A DNA stretch of 64,000 bases from Chlorops oryzae (lineage: Eukaryota; Arthropoda; Insecta; Diptera; Chloropidae). A program made the translations under genes and the position numbers. This document shows positions 1 to 64,000 of the stretch, piece after piece. Every line of letters begins with the position of its first letter. Positions within the stretch are counted from its first letter, which is position 1. The notes under the pieces are model-generated. The model worked only from the letters and a program-made list of their open reading frames with translations. It was not told the origin of the DNA and made no database searches. The stretch spans positions 53,882,878-53,946,877 of the forward strand of contig CM035807.1 of the NCBI GenBank assembly GCA_020466095.1, read 5' to 3'.

Positions 1-253
1 CACGAGCTTGAAGTAAATCACATTACACTCCACCAATCTCGCTGAAACTAGACCCTTCTCTGCATTTTTTTCAAAGCCTGAGGATTCAAAAAATAATTTA
101 TAGTCATTTCAAGAATAGTTGTTGCGGACTTTGTATTCCCATAATTCTAAAATTCAAATGCACTTGTGCATTGCGCACATATAAAATTTCATTAAAAATG
201 AAATAAGACTAAAAGGGAATTGTCTCCAAAGTTTGCAAAGGTTACCTGCAAGA
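1..253 (+). repeat. Dispersed repeat, partial copy
   Basis: This stretch is repeated almost base for base at 628-883 and, more diverged and inverted, inside 40130-40850. The shared block begins with cacgagcttgaag and ends near tacctgcaagaa. The copy is cut off by the window edge on the left and by the errantivirus fragment that follows on the right. No coding potential was recognised. The family is probably the body of a non-LTR element, because the minus-strand copy ends in a (TTAGG)n tail. Confidence 0.7.
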
Positions 254-429
254 AGTATGGTCAATGTTTCTGTATAGACATAAGGATATCATTTTATTAA
301 TAAAAGGATTGAACATTGTCAATGTTGTCTTATATTTAAAAGAAATATAGGACTGTATGACGTGCGTACCTACCCAAGTGCCACGGCCTCATATCTTTTA
401 ATCCCCATATCCCAAAAAGCTAATTGATT

Positions 430-590
430 TTTAATGGGTTTAAGAAAGCCATCAATCAAACATCCGTTCGTAAAGTGCAAAATCAAACTAATCCGCGACC
501 TCATAAAAAAAGTAAGGAAACCGGGGAGTTGTTTGGCAATGCCCACTTGCACATAAATACAGTGGACTCGGCTGGTCAAAATTCCACGGC
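430..590 (+). pseudogene. Errantivirus-type gag fragment
   Basis: The stretch reads as a short degenerate piece of a gag core. It matches, with the same order of conserved bases, the minus-strand gag at about 38320-38480 (shared protein pattern GFK-AI-QTSVR followed by a region ending LHINT-D). Frameshifts and stops interrupt it, so it is non-functional. The family assignment rests on the larger minus-strand copy, which sits next to its own tRNA primer-binding site. Confidence 0.55.
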
Positions 591-980
591 TAAGTAGGTT
601 GAGAAGCCCTGTCGGCCACAGAGCACCACGAGCTTGAAGTAAATCACATTACACTCCACCAATCTCGCTGAAACTAGACCCTTCTCTCATTTTTTTCAAA
701 GCCTGAGGATTCAAAAAATAATTTATAGTCATTTCAAAATAGTTGTTGCGGACTTTGTATTCCCATAATTCTAAAATTCAAATGCACTTGTGCATTGCGC
801 ACATATAAAATTTCATTAAAAATGAAAATTAAGCAACTAAAAACAAATTGTCTCCAAAGTTTGCAAAGGTTACCTGCAAGAATTGGTAAGGTTTTGATAT
901 CAAGCAAACGCGAAATTCGAATGCACGGAAAGGGGAGGATGAATTCTGCCGACGTTGCATTCCCACGATCGCTTTTCCAA
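591..980 (+). repeat. Dispersed repeat, longer copy
   Basis: This is the second, longer copy of the repeat at 1-253. Both its ends and its middle match the reverse complement of 40130-40850, for example the pieces around ggctaagtaggttga, attctaaaattcaaatgcac and gaggatgaattc. The minus-strand copy carries about 300 extra bases in the middle. Small ORFs across it are not conserved between copies. Confidence 0.65.
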
Positions 981-1020
981 AATTTGCAGGAAAATAAACC
1001 TAACACGAAGAGTCAAATGT

Positions 1021-1420
1021 TAAGATAGGGACCGTCAAGACGAGTCGAATGTTGAGATAGGGACCGTTCAGAGGGCTCGAAGGTTGAATTTTAAACGATA
1101 AAGACGGGCTGTAGTTCGGGTAAAAATTTTTCAAGTAAGTTCAAGTCCTCCGTAACGACTAGTGTTTTTTTCTTCTAAGTGTTTCCAGTAAAATCAAGTG
1201 CTCAGAAAGAACTAGTGTCACTCGGCACAAAACCTCGCATAACGTCCCCAACAACGGACAAGTGTTTTTTTTGTTAGTGTTTCCAGTAAATTCAAGTCCA
1301 CAGAAATGACTAGCGTCACTCGGCAAGAATATTCGCATAACGTCCCCAACAAAGAACAAGTGTTTTTTTTTGGGTTATTTCTGAATAAATTCAAGTCCTC
1401 AGACCTCAGTGATACTTGAT
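1021..1420. repeat. Short tandem repeats, about 100 bp period
   Basis: Two to three degenerate units of about 100 bp each contain an aagtg-T run, gtgtttccagtaaa, tcaagtcc, and cataacgtccccaac. Just upstream a shorter phrase (gatagggaccgt) occurs twice. The gtccccaac phrase also appears near the LTR end of the minus-strand errantivirus at about 39830-39900, so this may be a decayed LTR or leader, but I could not place its ends. Confidence 0.5.
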
Positions 1421-1694
1421 ATTGATTTAGAATTCGAGGATGCGAACAGTTTTGAGGATAACAAAAATTTGAACCATTATTCATCTAAGTGCTTTTAAGG
1501 CTGAGGATAGCCGTTTGAACATTCTAATGTACGCAATTAAACTCGAGGAGACACTTAACACCGAAAAACTAAAATCTATGACAAGAAAAGTTGAAGAATA
1601 TTCGGATATTTTCCATTTGAAAGACGATAATTTGTCATATATAACTATCCTAGAACATGAATTTTCCACAGAGCTGGGATAGTCCCCAATAAAT

Positions 1695-2178
1695 TCAAGA
1701 CAATATAGTTTGCCGGAAACGCACAAAAAGGAAATTAATACTCAAGTATATAAAATGCTGAGTGAGGGTATGGTTACTACAAACAAATCCCCTTGGAAGG
1801 CAACTATAATATTGGTCCCAAAACGGCAGATAAGAATGGGCAAAATAAATAGACGCTAGTAGTTGACTTTCGAAAACTAAACGAAATAACCATGAATCAA
1901 ATTTAACCCATTCCAAGATAAGACGAAATTCTCGATCGATTAGGATGAAGTCGGTATTTTTCTACGCTTGATCTGGCAAGTGGATACCACCAAGTCCTGG
2001 TCCAAAAGAAGACAGAAAGAAAATAGTATTGAGTACTGGGTTAGGTCATTTCGCAAGAATGCCGTTCGGTCTTACTGGAGCGCCAGCCACTTCCCAGAGG
2101 ATATTGAATAGCATATTGGCAGGATTACAGGCAAAATAACGTTTTGTCTATCTCGACGATATCGTGATTTATGCTTGA
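1695..2178 (+). pseudogene. Degenerate gypsy (17.6-like) reverse transcriptase fragment
   Basis: Reading across frames gives the classic Ty3/gypsy RT landmarks in order: a segment like PE-HK-E-N-QV-KML, SPW-a-IILVPK, VVDFRKLNE, STLDLASGYHQVLV, RMPFGLTGAPAT and a YLDDIVIY core at the end. Several stops and frameshifts separate them. The closest relative in this window is the RT at 22391-23410. The fragment stops abruptly at the LINE that follows, so it was probably truncated by that insertion. Confidence 0.85.
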
Positions 2179-2420
2179 AAGGTTCACTATATGGTTTTGT
2201 CTACAATAATTGTATCCGAAAGCAAATGTCTCGAAATCCAGTTAAAAATACATTTGTTCCTTTAACCGCGCCATCCTCGAACATAGCTAGTGTTGCTTTT
2301 ACTCCAGGTGTTTCCTATGCAAATGCATTGAAGGCAGGTATTCCATCAAATCAGTTCACACCTTCCAACTCAAATAACAATCTTGAATCAATGATCAACT
2401 CTTACTCAAAGTATTTCTAA
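2175..2420 (+). pseudogene. C-terminal end of LINE ORF1
   Basis: An 81-codon open stretch rich in Asn and Ser contains GVSYANALKAG, a phrase typical of the end of ORF1 (gag-like) proteins of jockey/Juan-type LINEs. It lies about 100 bp upstream of ORF2 in the same orientation. The RNA-binding zinc knuckles normally found earlier in ORF1 are absent, which fits 5' truncation of the insertion at about 2175. Confidence 0.55.
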
Positions 2421-2516
2421 CTTTAAGCAGGCGATGCAAAAATCCGTCGACACAATTGTGGAAATGCAGACTAAGTTAATGAAAGCTCTTCTTTCGAATA
2501 TATTATCAGTTTAAAA

Positions 2517-5172
2517 ATGTGTGCATGGAATTCAAACGGCTTGGGCCGGCATAAGCTAGAAATCCAAAATTTTTTAATTCGTGAATCCGTTGATGTATTG
2601 CTTCTCTCAGAAACTCACTTAACTAATAAATGCTTCTTCGCTATTCCTGGATATATATTTTACAAAACCAATCATCCAGATGGTAAAGCACACGGAGGTA
2701 CAGGCATTCCTATCCGTAAGAGAGTTAGGCATTTCCTAATGGAATCGTATGCAACTACTTTTATACAAGCAAAAACAATAAGTATTTGGGCTAATAGCAA
2801 AAGCATGTCAGTCTCGGCGGTATACTGCCCACCGCGTCACACTATTCCAGAAAAAATGTATATAGATTTCTTCAAAATCCTCGGTGATAAATTCATCGCA
2901 GCTGGAGATTATAATGCAAAGCACACCCTCTGGGGTTCCCGTCTTTGTAATCCTAAAGGTGCTCAACTATATAGGGCAATTATGAATAAAAATAACAGTC
3001 TCGACTTTGTTTCCCCTAGGAAACCAACTTATTGGCCAGCGGACCCAAATAAATTACCAGATCTTATAGATTTTGGCATTATAAAAGGGATTAAAAGAGA
3101 ATCCATATCAACATATACAACGTTTGATCTGTCTTCAGATCATTCTCCAGTGTTATTCCTATTGAACGAAGGACCAAAACAAGTTGATATTCTCCGCAGA
3201 TTAACAAATTTCAATACCAATTGGCTTAAATACAAAAAGTATATAAGCTCACATATACACACCAATTACAAAATCGAAAGTAAAGAGCATATTGATGACG
3301 CCGTGACAGTTCTTACTTCTATGTTGACATCGGCAGCAGAGAACTCTACGCCTAAGTACATTAAAACGGAAAAGGTGTCCTTTACAAATACTGAAATAGA
3401 AAATCTGGTGGCCTGTAAAAGAAGGTGCAGGAGGGAATGGCAACAAACCCGATCACCAGCAGCTAAATGTAGATTGAAAGAAGCGGAAAATAAGCTCAAA
3501 GCAGCTCTTTCGAGGGAGAAACGATTAGAACAACATAAATTTGTGCAAAACGTTACTCCAAAGGGCAAAAATCAAAAATGCTTATGGCAATCAATACGTG
3601 GGCTGAAGACTCCGGTCGAAAGTGAATTCCCTATTAGAGTTCCTAACGGTGGGTGGGCGCGTAACGACGAAGAGAAGGCTAACGTGTTTGCTTTGCACCT
3701 TAGTAAGGTATTTCAACCAAATCCAGGTAGCTTTGTTCACCCTGTTACACAAAGTTCTGAAAACACTCAACATGTGCACTACGAAATAACTCCCAGTGAA
3801 ATCATTGACGTCATCAAGAATAAATAAGTCTGCAAAAAAGCTCCAGCTCCATGATTTGATTACTCCGAAAATGTTGAAAAACTTACCACTTATTGCAGTG
3901 GTGTTTATAACAAACCTTTTTAATGCAATCATAAAGTATGGTCATTTTCCACATGACTGGAAGAGATCGGTCATAATTATGGTACGGAAACCAGGTAAAG
4001 ATCCTTCTCAAGCCTCATCCTACAGGCCGATTAGTCTTCTTCCTTGTCTCTCGAAACTATTTGAAAAACTACTTATTCCGAAATTGTCGTCATTCTTACT
4101 AGAACAAAACATAATTCCCTCTCATCAGTTTGGATTTAGGGAAAAACACGGTACAATCGAGCAAGTTAATCGAATGACAAACGAAATAAGAATCGCATAC
4201 GAAAAAAAAGAATACTGCTCGGCGGTATCTTTAGATATTCAACAAGCATTCGACAAAGTTTGGCATGATGGGCTGAAATTTAAAATCAGGCAATTACTCC
4301 CTAAAAATGTTCATGCAGTCTTAAATTCTTATCTGAGTAATAGAAAATTCCAAGTAAAACAATTTTCATTTATAACAAAAGACTTTGTAATTAATGCCGG
4401 AGTTCCGCAAGGGAGCGTTGCCGGTCCCTTTTTATACCTTTTCTTTACAGCTGGCATTCCTATTAGTGGTCAAATTTTCACATCGACGTTTGCTGATGAT
4501 ACAGCATTTCAAAGTAGACACAAAAACGTGGTGGTGGCAACCAACGAGCTCCAAGCGCATTTAAATAATATCCAAAACTGGTTATCCCGTTGGCGTATTA
4601 AAGTTAACGAACAAAAATCTCGTCACATTATATTTACACTTAATAGAGGGGTCTCTCCTGACGCATTCCTCAATAACATTCGAATCCCTCAAGTTGAAGA
4701 AATAACATACCTCGGAGTTCATTTAGATAGAAGGCTGACCTGGCCCAAACATATCGAAGCGAAGCGGACTCAGATGAAACTTAAAGCAATTAGCTTGCAC
4801 TGGCTAATGATTAGTCGTTCCCCCCTAAAACTTGATTATAAAATCCTGTTATATAATCAAGTTATAAAACCGATATGGACGTACGGTTTACAACTCTACG
4901 GAAACGCAAGCGCTTCAAATATAGATATTCTGCAAAGAGCTCAGTCCAAAATCCTAAGATCAATTACAGGAGCTCCATGGTTCACTAAAAATGAACACAT
5001 CCATAGAGATCTAAAAGAAGAGACGGTTAAATCAGAATTAATGAAGATCAAGCAAAAATATTGCCAAAAATTGCAATCTCATGTAAATCTCCTCGCCAGA
5101 GAACTCGCAACTACTTCCTTTCTTTCGCGATTAAGAAGAAAGGACCGACCGACTATCCAATTCGATCCTTAG
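2517..5172 (+). pseudogene. LINE ORF2: endonuclease-reverse transcriptase (jockey type)
   Basis: ORF2 would make the nickase and polymerase for target-primed reverse transcription. The first part (2517-3827) is an apurinic-type endonuclease: CAWNSNG at the start, LLLSETHLT, GGTGIPI, AAGDYNAKH--WGS and a late SDHSPV. The second part (open from 3796) is the RT: PKMLKNL, YRPISLLPCLSKLFEKL, LDIQQAFDKVWHDGL, GVPQGSVAGPFLY and the active-site FADDTAF at about 4489, then YLGVHLD and a C-terminal thumb. The two halves are in different frames, with the break near 3800-3827, where the usual linker before the RT is garbled. Apart from this frameshift the gene is well preserved. No RNase H domain is visible, which fits the jockey clade. 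Confidence 0.85.
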
Positions 5173-5640
5173 AATTCCACTTACTTAAACATATTGCATT
5201 CCACTGCACGACCGCGGTTCCTGATTGCGCTTGTGCTTCCTTGCACCTCGGTAAAATAATACTCAAGCATTCCATTGCACGAACGCGATTCCTAACTACG
5301 TTTGTGCTTACTTGCACTACGCTTGTGCTTCCTTGCACCTCGGTAAAATAATACTCAAGCATTCCATTGCACAAACGCGATTCCTAACTAAGTTTGTGCT
5401 TCTTTGCACTCTTCCGGTAAAATAATACGCAAAATCTCCAAGTCTATTCAGACTCAACAGGCCATTTCACGGTCGGATCTTTGATCGAATTAGTCACATG
5501 TGTCGGTGAAAGGTAGAGTCCGTGTGCACATAGACTTTAGTTTTCACTAGCACAGTTGAAGGGTTCGTTCAGGGATCTGACAGTGAATTGGTCGTTTTAC
5601 GCCCAGGTTTCCTTATCTGAGGCTCTCATGCAAATACTAA
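5173..5640 (+). repeat. LINE 3' region with about 76-bp tandem repeats
   Basis: Directly after the ORF2 stop lie about three imperfect units (5190-5410) containing cattccattgcac, cgcgattcctaacta, gtgcttccttgcac and cggtaaaataatac. Tandem units are common in LINE 3' untranslated regions. I see no clean poly-A tail and cannot place the 3' end. The rest, to 5640, holds nothing I recognise. Confidence 0.6.
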
Positions 5641-5742
5641 TTACATTTATATGCATATTAATTATAATAATGCTACATATCATGTAATTAATTCCAAACT
5701 AGACTTAAGATTTTCCTCCTTATTGATGGACTCATGTAAAAT

Positions 5743-5956
5743 GAGTGATACAATAAATAAATTAAAAGTTAAGGGGGCGGTCAAGTTGCAAGAGATATTC
5801 AGCCTGGTAAGAAGAAATTTGGAACTAGCCCGACAAGACCAAGCGCGGAAATATAATTTGCGGAGACGTGCATGGAAGCCACAAATCGGGGAGAGCGTCG
5901 TGGCGAAGACGATGGGTAGACCCAGACGGACGTCGCACAGAAGAAGTTTTTTGTAG
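5743..5956 (+). pseudogene. Osvaldo-like pol, C-terminal end of integrase
   Basis: The translation contains LELARQDQARKYNLRRRAWKP, closely matching the end of the intact pol at about 47017-47085 (AKASQEQARAYNLRRRPWKP). This is the region between the integrase core and the GPY/F-like module. Reading is lost right after, within the basic tract. Everything upstream (gag, protease, RT, integrase core) is missing, so only the 3' end of this element remains. Confidence 0.75.
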
Positions 5957-6003
5957 TCGTCTCCAAGTCCAGGAAGAATACCCGAGGGAGACGGATGGAG
6001 TAA

Positions 6004-6861
6004 AACAGAAGGAGTGGCCGGAAGAGAGCGCACCGGACGAAGCAAAAGACGATTTTCTCCATCAGCAGCGATAGTGAGAACGAGTCGCAAGGGGAAAATA
6101 GTGTTGACAGGACCAAGACGAACGAGAGCAACCCATCTTCGGAAAGTGAAGTTGAGGAAGAGGATGACGAGATCCCAACTCATTCGAGGTATACTATTCG
6201 AGCCCAACGTCAACCGGGAGATCTGGCGTCATTATGGGCTGACGGAAAACTTGTGGCCGCAGAATATACGGTGACCACACGCTACTGGTTCACCGACCAT
6301 TTGTGGCGACCACCGCCGGGCTATGAGACTGATGCCGAGGGAAGGTTTTCCCCGTCGCACGACGCACCGATGGCAGTCCCCGGAAGCACCCTGGGGGAGG
6401 ACTTGTGCAGGAGTGGGTTGGCAGCGGAGCAAGCGCTAAATCAAATGGTCCGCGGAACCCCAACGTCGAAGGTGGTCGAAGAGGTCGTTATGGGGCCGGA
6501 ACAAGGTTTCTCAATAAAGCGATGTGATGATATCGCGACGGTTGCGAGCGCAGCAGATGGCCGAGCAACACATTCCCCGACGAAGGCTCTCCAGCCCACC
6601 CTACATGTGGAAGACGGGTGCGGGATTGACTTGGACGCAGTGAGTCTCGATTTGGAAGGGATCGAAGAGTTCCTTACCACGTACCTGGCGGAAGAACCCC
6701 ACCCAGATTTCCTGTGTGGGCCCGAGTCCCAAGAATATGAGGAGAATATCGAAGACGGTGAGACCGAGTGCATCACCTTGAACGACTGCCCAACCAAAGT
6801 ACGAAGGGCTTTGAGCAAGCTCTTGACCGAGCCAAGGGGGCTACAAAAATGTTTAGAATAG
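6004..6861 (+). CDS. Acidic ORF downstream of Osvaldo-like pol, unknown function
   Basis: The frame is open from 6004 to a stop at 6861 (about 285 codons), with the first ATG only at 6253. The N-terminal part is strongly Ser/Glu/Asp rich (SESEVEEEDDEIP at about 6142-6180), followed by TIRAQRQPGDLASLW and a segment YWFTDHLWRPPPGYETDA. The rest is acidic with no motif I recognise. It starts shortly after the pol C-terminus and ends about 90 bp before the LTR. It could therefore be a pol extension put out of frame, or a separate third gene in the slot that holds a Ulp1-like protease in the related element at 48082-48972. I see no H-D-C protease residues here. The lack of an early ATG argues for a pol tail or a spliced product. 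Confidence 0.45.
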   Translation, partial: NRRSGRKRAHRTKQKTIFSISSDSENESQGENSVDRTKTNESNPSSESEVEEEDDEIPTHSRYTIRAQRQPGDLASLWADGKLVAAEYTVTTRYWFTDHLWRPPPGYETDAEGRFSPSHDAPMAVPGSTLGEDLCRSGLAAEQALNQMVRGTPTSKVVEEVVMGPEQGFSIKRCDDIATVASAADGRATHSPTKALQPTLHVEDGCGIDLDAVSLDLEGIEEFLTTYLAEEPHPDFLCGPESQEYEENIEDGETECITLNDCPTKVRRALSKLLTEPRGLQKCLE

Positions 6862-7538
6862 CCCGAAGAGCGGGCGCCTACCTATACCGCCTGCGGAAGA
6901 AGGTGAACGAAGCGGTGAAGATCAACCGCTCGTCGAAGTAGCGGGAGAGTGTGAGGAGTCCCCTCACGAGCACTGAGGATTTAATATGTATATATTATTA
7001 TTTTTGAGAATTAGAGTTTCATTTATTATTTCCATTATTATTTTTCTTTCTTCTTTCATTTAAAACCCAAAGTTATAAGTTAGTATTAAGCTTCAAATCT
7101 TTAAGCAAAAAAGCTTTGACATGTAATATTATAAAGAAAATTAGGAATAAAAGCAAAATCGCTCCAACAGAAACCGGGTGGTAAAGCCCATCCTAAAACT
7201 AATTTGAGCGGTGTAAACAAAACAGAAACAGCAAGGCAGTGTGAATGCAGGGTAATTGAGTGTGTGAAAGTGGGAAAGCAAGGTAATCGTGAGTATGAAA
7301 GTGTGAAGCGAATTATCGGGAAAATGATCGAGTTGTGTTATCGAGAGGGCTTCAAAAGAAAATTTATCGTAAGCTCGTTCACCTCCTTGGCAGACAGCGA
7401 ACAGACCGGACAGGTCGGAAAAAAAGGAAACGCTAAGCAAGAATCAAATAGGGCATCGGCGAGGACGCGTGTTTGGGCCGTAAGTACTTAGTGAGTATAA
7501 ACTTCGGTCGGCAATTAATACACAGTGAAGTTATCAGT

Positions 7539-7885
7539 TGCGGAATAGTGAGAGTGTATTTTCTGGTAGTGATATCGAAAGATTTAAGTACTCCAGAAAG
7601 TGCATGTGCGAATAGTGAGAGCGTGTTTTCTGGTAGCGGAATCGAAAGATTTAAGTACTCCAGAAAGTGCATGGTGCGAATAGGGGGAGCGTGTTTTCTG
7701 GCAGCGGAATCGAGAGATTCAAGTACTCCAGAAAGTGCATGTGCAAATCGTGAGAGTGTATTTTTCTGGTAGCGGAATCGAAAGATTCAAGAACTCCAGA
7801 AAAGTGAATGTCCAAAGAGTGCGAGTGTCTTTCTGGTAGCGGAAATCGCAAGGTTTAAGTACTGCAGAAACTGCATGAGTGTTGA
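7539..7885 (+). repeat. Five tandem units of about 68 bp inside the LTR
   Basis: Each unit reads approximately gcgaatagtgagagcg, tgttttctggtagcgga, atcgaaagatttaagtactc, cagaaagtgcatgt. Copies start near 7539, 7607, 7676, 7743 and 7813 and diverge mostly by single bases and short indels. The small ORFs on both strands across this array are by-products of its 68-bp period. Confidence 0.85.
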
Positions 7886-8033
7886 GAGGGGAGCGCCCAA
7901 ACAAAGCGATTATATTTTCTGATTTGAAATCCGGGCGGTAGCAAGTAGTTCACTTATACGACGTAGGCGACGGATAAGTGGGTCGCGTAATCGGAAAAAG
8001 GGAAAATCGTGTTCTCAAGTGTTAAGGGAGCAT

Positions 8034-8165
8034 TACGCCATCTGCACACTGTGAGTGAGTGACCGTGTGACGTGACGTCATTGTAGAGTGCTAGGTAGTA
8101 TTACGTCATCTACACACTGTGAGTGAGGGTTGGAGACGGGACGTCATTACAAAGTGCTAGAAGAT
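8034..8165 (+). repeat. Duplicated 65-70 bp block in the LTR
   Basis: Two adjacent copies share cattacgccatctgcacac, tgtgagtgag, gacgtcatt and agtgctag. They lie just upstream of the LTR 3' end. Confidence 0.7.
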
Positions 8166-8403
8166 ATATTTGTGAACAACCCCTGTTGGAACGGGGAACT
8201 GAGTCGAACCTGAGTAGATTTTACACATCTATATATATAAATATAATTTTCTTCATACGCCTTAAAGAACGTAGTATTTTTCTTTTAACAAACAGCTTTT
8301 ATAACGTCCTCCGCGGGTTTTCCTTCAAATAAATTTTTGTTAGGAACAGGATTCTGGTAACTCGCTGAGTTTTGCACCCAGGCCGGAAATTCGGTCCTTT
8401 ACA

Positions 8404-9868
8404 AAGTGACGGCCAGTCATCTCACTTAAATGGATTGCTGTTCACAGTTCGCGGTTTGCAACTTCCTATCTCATCAATAACTTCCAAAATACTAACGTAC
8501 CAAAATATATATCTCATTTTGTTGCAAGAGCATACACGCGCCTCCATGAGAAGTGGAGCGGCCAGTTAAACGATTGTCAGCAATATCGAACCCAAAATCT
8601 GAGACACCTCTGCTCTTAGCATTCCTTGTCATTGAAAAAGACTCATGATTTGTTTCACATAAAGAAATTTTCATTTAAGCTAACTTTCTTACAAATCCAA
8701 TATGCATCTTGCTGAATTCCACTCCTCTGATGTCATTTTGGTCACAGGAAAAACTTTTTCACTTGAAATATTGCAATCACGCGTTGCTTTGGCGAAAATT
8801 TTTCATCTACAAGTCGTAGCAATGGTTCAAGGCAACATTTCAAGCTCAGGGAACAGAAAGAGCTTCGCAACGGAAAAGCTCAATAACACAGCCCAGAAAC
8901 CAAAGCACGCCGCTTCCTCCAAACGTATCTCTGCGGAAGGAAAAGCCTTTCGCAATGCTGAGAGGTGTGAGGAGAAAGCAAAGCTGCTATAAGAGGCAAG
9001 GGGCAGGAGTATGGTTCCCCAAAAATTGCACTAATCTCACAAAAATTCAAATCACCCTACACTGTGCGAATCACCCTACACTGTTTGAATCACCGACCCA
9101 CAAGCAGAGCGTCTCACCGAGATTTTTTCATAAATTAGCAGGTCCACAAATATTATTGCGGGTTCGAATCACAGCACATTTTTCAAATCAAGGACCCGTT
9201 GCGTGGGAAGGTAAATAGTTGCAACCGGACCGATCATGAGACTCAAAGAAATTAGTCATGATAGCAGTTGAAAAGGAATCCCGTGCGCTTTCGTTCAGAA
9301 GTCCACATAGAAATGAAATCCAAGAAAAATTACGTATACGTTTCCAATCTAAAATAAATCTTACGTATACGTTGAATAAGTGGGGTTTTTTGTTATATTT
9401 TTGTCGAAAACACCGGTTGCCTGAATTTTTTTCTATTGGTGTCTGAAGCAAATATGTTGATCGCTAAAATATCTACAATTTTCCCTAAGACAGTAAAGCG
9501 TTATTTATAACGATAAAGGACAAATTAGCATTTTAAATCTTCGGCGACTTAAGCGACGAACTTGCAAAATTCAAAGTCAGATTCCTCCTAAACTAGAGCC
9601 AATTCAGAGAAAAGGCCGATGGATCTGAGCTCAGTATACTTTTAAGACAGTCACTCAGTTGGTCCCACTTTTCTTACTATTTTCGACCTGTGAAGAGTAA
9701 TTAAACTTCACTTTTCCAATTAAAATTGCATATTAAAAATAAAAAAAAGTCAATTTCATAAATATTTTCGATCCCTGTAAGTACTCGGACTTCTACTACT
9801 TTGATGGTAGATCTAGCAGTATTTTCACTTTCTACCACTTCTGCCACGCTAGTTCAAAATCTAATTTT
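8404..9868. other. Nothing recognised
   Basis: About 1.5 kb without an identifiable gene. The longest open stretch (8702-8992) has no recognisable motif or partner elsewhere in the window. Minor features are a short direct repeat of aatcaccctacactgt near 9050-9085 and a repeated ttacgtatacgtt near 9330-9375. Confidence 0.6.
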
Positions 9869-9878
9869 TTTTTACTTA

Positions 9879-9895
9879 GGTTAGGTTAGGTTAGG
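9879..9895 (-). repeat. (TTAGG)n-type tail at the LINE 3' end
   Basis: The plus strand reads ttaggttaggttaggttagg next to a T-rich run, so the LINE ends in CCTAA repeats followed by an A-rich tail. A similar tract occurs at 39946-39965 at the end of a different repeat. It resembles the arthropod telomere repeat but is only a few units long. Confidence 0.75.
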
Positions 9896-10014
9896 GATGG
9901 GTTTGGGAACCAGGTCACCGCGTCACTGCATCCTGCAATGATTATTCTGGCAACCCTCTTCTAATTTCATAGGCACGTGGCATTCAGAAATGCCGCAATA
10001 TCTCGTGGAGCGAT

Positions 10015-10846
10015 TTAACCTACCTCAGTTGCGGAAGGATAAGCAGTGTATAAGTAACGAAGTCTGAGTCCCGCTAGACTATCACAGTGGCACAAAATGT
10101 GCTCCGCTGTTTCCTCTTCTTCGTTACAGAGTCTGCAGCTGTCGTCTGGAGATAATCCAAGGTTCGGTAGGGGCTTGTTTACTCGACAATGTCCAGTAAA
10201 AAAACCTGTGACAAGTCGAATTCCAGTTCTTTTCAGCATTAAAAGCTCTCTTGTTCTGGTCATTGAGATGCGTGGCATAAAGTCTTTAGCTTGTTTGTGA
10301 CCGGCTGTGTCCTGCCATTCCTCCTGAGCTGTCGTTTCAAGCCATATCTTGGTATGGATTTTGAAGAAGCTCCATGATGTACCACTAATGGTAACGGCCC
10401 AATAAACATTGCAGCCGCTCCTTTCCTTGCAAGTTCATCTGCTTTCTAATTTCCCTAGAACCCGCTGTGACCTGGTATCCATATAAGATAGACCCTGTTG
10501 CGCGATGAGAGTTCCATAAGTAGTTGCAGACAGTCCCAGACCAGTTTAGATGTGATTCTAAACGAGTTGAGTGCAAGGAGTGCAGCTTTACTGTCAGAAT
10601 ATATATATATATGTTCTTGCAGATACAGTCCAATTCTTTATATTCCCTAAGGCATAGCTCAATTGCGAAGATCTTGGCCTGAAAAACTGAGTTTCCATAT
10701 ATTTCTCTTTTGGGATTAACTTCGTAAACCCCTGCTCCCACCCCTTCATCCGTTTTCGACCCATCTGTATAACATAGATGAAATTCTCCGGCAAATCTGG
10801 GCCTTTTTCGTTCCCAGTCATCTTTGTCTGGTATGGATACACACAT
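10015..10846 (-). pseudogene. LINE ORF2: RNase H domain and C-terminal tail
   Basis: The open stretch 10846-10385 begins with an RNase H1-like core (LCYTDGSKTDEGVGAGVYEV, with the first catalytic Asp) and then loses frame. The next stretch (10278-10015) has the characteristic LINE C-terminal tail: RLVTGFFTGHCRVNKPLPNL, a Cys-X2-Cys, then ETAEHILCHCDSL. RNase H downstream of RT is a mark of the I, R1 and LOA groups rather than jockey. At least one frameshift separates the two parts. Confidence 0.75.
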
Positions 10847-11797
10847 TTCTGTGGAAGTTGTATTTAGGTGAACAAATAACAGATATGGTGATGTTTAGTC
10901 TTTCCTCTCTTTGCATTATTTTCCCTATCTGGGTGATGGACCCCAGTTTGGTTGGTTGTTTATTCAACAATAAGAGTATTTTTGCACAAATCATTTCCTC
11001 CTTCTTGATCAATAGGTGAAGTGGAGGTTGTCCCAGTGCAACCTCTAGGGCTGCAGTCGGCGTGGTTCTCATGGCTCCACTGGTACTGGTGCAAGCAAGT
11101 CTCTAGAGTTTCCGTAGACAATCCCTTGCAGTTTTCTGCTGGACCTTATTATACCAGACGGGTGCTCCATAGGATACGATATGTCTGGCAAAAGTTGTGT
11201 ACATCCATAGACTAAGCTTTGGACTGAGGCCCCAGTATCTGCCAATAAGGCGTCGGCTGGTCCATAGTGCCGCTCTGGCCTTACGAATTGTGTTTTCAAG
11301 ATGAGCGTTCCAGGTCATTTTCTTATCAAGAGTCAGTCCCAGATATTTGACCTGGTTGACAAATGGTATCATTTCCCCATTAAGAGATGGGTTTGCAAAT
11401 TGCTCCCTATTTCTTTTCTGTGTGCAAATGACGATTGTGTCTTTTTTGGATTGACATTCAGTTTAGCTTCTCTACACCATCTGGTGGCGATGTTCACGGC
11501 ATGTTGAAGGCGATACGAGTTCGTGTCTTCGTATTTTCCCCTTATAAGGATAACGATGTTATCAGCGTTTCCTTGCACCTCGAATCTTTCAGCACTTAGA
11601 CGATGTAGTTGCTCATCCGCTACGACTGACAACAGTAATGGCGATAAAACGCCCCCTTGTGGGCATCCTTTTGAAGCGCAAGCCTTAATTTCGGTGTTGC
11701 CTAGAGTAGAGCAGACAACTCTTGACCTTAATAGGCTGCTTGTCCACGTCAGTGTTGTATTATCAACGCCTTTATTCAGAAGGAAGTTTTCCATATA

Positions 11798-13365
11798 TGG
11801 GGCATTCTTTTACAAATCGGACAAAAATAAGGGAAAAATGAATTGACCTTTTTTTAATTGAACCAATTTTCGTTTACAGCTTCTACATACGATACTATTC
11901 AACATGTAATACTACATTTTCTCCAAAAAATTTTTACCGCAAACCGTTACCTTAAAGTTTTCAGAAAAATTGATTTTTGACGAAATCTTATTCTACTTAA
12001 AAGCTCATATCTTTGGATATACTTATCCGATTCAAATAATTTTTTCGCCGTTTTATAGATAATTAAATGTGCTCCAATCTAGCGTTTATTGTTTTTTCAC
12101 ATTTTTGTTAAAAATACCAAAAACCTGCAGTTGAGTCCTGCAAATGCAGTTTTGAAGGTGGTCCCCCAAATCAAATCAAAAATACAAAGTACCAGTCGGA
12201 GCGCTATAATTTTTTATTTAAGACAAAATTTTTTCTAGAGTGGCGTTTTTAGTTGTTTGGAAGATATTAAAGGTTTTCCATGAATTTTTTAAGATTTTCA
12301 AGTGTTTCGAAATAAAAAAAATCGAGAAAATAATTTCGATTAAGACACTAATGGTGATATGGCAAATTATTAAGAATGGAGTACATGCACTTTTTTTCAA
12401 TTAAAGGTTTATTTCATTTCATAACATTTATAGCTGCGGAGTGGCACTTTTTTCCAACGTCTCATGGCAAGGGCGCGTGCGATGGATTGGGTGTGACTTT
12501 GAAAAGATTAGCTGCCAGAGCTAGTCTTCAAAGAATTTCAAATCCCATTCTAACGCCGAAACATTTATTTCAATTGGCAACAGAGTCTCTCCCTAATATA
12601 TGTTCAAAATACGTATCGAATGAGGAATATCGCGAAGCAGAACGGGAATTGGAATCACGGTTCAAAAATGCTAAAACGGTTAAAGGGACGTTGAAGTTTC
12701 ATTGCTTCATTCCTGTTGGAATAAAAATCCACCAATATAAATGTTATGAAATGAAATAAACCTTTAATTGAAAAAAAAATGCATGTACTCCATTCTTAAT
12801 AATTTGCCATATCGCCATTAGTGTCTTAATCGAAATTATTTTCTCGATTTTTTTTATTTCGAAACACTTGAAAATCTTAAAAAATTCATGGAAAACCTTT
12901 AATATCTTCCAAACAACTAAAAACGCCACTCTAGAAAAAATTTTGTCTTAAATAAAAAATTATAGCGCTCCGACTGGTACTTTGTATTTTTGATTTGATT
13001 TGGGGGACCACCTTCAAAACTGCATTTGCAGGACTCAACTGCAGGTTTTTGGTATTTTTAACAAAAATGTGAAAAAACAATAAACGGTAGATTGGAGCAC
13101 ATTTAATTATCTATAAAACGGCGAAAAAATTATTTGAATCGGATAAGTATATCCAAAGATATGAGCTTTTAATTAGAATAAGTTTTCGTCAAAAATCAAT
13201 TTTTCTGAAAACTTTAAGGTAATGGTTTGCGGTAAAAAAAATTTTTTTGCAGAAAATGTAGTATAACATGTTGAATAGTATCGTATATAGAAGCTGTACA
13301 AAAATTTTCAGAGGAATCGGAGACATGAAGTTAAATTTTTGTCCGATTTGTAAAAGAATGCCCCA
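11798..13365. mobile_element. Fold-back (long inverted repeat) element with TA target duplication
   Basis: The termini are TGGGGCATTCTTTTAC at 11798 and its complement ending at 13365. Each is flanked by TA, and the LINE reading frame resumes across ccata-ta-tgagtg when the insert and one TA are removed. The arms are about 630 bp each (11798-12431 and 12738-13365), highly similar apart from roughly 40 bp near the tips. The loop (about 306 bp) carries an ORF fragment. TA duplication fits the Tc1/mariner-type transposase group, but the arms do not encode a transposase, so this would be a non-autonomous element. Confidence 0.9.
12376..12759 (+). CDS. ORF carried in the fold-back loop, unidentified conserved fragment
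   Basis: The 127-codon ORF starts and ends inside the inverted arms, but about 100 codons (12432-12737) are unique to the loop. They read like a piece of real protein: AAEWHFFPTSHGKGACDGLG, then LKRLAARASLQ, ILTPKHLFQLA and a Glu/Arg-rich helix. The S-H-G-K-x-x-C-D-G phrase reminds me of uncharacterised insect proteins, but I cannot name the family. The most likely explanation is a captured exon fragment; whether it is translated is unknown. The ATG at 12376 comes from the arm. Confidence 0.55.
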   Translation: MEYMHFFSIKGLFHFITFIAAEWHFFPTSHGKGACDGLGVTLKRLAARASLQRISNPILTPKHLFQLATESLPNICSKYVSNEEYREAERELESRFKNAKTVKGTLKFHCFIPVGIKIHQYKCYEMK

Positions 13366-14322
13366 TATGAGTGATCCGTATTTGTCAAAGGCTCCTTCAA
13401 TATCAAGAAAACAGCCCACTGCGAACTCTTTGCAATCCACTGACTCCTGTATTTTACCAGTGAGGCTATGAAGAGCATGAGTCGTGGAATAATTTTGTTG
13501 ATACGCATATTGATGGGTCTGAAGAGGATTAACTGATAAATACTCTTCTCTTACATGACACTCAACAATTTTCTCCATTGTCCTGAGGAGAAAAGATGTC
13601 AGGTTAATTGGCCTATAGGGTTTCGGTAGGTCGCTGGCCTTCCCCGCCTTTAGGTATGTACCGAACAATAACTTCTTTCCAACTTGTGGGTATGTCGCCC
13701 AACGCCAGCCCTGCTCTGAATAGAGTGACAAGGCACGGCATCAAGTTGCAAAGCCCTTTTTAGATCAGTTCTGAGAATATTGCATCCACTCCCGGGGCTT
13801 TGAAAGGAGAGAATGAGTTGACAGCCCATGCAATTTTTTTAGCATTGAAGATTTTACGAGCAATTTACCAATCGACGGCACTAGGTCTTTTATAGCCCTG
13901 CGTGTCGGGCTCGGTTTAAGATCGTTCGTAAAGGATGGATCCGGGAAAGCGGGTTTCTGTGAGAAGTATAAGTGATTCTCTGCAGTCCTCAGTATATGTT
14001 CTGTCGGGTCGCTTGAGCAGCCCGATCGGATTAGTGTGGTTCTTGGAAATAAAATTCTGGAGCTTAGCACTACTGCTTAGGTTCTAGAGCCCTGAGCAGA
14101 AGTTTCTCCAAGATTCTCTTTTCGGCCTTCTAATTTCCTTATTGTATGCCGTTAATGCATTCTTATAATTATCCCATTCACCATAGGATTTAGCCCTGTT
14201 AAAGTGCCGTCGGGATTCGGCTCTTATTTGGCTAACTTTTTGTTCGACCATAGTGCGATTCTGTTTCTAGTCTTAGTTTTGACCGGGCAGGCCTCATAGT
14301 AGGCATATATGATAGCTGTACT

Positions 14323-15073
14323 TTATGTGGCACTGGCTAGTTCTAGGTCAGATCCCTTACCGATTGTACGTTTGTGCATAGTCAGGCTACCTTCAATTGA
14401 ATATGCATAGAGATTCCAGTTTGTGGATCTGGGAGCCCTGAACGTCTCAGTAGTTTTGTGACATAGATCAATATCAAAGGTGATATTGCGATGATTTAAC
14501 ATGGATGTTTCCGTGGAAACTTTCCAGTTTTTGATAAAGTGAATAATAAATGATGTGCTTAGGGTAATGTCTAAGACCTCTTCCCTAATTCTGTTTACAA
14601 ATGTAGGTCTATTGCCTTTGTTAAGTATACTAAAATTATTACTGGTAATAAATTCAAGTAGACACTCACCTCTGTTATTTACGTCGGTGCTGCCCCATAT
14701 CGTGTGGTGTGCATTTGCGTCACTGCCAATGATAAGCTGTTTCCTATTTTCAACCCTGTATTTCACTAGGCCCTTCCGTGCTAGGAAATCTAGGTCCGTT
14801 GAGTCCCCGGGCAGGTAAGCTGAGCCTATTGCCTTTGTTAAGTATACTTAAATTATTACTGGTAATAAATTCAAGTAGACACTCACCTCTGTTATTTACG
14901 TCGGTGCTGCCCCATATCGTGTGGTGTGCATTTGCGTCACTGCCAATGATAAGCTGTTTCCTATTTTCCACCCTGTATTTCACTAGGCCCTTCCGTGCTA
15001 GGATATCTAGGTCCGTTGAGTCCCCGGGCAGGTAAGCTGAGCATATACGGCTCCTAAATAAGGGCGAGGTCAA
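14323..15073 (-). pseudogene. LINE ORF2: endonuclease domain, internally duplicated
   Basis: Landmarks are LIIGSDANAHHTIWGSTDVN (metal-binding Asp and Asn), GECLLEFITSNNFSILN, a serine-rich IREEVLDITLSTS and a later segment where the final His would lie. The first half of this block is present twice because of a 217-bp tandem duplication (14611-15044), which destroys the frame. The N-terminal start of the domain (15073 region) reads RSRICSAYLPGDSTDLDILA. Confidence 0.8.
14611..15044 (-). repeat. 217-bp tandem duplication in the LINE endonuclease
   Basis: 14611-14827 and 14828-15044 are almost identical, differing at only a few bases (for example actaaaatt versus acttaaatt). The duplication is a simple head-to-tail repeat within one LINE copy. 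It is younger than the LINE insertion itself. Confidence 0.9.
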
Positions 15074-15183
15074 TTTTTTCCGAGATAAGGCGCTGCGTCA
15101 AGACTGCCGAGGCATGTTATAAGTTGCCTTGCAGACACCTCATCTCGGATTTACTTTTGTTTAGGCCGCTTTCCGTCCCTCAT

Positions 15184-16575
15184 CTACTTGGGCAGTTTTG
15201 TCCCATGAGTGGGTCCGCTAGGGCGTGGGGATCTAGTAGCTGCTATTGTTTCCGGATGTATGTTCCTTGCACGTTGCTCGGTGGACTTGCCATCTAACGG
15301 TGGAGCCTGTGGCTTGGAGGTACTTGGCTTCACCACAGGGTCAGGTGCCACTGAGTCGCCGTTGCTGGATGCTCCATGTGCCGTTTCTCCTTTTTCTTCT
15401 CTGTGGGGTGTCTTGCCAGTCCGTGTCTTGTTCGATCCACTGGGCATGGCGGAGTTACGTGCTTGGGATCTCGGCTCCCTCTTCACGCGCAGCATTTTCT
15501 GCGTGAAGTTTAAGCTCAGCTTCCCCGCTTGCGCGATGATTTTATTTTTCGACGCTTCGTCCACTGACACTGTCAGCGTCTCACCTCCGGATTTGTCCTT
15601 CTCCGTTCTCAGAATTTGCCAGCAAGAAGTCCGCAGACCACCATTCTGCTTTTCAAGCCGCGCTAGGAGACATTCATGTGGTAGGACAGCACTACGGTGA
15701 ATATGTGTGATGCACGCGAATGTTTTGGGCATTTCGTCGCCCTGAAACACTTTGAGTGCAGCATCAGGGAATAGTTGCAATTTCGGTATACACCCTATCA
15801 ACCACTCCTTTGTTTCGCCGTTACAACACGTCAGTGTTAGCCATCCATCTTTGTTGGCGCTAGTGACGAAGCCATATGTCTTATCATGGCTTGGGAGCTT
15901 GTCAATTTCAGCCCGTAGATTGGCCTTCACCAGATCCATCTGCTCGGTGCTGAGATTGACAGCAGGAAAGTCCCTATGTGGTATCGCAACTTTGCACGCT
16001 GTTGCGACATCCCTGTAGGAACGCGTAGGATGTGTGTTAGGAGGTGTTTTCGTGCCCGTCTGATGAGATGCCCTAGGCCTCTTCATCACCGGTCGTGGAG
16101 CTTCCTCTGGAGTGGTATTGTTGGATCTGCATCTTTTATTGACACTTGGTCCAGCACCATCTCCTTTCGACACAATGGAGGCCTTATTAATCGCGTAGCG
16201 CTCGCGTTCTGTCTTCTTTGCCTCCTCAGAGCTCATGACCTCTTTTAACATCGCCTGGATCCTCTGTCTTTGAGCGCCGGTGAAGTATTCTTACTTATTC
16301 CTATCACCTGAGTCAGCTTGACCCTTCGTGGTAGCGCCCGTGGATGACGACGATGCACCATCATTGTCCATGGCAACAAGGGTGGTATCGGCACACTGCA
16401 CATCCCCACTGCTTGATTCCAAGGGACTCTTAGCAGTAGCAGATGTACCGTCCTGTATCTTGAGAGATCGCTCAAGTCTCTTCTCAAGATCATTTCCGGC
16501 CTTGGTCGGCGAACGGAGTAAAGCTTTTTCCTCTGACTCCGTGATTTAGTTAATTTTTTGAATATTTGTTTCCAT
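15184..16575 (-). pseudogene. LINE ORF1 (gag-like nucleic-acid-binding protein)
   Basis: A single frame runs from an ATG at 16575 to a stop at 15184, interrupted by two in-frame TAA codons (after METNIQKIN and after SGDRNK). The N-terminal third is Ser/Thr/Glu rich and the middle basic with a proline-rich tract. The C-terminal half has a folded segment, STEQMDLVKANLRAEIDKLP, FVTSANKDGWLTLTCCNGET, then W-IL---KDKSGGETLTVSVD. This arrangement resembles the DUF4780-like domain seen in ORF1 of some insect LINEs; that name is from memory and unverified. It presumably packaged the LINE RNA. Confidence 0.65.
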
Positions 16576-17165
16576 ATAAGTTCTGAAATAAGGGGAAAAT
16601 ATGGTCACACACGGCAGAGCCCCATGCCTTCGGAAGGTTAATTTAAACAGGATGTCACCCGGTGTCCTGAGTTTGCTACTTGTGGGCTGGATGCACCCCT
16701 CGAGCCAAGCTTCTTCGGCGCAGCTCACCTTAGAATTGGCGGGTTTGTTTTTGTCTAGATTTTATAGTCCCAGGGAGTTGTCCTTCTCCCTCGCATGCCA
16801 ATCCGCGGTGCAATCTCAGCAGAGACATGACATAACTGAGATTGCACCATCGGTCCGATAGATTGTCGCACTTCCCATATGGGCTGACCGATTAGCTAGT
16901 ACCTTATCAGATGATCGAAACATCTGCCTGCTCCCCGAGATGCTTAGGTGTAAGAGAGCCATTCGGACTTAACTAGCTAGCCATGCCAATATTCGCTAAG
17001 CAGTGACCTTTCCGACATAAGGCATCATTGCCTCTTGCTGCCAGAGGGAAGTTGGTCCGCGACACAGTTTTACTTAACTAGCTATAGCTCTGCTCACCAC
17101 CCAACATCTTAGGGTGGCTTACCCCTATCCGCCACCTGCGGACGCGACTGATGGGTACCTACCCG
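16576..17165 (-). other. LINE 5' untranslated region
   Basis: About 590 bp upstream of ORF1 with no ORF and relatively high GC. The block gattgcacc...ggattggcatgcg and a complementary piece (gcaatctcag / ctgagattgc near 16808-16848) can pair. The boundary at about 17165 is set by the change in base composition to AT-rich DNA. Confidence 0.45.
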
Positions 17166-17509
17166 CACAGGTTTTTTTGTACTTATTTATGCCTTTGTTT
17201 AATTTTTTTTTATGATCATTTCGAATAATTGACAGAATAAAAAATGTGCTTCAATGTTATGTGTTATTGAAAAATATGTTGGCTGCTTCCTTTTGTCAAG
17301 AATGTTGTCAAGAATGGCAGTATTGGCGCTTACCGACATCCAATAAATATTGACATATTTTTTTATGATAAGAGAAATACCTAAAAAACTATGTAAGTTC
17401 CCCTACTTTCTACGTTATCAGATGTGATATACTGTATTACTATTATAAACAATTTGAATCAACAACTTTAAATTCGAACCTATCCCTTCTTCTCTAAAAA
17501 TCTACCACC
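17166..17509. other. AT-rich spacer, nothing recognised
   Basis: No ORF, repeat pair or structured motif is visible apart from T-rich runs near 17170-17210. Confidence 0.5.
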
Positions 17510-18093
17510 TGTTGTGAGGCAATTGCAAGCAATGAGAAGAACAAGAAAGAAAGCAGATCACAAACACCAAATTTATGTCACACGCGCATCGATTGAGCAA
17601 TATCAATAAATCGAAGTAAGCAAAGCAGAGCTTAAGTAATCGAAGCGAAAACGCAAGCTGGCGTTTTGACACATATTGCATTGGCACGCTGGCTAAAGCG
17701 CAGCACAGGTGACCAAATACCCAAATATGCTGAGTTGGATATGTGTCACAGCGCGGCACAGGTGACTCAATAAATATGCAAATATGCTGAGTTGGATATG
17801 TGTCACCAGAACCACAGCAGAAAATGAGTGACCTACGACACTGTTATAGTAGCAGCGATCAGTGAGGGCAGAGGCAGCGTTTTCACTATAAAATATGTTG
17901 ATCAACCAATGTTCTGAGAGTCTTCGGGAGTCTTTGGTAGTCTACAGTCTGGAATCGTCGCTTCAGTCAGCCATTGTTAAACTAAATTAAGTTAAATTAA
18001 TGTATAATTAAATAAGGAGTCAATAAAGACTTTAAAAGACATTCAACGCGTTTTCTTGGAAGAGACCAGGATCAGAAGGAAAAGTCTTTACAA
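17510..18093 (+). mobile_element. 5' LTR of a 17.6/297-like errantivirus (left end uncertain)
   Basis: The right end is fixed by the primer-binding site that follows, and reads tctttacaatt as in 17.6/297-type LTRs. Inside are a TATA box (TATAAAAT, 17887-17894) and an AATAAA signal at 18022-18027, the order expected for U3-R-U5. A 60-bp block containing atatgctgagttggatatgt is duplicated at about 17695-17810. The left end could be at about 17512 (tgttgtgagg, a phrase seen again after a purine tract at 28034) or at agtgac near 17826. Confidence 0.6.
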
Positions 18094-18112
18094 TTAGCGC
18101 AGCCGGTCAACC
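18094..18112 (+). promoter_or_regulatory. tRNA primer-binding site
   Basis: The sequence attagcgcagccggtcaa directly follows the LTR. It resembles the TGGCGCAGTCGG primer-binding site of the 17.6 group (tRNA-Ser type) with substitutions, so minus-strand DNA synthesis would start here. Confidence 0.65.
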
Positions 18113-18308
18113 GAATTACGTTTATATAGACATTATCCTGAAAAACGCATCACGTTTTTATAAACAGTATCCGAAAAGGACCTAAATAAATTAAAAGTAA
18201 GAAACTTCTTTCTGTTCTGGTAACTTTCAGAGAACCAAGCCGTAACGAATACGAGCGGGTAACTCAATTTTGGAAGATTTTATTCACACGCGATCCATTA
18301 TCTGCTAG

Positions 18309-18660
18309 CCAGTGTTGAGACACTTCAACCAGGCCCTGGGACACGTGTTTAACACACCAAAGGGCAGTGTGATCGTTTTGGGAATATATTGAAAAATCTT
18401 GAGGGTCCTGCTACATTTGTCAAAGGATATTTGAACCACAAACCACGCTGATGCGAATTTGTGGTAAAAACTTTTCTTCAAACGGAATATTGAAAAAAAT
18501 CAAACGTTTCAGTTGATATTGAATTCTTCCGGTGGATTCAATCTTTGCACACATTTAATAACAATAAGCTTAAGTTAGTGTTGAGACACTTCTGGCAGGC
18601 CCTGGGACATGTGTTTAATACACCAAAAGGTAGTGAGTGTTTTGAAAAATAAGTAAAAGC
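18309..18660 (+). repeat. Direct repeat pair in the errantivirus leader
   Basis: About 85-bp copies at 18309-18400 and 18574-18660 share gtgttgagacacttc, aggccctgggaca and gtgtttaa-acaccaaa. They lie between primer-binding site and gag. The rest of the leader (18113-18891) has no ORF of note. Confidence 0.75.
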
Positions 18661-18891
18661 AATTTTTGGATACTCAGTCGAATTTTAAAAGGAGATTGTT
18701 TACGCATATTCTCATACGTGTAAATTTGCATCAACGGACTCCGCAAAACAAAGGATTTTTTCGAAAGGTGGAAAGAACATATGTTTATAAAGGCATATAA
18801 ATATAAAAATATTAAAGGAGAAAAAATCAACGATAGCTGCTACTATTTCTTCGTTAAAGCAAAAATGGTAAGTAGAATTTAAACGTCATAA

Positions 18892-20630
18892 ATGGCGGAA
18901 GAAATTGAGTCTTTAACACAGAGAGTTTATGAATTTGAAAATCTAACAAAACGCTATAATCTTAAATTGTGGGAGGTCTTAGAGTCCCTTAATAATAAAA
19001 GAACCTTTTTGACGCTAGTAAAATAATCAGTTAAAGATAAGGCAAAAGAAGAAGAATTTGATATTCTCCTCGAAAACATATCGAAAGCATCCTCAAATGC
19101 TAAAGCCGTTGCGGAGTTGAAAAAGTATCAAGACTCAAATAAAGCATTAAAAGCACAGAACAAGGACCTTAAAAGTTCGCTCGCACAAGCAGACAGTGCC
19201 TTAGTGGACCAACAAGCCGAGATAGAAAGGCTGAAAGCAGGATTGGAGAGCACAAGACAGAATGTAGATGAAATCTACGAGGAGAAAACTATTATCGAAA
19301 AACAAAGAGAGCAGATTCAAATTCTCAGACACAGACTGATGCAAGCGACGAAAGAAGAAATATCTCAGAACACAATTCCAAAGATGACTGCGACTACCAG
19401 TGAAGTTTCAACACACCTGTCTCCAAATTTAAGAAGAGCTGATCTTCCGCCAGTATCACTTCCACCCCCGCCGCCACCGCCGAATGCAATAAGCCCACAG
19501 ATCTCAATAGGGAGTCCATTGGATGAGGTATTAACTCCCCTACCACGTCTTGTTGTAAACATGTCGCGTCCGCCACAAACATCCTTCAATATGATATCAG
19601 AAACAGTAAGCAGGACCATACCCTTTTTCTCCGGAGTAGATGGCCCTGGGCTGATGGTGGACTTAAAGAAGTTTATTTCGTGCTGCCAAATGCTTAAAAA
19701 TTCATTAAATAGAGACGATGAAGTTTTAACGATTGGGTTCATAAAAGAACGGCTCTTGGGAAACGCTTACCTGAAATTAGGTGAGAAATCTTATTCAAGC
19801 ATTGTTGAAATATGTGAAGCAGTGAAATCCACCTACTCACGAAAACGGGAACTTGGAGACCTAATGAAGGATCTAGAGGTCTGCAGACAAGGTATAACGG
19901 AGCCCGATCGGCAATTCGGGGCTCGACTAGAAAAAGTGTTAGAAGAAGCCCGAAAAGAAGTTAACGAGCCAAACCAAAGCGCAAAATGATGGACTATTTA
20001 CACGATCTGGCAGTGAGAACTTTTATTACTGGATTGAAATCCCAAATATTACGAAACCTTTGCATCGGGCGAGAGCACTATTCGTTGGCACAGCTAGTCG
20101 AAGCAGTCGAAAAGGGCGAGCGGTACCACACAATTGATTCTGAATGTGTAAATATGGCTTTTTCGGCTGAGAGCAAGGGAGTTTGCGCGTTTTGCAAACA
20201 AGAAGGACATTGGTATGCGAGCTGCATAGCACGACTTAACACACCATTTTGTAAAGAATGTAGCATTTACGGGCATGAAGAAAGCTACAAATGCAAGAAG
20301 AAGGATCTGTCTCATCCTCTCCGAAGCTTATCACCATCGCAACAGCGAAATAGGAGACCCACCTGTGATTTTTGTCATAAAATTAGACACATGAAAAAGG
20401 AGTGTCGAAAAAGACTCAAGTCACTATTCTGTAAAATATGCGAAAAGTCGGGTCATGAAGAAAACATATTTTGCAAGGAAAACCTGAAATCCTCCGGGAC
20501 AACGATTGAGCCAAGAAAATCAGGAACGCTCATATGTTTCGAATGCAAGACTGAAGGGCATATAGCTCGAAACTGTCCGAACCGAACAAGATCAGCGCAG
20601 GGAAACTTTCGACCCCCCAGCCAACATTAA
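18892..20630 (+). pseudogene. Errantivirus gag
   Basis: Gag forms the particle core. The frame starts at ATG 18892, has an in-frame stop at 19024-19026, continues as a long coiled-coil segment (19117-19370), a proline-rich stretch at about 19450-19490, and the gag core, then stops at 19987-19989. A one-base shift leads into the nucleocapsid (19986-20630). That part has three CX2CX4HX4C zinc knuckles (CAFCKQEGHWYASC, CDFCHKIRHMKKEC, CFECKTEGHIARNC) alternating with two CX2CX4HX5C variants. Five knuckles is many for this group. The stop and the frameshift make the copy inactive. Confidence 0.85.
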
Positions 20631-21298
20631 ATGGCTTGGGTACAATACAACACAAAATTATTTTAGACACTGAAAAAAACAACAACAAAAGATATACACT
20701 CGAAACACTGAGAATACAAGAAAAAATTACAAAAACAATGAACTACAAAGAGGACAAAGACAAAACAAACACAGTTTATGCTTTAGCAATTCAGTCGACG
20801 AATAAAACATAAAGAAGAATGACGCGCGAAATTTAAAAATTTTAAAATTCTCACTTGACAATAAAATCAATACATTTTGAAATTATTTTTAAATGTCTGT
20901 TTAATACTTTTTTGTTTTTTGTAAATTGAAAAAAATGTGTAGAGTAAATTTTGTGTTTTAATGTTTAAAAAATCGTTTAAAAAAAAAAAAAATAAATAAA
21001 TAAATCGTTTAAGGAAACTTAACTCTATTTGTAAGTGTAAAATGTTACAGTGTTGCAAAAAATTATTTGATCTAATTTTGTATTTTGATAATTTTTGTTA
21101 ATTGTTGGAATAAAACAGATCCCCTGAAGATGATGGAAAGTTAACCATCGAAACGTTGGGAGAAAATTATGGATTGTGTTTTATAAACCTTTCGCATACA
21201 GTACATCCGGACCAAAAAGCCTGTCAAACAGATATTATATACAATTATATTGGTAGTCAAAATACTTATTCAACAAAATTTTTTCGCCTACTAAATAT
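20631..21298 (+). other. Non-coding interruption between gag and pol
   Basis: In this group pol normally overlaps or abuts gag, but here about 670 AT-rich bases with no gag or pol similarity intervene. The phrase ctgaagatgatgg...cgaaacgttggg at about 21125-21160 recalls tails of other mobile elements (I associate it loosely with Penelope-like elements). It is therefore probably a secondary insertion, but I could not find its ends or a target duplication. Confidence 0.45.
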
Positions 21299-24200
21299 AT
21301 GAAAAAACAGAACAGCGGCGGTCCCAGGGGAACAGTAATAAATAAGAAAAATGGCACAACGCCGGAAGTGCAACCAAAAACGGTAAAATTTAATGAAAAT
21401 ATAGAATACGCTATTGTCCCAAGAAAATATGAATCCAGAAAAGGAGGTAAACGGAATATGAGAGCAGGAATTTCAAAATAATACCTGGAGAAATTCCGCA
21501 GTGAAAGTGAGAATTACACTATTAACATTTCGGAGGAAAAAAACAGTTAGTTCAAGAGTAGCGAAGTGGATGACGCATTTGTACGGATACCCTGCAGGGA
21601 AGCCGCTAACGGTGATATCGTCTTACTCGTAGACTCAGGAGCGGATTCGAGTCTGATAAAGGTAAATTCGCTAGCAAACACAGCGCACATCGACACGAGC
21701 GAGTCATTCTGTGGCGCATTCGGGGGCGAAGTAACGACAAAAGGAGTAGTTAACATTCGGCATGAGGAGATGCAACAACTCGAGCTGAAATTACACGCAG
21801 TAGAATTGAATCAAGGACTACCAGAAGATGGTATATTAGGGCGTGACATTCTATGGAATCGTACGTTACTTGATTCAATTCATAAAGAACTAATTTTTTA
21901 TGACAATTCGCAGCAATTGATCGTTTTGCCACTAACCAAGCATCAGAGAAGAAGGAATTCGTGCTTTGTGGCAGCTACATCGGTTCCTGCAAGGTCAATG
22001 AAAATCGTTCCACTACACTTCGAGACAAAAAATACTACAGTTGTTATCGAAAAGCGCGAAATAGAAGAAAATGTATTCCTTGGTGGAACAATTACGGAAG
22101 TCAAAAATGGTATCGGGTACGCCCATATCTTGAATGCAAGCGAGCATGAGATAGACATCAAGGCTTCCGGATACACAAATTTTTTTTCAGCAGACGAATT
22201 CTCACAAACACAGATTCCAGAGATAAACTTGGCGCAAAGTCATAACGGTGCTGAGAGGGTAAAAAATCTCCTTAAAATGGTTATAACCGATGAAAATTTG
22301 AATAAGGACGAAAAGAATTCAATAGAGCGAATCGTGGAGAATTTCCAGGACGTATTTCAATTAGATGAAGAACCCCTCACTCATACGTAATTGTTAACCC
22401 ATGAAATCTCAACTTTACCTGGCGTTTCGCCTATAAATCGTCGCCAATATAGGTTACCCGAAGCGCACAAAGCAGAAGTAAACCAACAGGTTCAAAAGAT
22501 GCTGGAACAAGATATAATTGCACCAAGCGCTTCACCGTGGAACTCACCTATCATCTTGGTGCCGAAAAAGGCTGGACCAGACGGCGAAAAAAAATGGAGA
22601 TTAGTTGTAGACTTCAGGCAACTTAATGATAAAACCTTAAAAACTATTTTTCTCATACCCCGCATCAATGAAATTTTAGATCAACTAGGATACAGCAGAT
22701 ATTTTTCGACTCTTGATCTAGCAAGCGGTTATCACCAGGTGTTGGTAGATCAACGGGACAGAGAAAAAACGGCTTTCAGTACCGGCACAGGACATTATGA
22801 ATTTAAACGAATGCCGTTTGGATTATGCGGTGCACCGGCAACTTTTCAGCGCATTATGAACACGGTGCTCACAGGCCTACAGGGTATAGATTGCTTCGTA
22901 TATCTCGACGACGTAGTAGTTTATGGAAGGAACCTTGAACAACATGAAGAAAGACTAAAAAGGGTTCTCACAGCGCTTAGAGAAAATAACTTAAAACTTA
23001 AAACAGAAAAATGTCAGTTTCTTCGCAAAGAGGTCGTCGATTTGGGGCACAAATGCTCGGAAAATGGTATCCTTCCAGACCCTAAGAGAACAAAATGTAT
23101 CAACTTAATCAAACCGCCAAAAAATATTAAAGAATTACAGTCGTTTTTGGGCCTGGTAAATTATTATAGAAAATTCATTCCGAACACAGCCAGATTGGCA
23201 CTTCTTATTAATAACCTCTTGCGGAAAGGTGTAACCTTCGATTGGTCTAAGGATTGTCAAGAAGCAGTGAATAAATTAAAAGAAGCTATAACAAACCCTC
23301 CCATCTTAAGGTACGTAGATTTCAACAAACCATTACTCTTAACAACAGACGCTAGTGGAGGAGCAATAGGTGCGGTACTTTCGCATTTACTTTGCGAGTC
23401 GAACACTTAGTACCACAGAACAACGATATTCAACAATCGAGAAGGAGTTTTTGGCAATCGTGTGAGCCACAAAAACTTTCCGCCCCTACCTCTTGGGAAG
23501 AAAATTTACTATTTTTACTGACCACAAGCCTTTGAAGGGTATTGCAAATTTAAAGGATCAAACTTCAAGACTGGCACGATTTCGACACAAACTCTCCGAA
23601 TTGGATTTTGAAATTTGTTATAAGCCGGGTAAAGAAAATTTGAACGCTGACGCACTAAGCAGAATCCCCATAAATGTGGTAACAAGAGCAACAGCAAAGG
23701 CTGGGCGAGAAAATGCGACGGAAATGGAATGCAGAAAAGAACATCCACCTGACAATGAAAAATTGGAAATGTTACACAAAGATTCGGCACATTTCCTTAC
23801 CGATCCCAATGACATCAAGGAAGTCCTGCGCAAATTCCACGATTCTCCTCTTGGCGGACACAGAGGAACGATGAATACTTTTTTTAGAATACGGAGACAA
23901 CATAAGTGGACGGGGATGCAATTACAAATTAAAAAGTACGTACTCTCCTGCAAAATCTGTCAGAAAAACAAAAGTGGCAAAATTGAAAAACAACCAATGG
24001 TCATAACAGATACAGCGCACCCACCTTTCGACAGAGTATTTTTAGATATAGTGGGACCATTGCCCATTTCCTCAAGTGGAAACAAATACATTCTTACATT
24101 TCAGGATGACTTCTCTAAATACATGGCCTGTGTAGCCATAGCAGATGCAGAAGCAGCCACGGTGGCCAGAGTTTTTTTTACACAAGTTATTTCTCGATTT

Positions 24201-24842
24201 GGAATTCCAAGAGTACTGGTTACGGACAATTGCACAAACTTCGTGTCTAATTTATTTAAAAATGTCTGCAAAAATCTGGGAATAAGGAAATTACATACGA
24301 GTCCATATCACCCGCAAGCAAACGGGGCCCTCGAACGCAGTCATCGACCCCTTGCGGAATATCTAAGAAGTTTCGTTAACGAAGATGCATCAAATTGGGA
24401 TACCTGGCTCTGTCATGCAATGCATGTACACAATAATACAGTACACACATCCACTAAGCAGACACCCACGAAGATTCTTTTTGGTTTTGATATCGACATT
24501 CCTGTTAACTTAAAAAAGAAGTCCGCCCCGCTATACAATTTCGACGATTACGACAAGGTCATGAAATTTCAAATACAGCGATCTCATGCATTAGTACGAG
24601 AACACTTAACAAAAGCGAAAGAACGCTCAAAACGATATTACGATAAAGGTGCCAAAGTTAGTACATTCCAACCAGGAGACAAAATACTCTTAAAAAACGA
24701 TTCACGCAAGAATAAATTTTCTCCAATTTGGGAAGGTCCCTACACAATGATAGCAAATGCAGGACCAGTTAATGTGAAACTATCTATTAAAGGAAAAGAA
24801 AAAGTTTTTCATAAAAATTTAATTAAACGCTTTCGGGACTAG
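21299..24842 (+). pseudogene. Errantivirus pol: protease, RT, RNase H, integrase
   Basis: The protease begins at about 21566 with LLVDSGADSSLI and GILGRDIL. RT (22391-23410) has VVDFRQLND, STLDLASGYHQV, RMPFGLCGAPATF and the active site YLDD at 22901-22912. RNase H starts at LLTTDASGGAIGAVL, and integrase (to 24842) has an H-H-C-C finger ([11 protein letters not shown] through CKICQ), Asp in LDIVGPLP, Asp in VTDNCTNF and Glu in [11 protein letters not shown], then a GPY-type end (PIWEGPY). Breaks: a short open stretch 21299-21481 precedes the protease in another frame; an in-frame TAA at 22388; a small deletion and frameshift at about 23385-23410; and a TGA at 23463. Otherwise conserved, so inactivation is fairly recent. 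Confidence 0.9.
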
Positions 24843-24935
24843 AATTAAGCAGTCTTAATATATTTTACCAAATTCTAGCATAAGAAAATTTTACGGTAGA
24901 AAAGTTTACTAAACCAAAAATTTCAGTTTTCCTTT

Positions 24936-26334
24936 TTAGGTTTTTCTTGCCTACTGACCCTTTCGTCAGCCTACCAACATCTTTTCATAGAAAGACTTGA
25001 AGGAACATCAGGCTTCACAGAAATAAATATGGGTACGGAGGAAATTGTTTCCGGATTTGATTACATCCTACACAAGGTTGACCCCAATGAAATAAAAAAT
25101 GTCCTCGCAACATTTCTGGAAACGGAGAAGGCATTAAATAATTCAATATACGATGGACTCATTTCAGCACAAGCTGACGCTATTAACGCAATCTTACATA
25201 CGCCTTTTCGACGGTATCGGCACGGGAATGAAATGGATTTTTGGGACCATGGACGCAAACGACAAGCAGACAGTTGAAGATCATTTCACAATCATTGATA
25301 AAAACAACCACGAGCTTTTAGAGAGATCTAATCAGCAAATACACATAAACAATAACTTTAGAGACTCGATACAAAAAATAAGGACTTTAGTTAAGAATGA
25401 TCAAAACCACATTAAGAAACTCTACGAGAATTACGCCAACCTTACCAATGAGCTAGGCCAAGATGAAGTAGCGATCAGACTTCTCCTCAAGATACAGCTT
25501 TTGAAAAATCAGGCCGAAATAGTGCAACAAAACATAGCTGCAGCCAGGACGGGCATAATTCAACCAGGCATATTGTCAACTGAGGAAATCACTAAATTCA
25601 ACATTGGATTTGAAAAACTTAAAGGAATTTCACTGAGCGTGGCAACATTCAACGAAGAGATTATCTTATTTATTATCAAAGTTCCGTCTGAAAACATATC
25701 TCTAACCAAGACATTAATTGTCCCGACGCCAAACCACAATCACATGCAGATAAAAGCAGAATTAGAGACAATAGTAGAGTGGAACAACTTCACTTTTACC
25801 TTCGAAACTGGAAAATCAGTTTTTGAATTGAAACGAAGGCGACACTGCGTGAGAACGGGCGAATGCGTTTTAGTCCGAAATGACAAACAAGAAATTCTAG
25901 AGCTCGAGGATAATGTTATTATTTTAGTTAATGGAAATCAGTCAGCGCTGAATAGTACCTGCGATTCAAAACGGTTGGTTTTGACGGGGAACCTCTTCAT
26001 ATCATACGAAAATTGCACTTTCCAACTAGGAAATTTGAAATTTGCTTCACGTGTCATGAACTATAAACAAATTTTCGTTGTACCTCAAGGCCGGGATCCA
26101 CTGCTAACAACGGATATACCAGATTTCCAGGATCTAGTACTAAATCAGGATACAGTCGCAAACGAGATCCAGGAATTGAAATTCCATCGAAACATACAAA
26201 GTCTGACAGGGATAATTGTCACAGTGCTCACTCTGAGCGCTCTCCTAACGACATGGTGCTGCGTCAAACGAGTACGGACACAGACAAAGGAGAAGAAACA
26301 AGGAAAGGAACCAGAAATACAGGATATAGTTTGA
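24936..26334 (+). pseudogene. Errantivirus env (F-like fusion glycoprotein)
   Basis: Env would be a type I membrane fusion glycoprotein made from a spliced message. A likely acceptor (ttcctttttag) lies at 24929-24939, directly before a hydrophobic signal-like segment ending SCLLTLSSA. The first frame runs to 25277; the rest of the protein is in another frame (about 25200-26334), so a frameshift breaks the gene near the expected cleavage and fusion-peptide region. After the break come IFGTMDANDKQ, a long heptad-rich segment, a Cys-containing domain, N-glycosylation-type sites, and a single membrane span (about 26203-26255, IIVTVLTLSALLTTW) with a basic cytoplasmic tail. The layout is that of 17.6/297/gypsy Env proteins related to baculovirus F. 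It is not functional as read. Confidence 0.85.
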
Positions 26335-26448
26335 GCTAAATACGAAGTACCAGTAGGATTATCGTAGAAAAAGCAACTTATTATATATCAACATTAATTT
26401 TTTTTATTATTTTTAGCACTTTTATATAAGTCTATCTTAACAATAGAT

Positions 26449-27344
26449 CTACGAGCGAACAGCACTCTCACGGCCGCACCTTGAAACTTTAAGAATAAAA
26501 ACACTTGATCCAACGAGTACCCTCCGTTTGCGGATGGTGCCCTTTTTCCAGACGGCCCGGAGCTCTGCGAAGTATGGTGACAACGCAGGCAAAGAGGACG
26601 ACAATATTTCCGACGACCGGGTGAAATCTTCGCGCGCCACCTCGCATAGAAAGTTGCGGGTAATTTGACTCTCTTCCGGCGAAAAAACCATATGATGTGG
26701 CTGAAAACGACGACCGGCAGCCAAAGAAAACGCCAATCTCTCAGCAAACATTATAGTGAATAATCCACAGTCCGACGAATTACTCTGCTGCGGACAAGCA
26801 GGATAAAGAAAGGACAACGTTGATGAATCAAAAGTCCTCACGCCAATACCAAATATTTTATTCGATTCCCGTTGGAGAAAGTTACGCACGGAATCGGCTA
26901 TAAGTTTGGCATCGTGAGGTTTCAATGAATCAAAAATATACACCACTGGCCAGTCGACGATGAGCAGCATCAAATGGTTTTGCTCCAATATGGGCAACAC
27001 CAGCATATCATAGTGGAAAATATTTATACGACGCGTGTTACTATTCAGTCGAAAGGTAAGGTGATCAGGAACGTCAGAAGCGGTGAAAAGCGCTTATTCT
27101 CGGATTAGAGGGTACAAATGAGTATCAAACAAATGAACCCTCCGTAACTCAGGCCTTAGAAATTTTAATAATACCCATTGGAGACAAGCATTTACAACAT
27201 TATCGTTCAGCCGCACGCCTGTCACCAAATGCTGTATATCGTACGCACTTAGTTTGATGTGTTTAATGGAACTGAGGTATCTCATCTGTAAATATCCACA
27301 GTTTAATCCTTTTTACATAATTGTCGTATACTAACACTTACCAT
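26449..27344 (-). pseudogene. Ulp1/SENP-like cysteine protease (C48) with short intron and one in-frame stop
   Basis: C48 proteases cleave SUMO-type conjugates or precursors. From ATG 27285 the frame continues to 26449 with one TAA at 27096-27094 (codon 64). The N-terminal part matches the Ulp1 entry segment (LVTGVRLNDNVVNACLQWVL). The catalytic set is intact and correctly spaced: His at codon 104 (QNHLMLLIVD), Asp at 119 (IFDSLK), Gln at 167 and Cys at 173 (QSNSSDCGLF). Trp normally after the His is Leu. Just upstream the sequence atatg-GTAAGT (27341) ... TTTACAG (27286) reads as a perfect 56-nt intron, which would join an upstream ATG in phase. The tail RRFQPHHMVF and WKKGT mirror the protease in the intact retrotransposon at 48082. 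It could be a host or domesticated gene, or a remnant of another element. Confidence 0.75.
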
Positions 27345-28105
27345 ATTTTAAAAGGGGGAAGGGGAAAGCTAAATTAATTCAACGTTCTTTCCAGAAGTTG
27401 CCGAACGAATGACGAAAATTTTTAATATTAACTTAAAGGGCATTTTAAGCAACTCAAGCATTTTCGGCCCAACGTTAAAATTTTAACCTACTGAAAAGAA
27501 TAATTCAGCACTTCTGGAAAACGCGATAACTCGGTTATGGCAACATTAACAAATTAACTACTAACTTTTTATTCAAACCAACAGAAATGAAACTGAAACC
27601 ACTTGGCCAATGTATAAAAAATGGGGGAAAAATAAAATATAAGAAATAAGAAATAAAAAATAAAAAAAATAATATAAAAAAAATATATCACCCTTAAGTA
27701 AAATAATGTTTAAGAAAATATTAAATATGGAAAATTGTATTCGGTTAAGTAATAATCGGTTTTAAATTTAGAAAATATCAAAGGATACTTGTACGTCAGC
27801 TATAAGAATGTAATATTTACTCTTTAAGTCGCATGGACATCAACGGAAACTCAACGCCGAATTTTTAATACCGACCTTAGAACGTCACATCAACTTGCAG
27901 CGACATCTACATACCCATGAAGGAAGCTGACCTGCCGCACTCACGATCAACGGAAAATAAACAGCGGATTTGTAAACGCCATTTCTATAAGGTCATCATG
28001 TCTCTCCCGCGACATTCTCTTGGAAAAGGGAGGGATGTTGTGAGGAGTAGGGGGGATATGTTCGTTCTGGATGTGCAACTTTTTTTGTATGGAAAATCGG
28101 AAAAA
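27345..28105. other. AT-rich stretch; possible polypurine tract and LTR start
   Basis: No gene seen. At 28023-28045 a purine run (ggaaaagggaggga) is followed by tgttgtgaggag, which resembles an errantivirus polypurine tract plus LTR start and shares tgttgtgagg with 17512. It could be the displaced 3' boundary of the errantivirus whose env ends at 26334, but the LTR body is not preserved. Confidence 0.35.
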
Positions 28106-28615
28106 GACGCACATTGAAGATCTAGAAAATTTTTGTTCTTTTGTATGAGATGTCGCACATTTAAGATCTAAGATCTAGAAAATGTTTGTTCATTTGTATG
28201 AGATGTCGCACATTTAAGATCTAGAAAATTTTTGTTCATTTGTATGAGATGTCGCACATTTAAGATCTAGAAAATAATTGTTCATTTGTATGAGATGTCG
28301 CACATTTAAGATCTAGAAAATTTTTGTTCATTTGTATGAGATGTCGCACATCTAGAAAATTTTGGTTGGTTTATATGAGATGACATACATTTAGGTCTTT
28401 GGAAATTTTTGGAGGTTTATATGAGATGACATACATTTAGGTCTTTGGAAATTTTTGAAGTTTGTATGAGATGACATACATTTAGGTCTTTGGAAATTTT
28501 GGTTGGTTTATATGAGATGACATACATTTAGGTCTTTGGAAATTTAGGAAGTTTGTATGAGATGACATACATTTAGGTCTTTGGAAATTTTTGGAGGTTT
28601 ATATGAGAAGGTTCG
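28106..28615. repeat. 46-bp minisatellite with two sub-families
   Basis: About eleven units with a constant 46-bp period. The left half carries units of type catttaagatctagaaa, tttttgttcatttgtatg, agatgtcgca (28106-28350). The right half carries catttaggtctttggaaa, tttttggaggtttatatg, agatgacata (28355-28615). Both share the frame of the unit, so they descend from one ancestor and expanded separately in blocks. Confidence 0.9.
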
Positions 28616-29337
28616 CATTGAGCCTCATTGAAGAGGTGAGGGGGTGAGAAACTGGTTTTCATATGCACAGCCACAATTCTAGTATCGCTCTTTAGGAAAA
28701 TATTTTTTATCTATTCTATTAAATTAAAAAAAATATATCCAAAAATAAAAAAACAAAATTAAAGTTGAAAAAAAATAATACTTCCATGAGCCTCGAACCG
28801 GAGGCTTCTCGGTTAAGAGGCTAGCATTCATACTATACGCTGCATTCCCAACTTATTAGTTGCTGTCATACCCGCTATATATGCTGTAGACATAATGACG
28901 AGAGCACTTTTTCTCTCAGGTTCTGTAACATTTCAATGTTAATTCCCTGTTACAGCACGATTTCTCCCTCTGTTAAATCGATCGGTCTGTTAACGGATCC
29001 GCGTGTTCTAGCTAGCTTACATTGACTCTTGCTTATGGGTTCAAACCTTGTTGAAAGATAAAAATTTTTTAACATAAAAAAAAATTTTTTTTTTTTTTTT
29101 TTTTTTCAAAGAATAAAATGTAAATATATTAATAAAAAAGTTAAATTCTGATAAAAAACCTTTTTTATTCGGAATTTTTTGGTAAAATGTACTTGCCAAA
29201 AACAATTTTCGTCGATTTAATCCTTATATTTTTGAAATAAAAATTTTTTTTATCCATAGAATTGGAGCACATAAATAGCACATAATTCCCACCTATAAAC
29301 GATTTTTCGAAAAAATCGTTAAGTGCGAATTTTTGCA
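28616..29337. other. AT-rich stretch with B-box-like motif, no gene
   Basis: The minus strand at about 28790-28815 reads ggttcgaggct, close to a Pol III B box, and neighbouring bases resemble a tRNA anticodon arm, but the T-stem pairs as a simple 5-bp hairpin and no cloverleaf forms. This may be an old SINE head. A 24-bp T run lies near 29083-29106. Otherwise nothing recognised. Confidence 0.35.
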
Positions 29338-29503
29338 GTGTCAAGCTACACCCCCCCTTTCATACAAATTACTTTTGTCCTTAAAATCTGACAAGGACGA
29401 GCACAAAATTTTTTAACTCGGTACATAAATAGCACATAAAAAGAACGTAATTCTGAGAAAAAAATTTTTTGATTTCATGAAAAGGGGGGTGCAGCTTGAC
29501 GCA
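29338..29503. repeat. Inverted repeat with about 25-bp arms
   Basis: The left arm (gtgtcaagctacaccccccc, 29338-29362) is complementary to the right arm (ggggggtgcagcttgacgc, about 29484-29503). It may be part of a MITE overlapping the next one; no target duplication was found. Confidence 0.5.
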
Positions 29504-29505
29504 CC

Positions 29506-29699
29506 TCAAATTTTTGGGGTTTCAAGAATTAAACGAAGTAAAAAGGAATTTAAATATTTTTAATGATGTGACGAATTGTGGGGAGTAAGGTTGTCTTGAG
29601 ACAGTCTAGCGGCCTTTTTTGTCCTCACAATTGTTCATATCCCAATAAACATTTTCACTTTTTTTTACTTCGTTTAATTCTTGGAACCCCAACAATTTG
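29506..29699. mobile_element. Small MITE with about 32-bp inverted termini
   Basis: The left terminus caaatttttggggtttcaag continues into aattaaacgaag; the right end is its complement with three mismatches. Length is about 194 bp, with no coding capacity. A target duplication could not be defined. Confidence 0.65.
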
Positions 29700-29839
29700 C
29701 CTTACGCAACGAACAAAAAGATAAATTAAAACTGTTTTTCAGTATGTGAGCAAATATGAAACGAATTTAGGCCGTCTTGAGGCGGCCATGGGCACAAGAG
29801 GGTTAAATTGAAACAAAAAATTTAAAAATATAAAATTCA

Positions 29840-30145
29840 ACGCAGTCACAAACTAGTAAGAAATAACCAAAAATCAGCAAAACTCAAGGCAAAAGCATAC
29901 TACGACAAAAATTTAAATGAAAAATACTTTGAAGTAGGAGACAAGGTCTAGCTTAGGCGCCAAGATATAAAAATTTAGTTTTCACCAATATGGAAAGGAC
30001 AGTATGAAATAGTTTCCATTCCTTCATCGTCAAATGTTAAATTAAAAATAAAGGGAAAAGACAGAGCATTTTATAAGAACTTGGTAAAACTAAATCGCAA
30101 AAAAAAATTGTATTACAATCGAAGAAACGCAGAAACTACTCCATA
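29840..30145 (+). pseudogene. Errantivirus pol C-terminal remnant
   Basis: The translation matches the end of the integrase at 24600-24842: AKAYYDKN, FEVGDKV, a PIWKGQYEIV-type GPY module, SNVKLKIKGK and FYKNLVKLN. At least two in-frame stops occur. It marks a second, older errantivirus whose env remnant lies at 31128-31564. Confidence 0.75.
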
Positions 30146-30206
30146 AAAAGAAGAAGAAAAAACATAAACAAAGTAAATTTCATTTACCTACCGACAGTGC
30201 AGTTAA

Positions 30207-30578
30207 ATTTTTAAAAACGACAGATCAAAGAACAGATACGCAGATGTACCTGGTTTCGAACACACACGAGTCAAGGTAAAAGCAAGTGAAAAGGGGGGAT
30301 CAGATTACATGCACGCTAACTTCAGAGACGGGCATAGTGCAATAAACGAATATATTGCAACGCAAGTGCCAATGAAAACTTCAACGAAGGACTTCTGGCG
30401 CATGGTATGGGAACAGAACTGTTGCAGAATAGTAATGCTTACGAAAATAAAGGAAATCAATTTAGAAAAATGCCATCAGTACTGGGGACAAAACAAAAAT
30501 GAATCTGTCAATTGCGATGAACTTCGTATACCAAGCCATTGGCGTTTTGACGGAAGCTCAGTAGGTCATCGTACATGA
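30207..30578 (+). pseudogene. Protein tyrosine phosphatase domain fragment
   Basis: The frame from 30207 to a stop at 30578 reads as the N-terminal half of a classical PTP domain: KNRYADVPGFEHTRVKVKAS, SDYMHANF, NEYIATQVPM, DFWRMVWEQN, IVMLTKI and KCHQYW. In PTPs these are the conserved motifs before the catalytic half. The WPD loop, the HCSAGxGRTG Cys motif and everything after are missing, and the last 15 residues no longer match. It has no start codon of its own at the domain edge. It sits between pol and env remnants of an errantivirus, so it is either a captured or inserted host exon, or a gene fragment disrupted by the retroelement. Invertebrate receptor PTPs are the best general match. 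Confidence 0.8.
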
Positions 30579-31127
30579 TGGCTTTCTCAGAGATCCCAGA
30601 AAACTAAAGCTCCTGATTGCAATCACTTGCTTTAATATACTGTCTGTTATACCCCAGTCTCAGTTTCTTCTCTGTTCTGGCTGCAGGAATTGGGGGTCAC
30701 CTCTCGACGCACCGCGGAGATGAAATAGCTGCTACCCAGATATGCCACTAACAATTCGAGAGCACGGTGGGTTGACCCGAGGATGTTTAAAAAAAGTGAT
30801 AATTTGCACACAGCAGAGCCTGAACTCTACATTTTTTCGCGCGACTACAGAATGAACGGTAAAGCAACCGAATCGTAGCATTCGAATATATCCGGACCAT
30901 TCCGGATTAACATAATTATTTAAGTTGGCCACACAATCAAAAAAATCGTCCCAGTCCTCCCTAGGCCTATTAAATATCCAATAGTAGCACTGAAAAAAAA
31001 CGAAATAAGGTAAAAGTAAGAGATACATATTTGGGTCCTTTGATCTAGCTCAGGACTAAGAACGATAATCCTGCGAATAACATCTATCAAAAAACCATGA
31101 AAATTAACATATTGTATACCGCAAGGA
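30579..31127. other. Nothing recognised between PTP fragment and env remnant
   Basis: About 550 bp. In the intact layout of this element class this would be the pol-env spacer and env N-terminus, but no signal peptide or similarity is readable. Confidence 0.5.
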
Positions 31128-31564
31128 AATATGCAACTGTATAAAGATTTAATTGAGAATTTTATTATAATATCAGATAATCGAAATAAGGAACTATTGA
31201 TTACAGAAATGAACTCCATAAGGATAAAACTAAAGTCTTCTGAACCATCGCGCGCGGGAAGAACAAAGAGTGAATTAATTAACGCTATTGGAAGGGCAAC
31301 CAATTGGCTATTTTGTGTAATAGACGATTAGGATCGCCAAAAAATTTAGGATCATATAAAGATTGTTACTGAAAATAGCCACAATGCCATTGTTGGCCTT
31401 AACGAACAGATGTCTATTAATAAATTTTTAAATGAGTCTATAAGTGCTCTTAAAAATGCAATAGAAGAAGGTCGAAAAATGTTTGACAATACTAACGCGA
31501 TAAATAAGGATTTTTTTAGACATGTCTTGTTCAATGATCAACTTACCAAGAAGAAAAGCTTAAT
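31128..31564 (+). pseudogene. Errantivirus env fragment
   Basis: Open stretches with stops between them show the env middle region: a basic cleavage-type site (SRAGRTKS), then a fusion-peptide-like segment and a short FCVIDD motif equivalent to the FGTMDAND of the copy at 25153-26334, followed by a heptad-rich helix. The N- and C-terminal parts, including the membrane span, are missing. Non-functional. Confidence 0.65.
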
Positions 31565-32051
31565 CTAACTCAGGACAGTATAGCGGGGGCAAAACATGGG
31601 ATCGCACACCCAACCATTCTCACCACAGAAGATATGGAAAAATTTTAATAAGATTTTTCTTTACTGCAATTTGTGAAACTGGGAAAAATGTCATTTGTCA
31701 CTCGTGATTGTTATCAAAATTCTAAGGGTAAAGAAAAAAGAAAAAATCAAAGGATCAAAATAAAGATCACACTGAATAAAAGAAATATCTGCATCAAAAT
31801 CAGCGAAAAAGATAAATTTGCAATCAATCTATTGCTATTTTCTCACTAGGCCGGGTTGGGGTTATCGGCGAAACCAAGGGTTTCAAATGTCAAAACACTT
31901 ATAAAAATAAGCATGTAACCTAAAAATATACCCTGGGTTAACATTGAACCCTGAGGTTAGCGCAGAGTTGCATTTGAAATTTACAGTTACATTTGCTAAC
32001 ACCGAGTACAAAAACCGGGTAAAAATTTAATACGTCAATGTCAGGAAGCTT
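31565..32051. other. No gene recognised
   Basis: AT-rich sequence that probably includes the decayed remainder of the env region. A possible short inverted pair (ccgggttgggg near 31852 and accgggtaaaa near 32015) was too weak to call an element. Confidence 0.45.
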
Positions 32052-32279
32052 TCACCTACAGAAAATGAGTGGGGAAGGATGCGCGTATTTGGATATGTAA
32101 ATTTTGATCACATGTCGTGGAGCGTTTTGCGGTCCCGCTTTTACTATTAGCTCCATTAATCTTTCTGTGTTCCTGCGGACATTGCATTGTTCTTCTGATA
32201 TTATTGCTTCCAATATTCCTTTGGCTTTTTCAGCATCTTTAAACATTTCTAATAAAACAAAATCCATTTTTATTTGCAA
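32052..32279 (-). CDS. Short helical ORF, unidentified
   Basis: 75 codons, open further upstream on the minus strand (to about 32315). The composition (DAEKAKGILEAIISEEQCNV, RNTERLMELIVKAG) looks like a genuine charged helical tail, such as those of transposon-associated Myb/SANT-type proteins, but I cannot assign a family. It may belong to a small element next to the hAT copy. Confidence 0.3.
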   Translation of the reverse strand: MQIKMDFVLLEMFKDAEKAKGILEAIISEEQCNVRRNTERLMELIVKAGPQNAPRHVIKIYISKYAHPSPLIFCR

Positions 32280-32835
32280 TTTCTCGAGAATATAGTATTT
32301 TAGATATACCTTGCGCGTTTTTTAGATTTCAAACTCCCAAGCCGGATATTATCGCATGCATAATGATACCAACTACTCTTACTTAATCAGTAGTATTTAG
32401 ATTTTTAGATGGCAATACTGATTTTTAGGGGAGCTGATTTCAGTACTCTTATTTTTTATCGATAGTGCTGAATAATACTGATTTCTTATTGTTCATCTTT
32501 TTATTTGCGCGCTTTTGATTTTAATTTTTTTTTTTTACTCGCCAATACTCAGATAGAATTTTTCGCGAAAAAAACTAATTCTCTCTTGATTCGTTTTTCC
32601 TCTCCCATCTTTAAATATTTTCTTTGCTCAACGATAATGTCGGTATCGATATATTTATATCGATAGTAACACTACAAAGCAGCCGGCATATACTTCCACA
32701 TTGCTTTTTCAGAACATTCCTTGCTCAGTCATTTCAGTTTTTACTTTGTAACGTATCGTATAACAAAAATATTTTGGATGAAAATGTTACCCAAACGTGG
32801 GAAGTGCATTTTCAATGCGTAGCTTCAACAAAACT

Positions 32836-33872
32836 ATTCCTTCTTGTTGAAAGCTCGCATTAAAACCGACAGCGATGTCTACTGTAAAACATGCAAGTCC
32901 GAATTCAGTGTCGCCAATGGCGGAAAGGTTACCATCGACAAACATATCAAAACACGCAAACACATACAAGCAGTAGAGGCTGCCTTTTGAAGTAAAACTG
33001 TAACAGAATATTACTTAAATAAAACTTTAAGTACCAAACTGGCGGCCTGCGAAGGTGTCTGGGCTTACAATTCCGTTAAAGAAAACCATAGTTTTCTTTC
33101 TTCCGATTGCGCTTCACAATTACTCCGCAAGTGCTTCAAAATCCGCTCATTCCTCTCCACTCGCACTAAATGCGAAGCGATTATCAAAGACGTGTTTGCA
33201 CCATATGCACGCAATGTGCTAAAAGACAATTTGTCCAAAAGCGAGTACGTTACTTTAACAACAGACGCTTCCAATAGAGAAAATGTTAAAATAATGCCTG
33301 AGCTTGTACGCTATTTTAAACCAACCGTTGGTGTACAGGTAAAACTGCTTACTTTGCCTTCCGAAAAAGCGGAAACATCGGCAATTGTTGAGAGCTTAAT
33401 GAAGAGATCTGCAGAGGATTACGGAAGAAGTAATAACGTTATTGGTTTTTGTGCAGACAATTGCCCGACTAATTTCGGGAGCAGCTTACAGCAGTGGAAA
33501 CCGGGAATGATTACCATCGGATGCGGTGCACATGTTGTGCATAACGCCTTAAAGGCTGCGTGCGATCAGCTGCCGCTTGACATCGAGTGTATCGTCGTAA
33601 AAATTTGTTGATATTTTTATATTTATACGGTTCGTGTCGAAGAGCTGAAAGACATTTGCGACTTAACAGAAACTGCATATAAACAGTTGTTGGGTTACGC
33701 CAAAACTCGTTATTTGGCCCTTGGGCCGGAAATCGGATCTCTTTTGAACTTGTTCAAGCCGCTGAAATTCTACTTTAGTGGAAAGAGGAACTGTCCGCGT
33801 ACCATTAAGAAATATTTTGTGGATCCCCTCTCGCGGCTTTGGGTATTGTTCGTAAAACTACTAAATAAATAA
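32836..33872 (+). pseudogene. hAT transposase, N-terminal part
   Basis: The first segment is a BED-like zinc finger (DVYCKTCKSEFSVANGG, then IDKHIKTRKH: Cys-X2-Cys and His-X4-5-His). A stop follows at about 32986. The next open stretch (33192-33611) is typical hAT catalytic-domain sequence (YVTLTTDASNRENVKIMPEL with the conserved D, VIGFCADNCPTNFG, GCGAHVVHNALKAACDQL). A further stretch (33687-33872) reads LLGYAKTRYLALGPEI. The gene would transpose the element; stops and the LINE insertion abolish it. Confidence 0.75.
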
Positions 33873-36835
33873 CTTTTTCACTGAAACTTCTCATTTGGAA
33901 TACGATGTTTTTGTCATAACAGAAACGTGGTTAAATCATGATTTTTTCGATGAGGAGCTTGTCGATTCAAATTTGTTTCAAATTTTTCGTAAAGATCGAG
34001 ATCCATATAAAACGGGCTGTAATCGTGGTGGTGCTGTGCTTATTGCAGTTCGACGTAATCTTCTAGTATCTTTAGTTGATCTTGAAAATAGTGACACACT
34101 TTTAGATCAGATTTGTGTCTATATTCGTGGAAATGCTTGCTCTCTGTAGCTATGTGTTTCATATATACCACCAAATAGTTCATTCTGTTTATATAAATCT
34201 CATATAGATAATGTTAATTTTATTGCAACGAATAAAGCTGGTGAGGGAAATCTATGTGTTGTAGGTGATGTTAATTTATTTAGGCTAAAATGGATTAAAG
34301 ATCCTGATTGTGTTGGACTTATGTCTTCCAATGTACTTAATGACATTGAAATCTGTGTTATTGATGGCTTCTCAAGCTTGGACCTCCTACAGATTAATGG
34401 CTGTTTTAACCGTCTTGGTAAGCTGTTGGATTTGATTTTTATAAATAAAAATATGAACTTTATGGTCTCTGTATCTGGTTTTCCAATCTCTCCATCGAGT
34501 GTACACCATGATCCTTTGGATATAGTGCTAGAATTCTACATGTTTTCATCAGTTCAAAATCGTAATAATCAGCCTGTGTATAATTTTAAAATGTGTGATT
34601 TTACCTCCTTGAATCGAGCAATTAGTAATATCCCTTGGGATACTGAGCTAAGAGTTTGTGATACGTCAAACGCTTATAATGATTTCAAAACAAAATGCAT
34701 CTCGTTTTAGATGAAATAGTTCCACGTTCTTATTTAAAACATTACAAAGTGCCATGGTTTTCCAAAAACTTGCTGAAGCTCAAAAATCTTAGGAATAAAT
34801 TTTATAAACAATTTATGAAAACTAATAGCGATTTATATTTTTTTAAATATAAACATTATTCCAGAGAATTTAATTTTCTGAATAATTTTCTTTTCAAGAG
34901 ATATATTTACAACTTCGAGACTACCATTACTTCTAATCCCAAAGAATTCTGGCGTTTCGTAAATTCTAAAAAGAAAAATTCGACGCTTCCAACGTCGATG
35001 TTTCTAAATAATAAAACTGCATCTAACTTGTTAGACATAGCTTATCTTTTTGTCGAATTTTTTAAATCAAACTTTGAACCTAAGGATGATGTCTTTGAAT
35101 TTGATGAGCCATTACCGGCGTCTATAAGCTTTGAGTCTCTTGAGCTCTCCGTTGAGGACATCATTAAGGGGATTAGAAACCTTAAACTCTCTTCCAAGAC
35201 TGATGTGGACAATTTTTCAAGTATTTTGCTTAAAAATTGTGCCGCTAGTATTGCTATAACGCTTAAGATAGTTTTCAATCTATCTTTAAGATCAGGTGTA
35301 TTCATTGACGATTGGAAAATTGCTTGAATAATACCAATCTTTAAATCTGGCAACAAAAATAATATTGCAAATTATAGACCGATCTCAAAGCTATCTATGG
35401 TATCCAAACTTTTTGAATCGGTAGTCAAAGAAAAAGTTTTTTTGCGGTAAAAAATTTGATATCCCCCTGTCAGAATGGATTTGTTCCAGGTCGTTCCACA
35501 GTTACAAATCTATGCCTGTTTAGTGAGTATTGCATATCATCTTTTTCGCAAGGATCACAAGTTGATGTTGCATATATGGACTTCTCTAAGGCCTTTGATA
35601 AGGTATCACATGCACTTATGATAAACAAACTATCCAAAATTGGCTTTCATTCACATATGTTATTGTGGTTCAACTCGTATCTTTCTAACAGAACGAGCTG
35701 TGTCCATATTGATGGCGAAAAATCTGCTCCTTTTGTAGCTTCTTCTGGACTTCCTCAAGGGAGTATCCTTGGTCCTCTGTTATTTACATTGTTTATAAAT
35801 GATGTAGTAATGGTAATAAAAAGATGCCAAATCTTATTGTTTGCTGACGATCTGAAAATTTTCAATAGGATTGACTCTCTTCATGATAGTTGAGCACTTC
35901 AAGCTGATATCTCCCCAATAAGTTCCTGGTGCGATAAAAACAAACTCTATCTAAATAAGTCAAAATGTTATTTTTCGACATATTGTAGGGTTGAGAATCA
36001 CATTCCCACTGCTTACTCTATTGATGATATTCCACTACAAAAAGTAAATATATTCAAAGATTCTGGAGTAATTTTTGATATTAAATTTAGTTTTAATACT
36101 CACATTAGTAGTGTCATAGCTAAATCATATGCAATGCTTGCATTTATGCGCCGGAATTGTAAGTTTTTTACAAATCCCTATACACTCAAAGCTATTTACA
36201 TCTTAATTGTACGCTCGAAGTTGGAATATGCCTCTTTTATTTGGAGTCCATATTATATTGTTTACTCAGCTCGAATGGAAAAAGTACAGAAGTCCTTTAT
36301 AAGGTTCGCTTAGCGCTCCTTGCGCTTTTCTGAACCTTTTCCTTCTTATGAAACACGGTGTGAACTAATTAATCTGAAAACGTTGGAGACTCGTAGAAAG
36401 ATTTGCTCAGTTCTATTTATAGCTGACCTAATCTCAAGTAGAATTGACTGCGCTTTTCTGCTTCAAAGCATAAATTTCAATGTCCCTAGAAGAACTCTTA
36501 GATATACGGAAGTTTTTTATTTAGGCACTTGCCGCACGAATTACGCTATAAATTCACCAATGTACAGAGCTCTAAGTTTATTTAATTCAGTAGCGTCAAA
36601 CGCAAACTTTGATTATGTAAGCTCTAGAGAAAATGTTAAAAATATCCTTCACACTCTGTTTCGAGTATAATGATTCTGTTTTTCTGTTATCTTGTTATAT
36701 ACATTTATATATTTATATAAGTCTTCTTGAGGCTAGTCTGTAAGAACTAATGTTCATAGACGATTATTAATAAATAAATAAAAAATAAAAAAATAAAAAA
36801 AAAAATAAAAAAAATAAAGGAACAGGTAATAAAAA
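33873..36835 (+). pseudogene. LINE insertion (jockey/CR1 group), 5'-truncated
   Basis: The endonuclease begins mid-domain (DVFVITETWLNHDFF at 33900) and continues in pieces to about 34680. RT follows: VPWFSKNLLKLKN, KEFWRFVNSKK, a frame break after WKIA, FVPGRSTVTNLCLF, AYMDFSKAFDKVSH, GLPQGSILGPLLF and the active-site FADDLKIF at about 35840. The C-terminal part lies at 36320-36670. The element ends in an A/AAATAAA-rich tail at about 36765-36835. Several single stops and shifts are present. It interrupts the hAT transposase. Confidence 0.85.
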
Positions 36836-36883
36836 TATAATAAACTTTGTTGATTTATTGACTTATCTGTTTGATATGCATTG

Positions 36884-37708
36884 CATCTTAGGCTGATCGC
36901 TGCCGTCAAATTGTTCTTAAAATTCAAGGAGACAGTGTTTCAGCAGTTGATGTGCACCACCAGCTTGAAATATTAAGGGGCGAGATGCTGCTTCGGAAAG
37001 AAGAAAATTATTTACATCCTGATACGGAAGCGGAGATGCATAGACTGAAGGAAGATGAACAATGAATTAATTACGGAAGTTTTTCAAGCTTTGTTCGGTA
37101 ATTTTCAATTTATAGGCTCCTCCTCACGAATTTTAACCTATTTTTTAGCCTTCATTATCCAGATAATATACTCGCCATCGCCAAATTTTTAAGGACTTTA
37201 ATTTCATATTTTTTACGTCATTCCCGTTTAGGGCTGAAGTTAAAGAGCAGCTAATGTGATTGCACAGAAAGGGAGCTTTGATATAGCAACGCACTCCGCG
37301 CCACTGTTCCATCAATATGGTTAAGCGAAAAAATTTTGTTCGGAGGATAAATAGGCCCAATGGACAGCAGACAAGGTCTCAACTGAAATACGGTGGGTGC
37401 AACTGTTTAAACATATGGAGGCTAAGCGCATTCTATTCAAACAATTGGCCGATATTGTTGAAATTATATTGTGTTTACCAGGAACGTCAGCATCCGCCGA
37501 GTGCGTTTTTGCAAAGGTAAAAAAAATATGGAAAGTGGAATCAACGCGCTTAAAGGTGTCCACTTTGGACGCAGTTATGCAATTGAAATGCAACATGCAA
37601 TGGAACTGTATTGAGTTTTTTGATTTTTTGAAAAATGAGCCAAATTTGCAAACTATGAAGACAGCGAAGTATAGTACGAAAGCAGTCGTAGCCCCAAGCA
37701 AGGTGTGA
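36884..37708 (+). pseudogene. hAT transposase, C-terminal dimerisation part
   Basis: The last open stretch (37397-37708) shows the signature of the hAT C-terminal region: LADIVEIILCLPGTSASAEC, VFAKVKKIWKVESTRLKVST, LDAVMQLKCNM. The segment at 36884-37070 is a degenerate linker (AVDVHHQLEILRGEMLL). Together with 32836-33872 it makes one broken transposase gene. Confidence 0.75.
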
Positions 37709-38319
37709 ATGAGGGGCGCAACGATAACTTCACCGACCGAAGTGTTGTACGGCAGTGATGTAGTAGAGGAAGAAAGTGATGTTGTGTAAGGCGAATAAAA
37801 GAATGCTTTCATCCTAGTGTAATGGAGTTGTGTTGTGTTTGTTGGGTGCTAAGAGAATGATATAGAAATTTGAGATTGCGGTTTTTGTGATTGTTTTGTC
37901 AACACACGCACAAAATTGAGGGGAACCTTGTTTTTCTTCCAATTCAGAAAGCGGTGTAGTTTTTCAAAAAATTTCTGGATTTTTGTACTGATTTATGCTG
38001 ATTATTGAAATCTGTTTAAAGTGCTGATTAATGCTGTTTTTTCACATTACTTTCACTTCGATATGCTGATTTCCAGCAAAAAATAAATTAGACATACTTG
38101 ACAGAAAAAATTTCCCAGTCACCCGAAAAAATTATTGTAAAAATTAACGTGTCGTGACCAGTAAGTGCAGTAACTTATCGTGCGCCGTGTCATTTTTTTG
38201 CCCTTTCAACCATTTTGACTGTTTTCTCTCGCTCGAAAACATTATTCAGTCGATTGGCCCCCGCTGGCAAAAAGAACATTGAGAAGGAGCTGGTGTTCTC
38301 ATGGCATTTGGACCATCCA
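37709..38319. other. hAT 3' flank and unassigned DNA
   Basis: Apart from the (t/g)actgatt / gctgatt motifs at 37985-38085 nothing coding is visible. Confidence 0.5.
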
Positions 38320-39226
38320 AGTCCATCGTATTTATGTGCAACGGGGTAGCGCCAAACAACTCTTCGGCTTCCTCACCTATTTTCATGAGGTCGCGAATTA
38401 ATTTTTTTGGCATCCTACGAACCGATGTTTGACTGATGGCTCTCTTAAAGCCATTATAAACCGTTTTATATTCGTCTACAGCGGAGTGAAACTCTTGGCT
38501 TCATTCAAGAAAGGCCTCAATCCTACCTCCAAAAAGGGAAATATAATTTCCTGCTTTTAGTTTACTTGATAAAATTTCTGTTCTTACGTCTTCGAAAGTT
38601 CTTTTCTTTAGAAAGATCTGTTTGACGAACTCGCACAGTTTGTTTGTTTAATGCATTTTATTGAATTCTGTGTGTCCTGTTCATTAAAGGCAAATTTCGC
38701 TTATCGGCAACCGGTGATAAATATGTGGACTTCTGCTCTACGTTCCGGACTAATCTGTTAATATTTTTCATTACTTCAAAAATATATGTGGGGTTGGCCA
38801 TTGTGATTTTTATAGTTGGATTCTCGCTTCTTGTATAATTTCCGTAAGCCCTTGTCGTGAAATTAAATCTTCCGCTGTATTCTTCTGACCGGATTTTTCT
38901 GGTTTCTCAGATGATATTGGAGTGGGAGTACGGGAAGAAGAGGGCGAAGTACGACAGATATTTAAACACTCACGAAAATTCCTAACTTCTATCTTGAGGT
39001 ATTCGGTCTCCTTTTTCTGTTTCCTTACTGTTGCCTTACTTCTTTCCAACTCCCCAGCTACTTGTCCTCTTACGGCACTACTCAAAGCTTTTGTTTGTAT
39101 CTCGTTGTTGGATTCTGACTCCTCAATGAATGCTGCGCTTGCTGTTAATCGTTTACTCAAATCTAGACAGGGGGGACAACACATTGCAAGTGTAGCTCGT
39201 ACGCTTTATCGGTCTTGTTTCGATTA
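38320..39226 (-). pseudogene. Errantivirus-type gag
   Basis: The N-terminal open stretch (39184-38810) begins shortly after the leader and is a coiled-coil-rich segment (VRGQVAGELERSKATVRKQK) ending with a Ser/Thr/Pro tract. Further downstream on the minus strand, across stops, the gag core reads CEFVKQIFLKKRTFEDVRTE, SSKLKAGNYISLFGGRIEAF, then AVDEYKTVYNGFKRAISQT. The same core occurs at 430-590 on the plus strand. Nucleocapsid and pol are absent. Confidence 0.6.
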
Positions 39227-39930
39227 ATTCTTACTTTGTATAAATGATGAAGTTTTGGCAGAAACTGAAAATTTTCGTCCGAATTCTCCGGAACTAGGAA
39301 TCGATTGAATCTCGATGTTTCTTTCTGAAATTTTTTCACCTTTTATTTTGCGCTATTTTTCTTCTCTAATTTTTGTTAGCGTATCTCTTCAGCAAATGAT
39401 TATTCTATGTTGCTCCTACAGTGTTTTCCCTGTTCATATCTTACATAGTGTCACGCCTAAATGAGCGAAATTACTACATAACCAAATTCAACATTTCGAT
39501 CACCAAAAGCTTGAAAAGATGTAAGTATGTTTAAATTGGTCACGAAAGCCGCTTATAGATTTTTCAGATAAAAAAAAATACCAGCTCCTTTACCCCTTAA
39601 AGAAGAAAGGACTAAGTATCCACTCAACCGTTTAACCAAAACGCACTCAGCTGAAAATATAAATTGGACGATATTGTGGGCCACTTAGTTCACGTAACCT
39701 AAGTGCAACTTTTTCAATAATTTCCACAAATGAAGGGTTTCTACAAAAAGACAAATTGGAAAGATGACTTATGGTATACCATTTAAATCGAGCTTCAAAA
39801 ACCGGCTGCGCCAGTGTTACGATTTTCTCTACTTGCTGGGGACTTGTTTGCAATTTTATACGAAAATAAGCACTATTCCCTTGTTGGGGACATTAATTGA
39901 AATTTTCTACGGAATGGCACAAGTCCTTTG
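39227..39930 (-). other. Errantivirus leader, primer-binding site and LTR end
   Basis: On the minus strand TGGCGCAGCCGGT (39813-39801) is a tRNA-Ser-type primer-binding site, preceded by a gtaacac LTR end and followed by a roughly 580-bp leader that matches 62592-63235 on the plus strand. LTR-side sequence (39814-39930) contains three short units with the phrase t(g/t)c(t/c)ggggac. The rest of the LTR is cut off by the next repeat. Confidence 0.65.
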
Positions 39931-39945
39931 CTGAGGACCTTAGCT

Positions 39946-40850
39946 TAGGTTAGGTTAGGTTAGATTAGAGTGGCCGCCCCCTTTAAAGAGGACACACTTA
40001 GGCCGCGTGCGGGCCCATTGTGATACCACGTGGGAAGGCATGCCTCTCTAGTTACCCGTTTGGTGGAGCTGAGGACTGAGCCGTCTGCGGATTGCTTGCC
40101 GCGGCGGCCCACATAAGTTGAGCCAACGTGACTTGAAAAAGCGATCGTGGGAATAGAAAGTTGCCGGAATTCATCCTCGCCGTTCAATGCATTCGATTTT
40201 TACGTTTGTTTGAAATCAAAACTTTACAAAGACCTGCAGGTAAGATTTGCTATCTTTGGAAACAATTTGTTTTTGTTTGCTACATTTTAATTTTTTATGA
40301 ATGTTCTTGAAGATGAAGATGTAAGGGACTCGATTTGGTTTTTAATTTTTGTTTGCCGGCGGTTGCGCGACTCGATTGAAGTTTTTAATGTTGATATTTT
40401 TCTTTGTTGTTTCACTAAACTTATATGTTCGCTGTTTCTGGTAGATAATTCGCGATTTTTGAGTTACCTTTATGATTTATTTTTTTTTCTTTTTTGGGTT
40501 TTTTTGGAGTTCACAGTGGACTTTTATATTTTTGGTTTCTTATATTGTCGCGGTTGCAAAGCGGCGCAGCGCGTTCTAACGACAACGATCAAAGACTGAG
40601 CCGTAGTCGCTGGAGGTCGAACTTTTGAACTCGAAAGAGCAAAGGGTTTCGTTAAATCGGTTCGATTTAGGGCTCGCCCCCATAGCGGCTACGGCGAAAA
40701 ATGGACAATATGTGAACAATGAACAAGTGCATTTCAATTTTAGAAATATGGGAATGAAAATCGGCTTAACTTCAGGCGCTCCCAGGGTGGTTGTCTGTGG
40801 CCACCACCGACAGGGGTTATCAACCTACTTAGCCATGGCCGACACCTAAC
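39946..40850 (-). repeat. Dispersed repeat with (TTAGG)n tail
   Basis: Reverse complement of the family at 591-980, here longer and including an end with ttaggttaggttaggttag at 39946-39965. This suggests a non-LTR element whose 3' end carries CCTAA repeats, like the LINE at 9869. Internal small ORFs are not conserved. Confidence 0.65.
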
Positions 40851-40879
40851 GAACCGCAAAGGTTTAGACTTTGTTAAAA

Positions 40880-41115
40880 AGTTATTATGTTATAAACAAA
40901 CGAAAAAACCTTTGCCCTTGAATGAAGAGTGGGTGGTTATGCTCCAGCTGTTCACGTTAAGCTGGAAAAAATATGCACCAATTAAAATCATTTCGCAAAA
41001 GCTGAAATTCTTATAACTAATTGTTAACTTAACGACTTTAACGAAAAAAGGATCTAGCTGCATACCTGGTGGGAGTAAAAACCTCCAGCTGATGCAATGA
41101 CACATCGCATCGGTA
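40880..41115 (+). repeat. Repeat shared (inverted) with 53880-54075
   Basis: Shared pieces include gctccagctgtt, aaaagctgaaattctt / aatttcagctttt, cgttaag/cttaacg blocks and cagctg...tgcatcagctgg. The copy at 53880-54075 lies within the presumed LTR of the degenerate Osvaldo-like element, so this may be a solo LTR piece of the same element. Confidence 0.6.
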
Positions 41116-41330
41116 TTAAGGTGGCCCTTTGTTGTATAGGGGATCTTAAAACTAATGTATTTTGGCCTCCGACAACGGATTCATGTAAAAAAAAATAACA
41201 AAATAAAAATTTTGATCCAGAAGTCCCTAATCGATAATCGTTTGATGTGGGCGCATCGTGCTTGAAATCCTGTAAAAATTGAAAACATACGTGAAATCCT
41301 TTATAACTGTCCCAGAGTCGCTCGTAGTGG

Positions 41331-41730
41331 GGTAAATGCAAGACCAGCGCCCATTCATTTTTCCCAATCCCAACAATTTTTCGGAACATTCCTACCACCC
41401 ATCCAAACCCTTTAAGGGGGCTCCCATACAAAAATAATATTTTTATAGATTTTCCCCCAATCGTCCTAACACCAGAGTGCCCCTTGATGAGTCAAATGTA
41501 CGACCGACCCCCATTTTCTTCGGCCCCCAACATTTTTTGAAACGTACTTACCCCCTATCTCCCCTTTTTAGGGGGGCACCAACACAAAATTACTTTTATT
41601 TTATCACAATTTCATACAAAATGGCCGTCACTGCAGTCAACCCCCTCCTAGAGGGATGATATGTATGACCGACCCCCATTATTTTTTTACCCCAAACAAT
41701 TTCATCAAATATTTCTACCCTCTATCTCAT
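41331..41730 (+). repeat. Degenerate 163-bp tandem repeat
   Basis: Three units start near 41331, 41494 and 41657. Each has gaccgacccccatt, cccaacaattttt and ctaccccctatctcc followed by a G-rich/C-rich pair (ggggg / ccccc). No coding function. A similar pyrimidine-rich repeat occurs at 61740-62095. Confidence 0.65.
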
Positions 41731-42108
41731 ATATATACCTCACGAATTTCAATCTATAATATAGATGCCGTAGGAACAGGAACAAACATGGTCGCCATTT
41801 CAAGGAAACCCTTTGTGCTCTTGGGTTCAACAGCTCGAGCTCGAGCGAAGTTAGGACAGTCTATGAACGCAACCGCTAAGACGCGCCTCGCCGTTCCGCA
41901 TGTATTCGACAAAAATCTCTGATCAGAGCGCGCGATAGAAAGACTTATATCGCAGTAGTGAATTTATCACAAGTCAAAAGTGAAGTTATCTGTGTATCGC
42001 CAAGAAGGCAAGTGTTTATTTTTGTTTTTAAAAGCAACAATCGCGAAAACCGCCGACTCCAAAGCAACAAAGAAAGCAGTCCAAATTCAGTCCAAATTCC
42101 TCACCTCA
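41731..42108. other. Unassigned DNA left of the intact element
   Basis: No gene was seen. It is the genomic flank into which the retrotransposon inserted; its last bases ACAG (42109-42112) are the target duplication. Confidence 0.6.
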
Positions 42109-42406
42109 ACAGTGTGACGACCACAAAATCGTCACAACTTTGCACAAACAACAACGGGAAGAAACACAACGTCCACAAAAGACAACAACAACTGCAAGAA
42201 GACACAAAGCAGACATGCGCAACAACAACACAACTAAACGATCGAAATCGAACGGCGCGACGCAGCAGAGCAGCACGCAGAGCGCATGCGGATAATGCAT
42301 GTACACAGTCCAAAGGTCGACACGCAGGAAAAGCGTGACTCAGAGGCCAAAGGTCGACACGCACGAAAAGCGTGACTAATAGTCCAAAGGTCAGTCCAGA
42401 AATGGA

Positions 42407-42445
42407 TATAAAAGCAAGCGACGGCACAAGGAAAAGGCAGTCAGT
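42407..42445 (+). promoter_or_regulatory. LTR core promoter: TATA box and initiator
   Basis: TATAAAA at 42407-42413 is followed by TCAGT at 42441-42445, the arthropod initiator consensus, about 35 bases from the TATA start to the initiator A. This is a convincing RNA polymerase II core promoter and would set the U3/R boundary near 42443. Confidence 0.75.
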
Positions 42446-42699
42446 ACGAGAACAGCACAAGAGAAAATTCCTAATCGTAGTTAACGAGACCTTGCCTCAC
42501 AAGCGATTAAAGAATTTAGGACAAATCTGAAGGATAATTGTTTGATCCTGGGTTTCTGGTAACGAGACAAAGCCTCACAAGGAAACTAGGTCCGATTATT
42601 ATCCTTTCAGAGCATCTTTCTCAGAGCATCCTCGACAGTAAAACCGCGACAACGAACTGCAGTGGACATCGACTAGAGGACCAACAGTGAAGCCCTCCG

Positions 42700-42850
42700 T
42701 GGAACTACAGTGAAACCCTGCTCGTGGAACTACAGTGAAACCCTGCTCGTGGAACTACAGTGAAACCCTGCTCGTGGAACTACAGTGAAACCCCGCTTCA
42801 TGGAACTACAGTGAAACCCCGCTTCGTGGAACTACAGTGAAACCTCACTT
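42700..42850 (+). repeat. 25-26 bp tandem array in the LTR (about six units)
   Basis: Each unit is tggaactacagtgaaaccc plus ctgctcg or cgcttcg. The array sits in R/U5 downstream of the promoter and is copied exactly in the 3' LTR (49688-49838). Confidence 0.9.
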
Positions 42851-43060
42851 CAGAGGACTCCAGCAAGACGCAGCCAACAATTACACGCAAATTACTTGAA
42901 TTATATATTGAATTACATTGAATTATATATTACATTTACTGAATTATATTGAAATTAAACAACCATTGAAAATCCTTAGATAACTGCGTTGAAATATAAA
43001 TTTCTTGTACGACCCCTGGACACGACTGAGCGCTACCCCGGCAGGATAGGTCGTTACAAG

Positions 43061-43073
43061 TGGCGCCCGAGCA
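43061..43073 (+). promoter_or_regulatory. Primer-binding site (tRNA-Lys type)
   Basis: TGGCGCCCGAGCA two bases after the LTR. TGGCGCCCG is the reverse complement of the 3' end of tRNA-Lys used by HIV and by Osvaldo-like elements. The same sequence follows the LTR end at 54353. Confidence 0.85.
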
Positions 43074-43097
43074 AAATTTGACAAGAAGACACACAAG

Positions 43098-44189
43098 ATG
43101 GTAAAAACTACATGGATATACTCTCTTCGGAAAGAGGACCTCTTAAATTACTGCGAGACTGTAAAAATCGATACCCAAGGCACCGTCGACGAGCTACGAA
43201 AACGACTGGCCGCATTCGCAAATGAGCACGCATCAGATGACGAATACGCACGAATATTACACGAATGGGAGGTAAAACACGCAAGAGCACCTTCACCACT
43301 TTTACCACTGGATGCAGACGCAAACCAAAATAATCCAACGGGAGCCATTCCGAAATACGTACAAGCAGAAACTCTCCGAACAACCACATCGCCACCGTCA
43401 GTAACCGCAATTTCCATGCCAGCATACACGGACATTATCGACAAGGTCCGCAAATGGGGACTGAAGTACGACGGCAAGCAGGACGCTCTGAGCTTCATAG
43501 AAAGAGTGGAGGAATTGGCAGAAGTCTACGACCTACCGAAAAATATGCTGCCCAGAACAATGCCAGAACTTTTAAAAGTTATGGCCCTATCCTGGTACAG
43601 GAACAACAATGCAGCATGGCGCATCTGGAGCAACTTCAAGCGAGATTTCCTAGAGTTCTTCCTACCACCACGATATTTCGAGCTATTAGAGGACACTATT
43701 CGCAGAAGAGAACAACAAGAAGAAGAGCCGTTTAAACAATACCTATTAGCAATGCAGGAATTGATGCGACACACCGAATACACGGAAATAAAGAAACTGG
43801 ATCGCATATATGAGAATAGCACCCACGAATTCCAGGGATATGCCAAGAGACGAGACTTTGCAACACTGAGAGGACTCATCGATTTAGCAGACGATTTCGA
43901 AAGGTTAAAAAGCAAAAAACAAGACAGAGCGAAACAAAAGAAACAGCCACAAAACCGAACCGAAGAGCGAAGTCGCCGAGTTACCGAACAAAAACCACCA
44001 GAACCAGCACAAGACACCCAAGACAAAATCGATGTCTACAATGCATGCCACCGATGCGGCCAACCAGGCCATCGCCAATTTGGCTGTAAAAATCCACAAA
44101 TCCTATTTTGTTGGATTTGCGGGAAACGAGGAGTAAGGACAATTGAATGCTGCAGGAAATCGGGAAACGAGCAAGGGGACCGCCAATAA
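43098..44189 (+). CDS. Gag polyprotein with N-terminal SAP-like domain
   Basis: 363 residues; forms the particle and binds RNA. ATG 43098 is the first after the primer site. Residues about 6-41 (YSLRKEDLLNYCETVKIDTQ then GTVDELRKRLAAF) have the spacing of a SAP domain, a helix-extended-helix DNA-binding fold. The gag core lies at about 150-275 (WYRNNNAAWRIWSNFKRDFL, EEPFKQYLLAMQELM). A Lys/Arg/Gln-rich linker is followed by one good zinc knuckle (C317-X2-C320-X4-H325-X4-C330) and a second in which the His is Val (CWICGKRGVRTIEC). It ends at TAA 44187-44189, overlapping pol by about 45 nt. The intact frame fits recent activity. Confidence 0.9.
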   Translation: MVKTTWIYSLRKEDLLNYCETVKIDTQGTVDELRKRLAAFANEHASDDEYARILHEWEVKHARAPSPLLPLDADANQNNPTGAIPKYVQAETLRTTTSPPSVTAISMPAYTDIIDKVRKWGLKYDGKQDALSFIERVEELAEVYDLPKNMLPRTMPELLKVMALSWYRNNNAAWRIWSNFKRDFLEFFLPPRYFELLEDTIRRREQQEEEPFKQYLLAMQELMRHTEYTEIKKLDRIYENSTHEFQGYAKRRDFATLRGLIDLADDFERLKSKKQDRAKQKKQPQNRTEERSRRVTEQKPPEPAQDTQDKIDVYNACHRCGQPGHRQFGCKNPQILFCWICGKRGVRTIECCRKSGNEQGDRQ

Positions 44190-47100
44190 CGAGGCACGGC
44201 GACAAACCCCTACAGGAGGCCTCGAATTTAAAATTCTTAAATAATACCATAGTTGCTCATATTAAACTGGGAGAAATACCCTTAGTAGCAACCATCGACA
44301 CCGGAGCCACAAGAAACTACATAAGTAGGGCTATGGCCGAACAAATTCGGGACTCCAGCCAACGACACAAAATTCGTGCCAACATACAACTAGCAGACGG
44401 CACCAAAACACTCGTAACTGAAGCAACTACAACCACGCTACAACTCGGACAAAACCGCCTACAAATCGAATTAGCTATATTAGAGCAGGTGGTAGACGAC
44501 GTCATACTCGGCATAGACACACTGGGAGCGCTAGACGCACAGGTGGAGATTGCAGGCCAGAGTATAAAAATTCCAAAGATTCAAACCGCTGACTGGAATG
44601 CACTCTCAATACGAGAAGTCGCCGAAAACACAACCGAGTCACAAAGCAAACCAATCTCCCGAGCAGAAGCGGAAGAAATAATTCAAACAGAAATAAAACG
44701 TTTCGAAAGCATTGAAGGCCCGTCTAACATCGCAAAACACTACATAAGAGTAAAAGACGACATTCCCATCAAAGCCAGATACTTTCCGCAAAACCCTGCA
44801 AAACAAGAAATCATAAACAAAGAAATCGATGATATTCTCGAAAAAGGATGCATAGAACCATCGAACAGCCCATACAGTGCACCAACGGTCCTCGTACGCA
44901 AGAAAAATGGTAAATGGAGACTCTGCATCGACTACAGGCAACTAAATGCTAAATCAATCCCTGACGCATACCCATTACCACGAATAAGCCACATTTTGGA
45001 CCGTCTGAAGGATGCAAAAATTTTTAGCAGTCTGGACCTTAAAAATGGCTACTGGCAAATTCCAATGGACGAGGCAAGCAAACAGTATACCGCGTTCACT
45101 GTGCCCGGACGGGGCCTTTTCCAATGGAAGGTAATGCCGTTCGGATTACACTCAGCACCCGCAACTTTCCAACGGGCATTAGACTCAGTAATAACGCCTG
45201 AACTAGAACCGTTCGCTTTTGCGTACCTCGACGACATCATCGTACTAGGTCGAACACTGGAAGAACATATGACGAATTTAGTAGAAGTTTTTAGAAGATT
45301 ACGTGAGGCCAACCTCAAAATAAATCCAGAAAAATGCGAATTTCTAAAAACAGAAATCAAATACCTTGGTCATATGGTAAGCGACAAAGGGATTCAAACA
45401 GACCCGTCAAAAATTGAAGCCATCGAACGTCTCAAGCCACCAACGAACATAAAAGAACTACGGCAGTGCATCGGAATCACTTCATGGTACAGACGATTCG
45501 TACCCGAATTCGCAGACACCATACATCCCTTGACAACACTACTCAAAAAAGGAGTAAACTGGGTATGGACCGAAGAGCACCAACAAGCTTTCGAGAATTT
45601 AAAAAAGAAACTTACTGAAGCACCCATCCTTGCATGCCCGGACTTTAATAAACAATTCATTTTACAAACAGATGCCAGCGACTACGGACTTGGTGCAGTG
45701 TTGACACAGGATGATAATGGAAACGAGAGAGTAATAGCTTATGCAAGCCGCCACCTTAACAAACCGGAAACAAACTACTCAACCACCGAAAAAGAATGCC
45801 TTGCGATCGTTTGGGGAATTCGAAAAATGCGTCACTACCTCGAGGGATACAATTTTATTGTCATCACTGACCACCTCTCATTAAAATGGTTAAATTCTAT
45901 CGAAAACCCATCAGGACGCATCGCACGATGGGCACTAGAGCTGCAACAATATAACTTCGAAGTTCGTTATAGGAAGGGGAGAGAGAACGTCATTGCTGAC
46001 GCTCTATCAAGAGATCCACTGGAGACAACACGACGCATACACGAAGAAGAAATACCACCTCTGCCCAAGGACTGGGTCACACGGAAAACAGAGGAAATTA
46101 AAAAAGAGCCACATAAATTTCCAGAATATATAATAGAAAACGGAAATTTATATAGACACCTACCGCCAAACGCAGACGATGAAGACAGCGTGGCTTGGAA
46201 ACTATGTATAGGAAGGAAAGACATCGACCGAGTGCTAAACGAAAATCACGATCACCCAACAGCTGGTCACCTGGGTATACGGAAGACATTCCTCCGAACA
46301 GCAAAAAAATATTTTTGGCCGAGCATGATGAAAGACATACGGAAACATGTGTTTCGATGCAAAAGCTGTCAACATTTTAAGGTAAACCAACAGAAGCCAG
46401 CAGGATATATGCTCACTAAAATCGCAGATGAGCCGTGGGCCATCCTATGCGCAGACTTCGTGGGACCATTGCCACGCTCTATACATGGGAACACAACACT
46501 ACTGGTATTCTACGACAAATTTTCAAAATGGGTAGAATTAGTGCCACTACGAAGCGCCACTGCCGACGCAGTCCGGAAAGCCCTTCGGGAGCGAATAATC
46601 GCACGATACGGGGTACCCAAGGTCTTGCTAACCGACAATGGCACACAATTCACAAGCCGTAATTTAGAAAATTTTCTGGAAGAAATGGGTATACATCACC
46701 AGTATACGGCCCCATACACACCCCAAGAAAATCCCACCGAACGAGCAAACCGCACGATAAAAACAATGATTGCACAGTTTACACAATCATCACACAAACA
46801 CTGGGACGAGGCGCTACCCGAAATCATGTTGGCCATAAACACCAGTGTTGCGGACACCACAGGCTTTAGCCCAGCCATGCTGACGCAAGGCAGAGAGCCG
46901 CGACTACCCAAAAGTCTTTTCGATGAAAAAACAACAGGTACAGGGGCAGAAGCACTAACAGTCACACAACGGCACAACCGACTTCAAGAAATTTTCAAAA
47001 TTGTCGAAGTGAACCTAGCAAAGGCAAGCCAGGAACAAGCTCGCGCCTACAACCTACGGCGACGTCCGTGGAAACCTTATCGAGGACAACTGGTACTCCT

Positions 47101-47350
47101 ACGAACTCACCCACTGTCGAAAGCCATTGACGATTTCGCGGCAAAACTGGCACCAAAGTTCGATGGACCATTTATGGTTGAATCCTTCTCATCTCACGTG
47201 ATAGTGAAACTGAGAGACGGTAAAACGTTGAAGACAGCTCACATCTCTCAGCTTAAGCCATTTTACACTGATGAATCCGACCTGCAACAAAATGAAAACG
47301 TTGAGCAACCGCCAACACAAAACAATAACGTACCTTTTCCGTCGAAATAA
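44147..47350 (+). CDS. Pol polyprotein: protease, reverse transcriptase, RNase H, integrase
   Basis: 1067 codons open from 44145, expressed as a Gag-Pol fusion by the -1 frameshift rather than from the internal ATG. Protease: DTGATRNYIS at residue 51. RT: WRLCIDYRQLN, SLDLKNGYWQIP, MPFGLHSAPATF and the catalytic YLDD at residues 360-363. RNase H: LQTDASDYGLGAVL at about 508 and NYSTTEKECLAIVW. Integrase: H-H-C-C finger at about 701-743 (HPTAGHLGIRKT through CKSCQ), then Asp770 (ADFVGPLP), Asp830 (LTDNGTQF) and Glu865 (NPTERANRT), a DD34E/DD35E spacing. It ends with YNLRRRPWKPYRG and a KFDGPF module. No break is visible. Confidence 0.96.
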   Translation: MLQEIGKRARGPPITRHGDKPLQEASNLKFLNNTIVAHIKLGEIPLVATIDTGATRNYISRAMAEQIRDSSQRHKIRANIQLADGTKTLVTEATTTTLQLGQNRLQIELAILEQVVDDVILGIDTLGALDAQVEIAGQSIKIPKIQTADWNALSIREVAENTTESQSKPISRAEAEEIIQTEIKRFESIEGPSNIAKHYIRVKDDIPIKARYFPQNPAKQEIINKEIDDILEKGCIEPSNSPYSAPTVLVRKKNGKWRLCIDYRQLNAKSIPDAYPLPRISHILDRLKDAKIFSSLDLKNGYWQIPMDEASKQYTAFTVPGRGLFQWKVMPFGLHSAPATFQRALDSVITPELEPFAFAYLDDIIVLGRTLEEHMTNLVEVFRRLREANLKINPEKCEFLKTEIKYLGHMVSDKGIQTDPSKIEAIERLKPPTNIKELRQCIGITSWYRRFVPEFADTIHPLTTLLKKGVNWVWTEEHQQAFENLKKKLTEAPILACPDFNKQFILQTDASDYGLGAVLTQDDNGNERVIAYASRHLNKPETNYSTTEKECLAIVWGIRKMRHYLEGYNFIVITDHLSLKWLNSIENPSGRIARWALELQQYNFEVRYRKGRENVIADALSRDPLETTRRIHEEEIPPLPKDWVTRKTEEIKKEPHKFPEYIIENGNLYRHLPPNADDEDSVAWKLCIGRKDIDRVLNENHDHPTAGHLGIRKTFLRTAKKYFWPSMMKDIRKHVFRCKSCQHFKVNQQKPAGYMLTKIADEPWAILCADFVGPLPRSIHGNTTLLVFYDKFSKWVELVPLRSATADAVRKALRERIIARYGVPKVLLTDNGTQFTSRNLENFLEEMGIHHQYTAPYTPQENPTERANRTIKTMIAQFTQSSHKHWDEALPEIMLAINTSVADTTGFSPAMLTQGREPRLPKSLFDEKTTGTGAEALTVTQRHNRLQEIFKIVEVNLAKASQEQARAYNLRRRPWKPYRGQLVLLRTHPLSKAIDDFAAKLAPKFDGPFMVESFSSHVIVKLRDGKTLKTAHISQLKPFYTDESDLQQNENVEQPPTQNNNVPFPSK
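44162..44210 (+). promoter_or_regulatory. -1 ribosomal frameshift signal between gag and pol
   Basis: The heptamer GGGAAAC (44162-44168) is in the slippery phase of the gag frame (G GGA AAC), the form used by FIV. Six bases later a nested stem can form: GGGG (44175-44178) with CCCC (44207-44210) and CGCC (44181-44184) with GGCG (44198-44201). The pol frame is closed upstream by a TGA at 44142-44144 and open from 44145, and gag stops at 44187, so the slip must happen in exactly this window. Another GGGAAAC at 44121 is in the wrong phase. Confidence 0.8.
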
Positions 47351-47920
47351 ATATCCACGGCGACACAGGGCTCCCTCGGCGACGGCACGATAAAAAATTC
47401 ATCCAAAACGGAATCGTCAGAGGAAAAAATTGGTAAAAAAAAAAAAAAAAAAATATATATTCGAGCATAAACTGCTTCAAATTGTAAAATTTTTAAAGAA
47501 CCAGAGGAAAAGAAAACATATGAAAACTAAAGCCCGGTTATAATACAAAATAGGCAAATCTACATTATAACTGAAAATAAAATCCACAAACCCAATAGGA
47601 ATCAGGTCATTGACCCAAGAAAGGAAGAAAATGGGAAAATTAATATCAGCCAATGGCACACAAGTAGATAGGAGTAATCACACACATAAACACATATGGA
47701 ACAGAGGAAAGTAATGTGCAACAGTTGGTTAGAAAAGCAGCAGACAAGAATTATGAAATATGCTTTCCCACTCTATGCCAAAAAAAAAAATATGCATATG
47801 CAGTAACAACGGAGGATCGACGGCGGCGTCGCAGCACTCATGAGATCAAATAAAGTTCAAGGCCATATAATATGCAAAAGAAAGTCTCGACCGAGGATAA
47901 TGGAAAAAATGCAAATATGA

Positions 47921-47934
47921 TTTCTCCTTTTCAG
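47921..47934 (+). promoter_or_regulatory. Candidate 3' splice acceptor
   Basis: tttctccttttcag followed by ggaaat is close to an ideal acceptor (polypyrimidine tract plus CAG). A splice from a donor in the leader or gag would give a subgenomic mRNA starting about 150 nt upstream of the Ulp1-like ATG, as errantiviruses do for env. No experimental support. Confidence 0.45.
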
Positions 47935-47999
47935 GGAAATAGCGTTATTGTCAAATTTATTTCTTTTTCATACAACAACAAATCCTTAAATTAGAACAT

Positions 48000-48036
48000 T
48001 ATAAAAGGGAGCAGTATCCCGACGAATAAATCATTT
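48000..48036 (+). promoter_or_regulatory. Candidate internal promoter for the Ulp1-like gene
   Basis: TATAAAAGGG (48000-48009) and, 33 nt from the T, an initiator-like TCATTT (48031-48036) precede the ATG at 48082. Both match insect consensus. If used, the protease gene has its own transcript inside the retrotransposon. This competes with the splice hypothesis. Confidence 0.5.
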
Positions 48037-48081
48037 TGCGAGTAAAATACAACGCGATCACAATTACAAATTTTTTTAAAC

Positions 48082-48972
48082 ATGCAACACCCAACTGGAA
48101 ATTCCGCCGGAGTCATCGGAACATACCCAAAGACAGGCCGAGGTTATTCAATCTTCAAGACGGATGTGGAGAGATTGGCCGAAGGAAAATGGGTGAATGA
48201 CACCATCATCGACGTTTACGGGGCGTGGTTAATCCAAGGGCTGATATCACCTGAAGATCGGGAAAAGGTATATTTATTCAGCGGTCTTTTCTTCCCACAG
48301 CTACTGGCGATCAAAAATGGAGAACGGCCACGAGATTTTTTGAATGGATGGTTGCGAAGGGCAAAAATCTTCGAGAGAGATTATGTCATCATACCAGTTG
48401 TTGACAAATTCCACTGGACGCTCGTGATCGTGGACAGCACCCGGATTCTACACTGCGACTCACTAAGAGGAACCCGGCAACACGACGTGGCGCAACTAAT
48501 CCACCAGTTCCTCCAAGACGAAGCAGCACGAACCGGACCGGAAAATGTAGAAAGAGTAAAGGCGATGAAGATCGTGGAAGTGCCCACAGCACAGCAAGAA
48601 AATGGTGCCGACTGCGGTTTATTTACCTTGAAATTTTTAGAGCGGTTCCTCACGACCATTCGCGCGGGGAAACGGTTCCAACCACACCACCTCATATTTG
48701 AAGCAGCGACGACATTGCCCACACGCCAAAAGTTGGTAGAGGTGTTCCAGGATATCTGCGACAAAGATGTGTTATGGTCGGAACTGATGAACGGAGTACT
48801 CGGAAGCGCACAACATGAAAATTTGGAGGAAAAACTACAGCAGATCGGGGTCGAGATGCGAAAACGCTGGAAGAAGGGCACCCAAAGCAACTGTGTGCGG
48901 AAGCTTGGAACGATCACGGCCATAATCTCGATAACGCGAGCTGGAAAAATAAAAATACAAAGGAAAAATTAA
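48082..48972 (+). CDS. Ulp1/SENP-like cysteine protease (peptidase family C48) in the env position
   Basis: 296 residues. C48 enzymes cut SUMO or related modifiers from proteins, or mature them, in nucleus or cytosol. The N-terminal half has the Ulp1 entry segment (VERLAEGKWVNDTIIDVYGA, LFFPQLL). The catalytic tetrad is complete: His111 followed by Trp (DKFHWTLVIVD), Asp126 (HCDSLRG), Gln172 and Cys178 (QENGADCGLFTLKFLERF). A conserved-looking tail RFQPHHLIF and KRWKKGTQSN is shared with the minus-strand copy at 26449-27285. There are no signal peptide, membrane span or zinc finger. ATG 48082 is the first in frame after the promoter-like motif. The ORF ends 129 bp before the LTR. Its function for the element is inference: processing of Gag-Pol, removal of SUMO marks from integrase or chromatin, or countering host silencing. 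Domain call is secure; the exact substrate is unknown. Confidence 0.92.
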   Translation: MQHPTGNSAGVIGTYPKTGRGYSIFKTDVERLAEGKWVNDTIIDVYGAWLIQGLISPEDREKVYLFSGLFFPQLLAIKNGERPRDFLNGWLRRAKIFERDYVIIPVVDKFHWTLVIVDSTRILHCDSLRGTRQHDVAQLIHQFLQDEAARTGPENVERVKAMKIVEVPTAQQENGADCGLFTLKFLERFLTTIRAGKRFQPHHLIFEAATTLPTRQKLVEVFQDICDKDVLWSELMNGVLGSAQHENLEEKLQQIGVEMRKRWKKGTQSNCVRKLGTITAIISITRAGKIKIQRKN

Positions 48973-49085
48973 CTGCGAAACATTCAAACCAATAACACAG
49001 CTGATCACGGGAAAAATAAAGCCGTGTTAAAATGAATGGGACCCACACGAGCACACAAGTTTGACAAAGGCAACGTCACGTTTCG

Positions 49086-49100
49086 GAAGAAAGGAGGGAG
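49086..49100 (+). promoter_or_regulatory. Polypurine tract
   Basis: gaagaaaggagggag immediately before the 3' LTR is the expected primer for plus-strand DNA synthesis. Confidence 0.85.
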
Positions 49101-50046
49101 TGTGACGACCACAAAATCGTCACAACTTTGCACAAACAACAACGGGAAGAAACACAACGTCCACAAAAGACAACAACAACTGCAAGAAGACACAAAGCAG
49201 ACATGCGCAACAACAACACAACTAAACGATCGAAATCGAACGGCGCGACGCAGCAGAGCAGCACGCAGAGCGCATGCGGATAATGCATGTACACAGTCCA
49301 AAGGTCGACACGCAGGAAAAGCGTGACTCAGAGGCCAAAGGTCGACACGCACGAAAAGCGTGACTAATAGTCCAAAGGTCAGTCCAGAAATGGATATAAA
49401 AGCAAGCGACGGCACAAGGAAAAGGCAGTCAGTACGAGAACAGCACAAGAGAAAATTCCTAATCGTAGTTAACGAGACCTTGCCTCACAAGCGATTAAAG
49501 AATTTAGGACAAATCTGAAGGATAATTGTTTGATCCTGGGTTTCTGGTAACGAGACAAAGCCTCACAAGGAAACTAGGTCCGATTATTATCCTTTCAGAG
49601 CATCTTTCTCAGAGCATCCTCGACAGTAAAACCGCGACAACGAACTGCAGTGGACATCGACTAGAGGACCAACAGTGAAGCCCTCCGTGGAACTACAGTG
49701 AAACCCTGCTCGTGGAACTACAGTGAAACCCTGCTCGTGGAACTACAGTGAAACCCTGCTCGTGGAACTACAGTGAAACCCCGCTTCATGGAACTACAGT
49801 GAAACCCCGCTTCGTGGAACTACAGTGAAACCTCACTTCAGAGGACTCCAGCAAGACGCAGCCAACAATTACACGCAAATTACTTGAATTATATATTGAA
49901 TTACATTGAATTATATATTACATTTACTGAATTATATTGAAATTAAACAACCATTGAAAATCCTTAGATAACTGCGTTGAAATATAAATTTCTTGTACGA
50001 CCCCTGGACACGACTGAGCGCTACCCCGGCAGGATAGGTCGTTACA
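49101..50046 (+). mobile_element. 3' LTR (946 bp)
   Basis: Same length and, on reading, same sequence as 42113-43058, including promoter (49395-49433) and 25-bp array. Identity of LTRs implies a recent insertion. Confidence 0.95.
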
Positions 50047-50090
50047 ACAGTCGTTATGTATATTCGAAAAATGTGAAAAATTACGTATTA

Positions 50091-50621
50091 GAGGCCGTTT
50101 CCACTATAGCCGCATCTTGCTTTCGCATCTTCAAAATGCGAATTTTTGAGATTGGTGTTTCCACTTGGCATTTCGCATCTTGCATCTTTGATATCAGCTG
50201 ATTTTTGTTTACAATTGATATTTTTACTAGTGATGCCACGAATATTCGGCCACTATTCGGACGAATATTCTAACTATTATATAGAAATAAGTTATTTAAA
50301 AAATCAGTAGTAACTACAAATTAAATTTTTCTCATAACTATGTACATATATGTATATCTCATCGTAATGTTACATTTTTTTCTTGGTTTCCCGCCATTTG
50401 TGCTGCTGACAATTCCTGAAATGCTGGTCATTAACATATGTTTCACTAAACATGTGCAGTTAAGATCGATACATAATCGGAAAAAATCGAATTTTCTTCG
50501 CATCTTGTAAAGATGCGCAGAAGATGCGGTTCAGGATACAACAACAATTGCATTTAAATTCACACCGCATCTTGCCAAAATGCTGAAAGATGCTAGATGC
50601 GGTTATAGTGGAAACAGCCTC
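50091..50621. mobile_element. Harbinger/Tourist-like MITE
   Basis: Inverted termini of about 30 bp (GAGGCCGTTTCCACTATA at 50091; complement, with two mismatches, ending 50621), flanked by TTA on both sides (50088-50090, 50622-50624). A 3-bp TWA duplication is typical of PIF/Harbinger. 531 bp, non-coding. Confidence 0.8.
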
Positions 50622-50680
50622 TTAAACGCGCCTATGTAGTATGAAGAATATTGAATAAGTGTTTAGCATGTTTTAATAAA

Positions 50681-50972
50681 AGTGGTATTCAAGCTGGTAC
50701 GCAAAATTTGCGCCCTCGGAAATTTCGCGAGCTCGCAAATTATTTTGTTTGAAAAATAGTTTCCGCAGCCTCGGAAAATTTGTACGCCTACTATGATACG
50801 CAAAATATGCGCGATATTCGCTTCTTCTTCTTTCACCACAGTAAGCATTGAAACTAGCTGTTTTCACCAAATTTTTACACATGCTTTGCATAAGGGTCGT
50901 TCAAGCAAAAGTACAAAGTTTGCGCACGCAAAATTTGCATTTAGCTATTTCCGAGCCTGCTTGAATACCACT
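50681..50972. mobile_element. Small MITE, about 290 bp
   Basis: Termini agtggtattcaagc and gcttgaataccact are perfect complements. The interior contains further complementary cgcaaaatttgcg blocks. Target duplication not resolved. Confidence 0.65.
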
Positions 50973-51066
50973 TATATGTTATAATTACTACCAGCGTAAG
51001 CAGGGTATTTTTTCAAATCTTGAACCAGCTAGAACTAAGCTCCGTAGATATCGACATATATATATA

Positions 51067-53083
51067 TTAGGGTGGATCGTTCTTATATGAAAAAAAAAAA
51101 AGTTGTATGATCGCGTTGGAATAGTAAAATTAAATTTCCTTATGTATAAAAAATAATTTTGTGCAAAAAAATTCAAAATAAGCTGCATCTTCATACCGCG
51201 CAAGCGGATTGAAAGTTGGAAAAAAAAATTGATATGAGATTTTTCCGACTTCAATGATAAAATTTAGAATTTCTCAGCTTTAATCTCATTTTTTAAATAC
51301 ATTATGTTCCCAGATATTTTTGGTCATAAAACTATCTTTCAAAGGAAAGCAACGAAACTACGATCGACCAAAATTTTACCGAGATATGGTCGAAGAAACT
51401 CAGACCTGAGGAAATTGCTCCAAGACATGCCAAAAATGTGTTCGAACCTATCAATTTTGTAACCATTTGGAAGAAGGCATATTGCCATTTCAAAAAAATC
51501 TTCCTTGAAGAAAATCAAATATTTCATAAGGTTGTTATAACAATTTATATATTTATCTATTTATCGGTTTCATTTCAGAACGTGCCCTGAAAAAAAAGTC
51601 CATGAAATTTTAAAATCCTTCTAATTGAGCTCGAACAGGAAAAAACAACGCTCAATTACGATTATAGATTTTTTAAATCGGTTCACAGAAACCAAAGTTA
51701 CACGGCTTTGAAATTGGACAATTTATTATTTTTTAAATCCTGTGTTAGTTAAAAAAAAAATTCCGAAAAGTATACTACATTTTTTTTTTGATTCGATAAT
51801 GAGCTCATGTTTGGGAAAAATATATAGCAAAGTCATACCCGACAAACTCTGTGTCGAGGGTATATGGCATTTTTTCGTCCATACTCGAGATAGACTTAAA
51901 AAAAAATATATAGAAATGGTTAGTATCACCAGGAAATTCTATTTAGCCATATCGGTCTGTTACAGTTTTCTTATCGAAGGAGTTGAGCAATCTTGACTAA
52001 AGGTATGGAGATTTGGGGAGCTATGAACAAGAACATGTTCGAGAAATGGGATTGATCGGATTGTTTTTAGGGATCCCTCCAGTACAAGCGTCTGTTATGA
52101 AAATCACGAAAACTGATCTGTTTGTATATTTGCGATATTTTGATTAAATTTTCAGTTTGAGCTTATTTACAAAATTTTAAAAAGCGGGCGTAGCTAGAGG
52201 GTTGGTTAGGAGAAATAGCTCCTACATCCACAATTTATAAGAGTATTGAATTAATACTTATTGATTAAAAAAATCAAGCAATGCTGAATTTTTGAGCCTC
52301 CCAAGCGGTTTAAAGTTGAAGTAAGTTGACTTTGCTATATATTTTTCCCAAACATGAGCTCATTATCGAATCAAAAAAAAAATTTAGTATACTTTTCGGA
52401 TTTTTTTTTAACTAACACAGGATTTAAAAAATAATAAATTGTCCAATTTCAAAGCCGTGTAACTTTGGTTTCTGTGAACCGATTTAAAAAATCTATAATC
52501 GTAATTGAGCGTTGTTTTTTCCTGTTCGAGCTCAAGTAGAAGGATTTTAAACTTTCATGGACTTTTTTTTCAGGGCACGTTCTGAAATGAAACCGATAAA
52601 TAGATAAATATATAAATTGTTATAACAACCTTATGAAATATTTGATTTTCTTCAAGGAAGATTTTTTTGAAATGGCAATATGCCTTCTTCCAAATGGTTA
52701 CAAAATTGATAGGTTCGAACACATTTTTGGCATGTCTTGGAGCAATTTCCTCAGGTCTGAGTTTCTTCGACCATATCTCCGCAAAATTTTGGTCAATCGT
52801 AGTTTCGTTGCTTTCCTTTGAAAGATAGTTTTATGACCAAAAATATCTGGGAACATAATGTATTTAAAAAATGAGATCAAAGCTGAGAAATTCAAAATTT
52901 TATCATTGAAGTCGGAAAAATCTCATATAAATTTTTTTTCCAACTTTCAATCCGCTTGCGCGGTATGAAGATGCAGCTTATTTTGAATTTTTTTTTACAC
53001 AAACTTATTTTTTATACATAAGGAAACATAGTTTTACTATTCCAACGCGATCATACAACTTTCGTAAAAACGACCCAGCCTAA
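51067..53083. mobile_element. Long fold-back element, about 2 kb
   Basis: Two arms of about 790 bp (51067-51850 and 52300-53083) are near-perfect reverse complements, from TTAGGGTGGATCG at the left to its complement (CGACCCAGCCTAA) at the right. The spacer of about 450 bp has no gene I recognise. Both ends are bordered by TA-rich DNA, so a TA duplication is possible but cannot be proven. ORFs in the arms (for example 51339-51527 and its mirror at 52633-52821) are by-products of the symmetry. Confidence 0.85.
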
Positions 53084-53094
53084 TATATATTCTT

Positions 53095-53765
53095 GATGAG
53101 GTTCAAAACCTGAATCGATTAAGACATGCATGTCTGTCCGTGTGTCCGTCCGTCCGTGGTCGGATCTCCTCCGAAACGGGTGGACCAATCAAGTCGAAAT
53201 ATGACTCACAGTTATATCGGGATCCGAGTATGGTTAACTAGGAAAAGGTACATATCCTGGAAAAAAATGGACGCCGTCTATCTCGAGCCGCGCCCACAAA
53301 TAAGCCCACAAATAAGGGTTTATCGTAACTTGTGCAGTTAAAGGCGTTAATGTTTCAAATTCGCAACATAGATTGACCAACGCAAAGGAAAGGTGTAGGA
53401 AAAATTTATTTGGCCCGCCCGCTGCCACGCCCACAAATGGAGATTTTTCTTAACTTGCGCAGTAAAACGCGTAGAAGCTTCAAATTCGCAACATAGGTTG
53501 ACCAAGGCGAATGTAGGAAAAAAAATTATGTGACGCGCCCACTTCCACGCCCACAAAAAACGACTTTTCGCAACTTCCGAAGTAAAAGACGTAAAAGCTT
53601 CAAATTCTCACCATAGGTTGACCAAGGCAAATAAAAGGTGTAGGAAAAAAAATTCATGTGGCCCGCCCACTGCCACTCCCACAATGGAGAGGTAAGACAT
53701 AGTGCGCCAATAATGTCGGGACGCTGGGTATTTCAAAGTCGGGCTTGACCGAATTTAGCTTTCTT
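53095..53765 (+). repeat. Dipteran-type interspersed repeat with about 120-bp tandem units
   Basis: The left end has tgtccgtccgtccgtgg and the right end ggtatttcaaagtcgggct...ttagctttcttac, a combination I recall from dipteran repeats. Between them three to four units (53285-53690) carry cacgcccacaaa, acttgcgcagtaaaa, gaagcttcaaattc and caacataggttgaccaag. Non-coding. Confidence 0.7.
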
Positions 53766-53879
53766 ACTTTTTCTTAAACTGAATTTTGGGTTCCTTCTCC
53801 TAACTGAGCAAGGTTTGCGGCATTTGAGTTGATAATTTAATTTTTTTATACAAGGTACTTTATTATATTGGTATTAACG

Positions 53880-54351
53880 ATGCGATGTGTCTTTCACTGC
53901 ATCAGCTGGAGCCGTTGCCCCCACCAAATATGCAGCTGGATGCTATATCGTTGAGGTCGTTAAGTTAACTATTAGTTTATAAAAATTTCAGCTTTTCTGA
54001 AATGAGTTTACTGAGAACATCTTTTTGAAAGCTTTACGTAAACAGCTGGAGCATAACTTGTTCTCTACATTGAGGTAGATAGGTGTTTTGGTTTTTTTAT
54101 AACAAAATGAACATTTTCACAAGGTTTTACCCTTTGCGGTTGCAATTTTTCTATCATTACTATACCTGATTGAGAGGCTGCCGCACCTACTCCGTCCCGG
54201 AAGTTCCACAGCTGGATGTCCATTCCGTTACTACGGATGCTTGATATAGTTCGGGAAAAATTTTTGGCGTTTGCGAAATGATTACCTCCAAACTGTCGCG
54301 GGCTCCCAAACTATGAGTTATAACTCAACTGTTAAAAGTTAGTCCTTTACA
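53880..54351 (+). mobile_element. LTR 3' part of a degenerate Osvaldo-like element
   Basis: The LTR end gtcctttACA at 54351 stands directly before a primer-binding site, and is like the ends at 8403 and 43058. 53880-54075 shares sequence with 40880-41115. The left end is unknown. Confidence 0.55.
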
Positions 54352-54352
54352 A

Positions 54353-54367
54353 TGGCGCCCGAGCAGG
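54353..54367 (+). promoter_or_regulatory. Primer-binding site of the degenerate element
   Basis: TGGCGCCCGAGCAGG follows the LTR end after one base, the same tRNA-Lys-type site as at 43061. Confidence 0.8.
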
Positions 54368-54394
54368 CACCCTTAAGAACCAAGAATCCAGCGA

Positions 54395-54711
54395 CAAGGG
54401 CGTAGCCAGAGAAAGTATACTAGTATAGTTTGGGTCTAGTTCACACTGGTCCAAAAAGGAATAGGTGTAATAAGTTTTTTGAAAACGTTTTAGTTCCAAA
54501 ACTCTTAGAATTTTTCACTTATTTTAGATATAAATTTTCACCGAAATCGGACCTCATGAATTTTTCGGATTTTTTGGGTTTTTGGTCCAAAACTCTCTAA
54601 ACTTCTTCGTGCCCCCCAAATTTTTTCCGTTTAATGCCTTATAATTGCTCAAGATACCACTGTGGCAAATATAGGCGCTACCAAACCACTCTTTCTCTGG
54701 CTACGCCCTTG
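54395..54711. mobile_element. hAT-type MITE, 317 bp
   Basis: Termini CAAGGGCGTAGCCAGAGAAA and complement; flanked by the 8-bp duplication TCCAGCGA (54387-54394 and 54712-54719), typical of hAT. Interior sequence (for example ggtccaaaactctctaaact) is shared with the MITE at 56682-57224. Confidence 0.9.
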
Positions 54712-54838
54712 TCCAGCGAATACCGATGGAAATTCTACGAATGACTCAAATCAGGCAAGCGGTAGTCAGTTAGCACCCCCATTGGAAAAAAGTAGGAAAA
54801 GTAGGAAGGGGGATGTCCTGGTCAGTACTTAATTGATA

Positions 54839-55805
54839 ACACTGGCCGACAAAAAGAAAAAAGTGTGCTGTCTTTGGAATAAAATATATCATTTCCTATG
54901 TATTTTGATGTGCTGAAACCGAATTTGGCAAAAAAAAATTTTACCGCGCCATTTTTTCTCTACACCCCCATGTAACCCCCATAAATCCATACAGAGTGGT
55001 CTGATCTCGAGAAACGTGGACGCAGTGGACATAGTGGGTTTGGAATTTTTGTCTTTAGACCTTATATCGAAAGGTGATGGCTATATATAAATGTCCATAA
55101 AATATAAGAGAAAAATTCCCTCAATTGTTGTTGTTGTTGCAATTTGAAAATCGAAAATTTGGAACATTTCAATATTTCTCTTTTATTTATAATTTTATAT
55201 CTCGGAAACGACTTGAGATAATTGAAATATTGTTTCTTTATTTGTTCAAGAATAAAATAAGTAAAAAACCAAAAATCGGAAAACAGCATACAGTGAAAAA
55301 AAAATTTTTTGTTATGGAGCAATATTTTTTCAAAAAATTTTTTTTCAGTGTATGCTGTTTTCCGATTTTTGGTTTTTTACTTATTTTATTCTTGAACAAA
55401 TAAAGAAACAATATTTCAATTATCTCAAGTCGTTTCCGAGATATAAAATTATAAATAAAAGAGAAATATTGAAATGTTCCAAATTTTCGATTTTCAAATT
55501 GCAACAACAACAACAATTGAGGGAATTTTTCTCTTATATTTTATGGACATTTATATATAGCCATCACCTTTCGATATAAGGTCTAAAGACAAAAATTCCA
55601 AACCCACTATGTCCACTGCGTCCACGTTTCTCGAGATCAGACCACTCTGTATGGATTTATGGGGGTTACATGGGGGTGTAGAGAAAAAATGGCGCGGTAA
55701 AATTTTTTTTTTTTGCCAAATTCGGTTTCAGCACATCAAAATACATAGGAAATGATATATTTTATTCCAAAGACATCACACTTTTTTCTTTTTGTCGGCC
55801 AGTGT
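54839..55805. mobile_element. Palindromic fold-back element, 967 bp
   Basis: Almost perfect palindrome centred near 55320 with only a tiny loop. The ends are ACACTGGCCGACAAAAAG and its complement. Flanks aattgata and aattggtt (54831-54838, 55806-55813) agree at six of eight positions, suggesting an old 8-bp duplication. ORFs inside are mirror images of each other and not genes. Confidence 0.85.
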
Positions 55806-55813
55806 AATTGGTT

Positions 55814-56168
55814 GGACTTTTTGAGTGAGAAAGAGAGGTGTGGTTACAGCTGCTTGTTGTGAACAAAGAAATGACAAAGGTCGTCATTTGGAGCGGGGCG
55901 GGCTGATCTATCAGAAAAAAGCCCCGGAGGAAGACCATAATGAAGGTATTTATACTATTGAGACAGAGGCGACGCGTAGTTTCATTCCAGCGCACGTGGC
56001 GCATCCTTCGCGAAATTCACAGAATTCTGAGAAAGCTAGAAAGACAGTTCGACTGGGGGATCGTACTCACATTGAGGAAATGGCTCTCACAGTGGAGGTC
56101 AGATTAGGAAGCTGTGCTGCTGTCATAAAAGTTTTGGTAATGCCGGATGCGATATATGATTTAATTTA
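55814..56168 (+). pseudogene. Degenerate Osvaldo-like protease region
   Basis: A 114-codon open stretch has TIETEATRSFI, corresponding to ATIDTGATRNYI of the intact pol but with the catalytic DTG changed to ETE, then KTVRLGDRT, LTVEVRLGS and LVMPDAIYDLI. It follows a palindrome insertion that cuts gag from pol. Confidence 0.6.
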
Positions 56169-56279
56169 AGGATGAATTTTTTATCAGCCGTGAGAGCGGA
56201 GTTGACAAAAGGCTGGCGATCGCTGAGGCAAGGTGAATGTGAGCACTTGTGCTAACGTACCCATTAAGGTACGATTTGA

Positions 56280-57990
56280 GGAATTCTTGGATAAAAAATT
56301 AGCATCGTTGAGGGTTTGAAATGTGTTTTGAATATAGCGTCGCATGGGATAAGGGTGAAAGACGAAGTGCCAACTAAACAGAGGTATTTTCCGTATAATC
56401 CGTCTGAACAGCAAATTATTAACGGCGAGATCGATGCATTGATTGAAAAGGGCTGCATCGAGCCGTCTAAATGCTCAAGCAGTTCCCTTATTGTATTGGT
56501 TAGGAAGAAAGCCAATGATTGAAGGTTTTGCATTGATTTTCGAAAAATCGGCGCACATTCATTCGCTGATGCCTACCCATTAGCAAGAATCCATTATATA
56601 TTAGAAAGATTGCGAGATGCGATATATACTTCTACTCTAGATCTTGTGAATGGGTATTGGAAATTACCCATTGCAACGGAGCAGTGGCGTGTCTAGAGAA
56701 ATACTGGTTTGATAGTGCTTATATTTTCCACAGTGGTATATTGAACAATTATAAGACATTAACCCAAAAATTTTTGGGGGGGGGGCTAGAGGAAGTTTAG
56801 AGAGTTATGGACCAAAAACCAAAAAAATCCGAAAATTTCATAACGTCCGATTTGGATGAAAATTTATATATAGAATAAGCGAAAAATGCTAAGAATTTTG
56901 GCGTCAAAATTTTTTCAAGAAACCGATTACAACTAGTCTAGTTAGGGTCTAGTTCCAAACTGGTCCAGAAAGGACCAGTTTTTTGAAAAAATTTTAGTAC
57001 TTTAATTCTTAGAATTTTTCACTTATTCTATATATAAATTTTCATCAAAATCGGACGTTATGAAATTTTCGGATTTTTTTGGTTTTTGGTTTTTGGTCCA
57101 TAACTCTCTAAACTTCCTCTAGCCCCCCCCAAAAATTTTTGGGTTAATGTCTTATAATTGTTCAATATAACACTGTGGAAAATAAAAGAACTATCAAAGC
57201 AGTATTTCTCTGGACACGCCACTGCAACGGAGAGCAAGTGTTATACAGCGTTTACAGTGCCCGGTCGGGGGCTTTTTCAGTAGCGCGTGATGACTTTTGG
57301 GCTGCATTTGGCACGCGCCACGTTTCAATGGGCGTTGGATAATATTATTGGTCCCATCAGATTCATATGCGTTTTAATATTTCAACGAGATTGTGGTGAT
57401 AGTAAAAGATCTGGAGGATCATAGGAGAACACTAAGGGAAGTCTTTCTACGCCTTAGGGAAGCAAACTGTAGGCTGAATATCGAGAAGTGTTCATTTTTC
57501 AAAAAGGAATTGAGATATTAAGGGCATATCATAGGCGAAGAACGTATCAAAACCGGCCCCTAGAAAGTAGCAGAAAGCATTTCACAAGCATTCCACTCTC
57601 CGACCAATATAAGCGAGGTTCGAAGGGTTCTAGGCATTGCATAATGGTACCACCGGTTTTTGTCTAAATTCTCCGAGAATACGCAACCTCTCACCACACT
57701 ATTTAAGAAAGGCAAAAAGTGGGCTTGAGGGTAAGAGGAGCAGGCGTCGTTTGAAATTGCAAAGAAAAGCCTCACGGAAGCTGCCATACTAAATTGTCCA
57801 AATTTCGAGGAGCGATTCCATTTACAAATGCGTGCTAGTGACCAAGGATTGGGAGCAATCCTGACGCAAAATATGTAGGGGCGAGAGCGAGTAATAGCGT
57901 ATACCAGCCGAAGTCTACATCCGGTGAAAATAATTATTCAACGCCGGAAAGGGAATGTTTAGCGGCTGTGTGGGCGGTAAAGAAGTTCAG
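56280..57990 (+). pseudogene. Degenerate Osvaldo-like reverse transcriptase and RNase H
   Basis: In pieces and frames: IRVKDEVPTKQRYFPYNPSE, EIDALIEKGCIEPS, LIVLVRKK (matching the intact pol at 44740-44910), then CIDFRKI, DAYPLARIHYILERLRDA, TLDLVNGYWKLP; after the MITE at 56682-57224, YTAFTVPGRGLFQ, a decayed active-site region, and LREANCRLNIEKC. RNase H-like pieces run to about 57990. Many stops. The closest relative in the window is 44147-47350. Confidence 0.8.
56682..57224. mobile_element. hAT-type MITE, 543 bp, long inverted repeats
   Basis: Termini CAGTGGCGTGTCTAGAGAAA and complement (one or two differences), flanked by the perfect 8-bp duplication CAACGGAG (56674-56681, 57225-57232). 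The two halves are largely complementary. It splits the RT of the degenerate element precisely. Confidence 0.93.
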
Positions 57991-58556
57991 TGAGTAACTG
58001 CGGGGTTAAGATTCACGATCATTCCGGACTTCCGGCCGCTGCAGTGGTTGAATTCCACTTAGAGTCCGTCATAGAGAGTTGCCCGGTGTTCGAATCGTGT
58101 TTAGGGTTAAGTCCAGCCTATGTGGTAGAATGTCGAAATCTGCTACTACCTGAAATCTTGTTGAGGAAGCCATTATTGGGAATGGGGGCACTACGGTCGA
58201 TCCGGACGAGCAAGCCAAGAAGATGCGTTCGTTAAGTACGATGGACTATAATGCAAGCGAAGCTACAACCGTCATACCATTACAATTTGAGGCGGCGGCA
58301 CAGGAAACCGAAGGTGGGAGATCTATTATGGTCAAGACGCATCCATTGTGTAGTGGACAAATTTAACGCGAAGTTGGCACCCAGGTACGAGCGTCCATTG
58401 GAATTTACAAATTTTGTATCACCCGTCATCATCGAGCTAGCCAGGGGCGATGAAAAACGAGGCCGGAAAACACACATACAGGAACTAAAGGAGTTCAAAG
58501 AGGATCCAAAATCATACCCCCAGGAAGGTTCGCTGGAATATGGTGGAGCACAGTAA
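57991..58556 (+). pseudogene. Degenerate Osvaldo-like integrase C-terminus
   Basis: LGLSPAYVVECRNLLLPEIL corresponds to TGFSPAMLTQGREPRLP of the intact pol; the open stretch from 58251 has YNLRRRHRKPKVGDLLW, KFNAKLAPRYERPLEF and KTHIQELKEF. The catalytic core is deleted. It ends this element's pol. Confidence 0.75.
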
Positions 58557-59670
58557 CACAATCTCACTACATTGACTCTCCCTCATGAAAAAAAGCTTTC
58601 ATACTTTTATGCTTTATACTATTCTTGTTTTCCCTTACTACTTACTAATTATATAAAAATAATTTTGTTAACCTGGCTTATTTCAGCTACATTCATTCAT
58701 TAACCATTTATTTATTTGCTCTTTTAAAGCTACTCTAAGAGGTAACAGCCCCTTAATGTTGTTTATTGGTCGTCATATCAGAAACGAACGCAGAATGTGG
58801 AGTAAACCGTCTGAGAGCCAAGAACAGCGATTCGACAGGACCAGGCAGCAGTGTCGACAACGAGACGAAGCGCTTCATTGGAGTCGACCTACAGTGCAGC
58901 CAGCGGACGTTAAGTGGTCTGGAGACTAGGACAACCAAGGGCAAAAAAGGTGGCAGAACGAGATTGAGAGGCACGAGACACGAGAAGGGGTACAAGACGG
59001 TGGTGACGGTTTTCTCGTCGTGATACGAGTACAAATTTTGGATCAGGACTGGGTGCCGTAACCATCCAGCATTGCCAATATTCCGTCCGGATATGGCGCG
59101 CACAGCCCTCCCGTGCCTGATAAACATGCTCATTAGTACTGGCGAAGGTCGGTCTGTCGTAAGTAACTCGAAGGATTCACCCAGCTGAAGCTGATCCAGA
59201 AACCACAGTACCCGCAACAGTCGCCAAAGGAGATCTGTTTCCAGGTAGTCATGGAGAAGAGTAGGAGTGGGATAGAGTCGTTAGATCGCGTAGAGTGCTT
59301 TTCAACATTTCTATTCTCTCTTTCAATTAATACTGCAGGGCGTAAGCATGTATTGGATTTGATTTAACCAAACAATGCATTTAAATTACGAAAGGCTAAT
59401 AGGTTATGGACCTATTGCTCCATTTTGTTTTATTTTAATTGCGTAGAAAAAACTTATGTTACGTCAAAGTCAAGAAAAGTACTCGCAAATAAAACGTGGT
59501 CGCTATTGAAAGTGTGCACACATACACACTTATTTGTAGTGGTCAGATGGACGGAGACTTTGCACAAAAAGAACATCAAGACGCAAAGCTAACGGCAGAG
59601 AAACTGAAAGCAGAAAAGGCAGAGAAACATAATAATTCAATCTCCAATTTTTTTTATCGAGTCTGCAGAT
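58557..59670. other. No gene identified
   Basis: Probably the 3' part and flank of the degenerate element. Open stretches on both strands at 58753-59217 have no recognised motif; no Ulp1-type H-D-Q-C residues were found, so if a third gene existed here it is lost or different. Confidence 0.5.
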
Positions 59671-61300
59671 ATGTCTACGTTAATATTGGCTTCTATTGAG
59701 AAACTTAAAGCTCGGGAGAATTTTTATAAGTGGAAATACACTACTGAAAATTATTTGCCGTCAGAGGCCTTAAACAATTGTTTGAGCGGCGAAGACGTTG
59801 ACCCGAAGAAATGTGCAAAAGCAAAAGCAGTGATTGGTCTCAGCATTGATAAATCGATCCTCGTCCACGTTAAATCAGAGTCAACTGTAGAGCAGACTTG
59901 GGACGATTTGAAGAAAGTTTTCGAGGATACATGTCTTGCGTGTCGAATAACATTGATGCGACGTGTGGTTAGCAATAAGCTGCAAAATTGTGATTCAGTG
60001 TATACATATGTGTCCGGAATAATGTCGGCCCCACAAAAAATGACTGTTCTTGGATTTAAGGTAACCGACAAGCAGCTGGAAGTGATTTTGATATGCGGTT
60101 TATCCGAAGAATATTAGCCGATGATTATGGCACTTGAAGGGCTCGAAAAGTCAATGTTAAGTGATATAATAAAGATAAAGTTATTGCAGGAAAAGTTGAA
60201 GTCAACAACAGCAGATAAAAAGGCATAACTGGCGAAAGAAAAAAGGACGTTTTCAAAAGAAACCCAAGAGTATTTGTTCTTCATGTCATAAAAAATGACA
60301 TTTTGCGATCAATTGCCCGGAGAAGGCTGAAGAGATGGACAAAGAAAAAAATAAAGGCAAAAAGGGAAATATTAACACTACCACGGAAAATGTTAATGTG
60401 GCTTTCAGTGCGGTTTTTTTAAAGGGAAGATTTGATGCAAATGATACGTATATAGATTCTTGTGTTACAAATCATATGACAATGCACAAATACTGGATTA
60501 TACGACAAAAGAAGTATGATTTGGCAGGTATTCGAGCGGCGAATAATTATTTAATTAAAGTTGAGTTTTGCGGAACGGTTAACGTAAAGGTATATGTAAA
60601 TGAAGATCATGTTAATAAATGTGAATAATGTGTTCTCCGTGCCAAATTCAACAAAAATTTTTTTTTTCGGTAAGCAAGATAACTGAAAAAGGATATTTTG
60701 TAAATTATCCATCCAATGATTGCACAATATGCGATAAAAGTGGAAACTGGTATTGAAGTCTTGGTCATGTAAATCTGTATGATTTGAGAAACATGAAAAA
60801 TGGTGCAGTGAGTGGAATATCATTTGTTGATCGTAGCAGTGAAGTATATTTTGCTTGCTGTATGTATGCTTCAACCTTAAAATGAAGTTTTTAAGAAGTT
60901 TTGTTCGTTAAAGTCACTGGTAGAAAATCACACTGCTGCAAATATTCAAAAATTTAGAAGCGACAACGAAACCGAATTTCGCAACAGCAAGTTTAAAGTT
61001 TTTTGGAAAAATGTGGAATCATACATCAAACTTCTGTGCAGTTTACGCCACAACAGAATGGCTTAGCAGAAAGAACGATTGGTACACTTACAGACAACGC
61101 ACGGTGTATGTTTCAAGACGCAATTCTTCACAAAAGACATTGGGCTGAATCTATGGCATCGGCAGTGTACATAAAAAATCATACGTCAATAGCCAGCTCA
61201 GATGGAAAATCTCCTATTGAGGTATGAAGTGGTGTAAAGCCGAACATAAAGCACTTAAGGTATTTGGTTCGCGTGCCTTGAACATAGTGCAAATTTTGAT
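59671..61300 (+). pseudogene. Copia-type (Ty1/copia) gag-protease-integrase remnant
   Basis: 59671-60117 is a copia-type gag (LKARENFYKWKYTTENYL, STVEQTWDDLKKVFED, followed by an RRVVSNKLQNC helix). A stop at 60115 and others follow. 60335-60628 holds the protease with YIDSCVTNHMT, where the usual DSG is DSC. 60960-61225 is integrase core (KFRSDNETEFRNSKF, then TPQQNGLAERTIGTL, the catalytic Glu). RT and RNase H are missing, replaced by the 39-bp repeat array that follows. Confidence 0.85.
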
Positions 61301-61348
61301 TCAAATGCGAACACGGAAACATTAGAATTTAATATGGAAATCTTTGAT

Positions 61349-61620
61349 AACGGTGATGGCGTACAACGTCGCCAGAACAATGTTGTTAATAGTGATGGCG
61401 TACAGCTTGGCCAAAACAATGTTGTGAAAAGCGATGGCTTACAATTTGGCCAGAAGATTGCTGTAAAGAGTGATGGCGTACAACTTGGCCAGAACAACGT
61501 TCTTAAAAGTTATGGCGCACAATTTGGCCAGAACAATGTTGTAAATAGTGATGGCGTACAACTTGGGCAGAATAATGTTGTAAATATTGACGGCGTACAA
61601 CTTGGCCAGAACAACGAAAG
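61349..61620 (+). repeat. 39-bp in-frame minisatellite (13-residue repeat)
   Basis: Seven units encode SDGVQLGQNNVVN with changes (for example SDGLQFGQKIAVK, SYGAQFGQNNVVN). Each unit is 39 bp, so the reading frame (61334-61642) is kept through the array. It sits just after the copia integrase fragment. Confidence 0.9.
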
Positions 61621-61739
61621 TTTTTTTCTAGAAGAACAATAATTAATTTATTAATGTGAAATTCAATTTTCATTAATTACACCGGTACACCAAAAAAAAA
61701 GGTCCTGTTACAGAAAAGTGACATGCTCCCGTTTATGTT

Positions 61740-62095
61740 TTGTGGGGCGCTGATCACGAATCCGGAGTCAGATTTTTTCCATCACCCCTAGTTTTCACCT
61801 CAGTGCCCCCTAAAACCCCAAAAGGGCTCACTTTCAAAAAAGCATAAAATAAAAAATTAAATATCGAAAGTTACATTTTTTGGTATGCTGAGTAAGAATA
61901 TGAAGTCGGAACTAAGATACGACCCTTAATTTTCCCTCAACACCCCTCGGCATCCTGGTTCAACACCCCCAAAAAAGGTGAAATTTCTCAAATACATAAG
62001 GAATCGAAATACCTGTCGCACAGTACATTTTTGTGCACGCTGAGCAAGAATATAAAGTCGAAATTAAGATGCGACCCTTAGTTTTCCCTCATAAA
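61740..62095 (+). repeat. Degenerate tandem repeat of about 150 bp
   Basis: Units near 61746, 61886 and 62038 share cgctgagcaagaatat, aagtcgaaattaagat, gcgacccttagttttccctc. Similar in style to 41331-41730. Confidence 0.6.
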
Positions 62096-62591
62096 AATTA
62101 TATGAAAAAAACTAAGGAAATGAAGGTTTAGAAAAAAAAAATAATTAAAAATTTTATTTAAAAAAAAATATGAAAGTTAGAAACATAACAAAGAAAATTT
62201 AAAGTGAGTCAGAAGAATTGTGAGCGAAGCAGTCCTCATTAAATGACTGACTTCGACAAAAGAAAAAATATATAATAATAAAGATTCCAAAATTGTGAGC
62301 GAAGCAGTCCTCATTAAAGGACTGACTTTGAAAAAAAAAAGTAAAATATTAATATAGATTGAGAATTGTGAGCGAAGCAGCCCTCATTAAAGGACTGACT
62401 TCGGCTAGGTGAAGAAAAGAAAAAGAGCACATAATCCAACAATTGAAAAACAAGAAAATCAATAAAAAGAAAAAGAACATTAATCCTCGTGCGTTTTTAT
62501 TGGAATAAAAACAAGAACAAATATAGGCAGAGAAAAATAATAACGTCACCTATTTCTTTTCAACCGAAAAAAAAGAAGGACTACGTAACAC
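62096..62591 (+). mobile_element. LTR end of an errantivirus-like element
   Basis: The right end (gtaacac at 62585-62591) is set by the primer site that follows. Three tandem units of about 70 bp (62205-62410) carry aattgtgagcgaagcag, ccctcattaaaggactgac, ttcg. Left end undetermined. Confidence 0.55.
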
Positions 62592-62603
62592 TGGCGCAGC
62601 CGC
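62592..62603 (+). promoter_or_regulatory. tRNA primer-binding site (Ser type)
   Basis: TGGCGCAGCCGC directly after the LTR end, matching the minus-strand site at 39813-39801. Confidence 0.75.
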
Positions 62604-63235
62604 TTTTCCGAACCTCGTTAAATATGGTAAATCTTAAGTAATCGCTCCAATTTGTTGTTTTTTTTTATTATTTCTTTTGCGAAAAAAAATTTGTTTTTTT
62701 AATTGGCACTTAGGTATCACGAACTAAGTGGCCCCAAAGCATTTTTTTTTTGAGTGAATTTTGGTCAAACGGTTGAGTGGATACGTATTCCTTTCTTCTT
62801 CAAGGGGTAAAGGAGCGGGTATTCTACTTAACTGGGAAAGTTATAACCGATTATCGTCTTCAATTTTAACATACTTATATCCATGCAAGCTTTTGGTGAT
62901 CAAAATGTTGAATTGGGTTATGTAGTAACCTCGCCCATTAAGGCGTGGCCCTATGTAAGAATTGGACAAGAAAATCACTGCAGGAGCAGCATGGAATCAG
63001 CATGTATTGAAGAGACACGTTTTCAAAATTTATAGAAGAAAAATAACGCAAAATTAAAATAGTGAAAAAACTTTCAGAAGGAAACATCGCGATTATACAT
63101 TCCTAAATTCCGAGAATTCGGACGAAAATTTTAAATTTCCTACGAATTCATTGTTCATAATTTATACAAAGTAAAAATTCATTCAAACAACAGCGATAAA
63201 GCGTACGAGCTACACTAGCAGTGTGCTGTCTCCGC
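62604..63235 (+). other. Errantivirus leader and gag start remnant
   Basis: This stretch matches the reverse complement of 39190-39800 over its whole length (for example ggtcaaacggttgagtgga and gcgtacgagctacac). At the position of the gag ATG in the minus copy this copy reads gtgtgctg, so the start codon is lost and similarity ends soon after. Confidence 0.65.
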
Positions 63236-64000
63236 TGCCGCTCACTTTTTAGTTTCCCCTTGCCATGAAAACACAAATCAAGCATACACATAGCAGAATT
63301 TCGTTAAAATACGCCGCGATCGTTTGAATTAAATAAAGAAAGAAAACGATCGCAGTAGCTGCAAATTTTGTTTGTGCTGTCGTGTGTTTGCCGTTGTTGT
63401 CAAAAATTATTTCACGTTTTCGGATTTATTACAGGAAATGAATTAATACATATCTTGAAGTGTTAAGTATAAGAGGAGAGGAAGTGAGAAATTACTATTT
63501 CAATGTTTTTCCGATTTTAATGCAATCACGTAAAAACAAAAAGAAAATGAAAGTATATAAAAATTTCACGTCAAGTTTTAGAGCAATTGGACGAAAAATT
63601 TTAGTTTCTCTATTCTTCTTCTCTCTTCTCAAACTATGTGTGATATTGCTATAAAATTGAATCTGTCTTGATGATACGTATGATTGTCGGTGAATTTTTT
63701 GGCAGGAAAAATTTTTTGCAAGCGGGAATAAAACACTAAAAAAAAAACACAATATATATATATATATATATATAAATATATATATATTTATACATATATA
63801 TTGTTGAGTTGAGGGAAGTGAATAAGGGCAAGTACCTGTGTTTTCCGGATCGGCTGGCTGCTCTGTCGAGTTGCGGCAGATTCCCTTTTTGGCCCCTTTG
63901 TCTGTCGATTGCGCGACGTGAATGTTGATTTAAAATAAAATTGATTTCTTTAAGAATGGTTGGCCTTCGTGGCGTTTGATGGAGAGAGAAAAAAAACTAT
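63236..64000. other. No gene; TA microsatellite
   Basis: A TA/TATA dinucleotide repeat with short interruptions runs from about 63752 to 63800. The open stretch at 63460-63654 has no motif and is not convincing. Confidence 0.55.

Follow-up and report, generated by a model that had tools for sequence, protein, structure and literature searches.

A Ulp1/SENP-like third gene in a Ty3/gypsy retrotransposon of Chlorops oryzae

Silencing in flies, whether guided by piRNAs or heterochromatic, has SUMO as a central switch, and transposon-encoded antagonists of such defences are, to our knowledge, hard to find in animals. Ginger1 DNA transposons combine a Gypsy-like integrase with an Ulp1 domain (PMC2836005), NeSL/Utopia non-LTR retrotransposons of nematodes encode an Ulp1-like cysteine protease (PMC4640811), and KIU/VANDAL MULEs and oomycete Cryptons also bear Ulp1 (PMC13317346, PMC3212892), the KIU elements having been linked to escape from silencing (PMC13317346). 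Accessory genes have been described in insect Ty3 elements as well, namely sORF1 and sORF2 of the mdg1 group (PMC11952523). Two further texts (PMC6338049 and PMC13172572) contain neither the term Ulp1 nor the term SUMO, and "C48" in PMC8127270 is a sample label.

Here, we describe a Ty3/gypsy element in a 64,000-nucleotide stretch of the C. oryzae genome (the window). We read its third gene, ORF3, as a conserved accessory gene for a predicted SUMO-removing protease that likely strips SUMO from host factors silencing the element, a reading that we hold with a confidence just short of even.

Architecture of the element

The element consists of the following features.

42109..42112, no strand: left target site duplication ACAG, flanking the 5' LTR
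42113..50046, plus strand: intact Ty3/gypsy LTR retrotransposon with ORF3, a Ulp1/SENP-type C48 protease gene, as its third gene
42113..43058, plus strand: 5' LTR, 946 bp, with TG...CA ends and a TATA sequence, TATAAAAG, at 42407
43061..43072, plus strand: primer binding site TGGCGCCCGAGC, read directly from the sequence
43098..44189, plus strand: gag, 363 aa (Retrotrans_gag PF03732, E 1e-5)
44147..47350, plus strand: pol, 1067 aa, with aspartic protease, RT, RNase H and integrase (Pfam and motifs)
44162..44168, plus strand: candidate -1 frameshift site GGGAAAC, in phase (G GGA AAC), inside the gag/pol overlap
48000..48036, plus strand: predicted internal promoter for ORF3, TATAAAAG at 48000-48007 and TCATTT at 48031-48036, with an A at offset 33
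49085..49100, plus strand: polypurine tract GGAAGAAAGGAGGGAG, read directly from the sequence
49101..50046, plus strand: 3' LTR, 946 bp, paired with the 5' LTR
50047..50050, no strand: right target site duplication ACAG, flanking the 3' LTR

The first-pass annotation had described an intact LTR retrotransposon, and this description holds: the LTRs are identical at 946 of 946 positions, ACAG lies on both sides, and the domains of gag and pol were matched. The LTR identity by itself suggests a recent insertion. The primer binding site resembles the tRNA-Lys type. Gag also gave Pfam matches below the cut-offs to a SAP-like N-terminus (0.002) and a CCHC motif (0.053), and pol carries the motifs YLDD in RT and HHCC, rve and DGPF in the integrase. 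Paired LTRs with a short duplication, the order PR-RT-RNaseH-IN and an H2C2/rve integrase behind RNase H place the element in Ty3/gypsy. No env was found in it; ORF3 is the only plus-strand ORF of at least 80 aa between pol and the 3' LTR, except for one that begins 65 bp before this LTR and continues into it.

The TATA/initiator-like pair before ORF3 is the sole such pair in the window, and 9 of 5000 spacer shuffles contain one. TATAAAA is retained in all four subfamilies; the initiator-like partner is present in the window copy, in L017 and in L030 (looser pattern), and absent from L029. A sister family, L057, has the same promoter-like pair at the same offset. Copying of the pair from the LTR was rejected, as the shared words reach only up to 10 bases and a search of the LTR with the identical pattern does not recover the pair. 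A transcript spliced from the start of gag to an acceptor at 47935 was also rejected, a stop being met before ORF3 (read by eye), and no ATG lies between 47918 and 48081; ORF3 thus needs an internal promoter or another donor. We predict that ORF3 has an mRNA to itself, started at its own TATA/initiator promoter.

The ORF3 protein

48082..48972, plus strand: ORF3, 296 aa, Ulp1/SENP-type C48 protease (Peptidase_C48, solved relatives and model)
48412..48615, plus strand: stretch with catalytic His111, Asp126, Gln172 and Cys178 (Cys178 codon checked)
48886..48966, plus strand: predicted C-terminal three-stranded sheet, residues 269-295, with a basic tail (AlphaFold model)

A profile search of 48082-48972, which the first-pass annotation had proposed, matched Peptidase_C48 of Pfam at 76.7 bits (cut-off 20.7, E 3e-21), and the best solved relative by sequence is SENP2 (E 3.8e-19), in agreement with the C48 identity and fold assigned earlier to the 296-codon ORF. 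The catalytic residues stand where they had been placed, in the His-Asp-Gln-Cys order of C48 enzymes, and are invariant in seven of seven aligned sequences, the presumed host Ulp1 among them. The features expected of a SENP fold were found in ORF3, for which this fold is predicted from modelling. A single-sequence model was poor (pLDDT 46.7), but the 33 proteins that Foldseek matched to it with E no higher than 0.001 are C48/CE-clan enzymes, and the top matches in a viral fold library were putative cysteine proteases of Feldmannia viruses. No membrane segment was found in ORF3, and the idea of an envelope protein was rejected. Homologous-protein searches at E 1e-3 returned 0 of 859 candidates for ORF3 and 0 of 2495 for six aligned C48s, a limit of the tool rather than an absence, and viral-contig scans gave no match.

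From its sequence, ORF3 is predicted to cleave SUMO. A different target, such as NEDD8, ubiquitin or another ubiquitin-like modifier, by which ORF3 would shield element proteins from degradation or block an antiviral response, is distinctly unlikely: of the 24 solved relatives listed by sequence, the first 18 belong to the SENP/Ulp enzymes, and the listing up to E 1 contains no NEDP1 chain. In the VIA listing against the ORF3 model, NEDP1 scores alike.

Residues 254-296 have a pI of 11.9. None of the VIA rows listed for the ORF3 model aligns past residue 240, so that the tail fold lies outside that comparison. Homology between this tail and those of other third ORFs is only suggestive. With a profile of tails from four families, ORF3 scored 13.0 bits, above all of 1000 shuffles, whose highest score was 10.7, and L030 scored 8.5, with four shuffles better; with eight C48 tails, L057 reached 1.5 bits, not above shuffles. 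With three non-C48 tails, the shuffles equal to or above the query numbered 11 of 500 for ORF3, 3 of 500 for L030, 70 of 500 for L052 and 69 of 500 for the C48 relic of the window described below; L053 was not listed with this profile. Of 120 pol homologues, four carry among their 60 C-terminal residues a tail motif that was drawn in part from the tail of P0014 (0.32 expected), and these four include P0014 itself and P0051, the latter probably by chance.

Copies, selection and other C48 genes

ORF3 is present at 97-100% identity in 28 places of the genome, which rejects a one-off chimera; the earlier claim of a young family also holds. Among 33 pol copies with an identity of at least 86%, 32 are followed on the same strand by a C48 gene at most 3 kb away (coordinate tables compared by hand); a target duplication was found in 14 of 15 further copies, and 10 of 20 pols are intact. 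Compared with two diverged subfamilies, ORF3 has dN/dS values of 0.11 and 0.165 at dS 0.53-1.21, showing that it is under purifying selection. The first-pass annotation had suggested looking at gene order in other copies and at dN/dS, and had named a missing C48 match or a one-off chimera as evidence against itself; neither was found.

It is very improbable that ORF3 is a passenger, captured recently from host Ulp1 and without function for the element. The codon usage of ORF3 correlates with that of pol at r 0.56, against 0.77 for gag, and the coding strand becomes less A-rich at ORF3, both of which would suit a passenger; the dN/dS values, the retention of C48 behind nearly all close pols and the identity of ORF3 to host Ulp1 (26%, compared with 47% between host Ulp1 and human SENP2) speak against it. 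Recent capture of host Ulp1 is already contradicted by the dN/dS and identity values and was rejected.

A separate element in the window provides a second case.

25153..26331, plus strand: env (Gypsy family, PF07253, E 9.4e-13) of a separate element with a broken pol
26455..27344, minus strand: remains of another, divergent C48 gene, in antisense and tail-to-tail orientation to this env

This env is 49% identical to that of L054, and no LTRs could be located for the env element at 19-27 kb. The relic has an ATG at 27344-27342, a predicted intron of 56 nt (27341-27286), a second exon from 27285 to 26455 and one internal stop, and it shares 28.5% identity with ORF3 and 52% with the C48 of L052. 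Elsewhere in the genome, further elements of Ty3/errantivirus type have C48 relatives, in sense or antisense beside env, and the gene adjoins env in four lineages. The antisense arrangement was found at two loci, and an intron of 60 nt is predicted for the L052 lineage. P0014 has a single ORF in which C48 follows the integrase as a fused domain. The apparent C48-env fusion of L051 is, judging from L053, more likely the product of a deletion that removed most of the integrase and brought C48 and env together, and it is therefore not counted as a separate arrangement. Sister families of the window element lack C48, and their post-pol slot holds a 226-aa protein without a known domain. The first-pass annotation had put the C48 gene "in the env slot", which is right in that it sits after pol where env would be, but too narrow because C48 adjoins env, rather than replacing it, in other families of this genome; the gene is thus better called an accessory gene. 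The same annotation included neither the copy number across the genome nor the promoter-like pair before ORF3, nor the C48 genes of other retroelements, the relic of the window among them.

The C48s of different families share only 22-41% identity and differ in position, and the homology of their tails is weakly indicated as given above, all of which would fit independent captures of host genes by separate families. In an unrooted tree of nine rows, the seven element-borne sequences are separated from host Ulp1 and SENP2, which group with each other (100/99), and four env-type families cluster (87/93, drawn open); these groupings speak against such captures and for one accessory gene passed among elements. 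We consider independent captures somewhat unlikely. As a tentative possibility, insect endogenous retroviruses and Ty3 elements may possess the SUMO protease as a genuine accessory gene, with a role like that of lentiviral accessory genes. It would have reached many families of one genome, where it occupies four or more positions, an antisense one with an intron among them, and would serve to counter piRNA silencing that depends on SUMO. In the window lineage, the post-pol slot with its own promoter would hold exchangeable cargo, C48 here and the 226-aa protein in sister families. If the spread among env-bearing elements, with one gene antisense and predicted to be spliced, is true, insect endogenous retroviruses would resemble complex retroviruses in possessing accessory genes.

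Possible function and comparison with described elements

The ORF3 protein would act in the nucleus on SUMO-dependent piRNA and heterochromatin silencing (Panoramix, Su(var)2-10 and their partners), and removal of SUMO from the silencing factors may keep the element transcribed. A selected, retroelement-encoded SUMO protease, if true, would be a direct transposon counter-defence.

It is unlikely that ORF3 instead acts on the element's own proteins, de-SUMOylating Gag or integrase or cutting the polyprotein as adenain does, in maturation, nuclear entry or integration. The fused C48 of P0014 could travel with the particle, and Gypsy-integrase-like transposases of Ginger1 are also fused to Ulp1 or OTU domains (PMC2836005), both in favour of such a role. 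However, the element already has an aspartic protease, sister families manage without C48, ORF3 forms a gene of its own, preceded by a promoter-like pair, and one lineage carries C48 antisense with a predicted intron; these last two points indicate that C48 is made separately from Gag-Pol. Among the three mechanisms listed in the first-pass annotation, namely maturation of the element's proteins, help in integration and evasion of silencing, we favour for indirect reasons an escape from silencing that depends on SUMO.

With other insect Ty3/gypsy elements (Metaviridae), the window element shares LTRs, a 4-bp duplication, the primer binding site, the polypurine tract, gag, the PR-RT-RH-IN order and a GPY/F-like motif; among the 120 pol homologues listed, 20 have a species name and 12 of those are from Drosophila (52-65% identity). 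Errantivirus-type elements with a Gypsy env are comparable in that four lineages here have C48 beside env; they carry env, unlike the window element, and no accessory protease of this kind in them surfaced in the searches made. Ginger1 elements differ in being cut-and-paste transposons with inverted repeats and C48 in the transposase (PMC2836005), whereas the window element has LTRs and RT in place of terminal inverted repeats and no RT. NeSL/Utopia elements are non-LTR and target-specific, with the protease N-terminal in the RT protein (PMC4640811), whereas the window element has LTRs and C48 in a separate ORF downstream of pol. KIU/VANDAL MULEs and Cryptons are DNA transposons of plants and oomycetes, and the mdg1-group sORFs are short and mostly upstream of gag, with sORF2 likened to fusogens (PMC11952523). 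Compared with other insect Ty3/gypsy elements, the third gene of the window element is C48 with its own promoter-like pair, in place of env or of no gene at all.

Structure and genomic copies of the C48-bearing element

An intact, possibly active LTR retrotransposon with a C48 gene had been proposed in the first-pass annotation, and we found a complete Ty3 element with a pair of 946-bp LTRs identical at every position, an ACAG target duplication on both flanks, and both the PBS and the polypurine tract in place.

42113-50046: complete Ty3 element
48082-48972: ORF3, 296 aa, downstream of pol; predicted Ulp1/SENP-type Peptidase_C48 (C48) protease

The gag gene (363 aa) overlaps pol (1067 aa), and the heptamer GGGAAAC at 44162, in phase within gag/pol, is suited to be a candidate -1 frameshift site. 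An AT-rich spacer of 731 bp separates pol from ORF3. Additionally, the LTRs contain a tandem array of 25-26-bp units (42673-42889 and 49661-49877); LTRs of other copies measure 847-1001 bp, a range that may reflect differing numbers of array units.

Searching the genome (442 Mb, 1044 contigs) with ORF3 identified at least 136 ORF3-like matches, a lower bound because 132 of 625 candidates were scored. Twenty-eight places, including that of the window, showed 97-100% identity across at least 279 of the 296 residues, and 20 of these were read together with their flanks. ORF3 was intact in all 20, a count biased by the use of ORF3 to rank copies; gag was full length in 16, with one more truncated where the retrieved sequence stops, and pol in 10. 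Both LTRs were recognisable in 15 copies, 14 of them with a 4-bp duplication, and these LTR pairs had 1-7 differing positions (a count that may take in as many as three bases beyond the LTR), with one indel in three pairs. Pol sequences 86-100% identical to that of the window were found at 33 places among 43 scored (of 8682 candidates), and by manual comparison of coordinates 32 of them are followed within 3 kb by a same-strand C48 match. The sole exception (C2:54508712) is part of a rearranged locus where copies run in both directions.

Sixteen further pols were compared, ten at 58-60% identity and six from a second listing. Among the C48 matches listed, none (0/16) fell in the 3 kb behind these sister pols in matching orientation, and one sister pol read directly had no C48 in the 1.6 kb downstream. 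Instead, a match to a 226-aa ORF of the sister-family locus L057 directly followed pol in 15 of the 16, some matches being weak (E about 1e-4). Therefore, C48 is likely a clade-specific gain in the window lineage or a loss in the sister families. The 226-aa ORF had no Pfam domain over the cut-off, and its 100 match rows in the genome include several that are fragments of one place. At L057, this third ORF (347-967) has its own TATA/initiator pair behind pol.

Constraint on ORF3 and its predicted promoter

The dN/dS of ORF3 was 0.110 (dS 1.21) against L030, a locus of the 78%-identical subfamily, and 0.165 (dS 0.53) against L029, a locus of another subfamily; the protease part (residues 26-215) gave 0.090, and 143 codons of the pol end gave 0.118 against L030. 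These values indicate long-term constraint on the ORF3 protein about as strong as that on pol. When the window group was compared with the 98% group, ORF3 gave a dN/dS of 0.46-0.50, resting on just 11-13 changes.

The window has a single TATA/initiator pair of this kind, TATAAAAG at 48000 with TCATTT at 48031, called with the initiator and spacing consensus; such a pair arises in 9 of 5000 shuffled spacers, and no ATG start was found in 47918-48081. The TATAAAA motif is kept in all four subfamilies compared, and the offset of the initiator-like partner is 33 in the window, 32 in the subfamily locus L017, and 31 in L030 (the last only if TCACTT is allowed); no partner was found in L029. The promoter block overall is conserved no better than the remaining spacer. 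The sister family of L057 has TATAAAAG with TCAGTC, likewise at an offset of 33, upstream of its different third ORF. Judged from these motifs, ORF3 is likely expressed from a predicted internal TATA/initiator promoter. Within the non-coding spacer, the stretch 47591-47750 includes blocks that the 78% subfamily keeps better than it does the promoter region, with as many as 36/40 positions identical.

C48 genes in other retroelements

The PF02902 profile identified at least 150 C48 places in the genome, all over the cut-off (150 scored of 513 candidates), and the top match (162.5 bits) was taken to be the host Ulp1. Genomic context was read for a few of the 150.

L053: errantivirus-type pol, C48 (314-aa frame), then env, in a single orientation
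L054: env (PF07253, 7.7e-20), then C48
L055: env-type protein (32% to the L054 env protein, E 1e-53), then C48
L052: C48, with an env C-terminus on the opposite strand about 150 bp past its end (54% over 48 residues, E 9e-11)
Window 25153-26331 (+): env
Window 27285-26455 (-): C48 relic, 52% identical to the L052 C48, tail to tail with env

The L055 env-type protein had no Pfam match. Locus L051 (C3:68829100-68832100), with C48 and env joined in one frame and the integrase mostly gone, apparently derives from the L053 family by deletion. In P0014, a public pol homologue, C48 is fused behind the integrase; none of its 31 matching places in this genome reaches the C48 part.

The antisense arrangement, in which C48 and a Gypsy-type env meet tail to tail, was seen at two loci.

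Window 26455-27344 (-): antisense C48, against env at 25153-26331 (+)
L052 2017-3199: antisense C48 and env

In both, an ATG abuts GTAAG, and 60 nt (L052) or 56 nt (relic) further on comes an AG immediately followed, in equal phase, by the C48 frame, an arrangement from which an intron is predicted. Two features call for caution: the predicted acceptor AG in L052 is also the stop codon bounding the C48 frame, and exon 2 of the relic itself opens with ATG. Of three further ATG|GTRAG sites on both window strands (relic excluded), only one is followed by a YAG at 50-75 nt. An antisense intron could survive reverse transcription because the genomic RNA would keep it unspliced, and should be the expected look of a real antisense retroelement gene; the antisense gene of HTLV-1 is the comparison case. 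Close to the relic lies a tandem array with mostly 46-bp spacing (28067-28616). The window also contains a 355-aa DUF4780 ORF (15184-16251, -, E 1e-33) and two adjoining ORFs at 2517-5172 with endonuclease and RT domains, resembling a non-LTR retrotransposon.

Possible function and origin

Fly piRNA silencing uses SUMO through the ligase Su(var)2-10 (PMC7272611); silencing is lost when the SUMO sites of Panoramix (Panx) are mutated and restored by non-cleavable SUMO, and cleavable SUMO on Panx is largely stripped by endogenous enzymes (PMC13195609). Mislocalised Ulp1 in yeast increased Ty1 RNA and mobility, ascribed to reduced SUMOylation (PMC8585004). The element-made C48 protein would take SUMO off host silencing factors, the reading that best fits a separate, conserved, non-membrane protein; its main rival is that the protein acts on the element's own proteins.

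An unrooted tree of nine rows placed host Ulp1 with human SENP2 (100/99) and separated this pair from all seven rows borne by elements; four env-type families clustered weakly (87/93). Host Ulp1 is 47% identical to SENP2 and 26% to ORF3. These data are compatible both with a single accessory gene that spread and with several captures. Among the papers listed by a literature search outside subscription journals and Repbase, none surfaced that describes a C48 gene carried by an LTR retrotransposon or by an endogenous retrovirus of insects. Ulp1 domains are known in Ginger1 (PMC2836005), Crypton (PMC3212892), and MULE/KIU elements (PMC13317346), and a Ulp1-like domain in NeSL/Utopia elements (PMC4640811).
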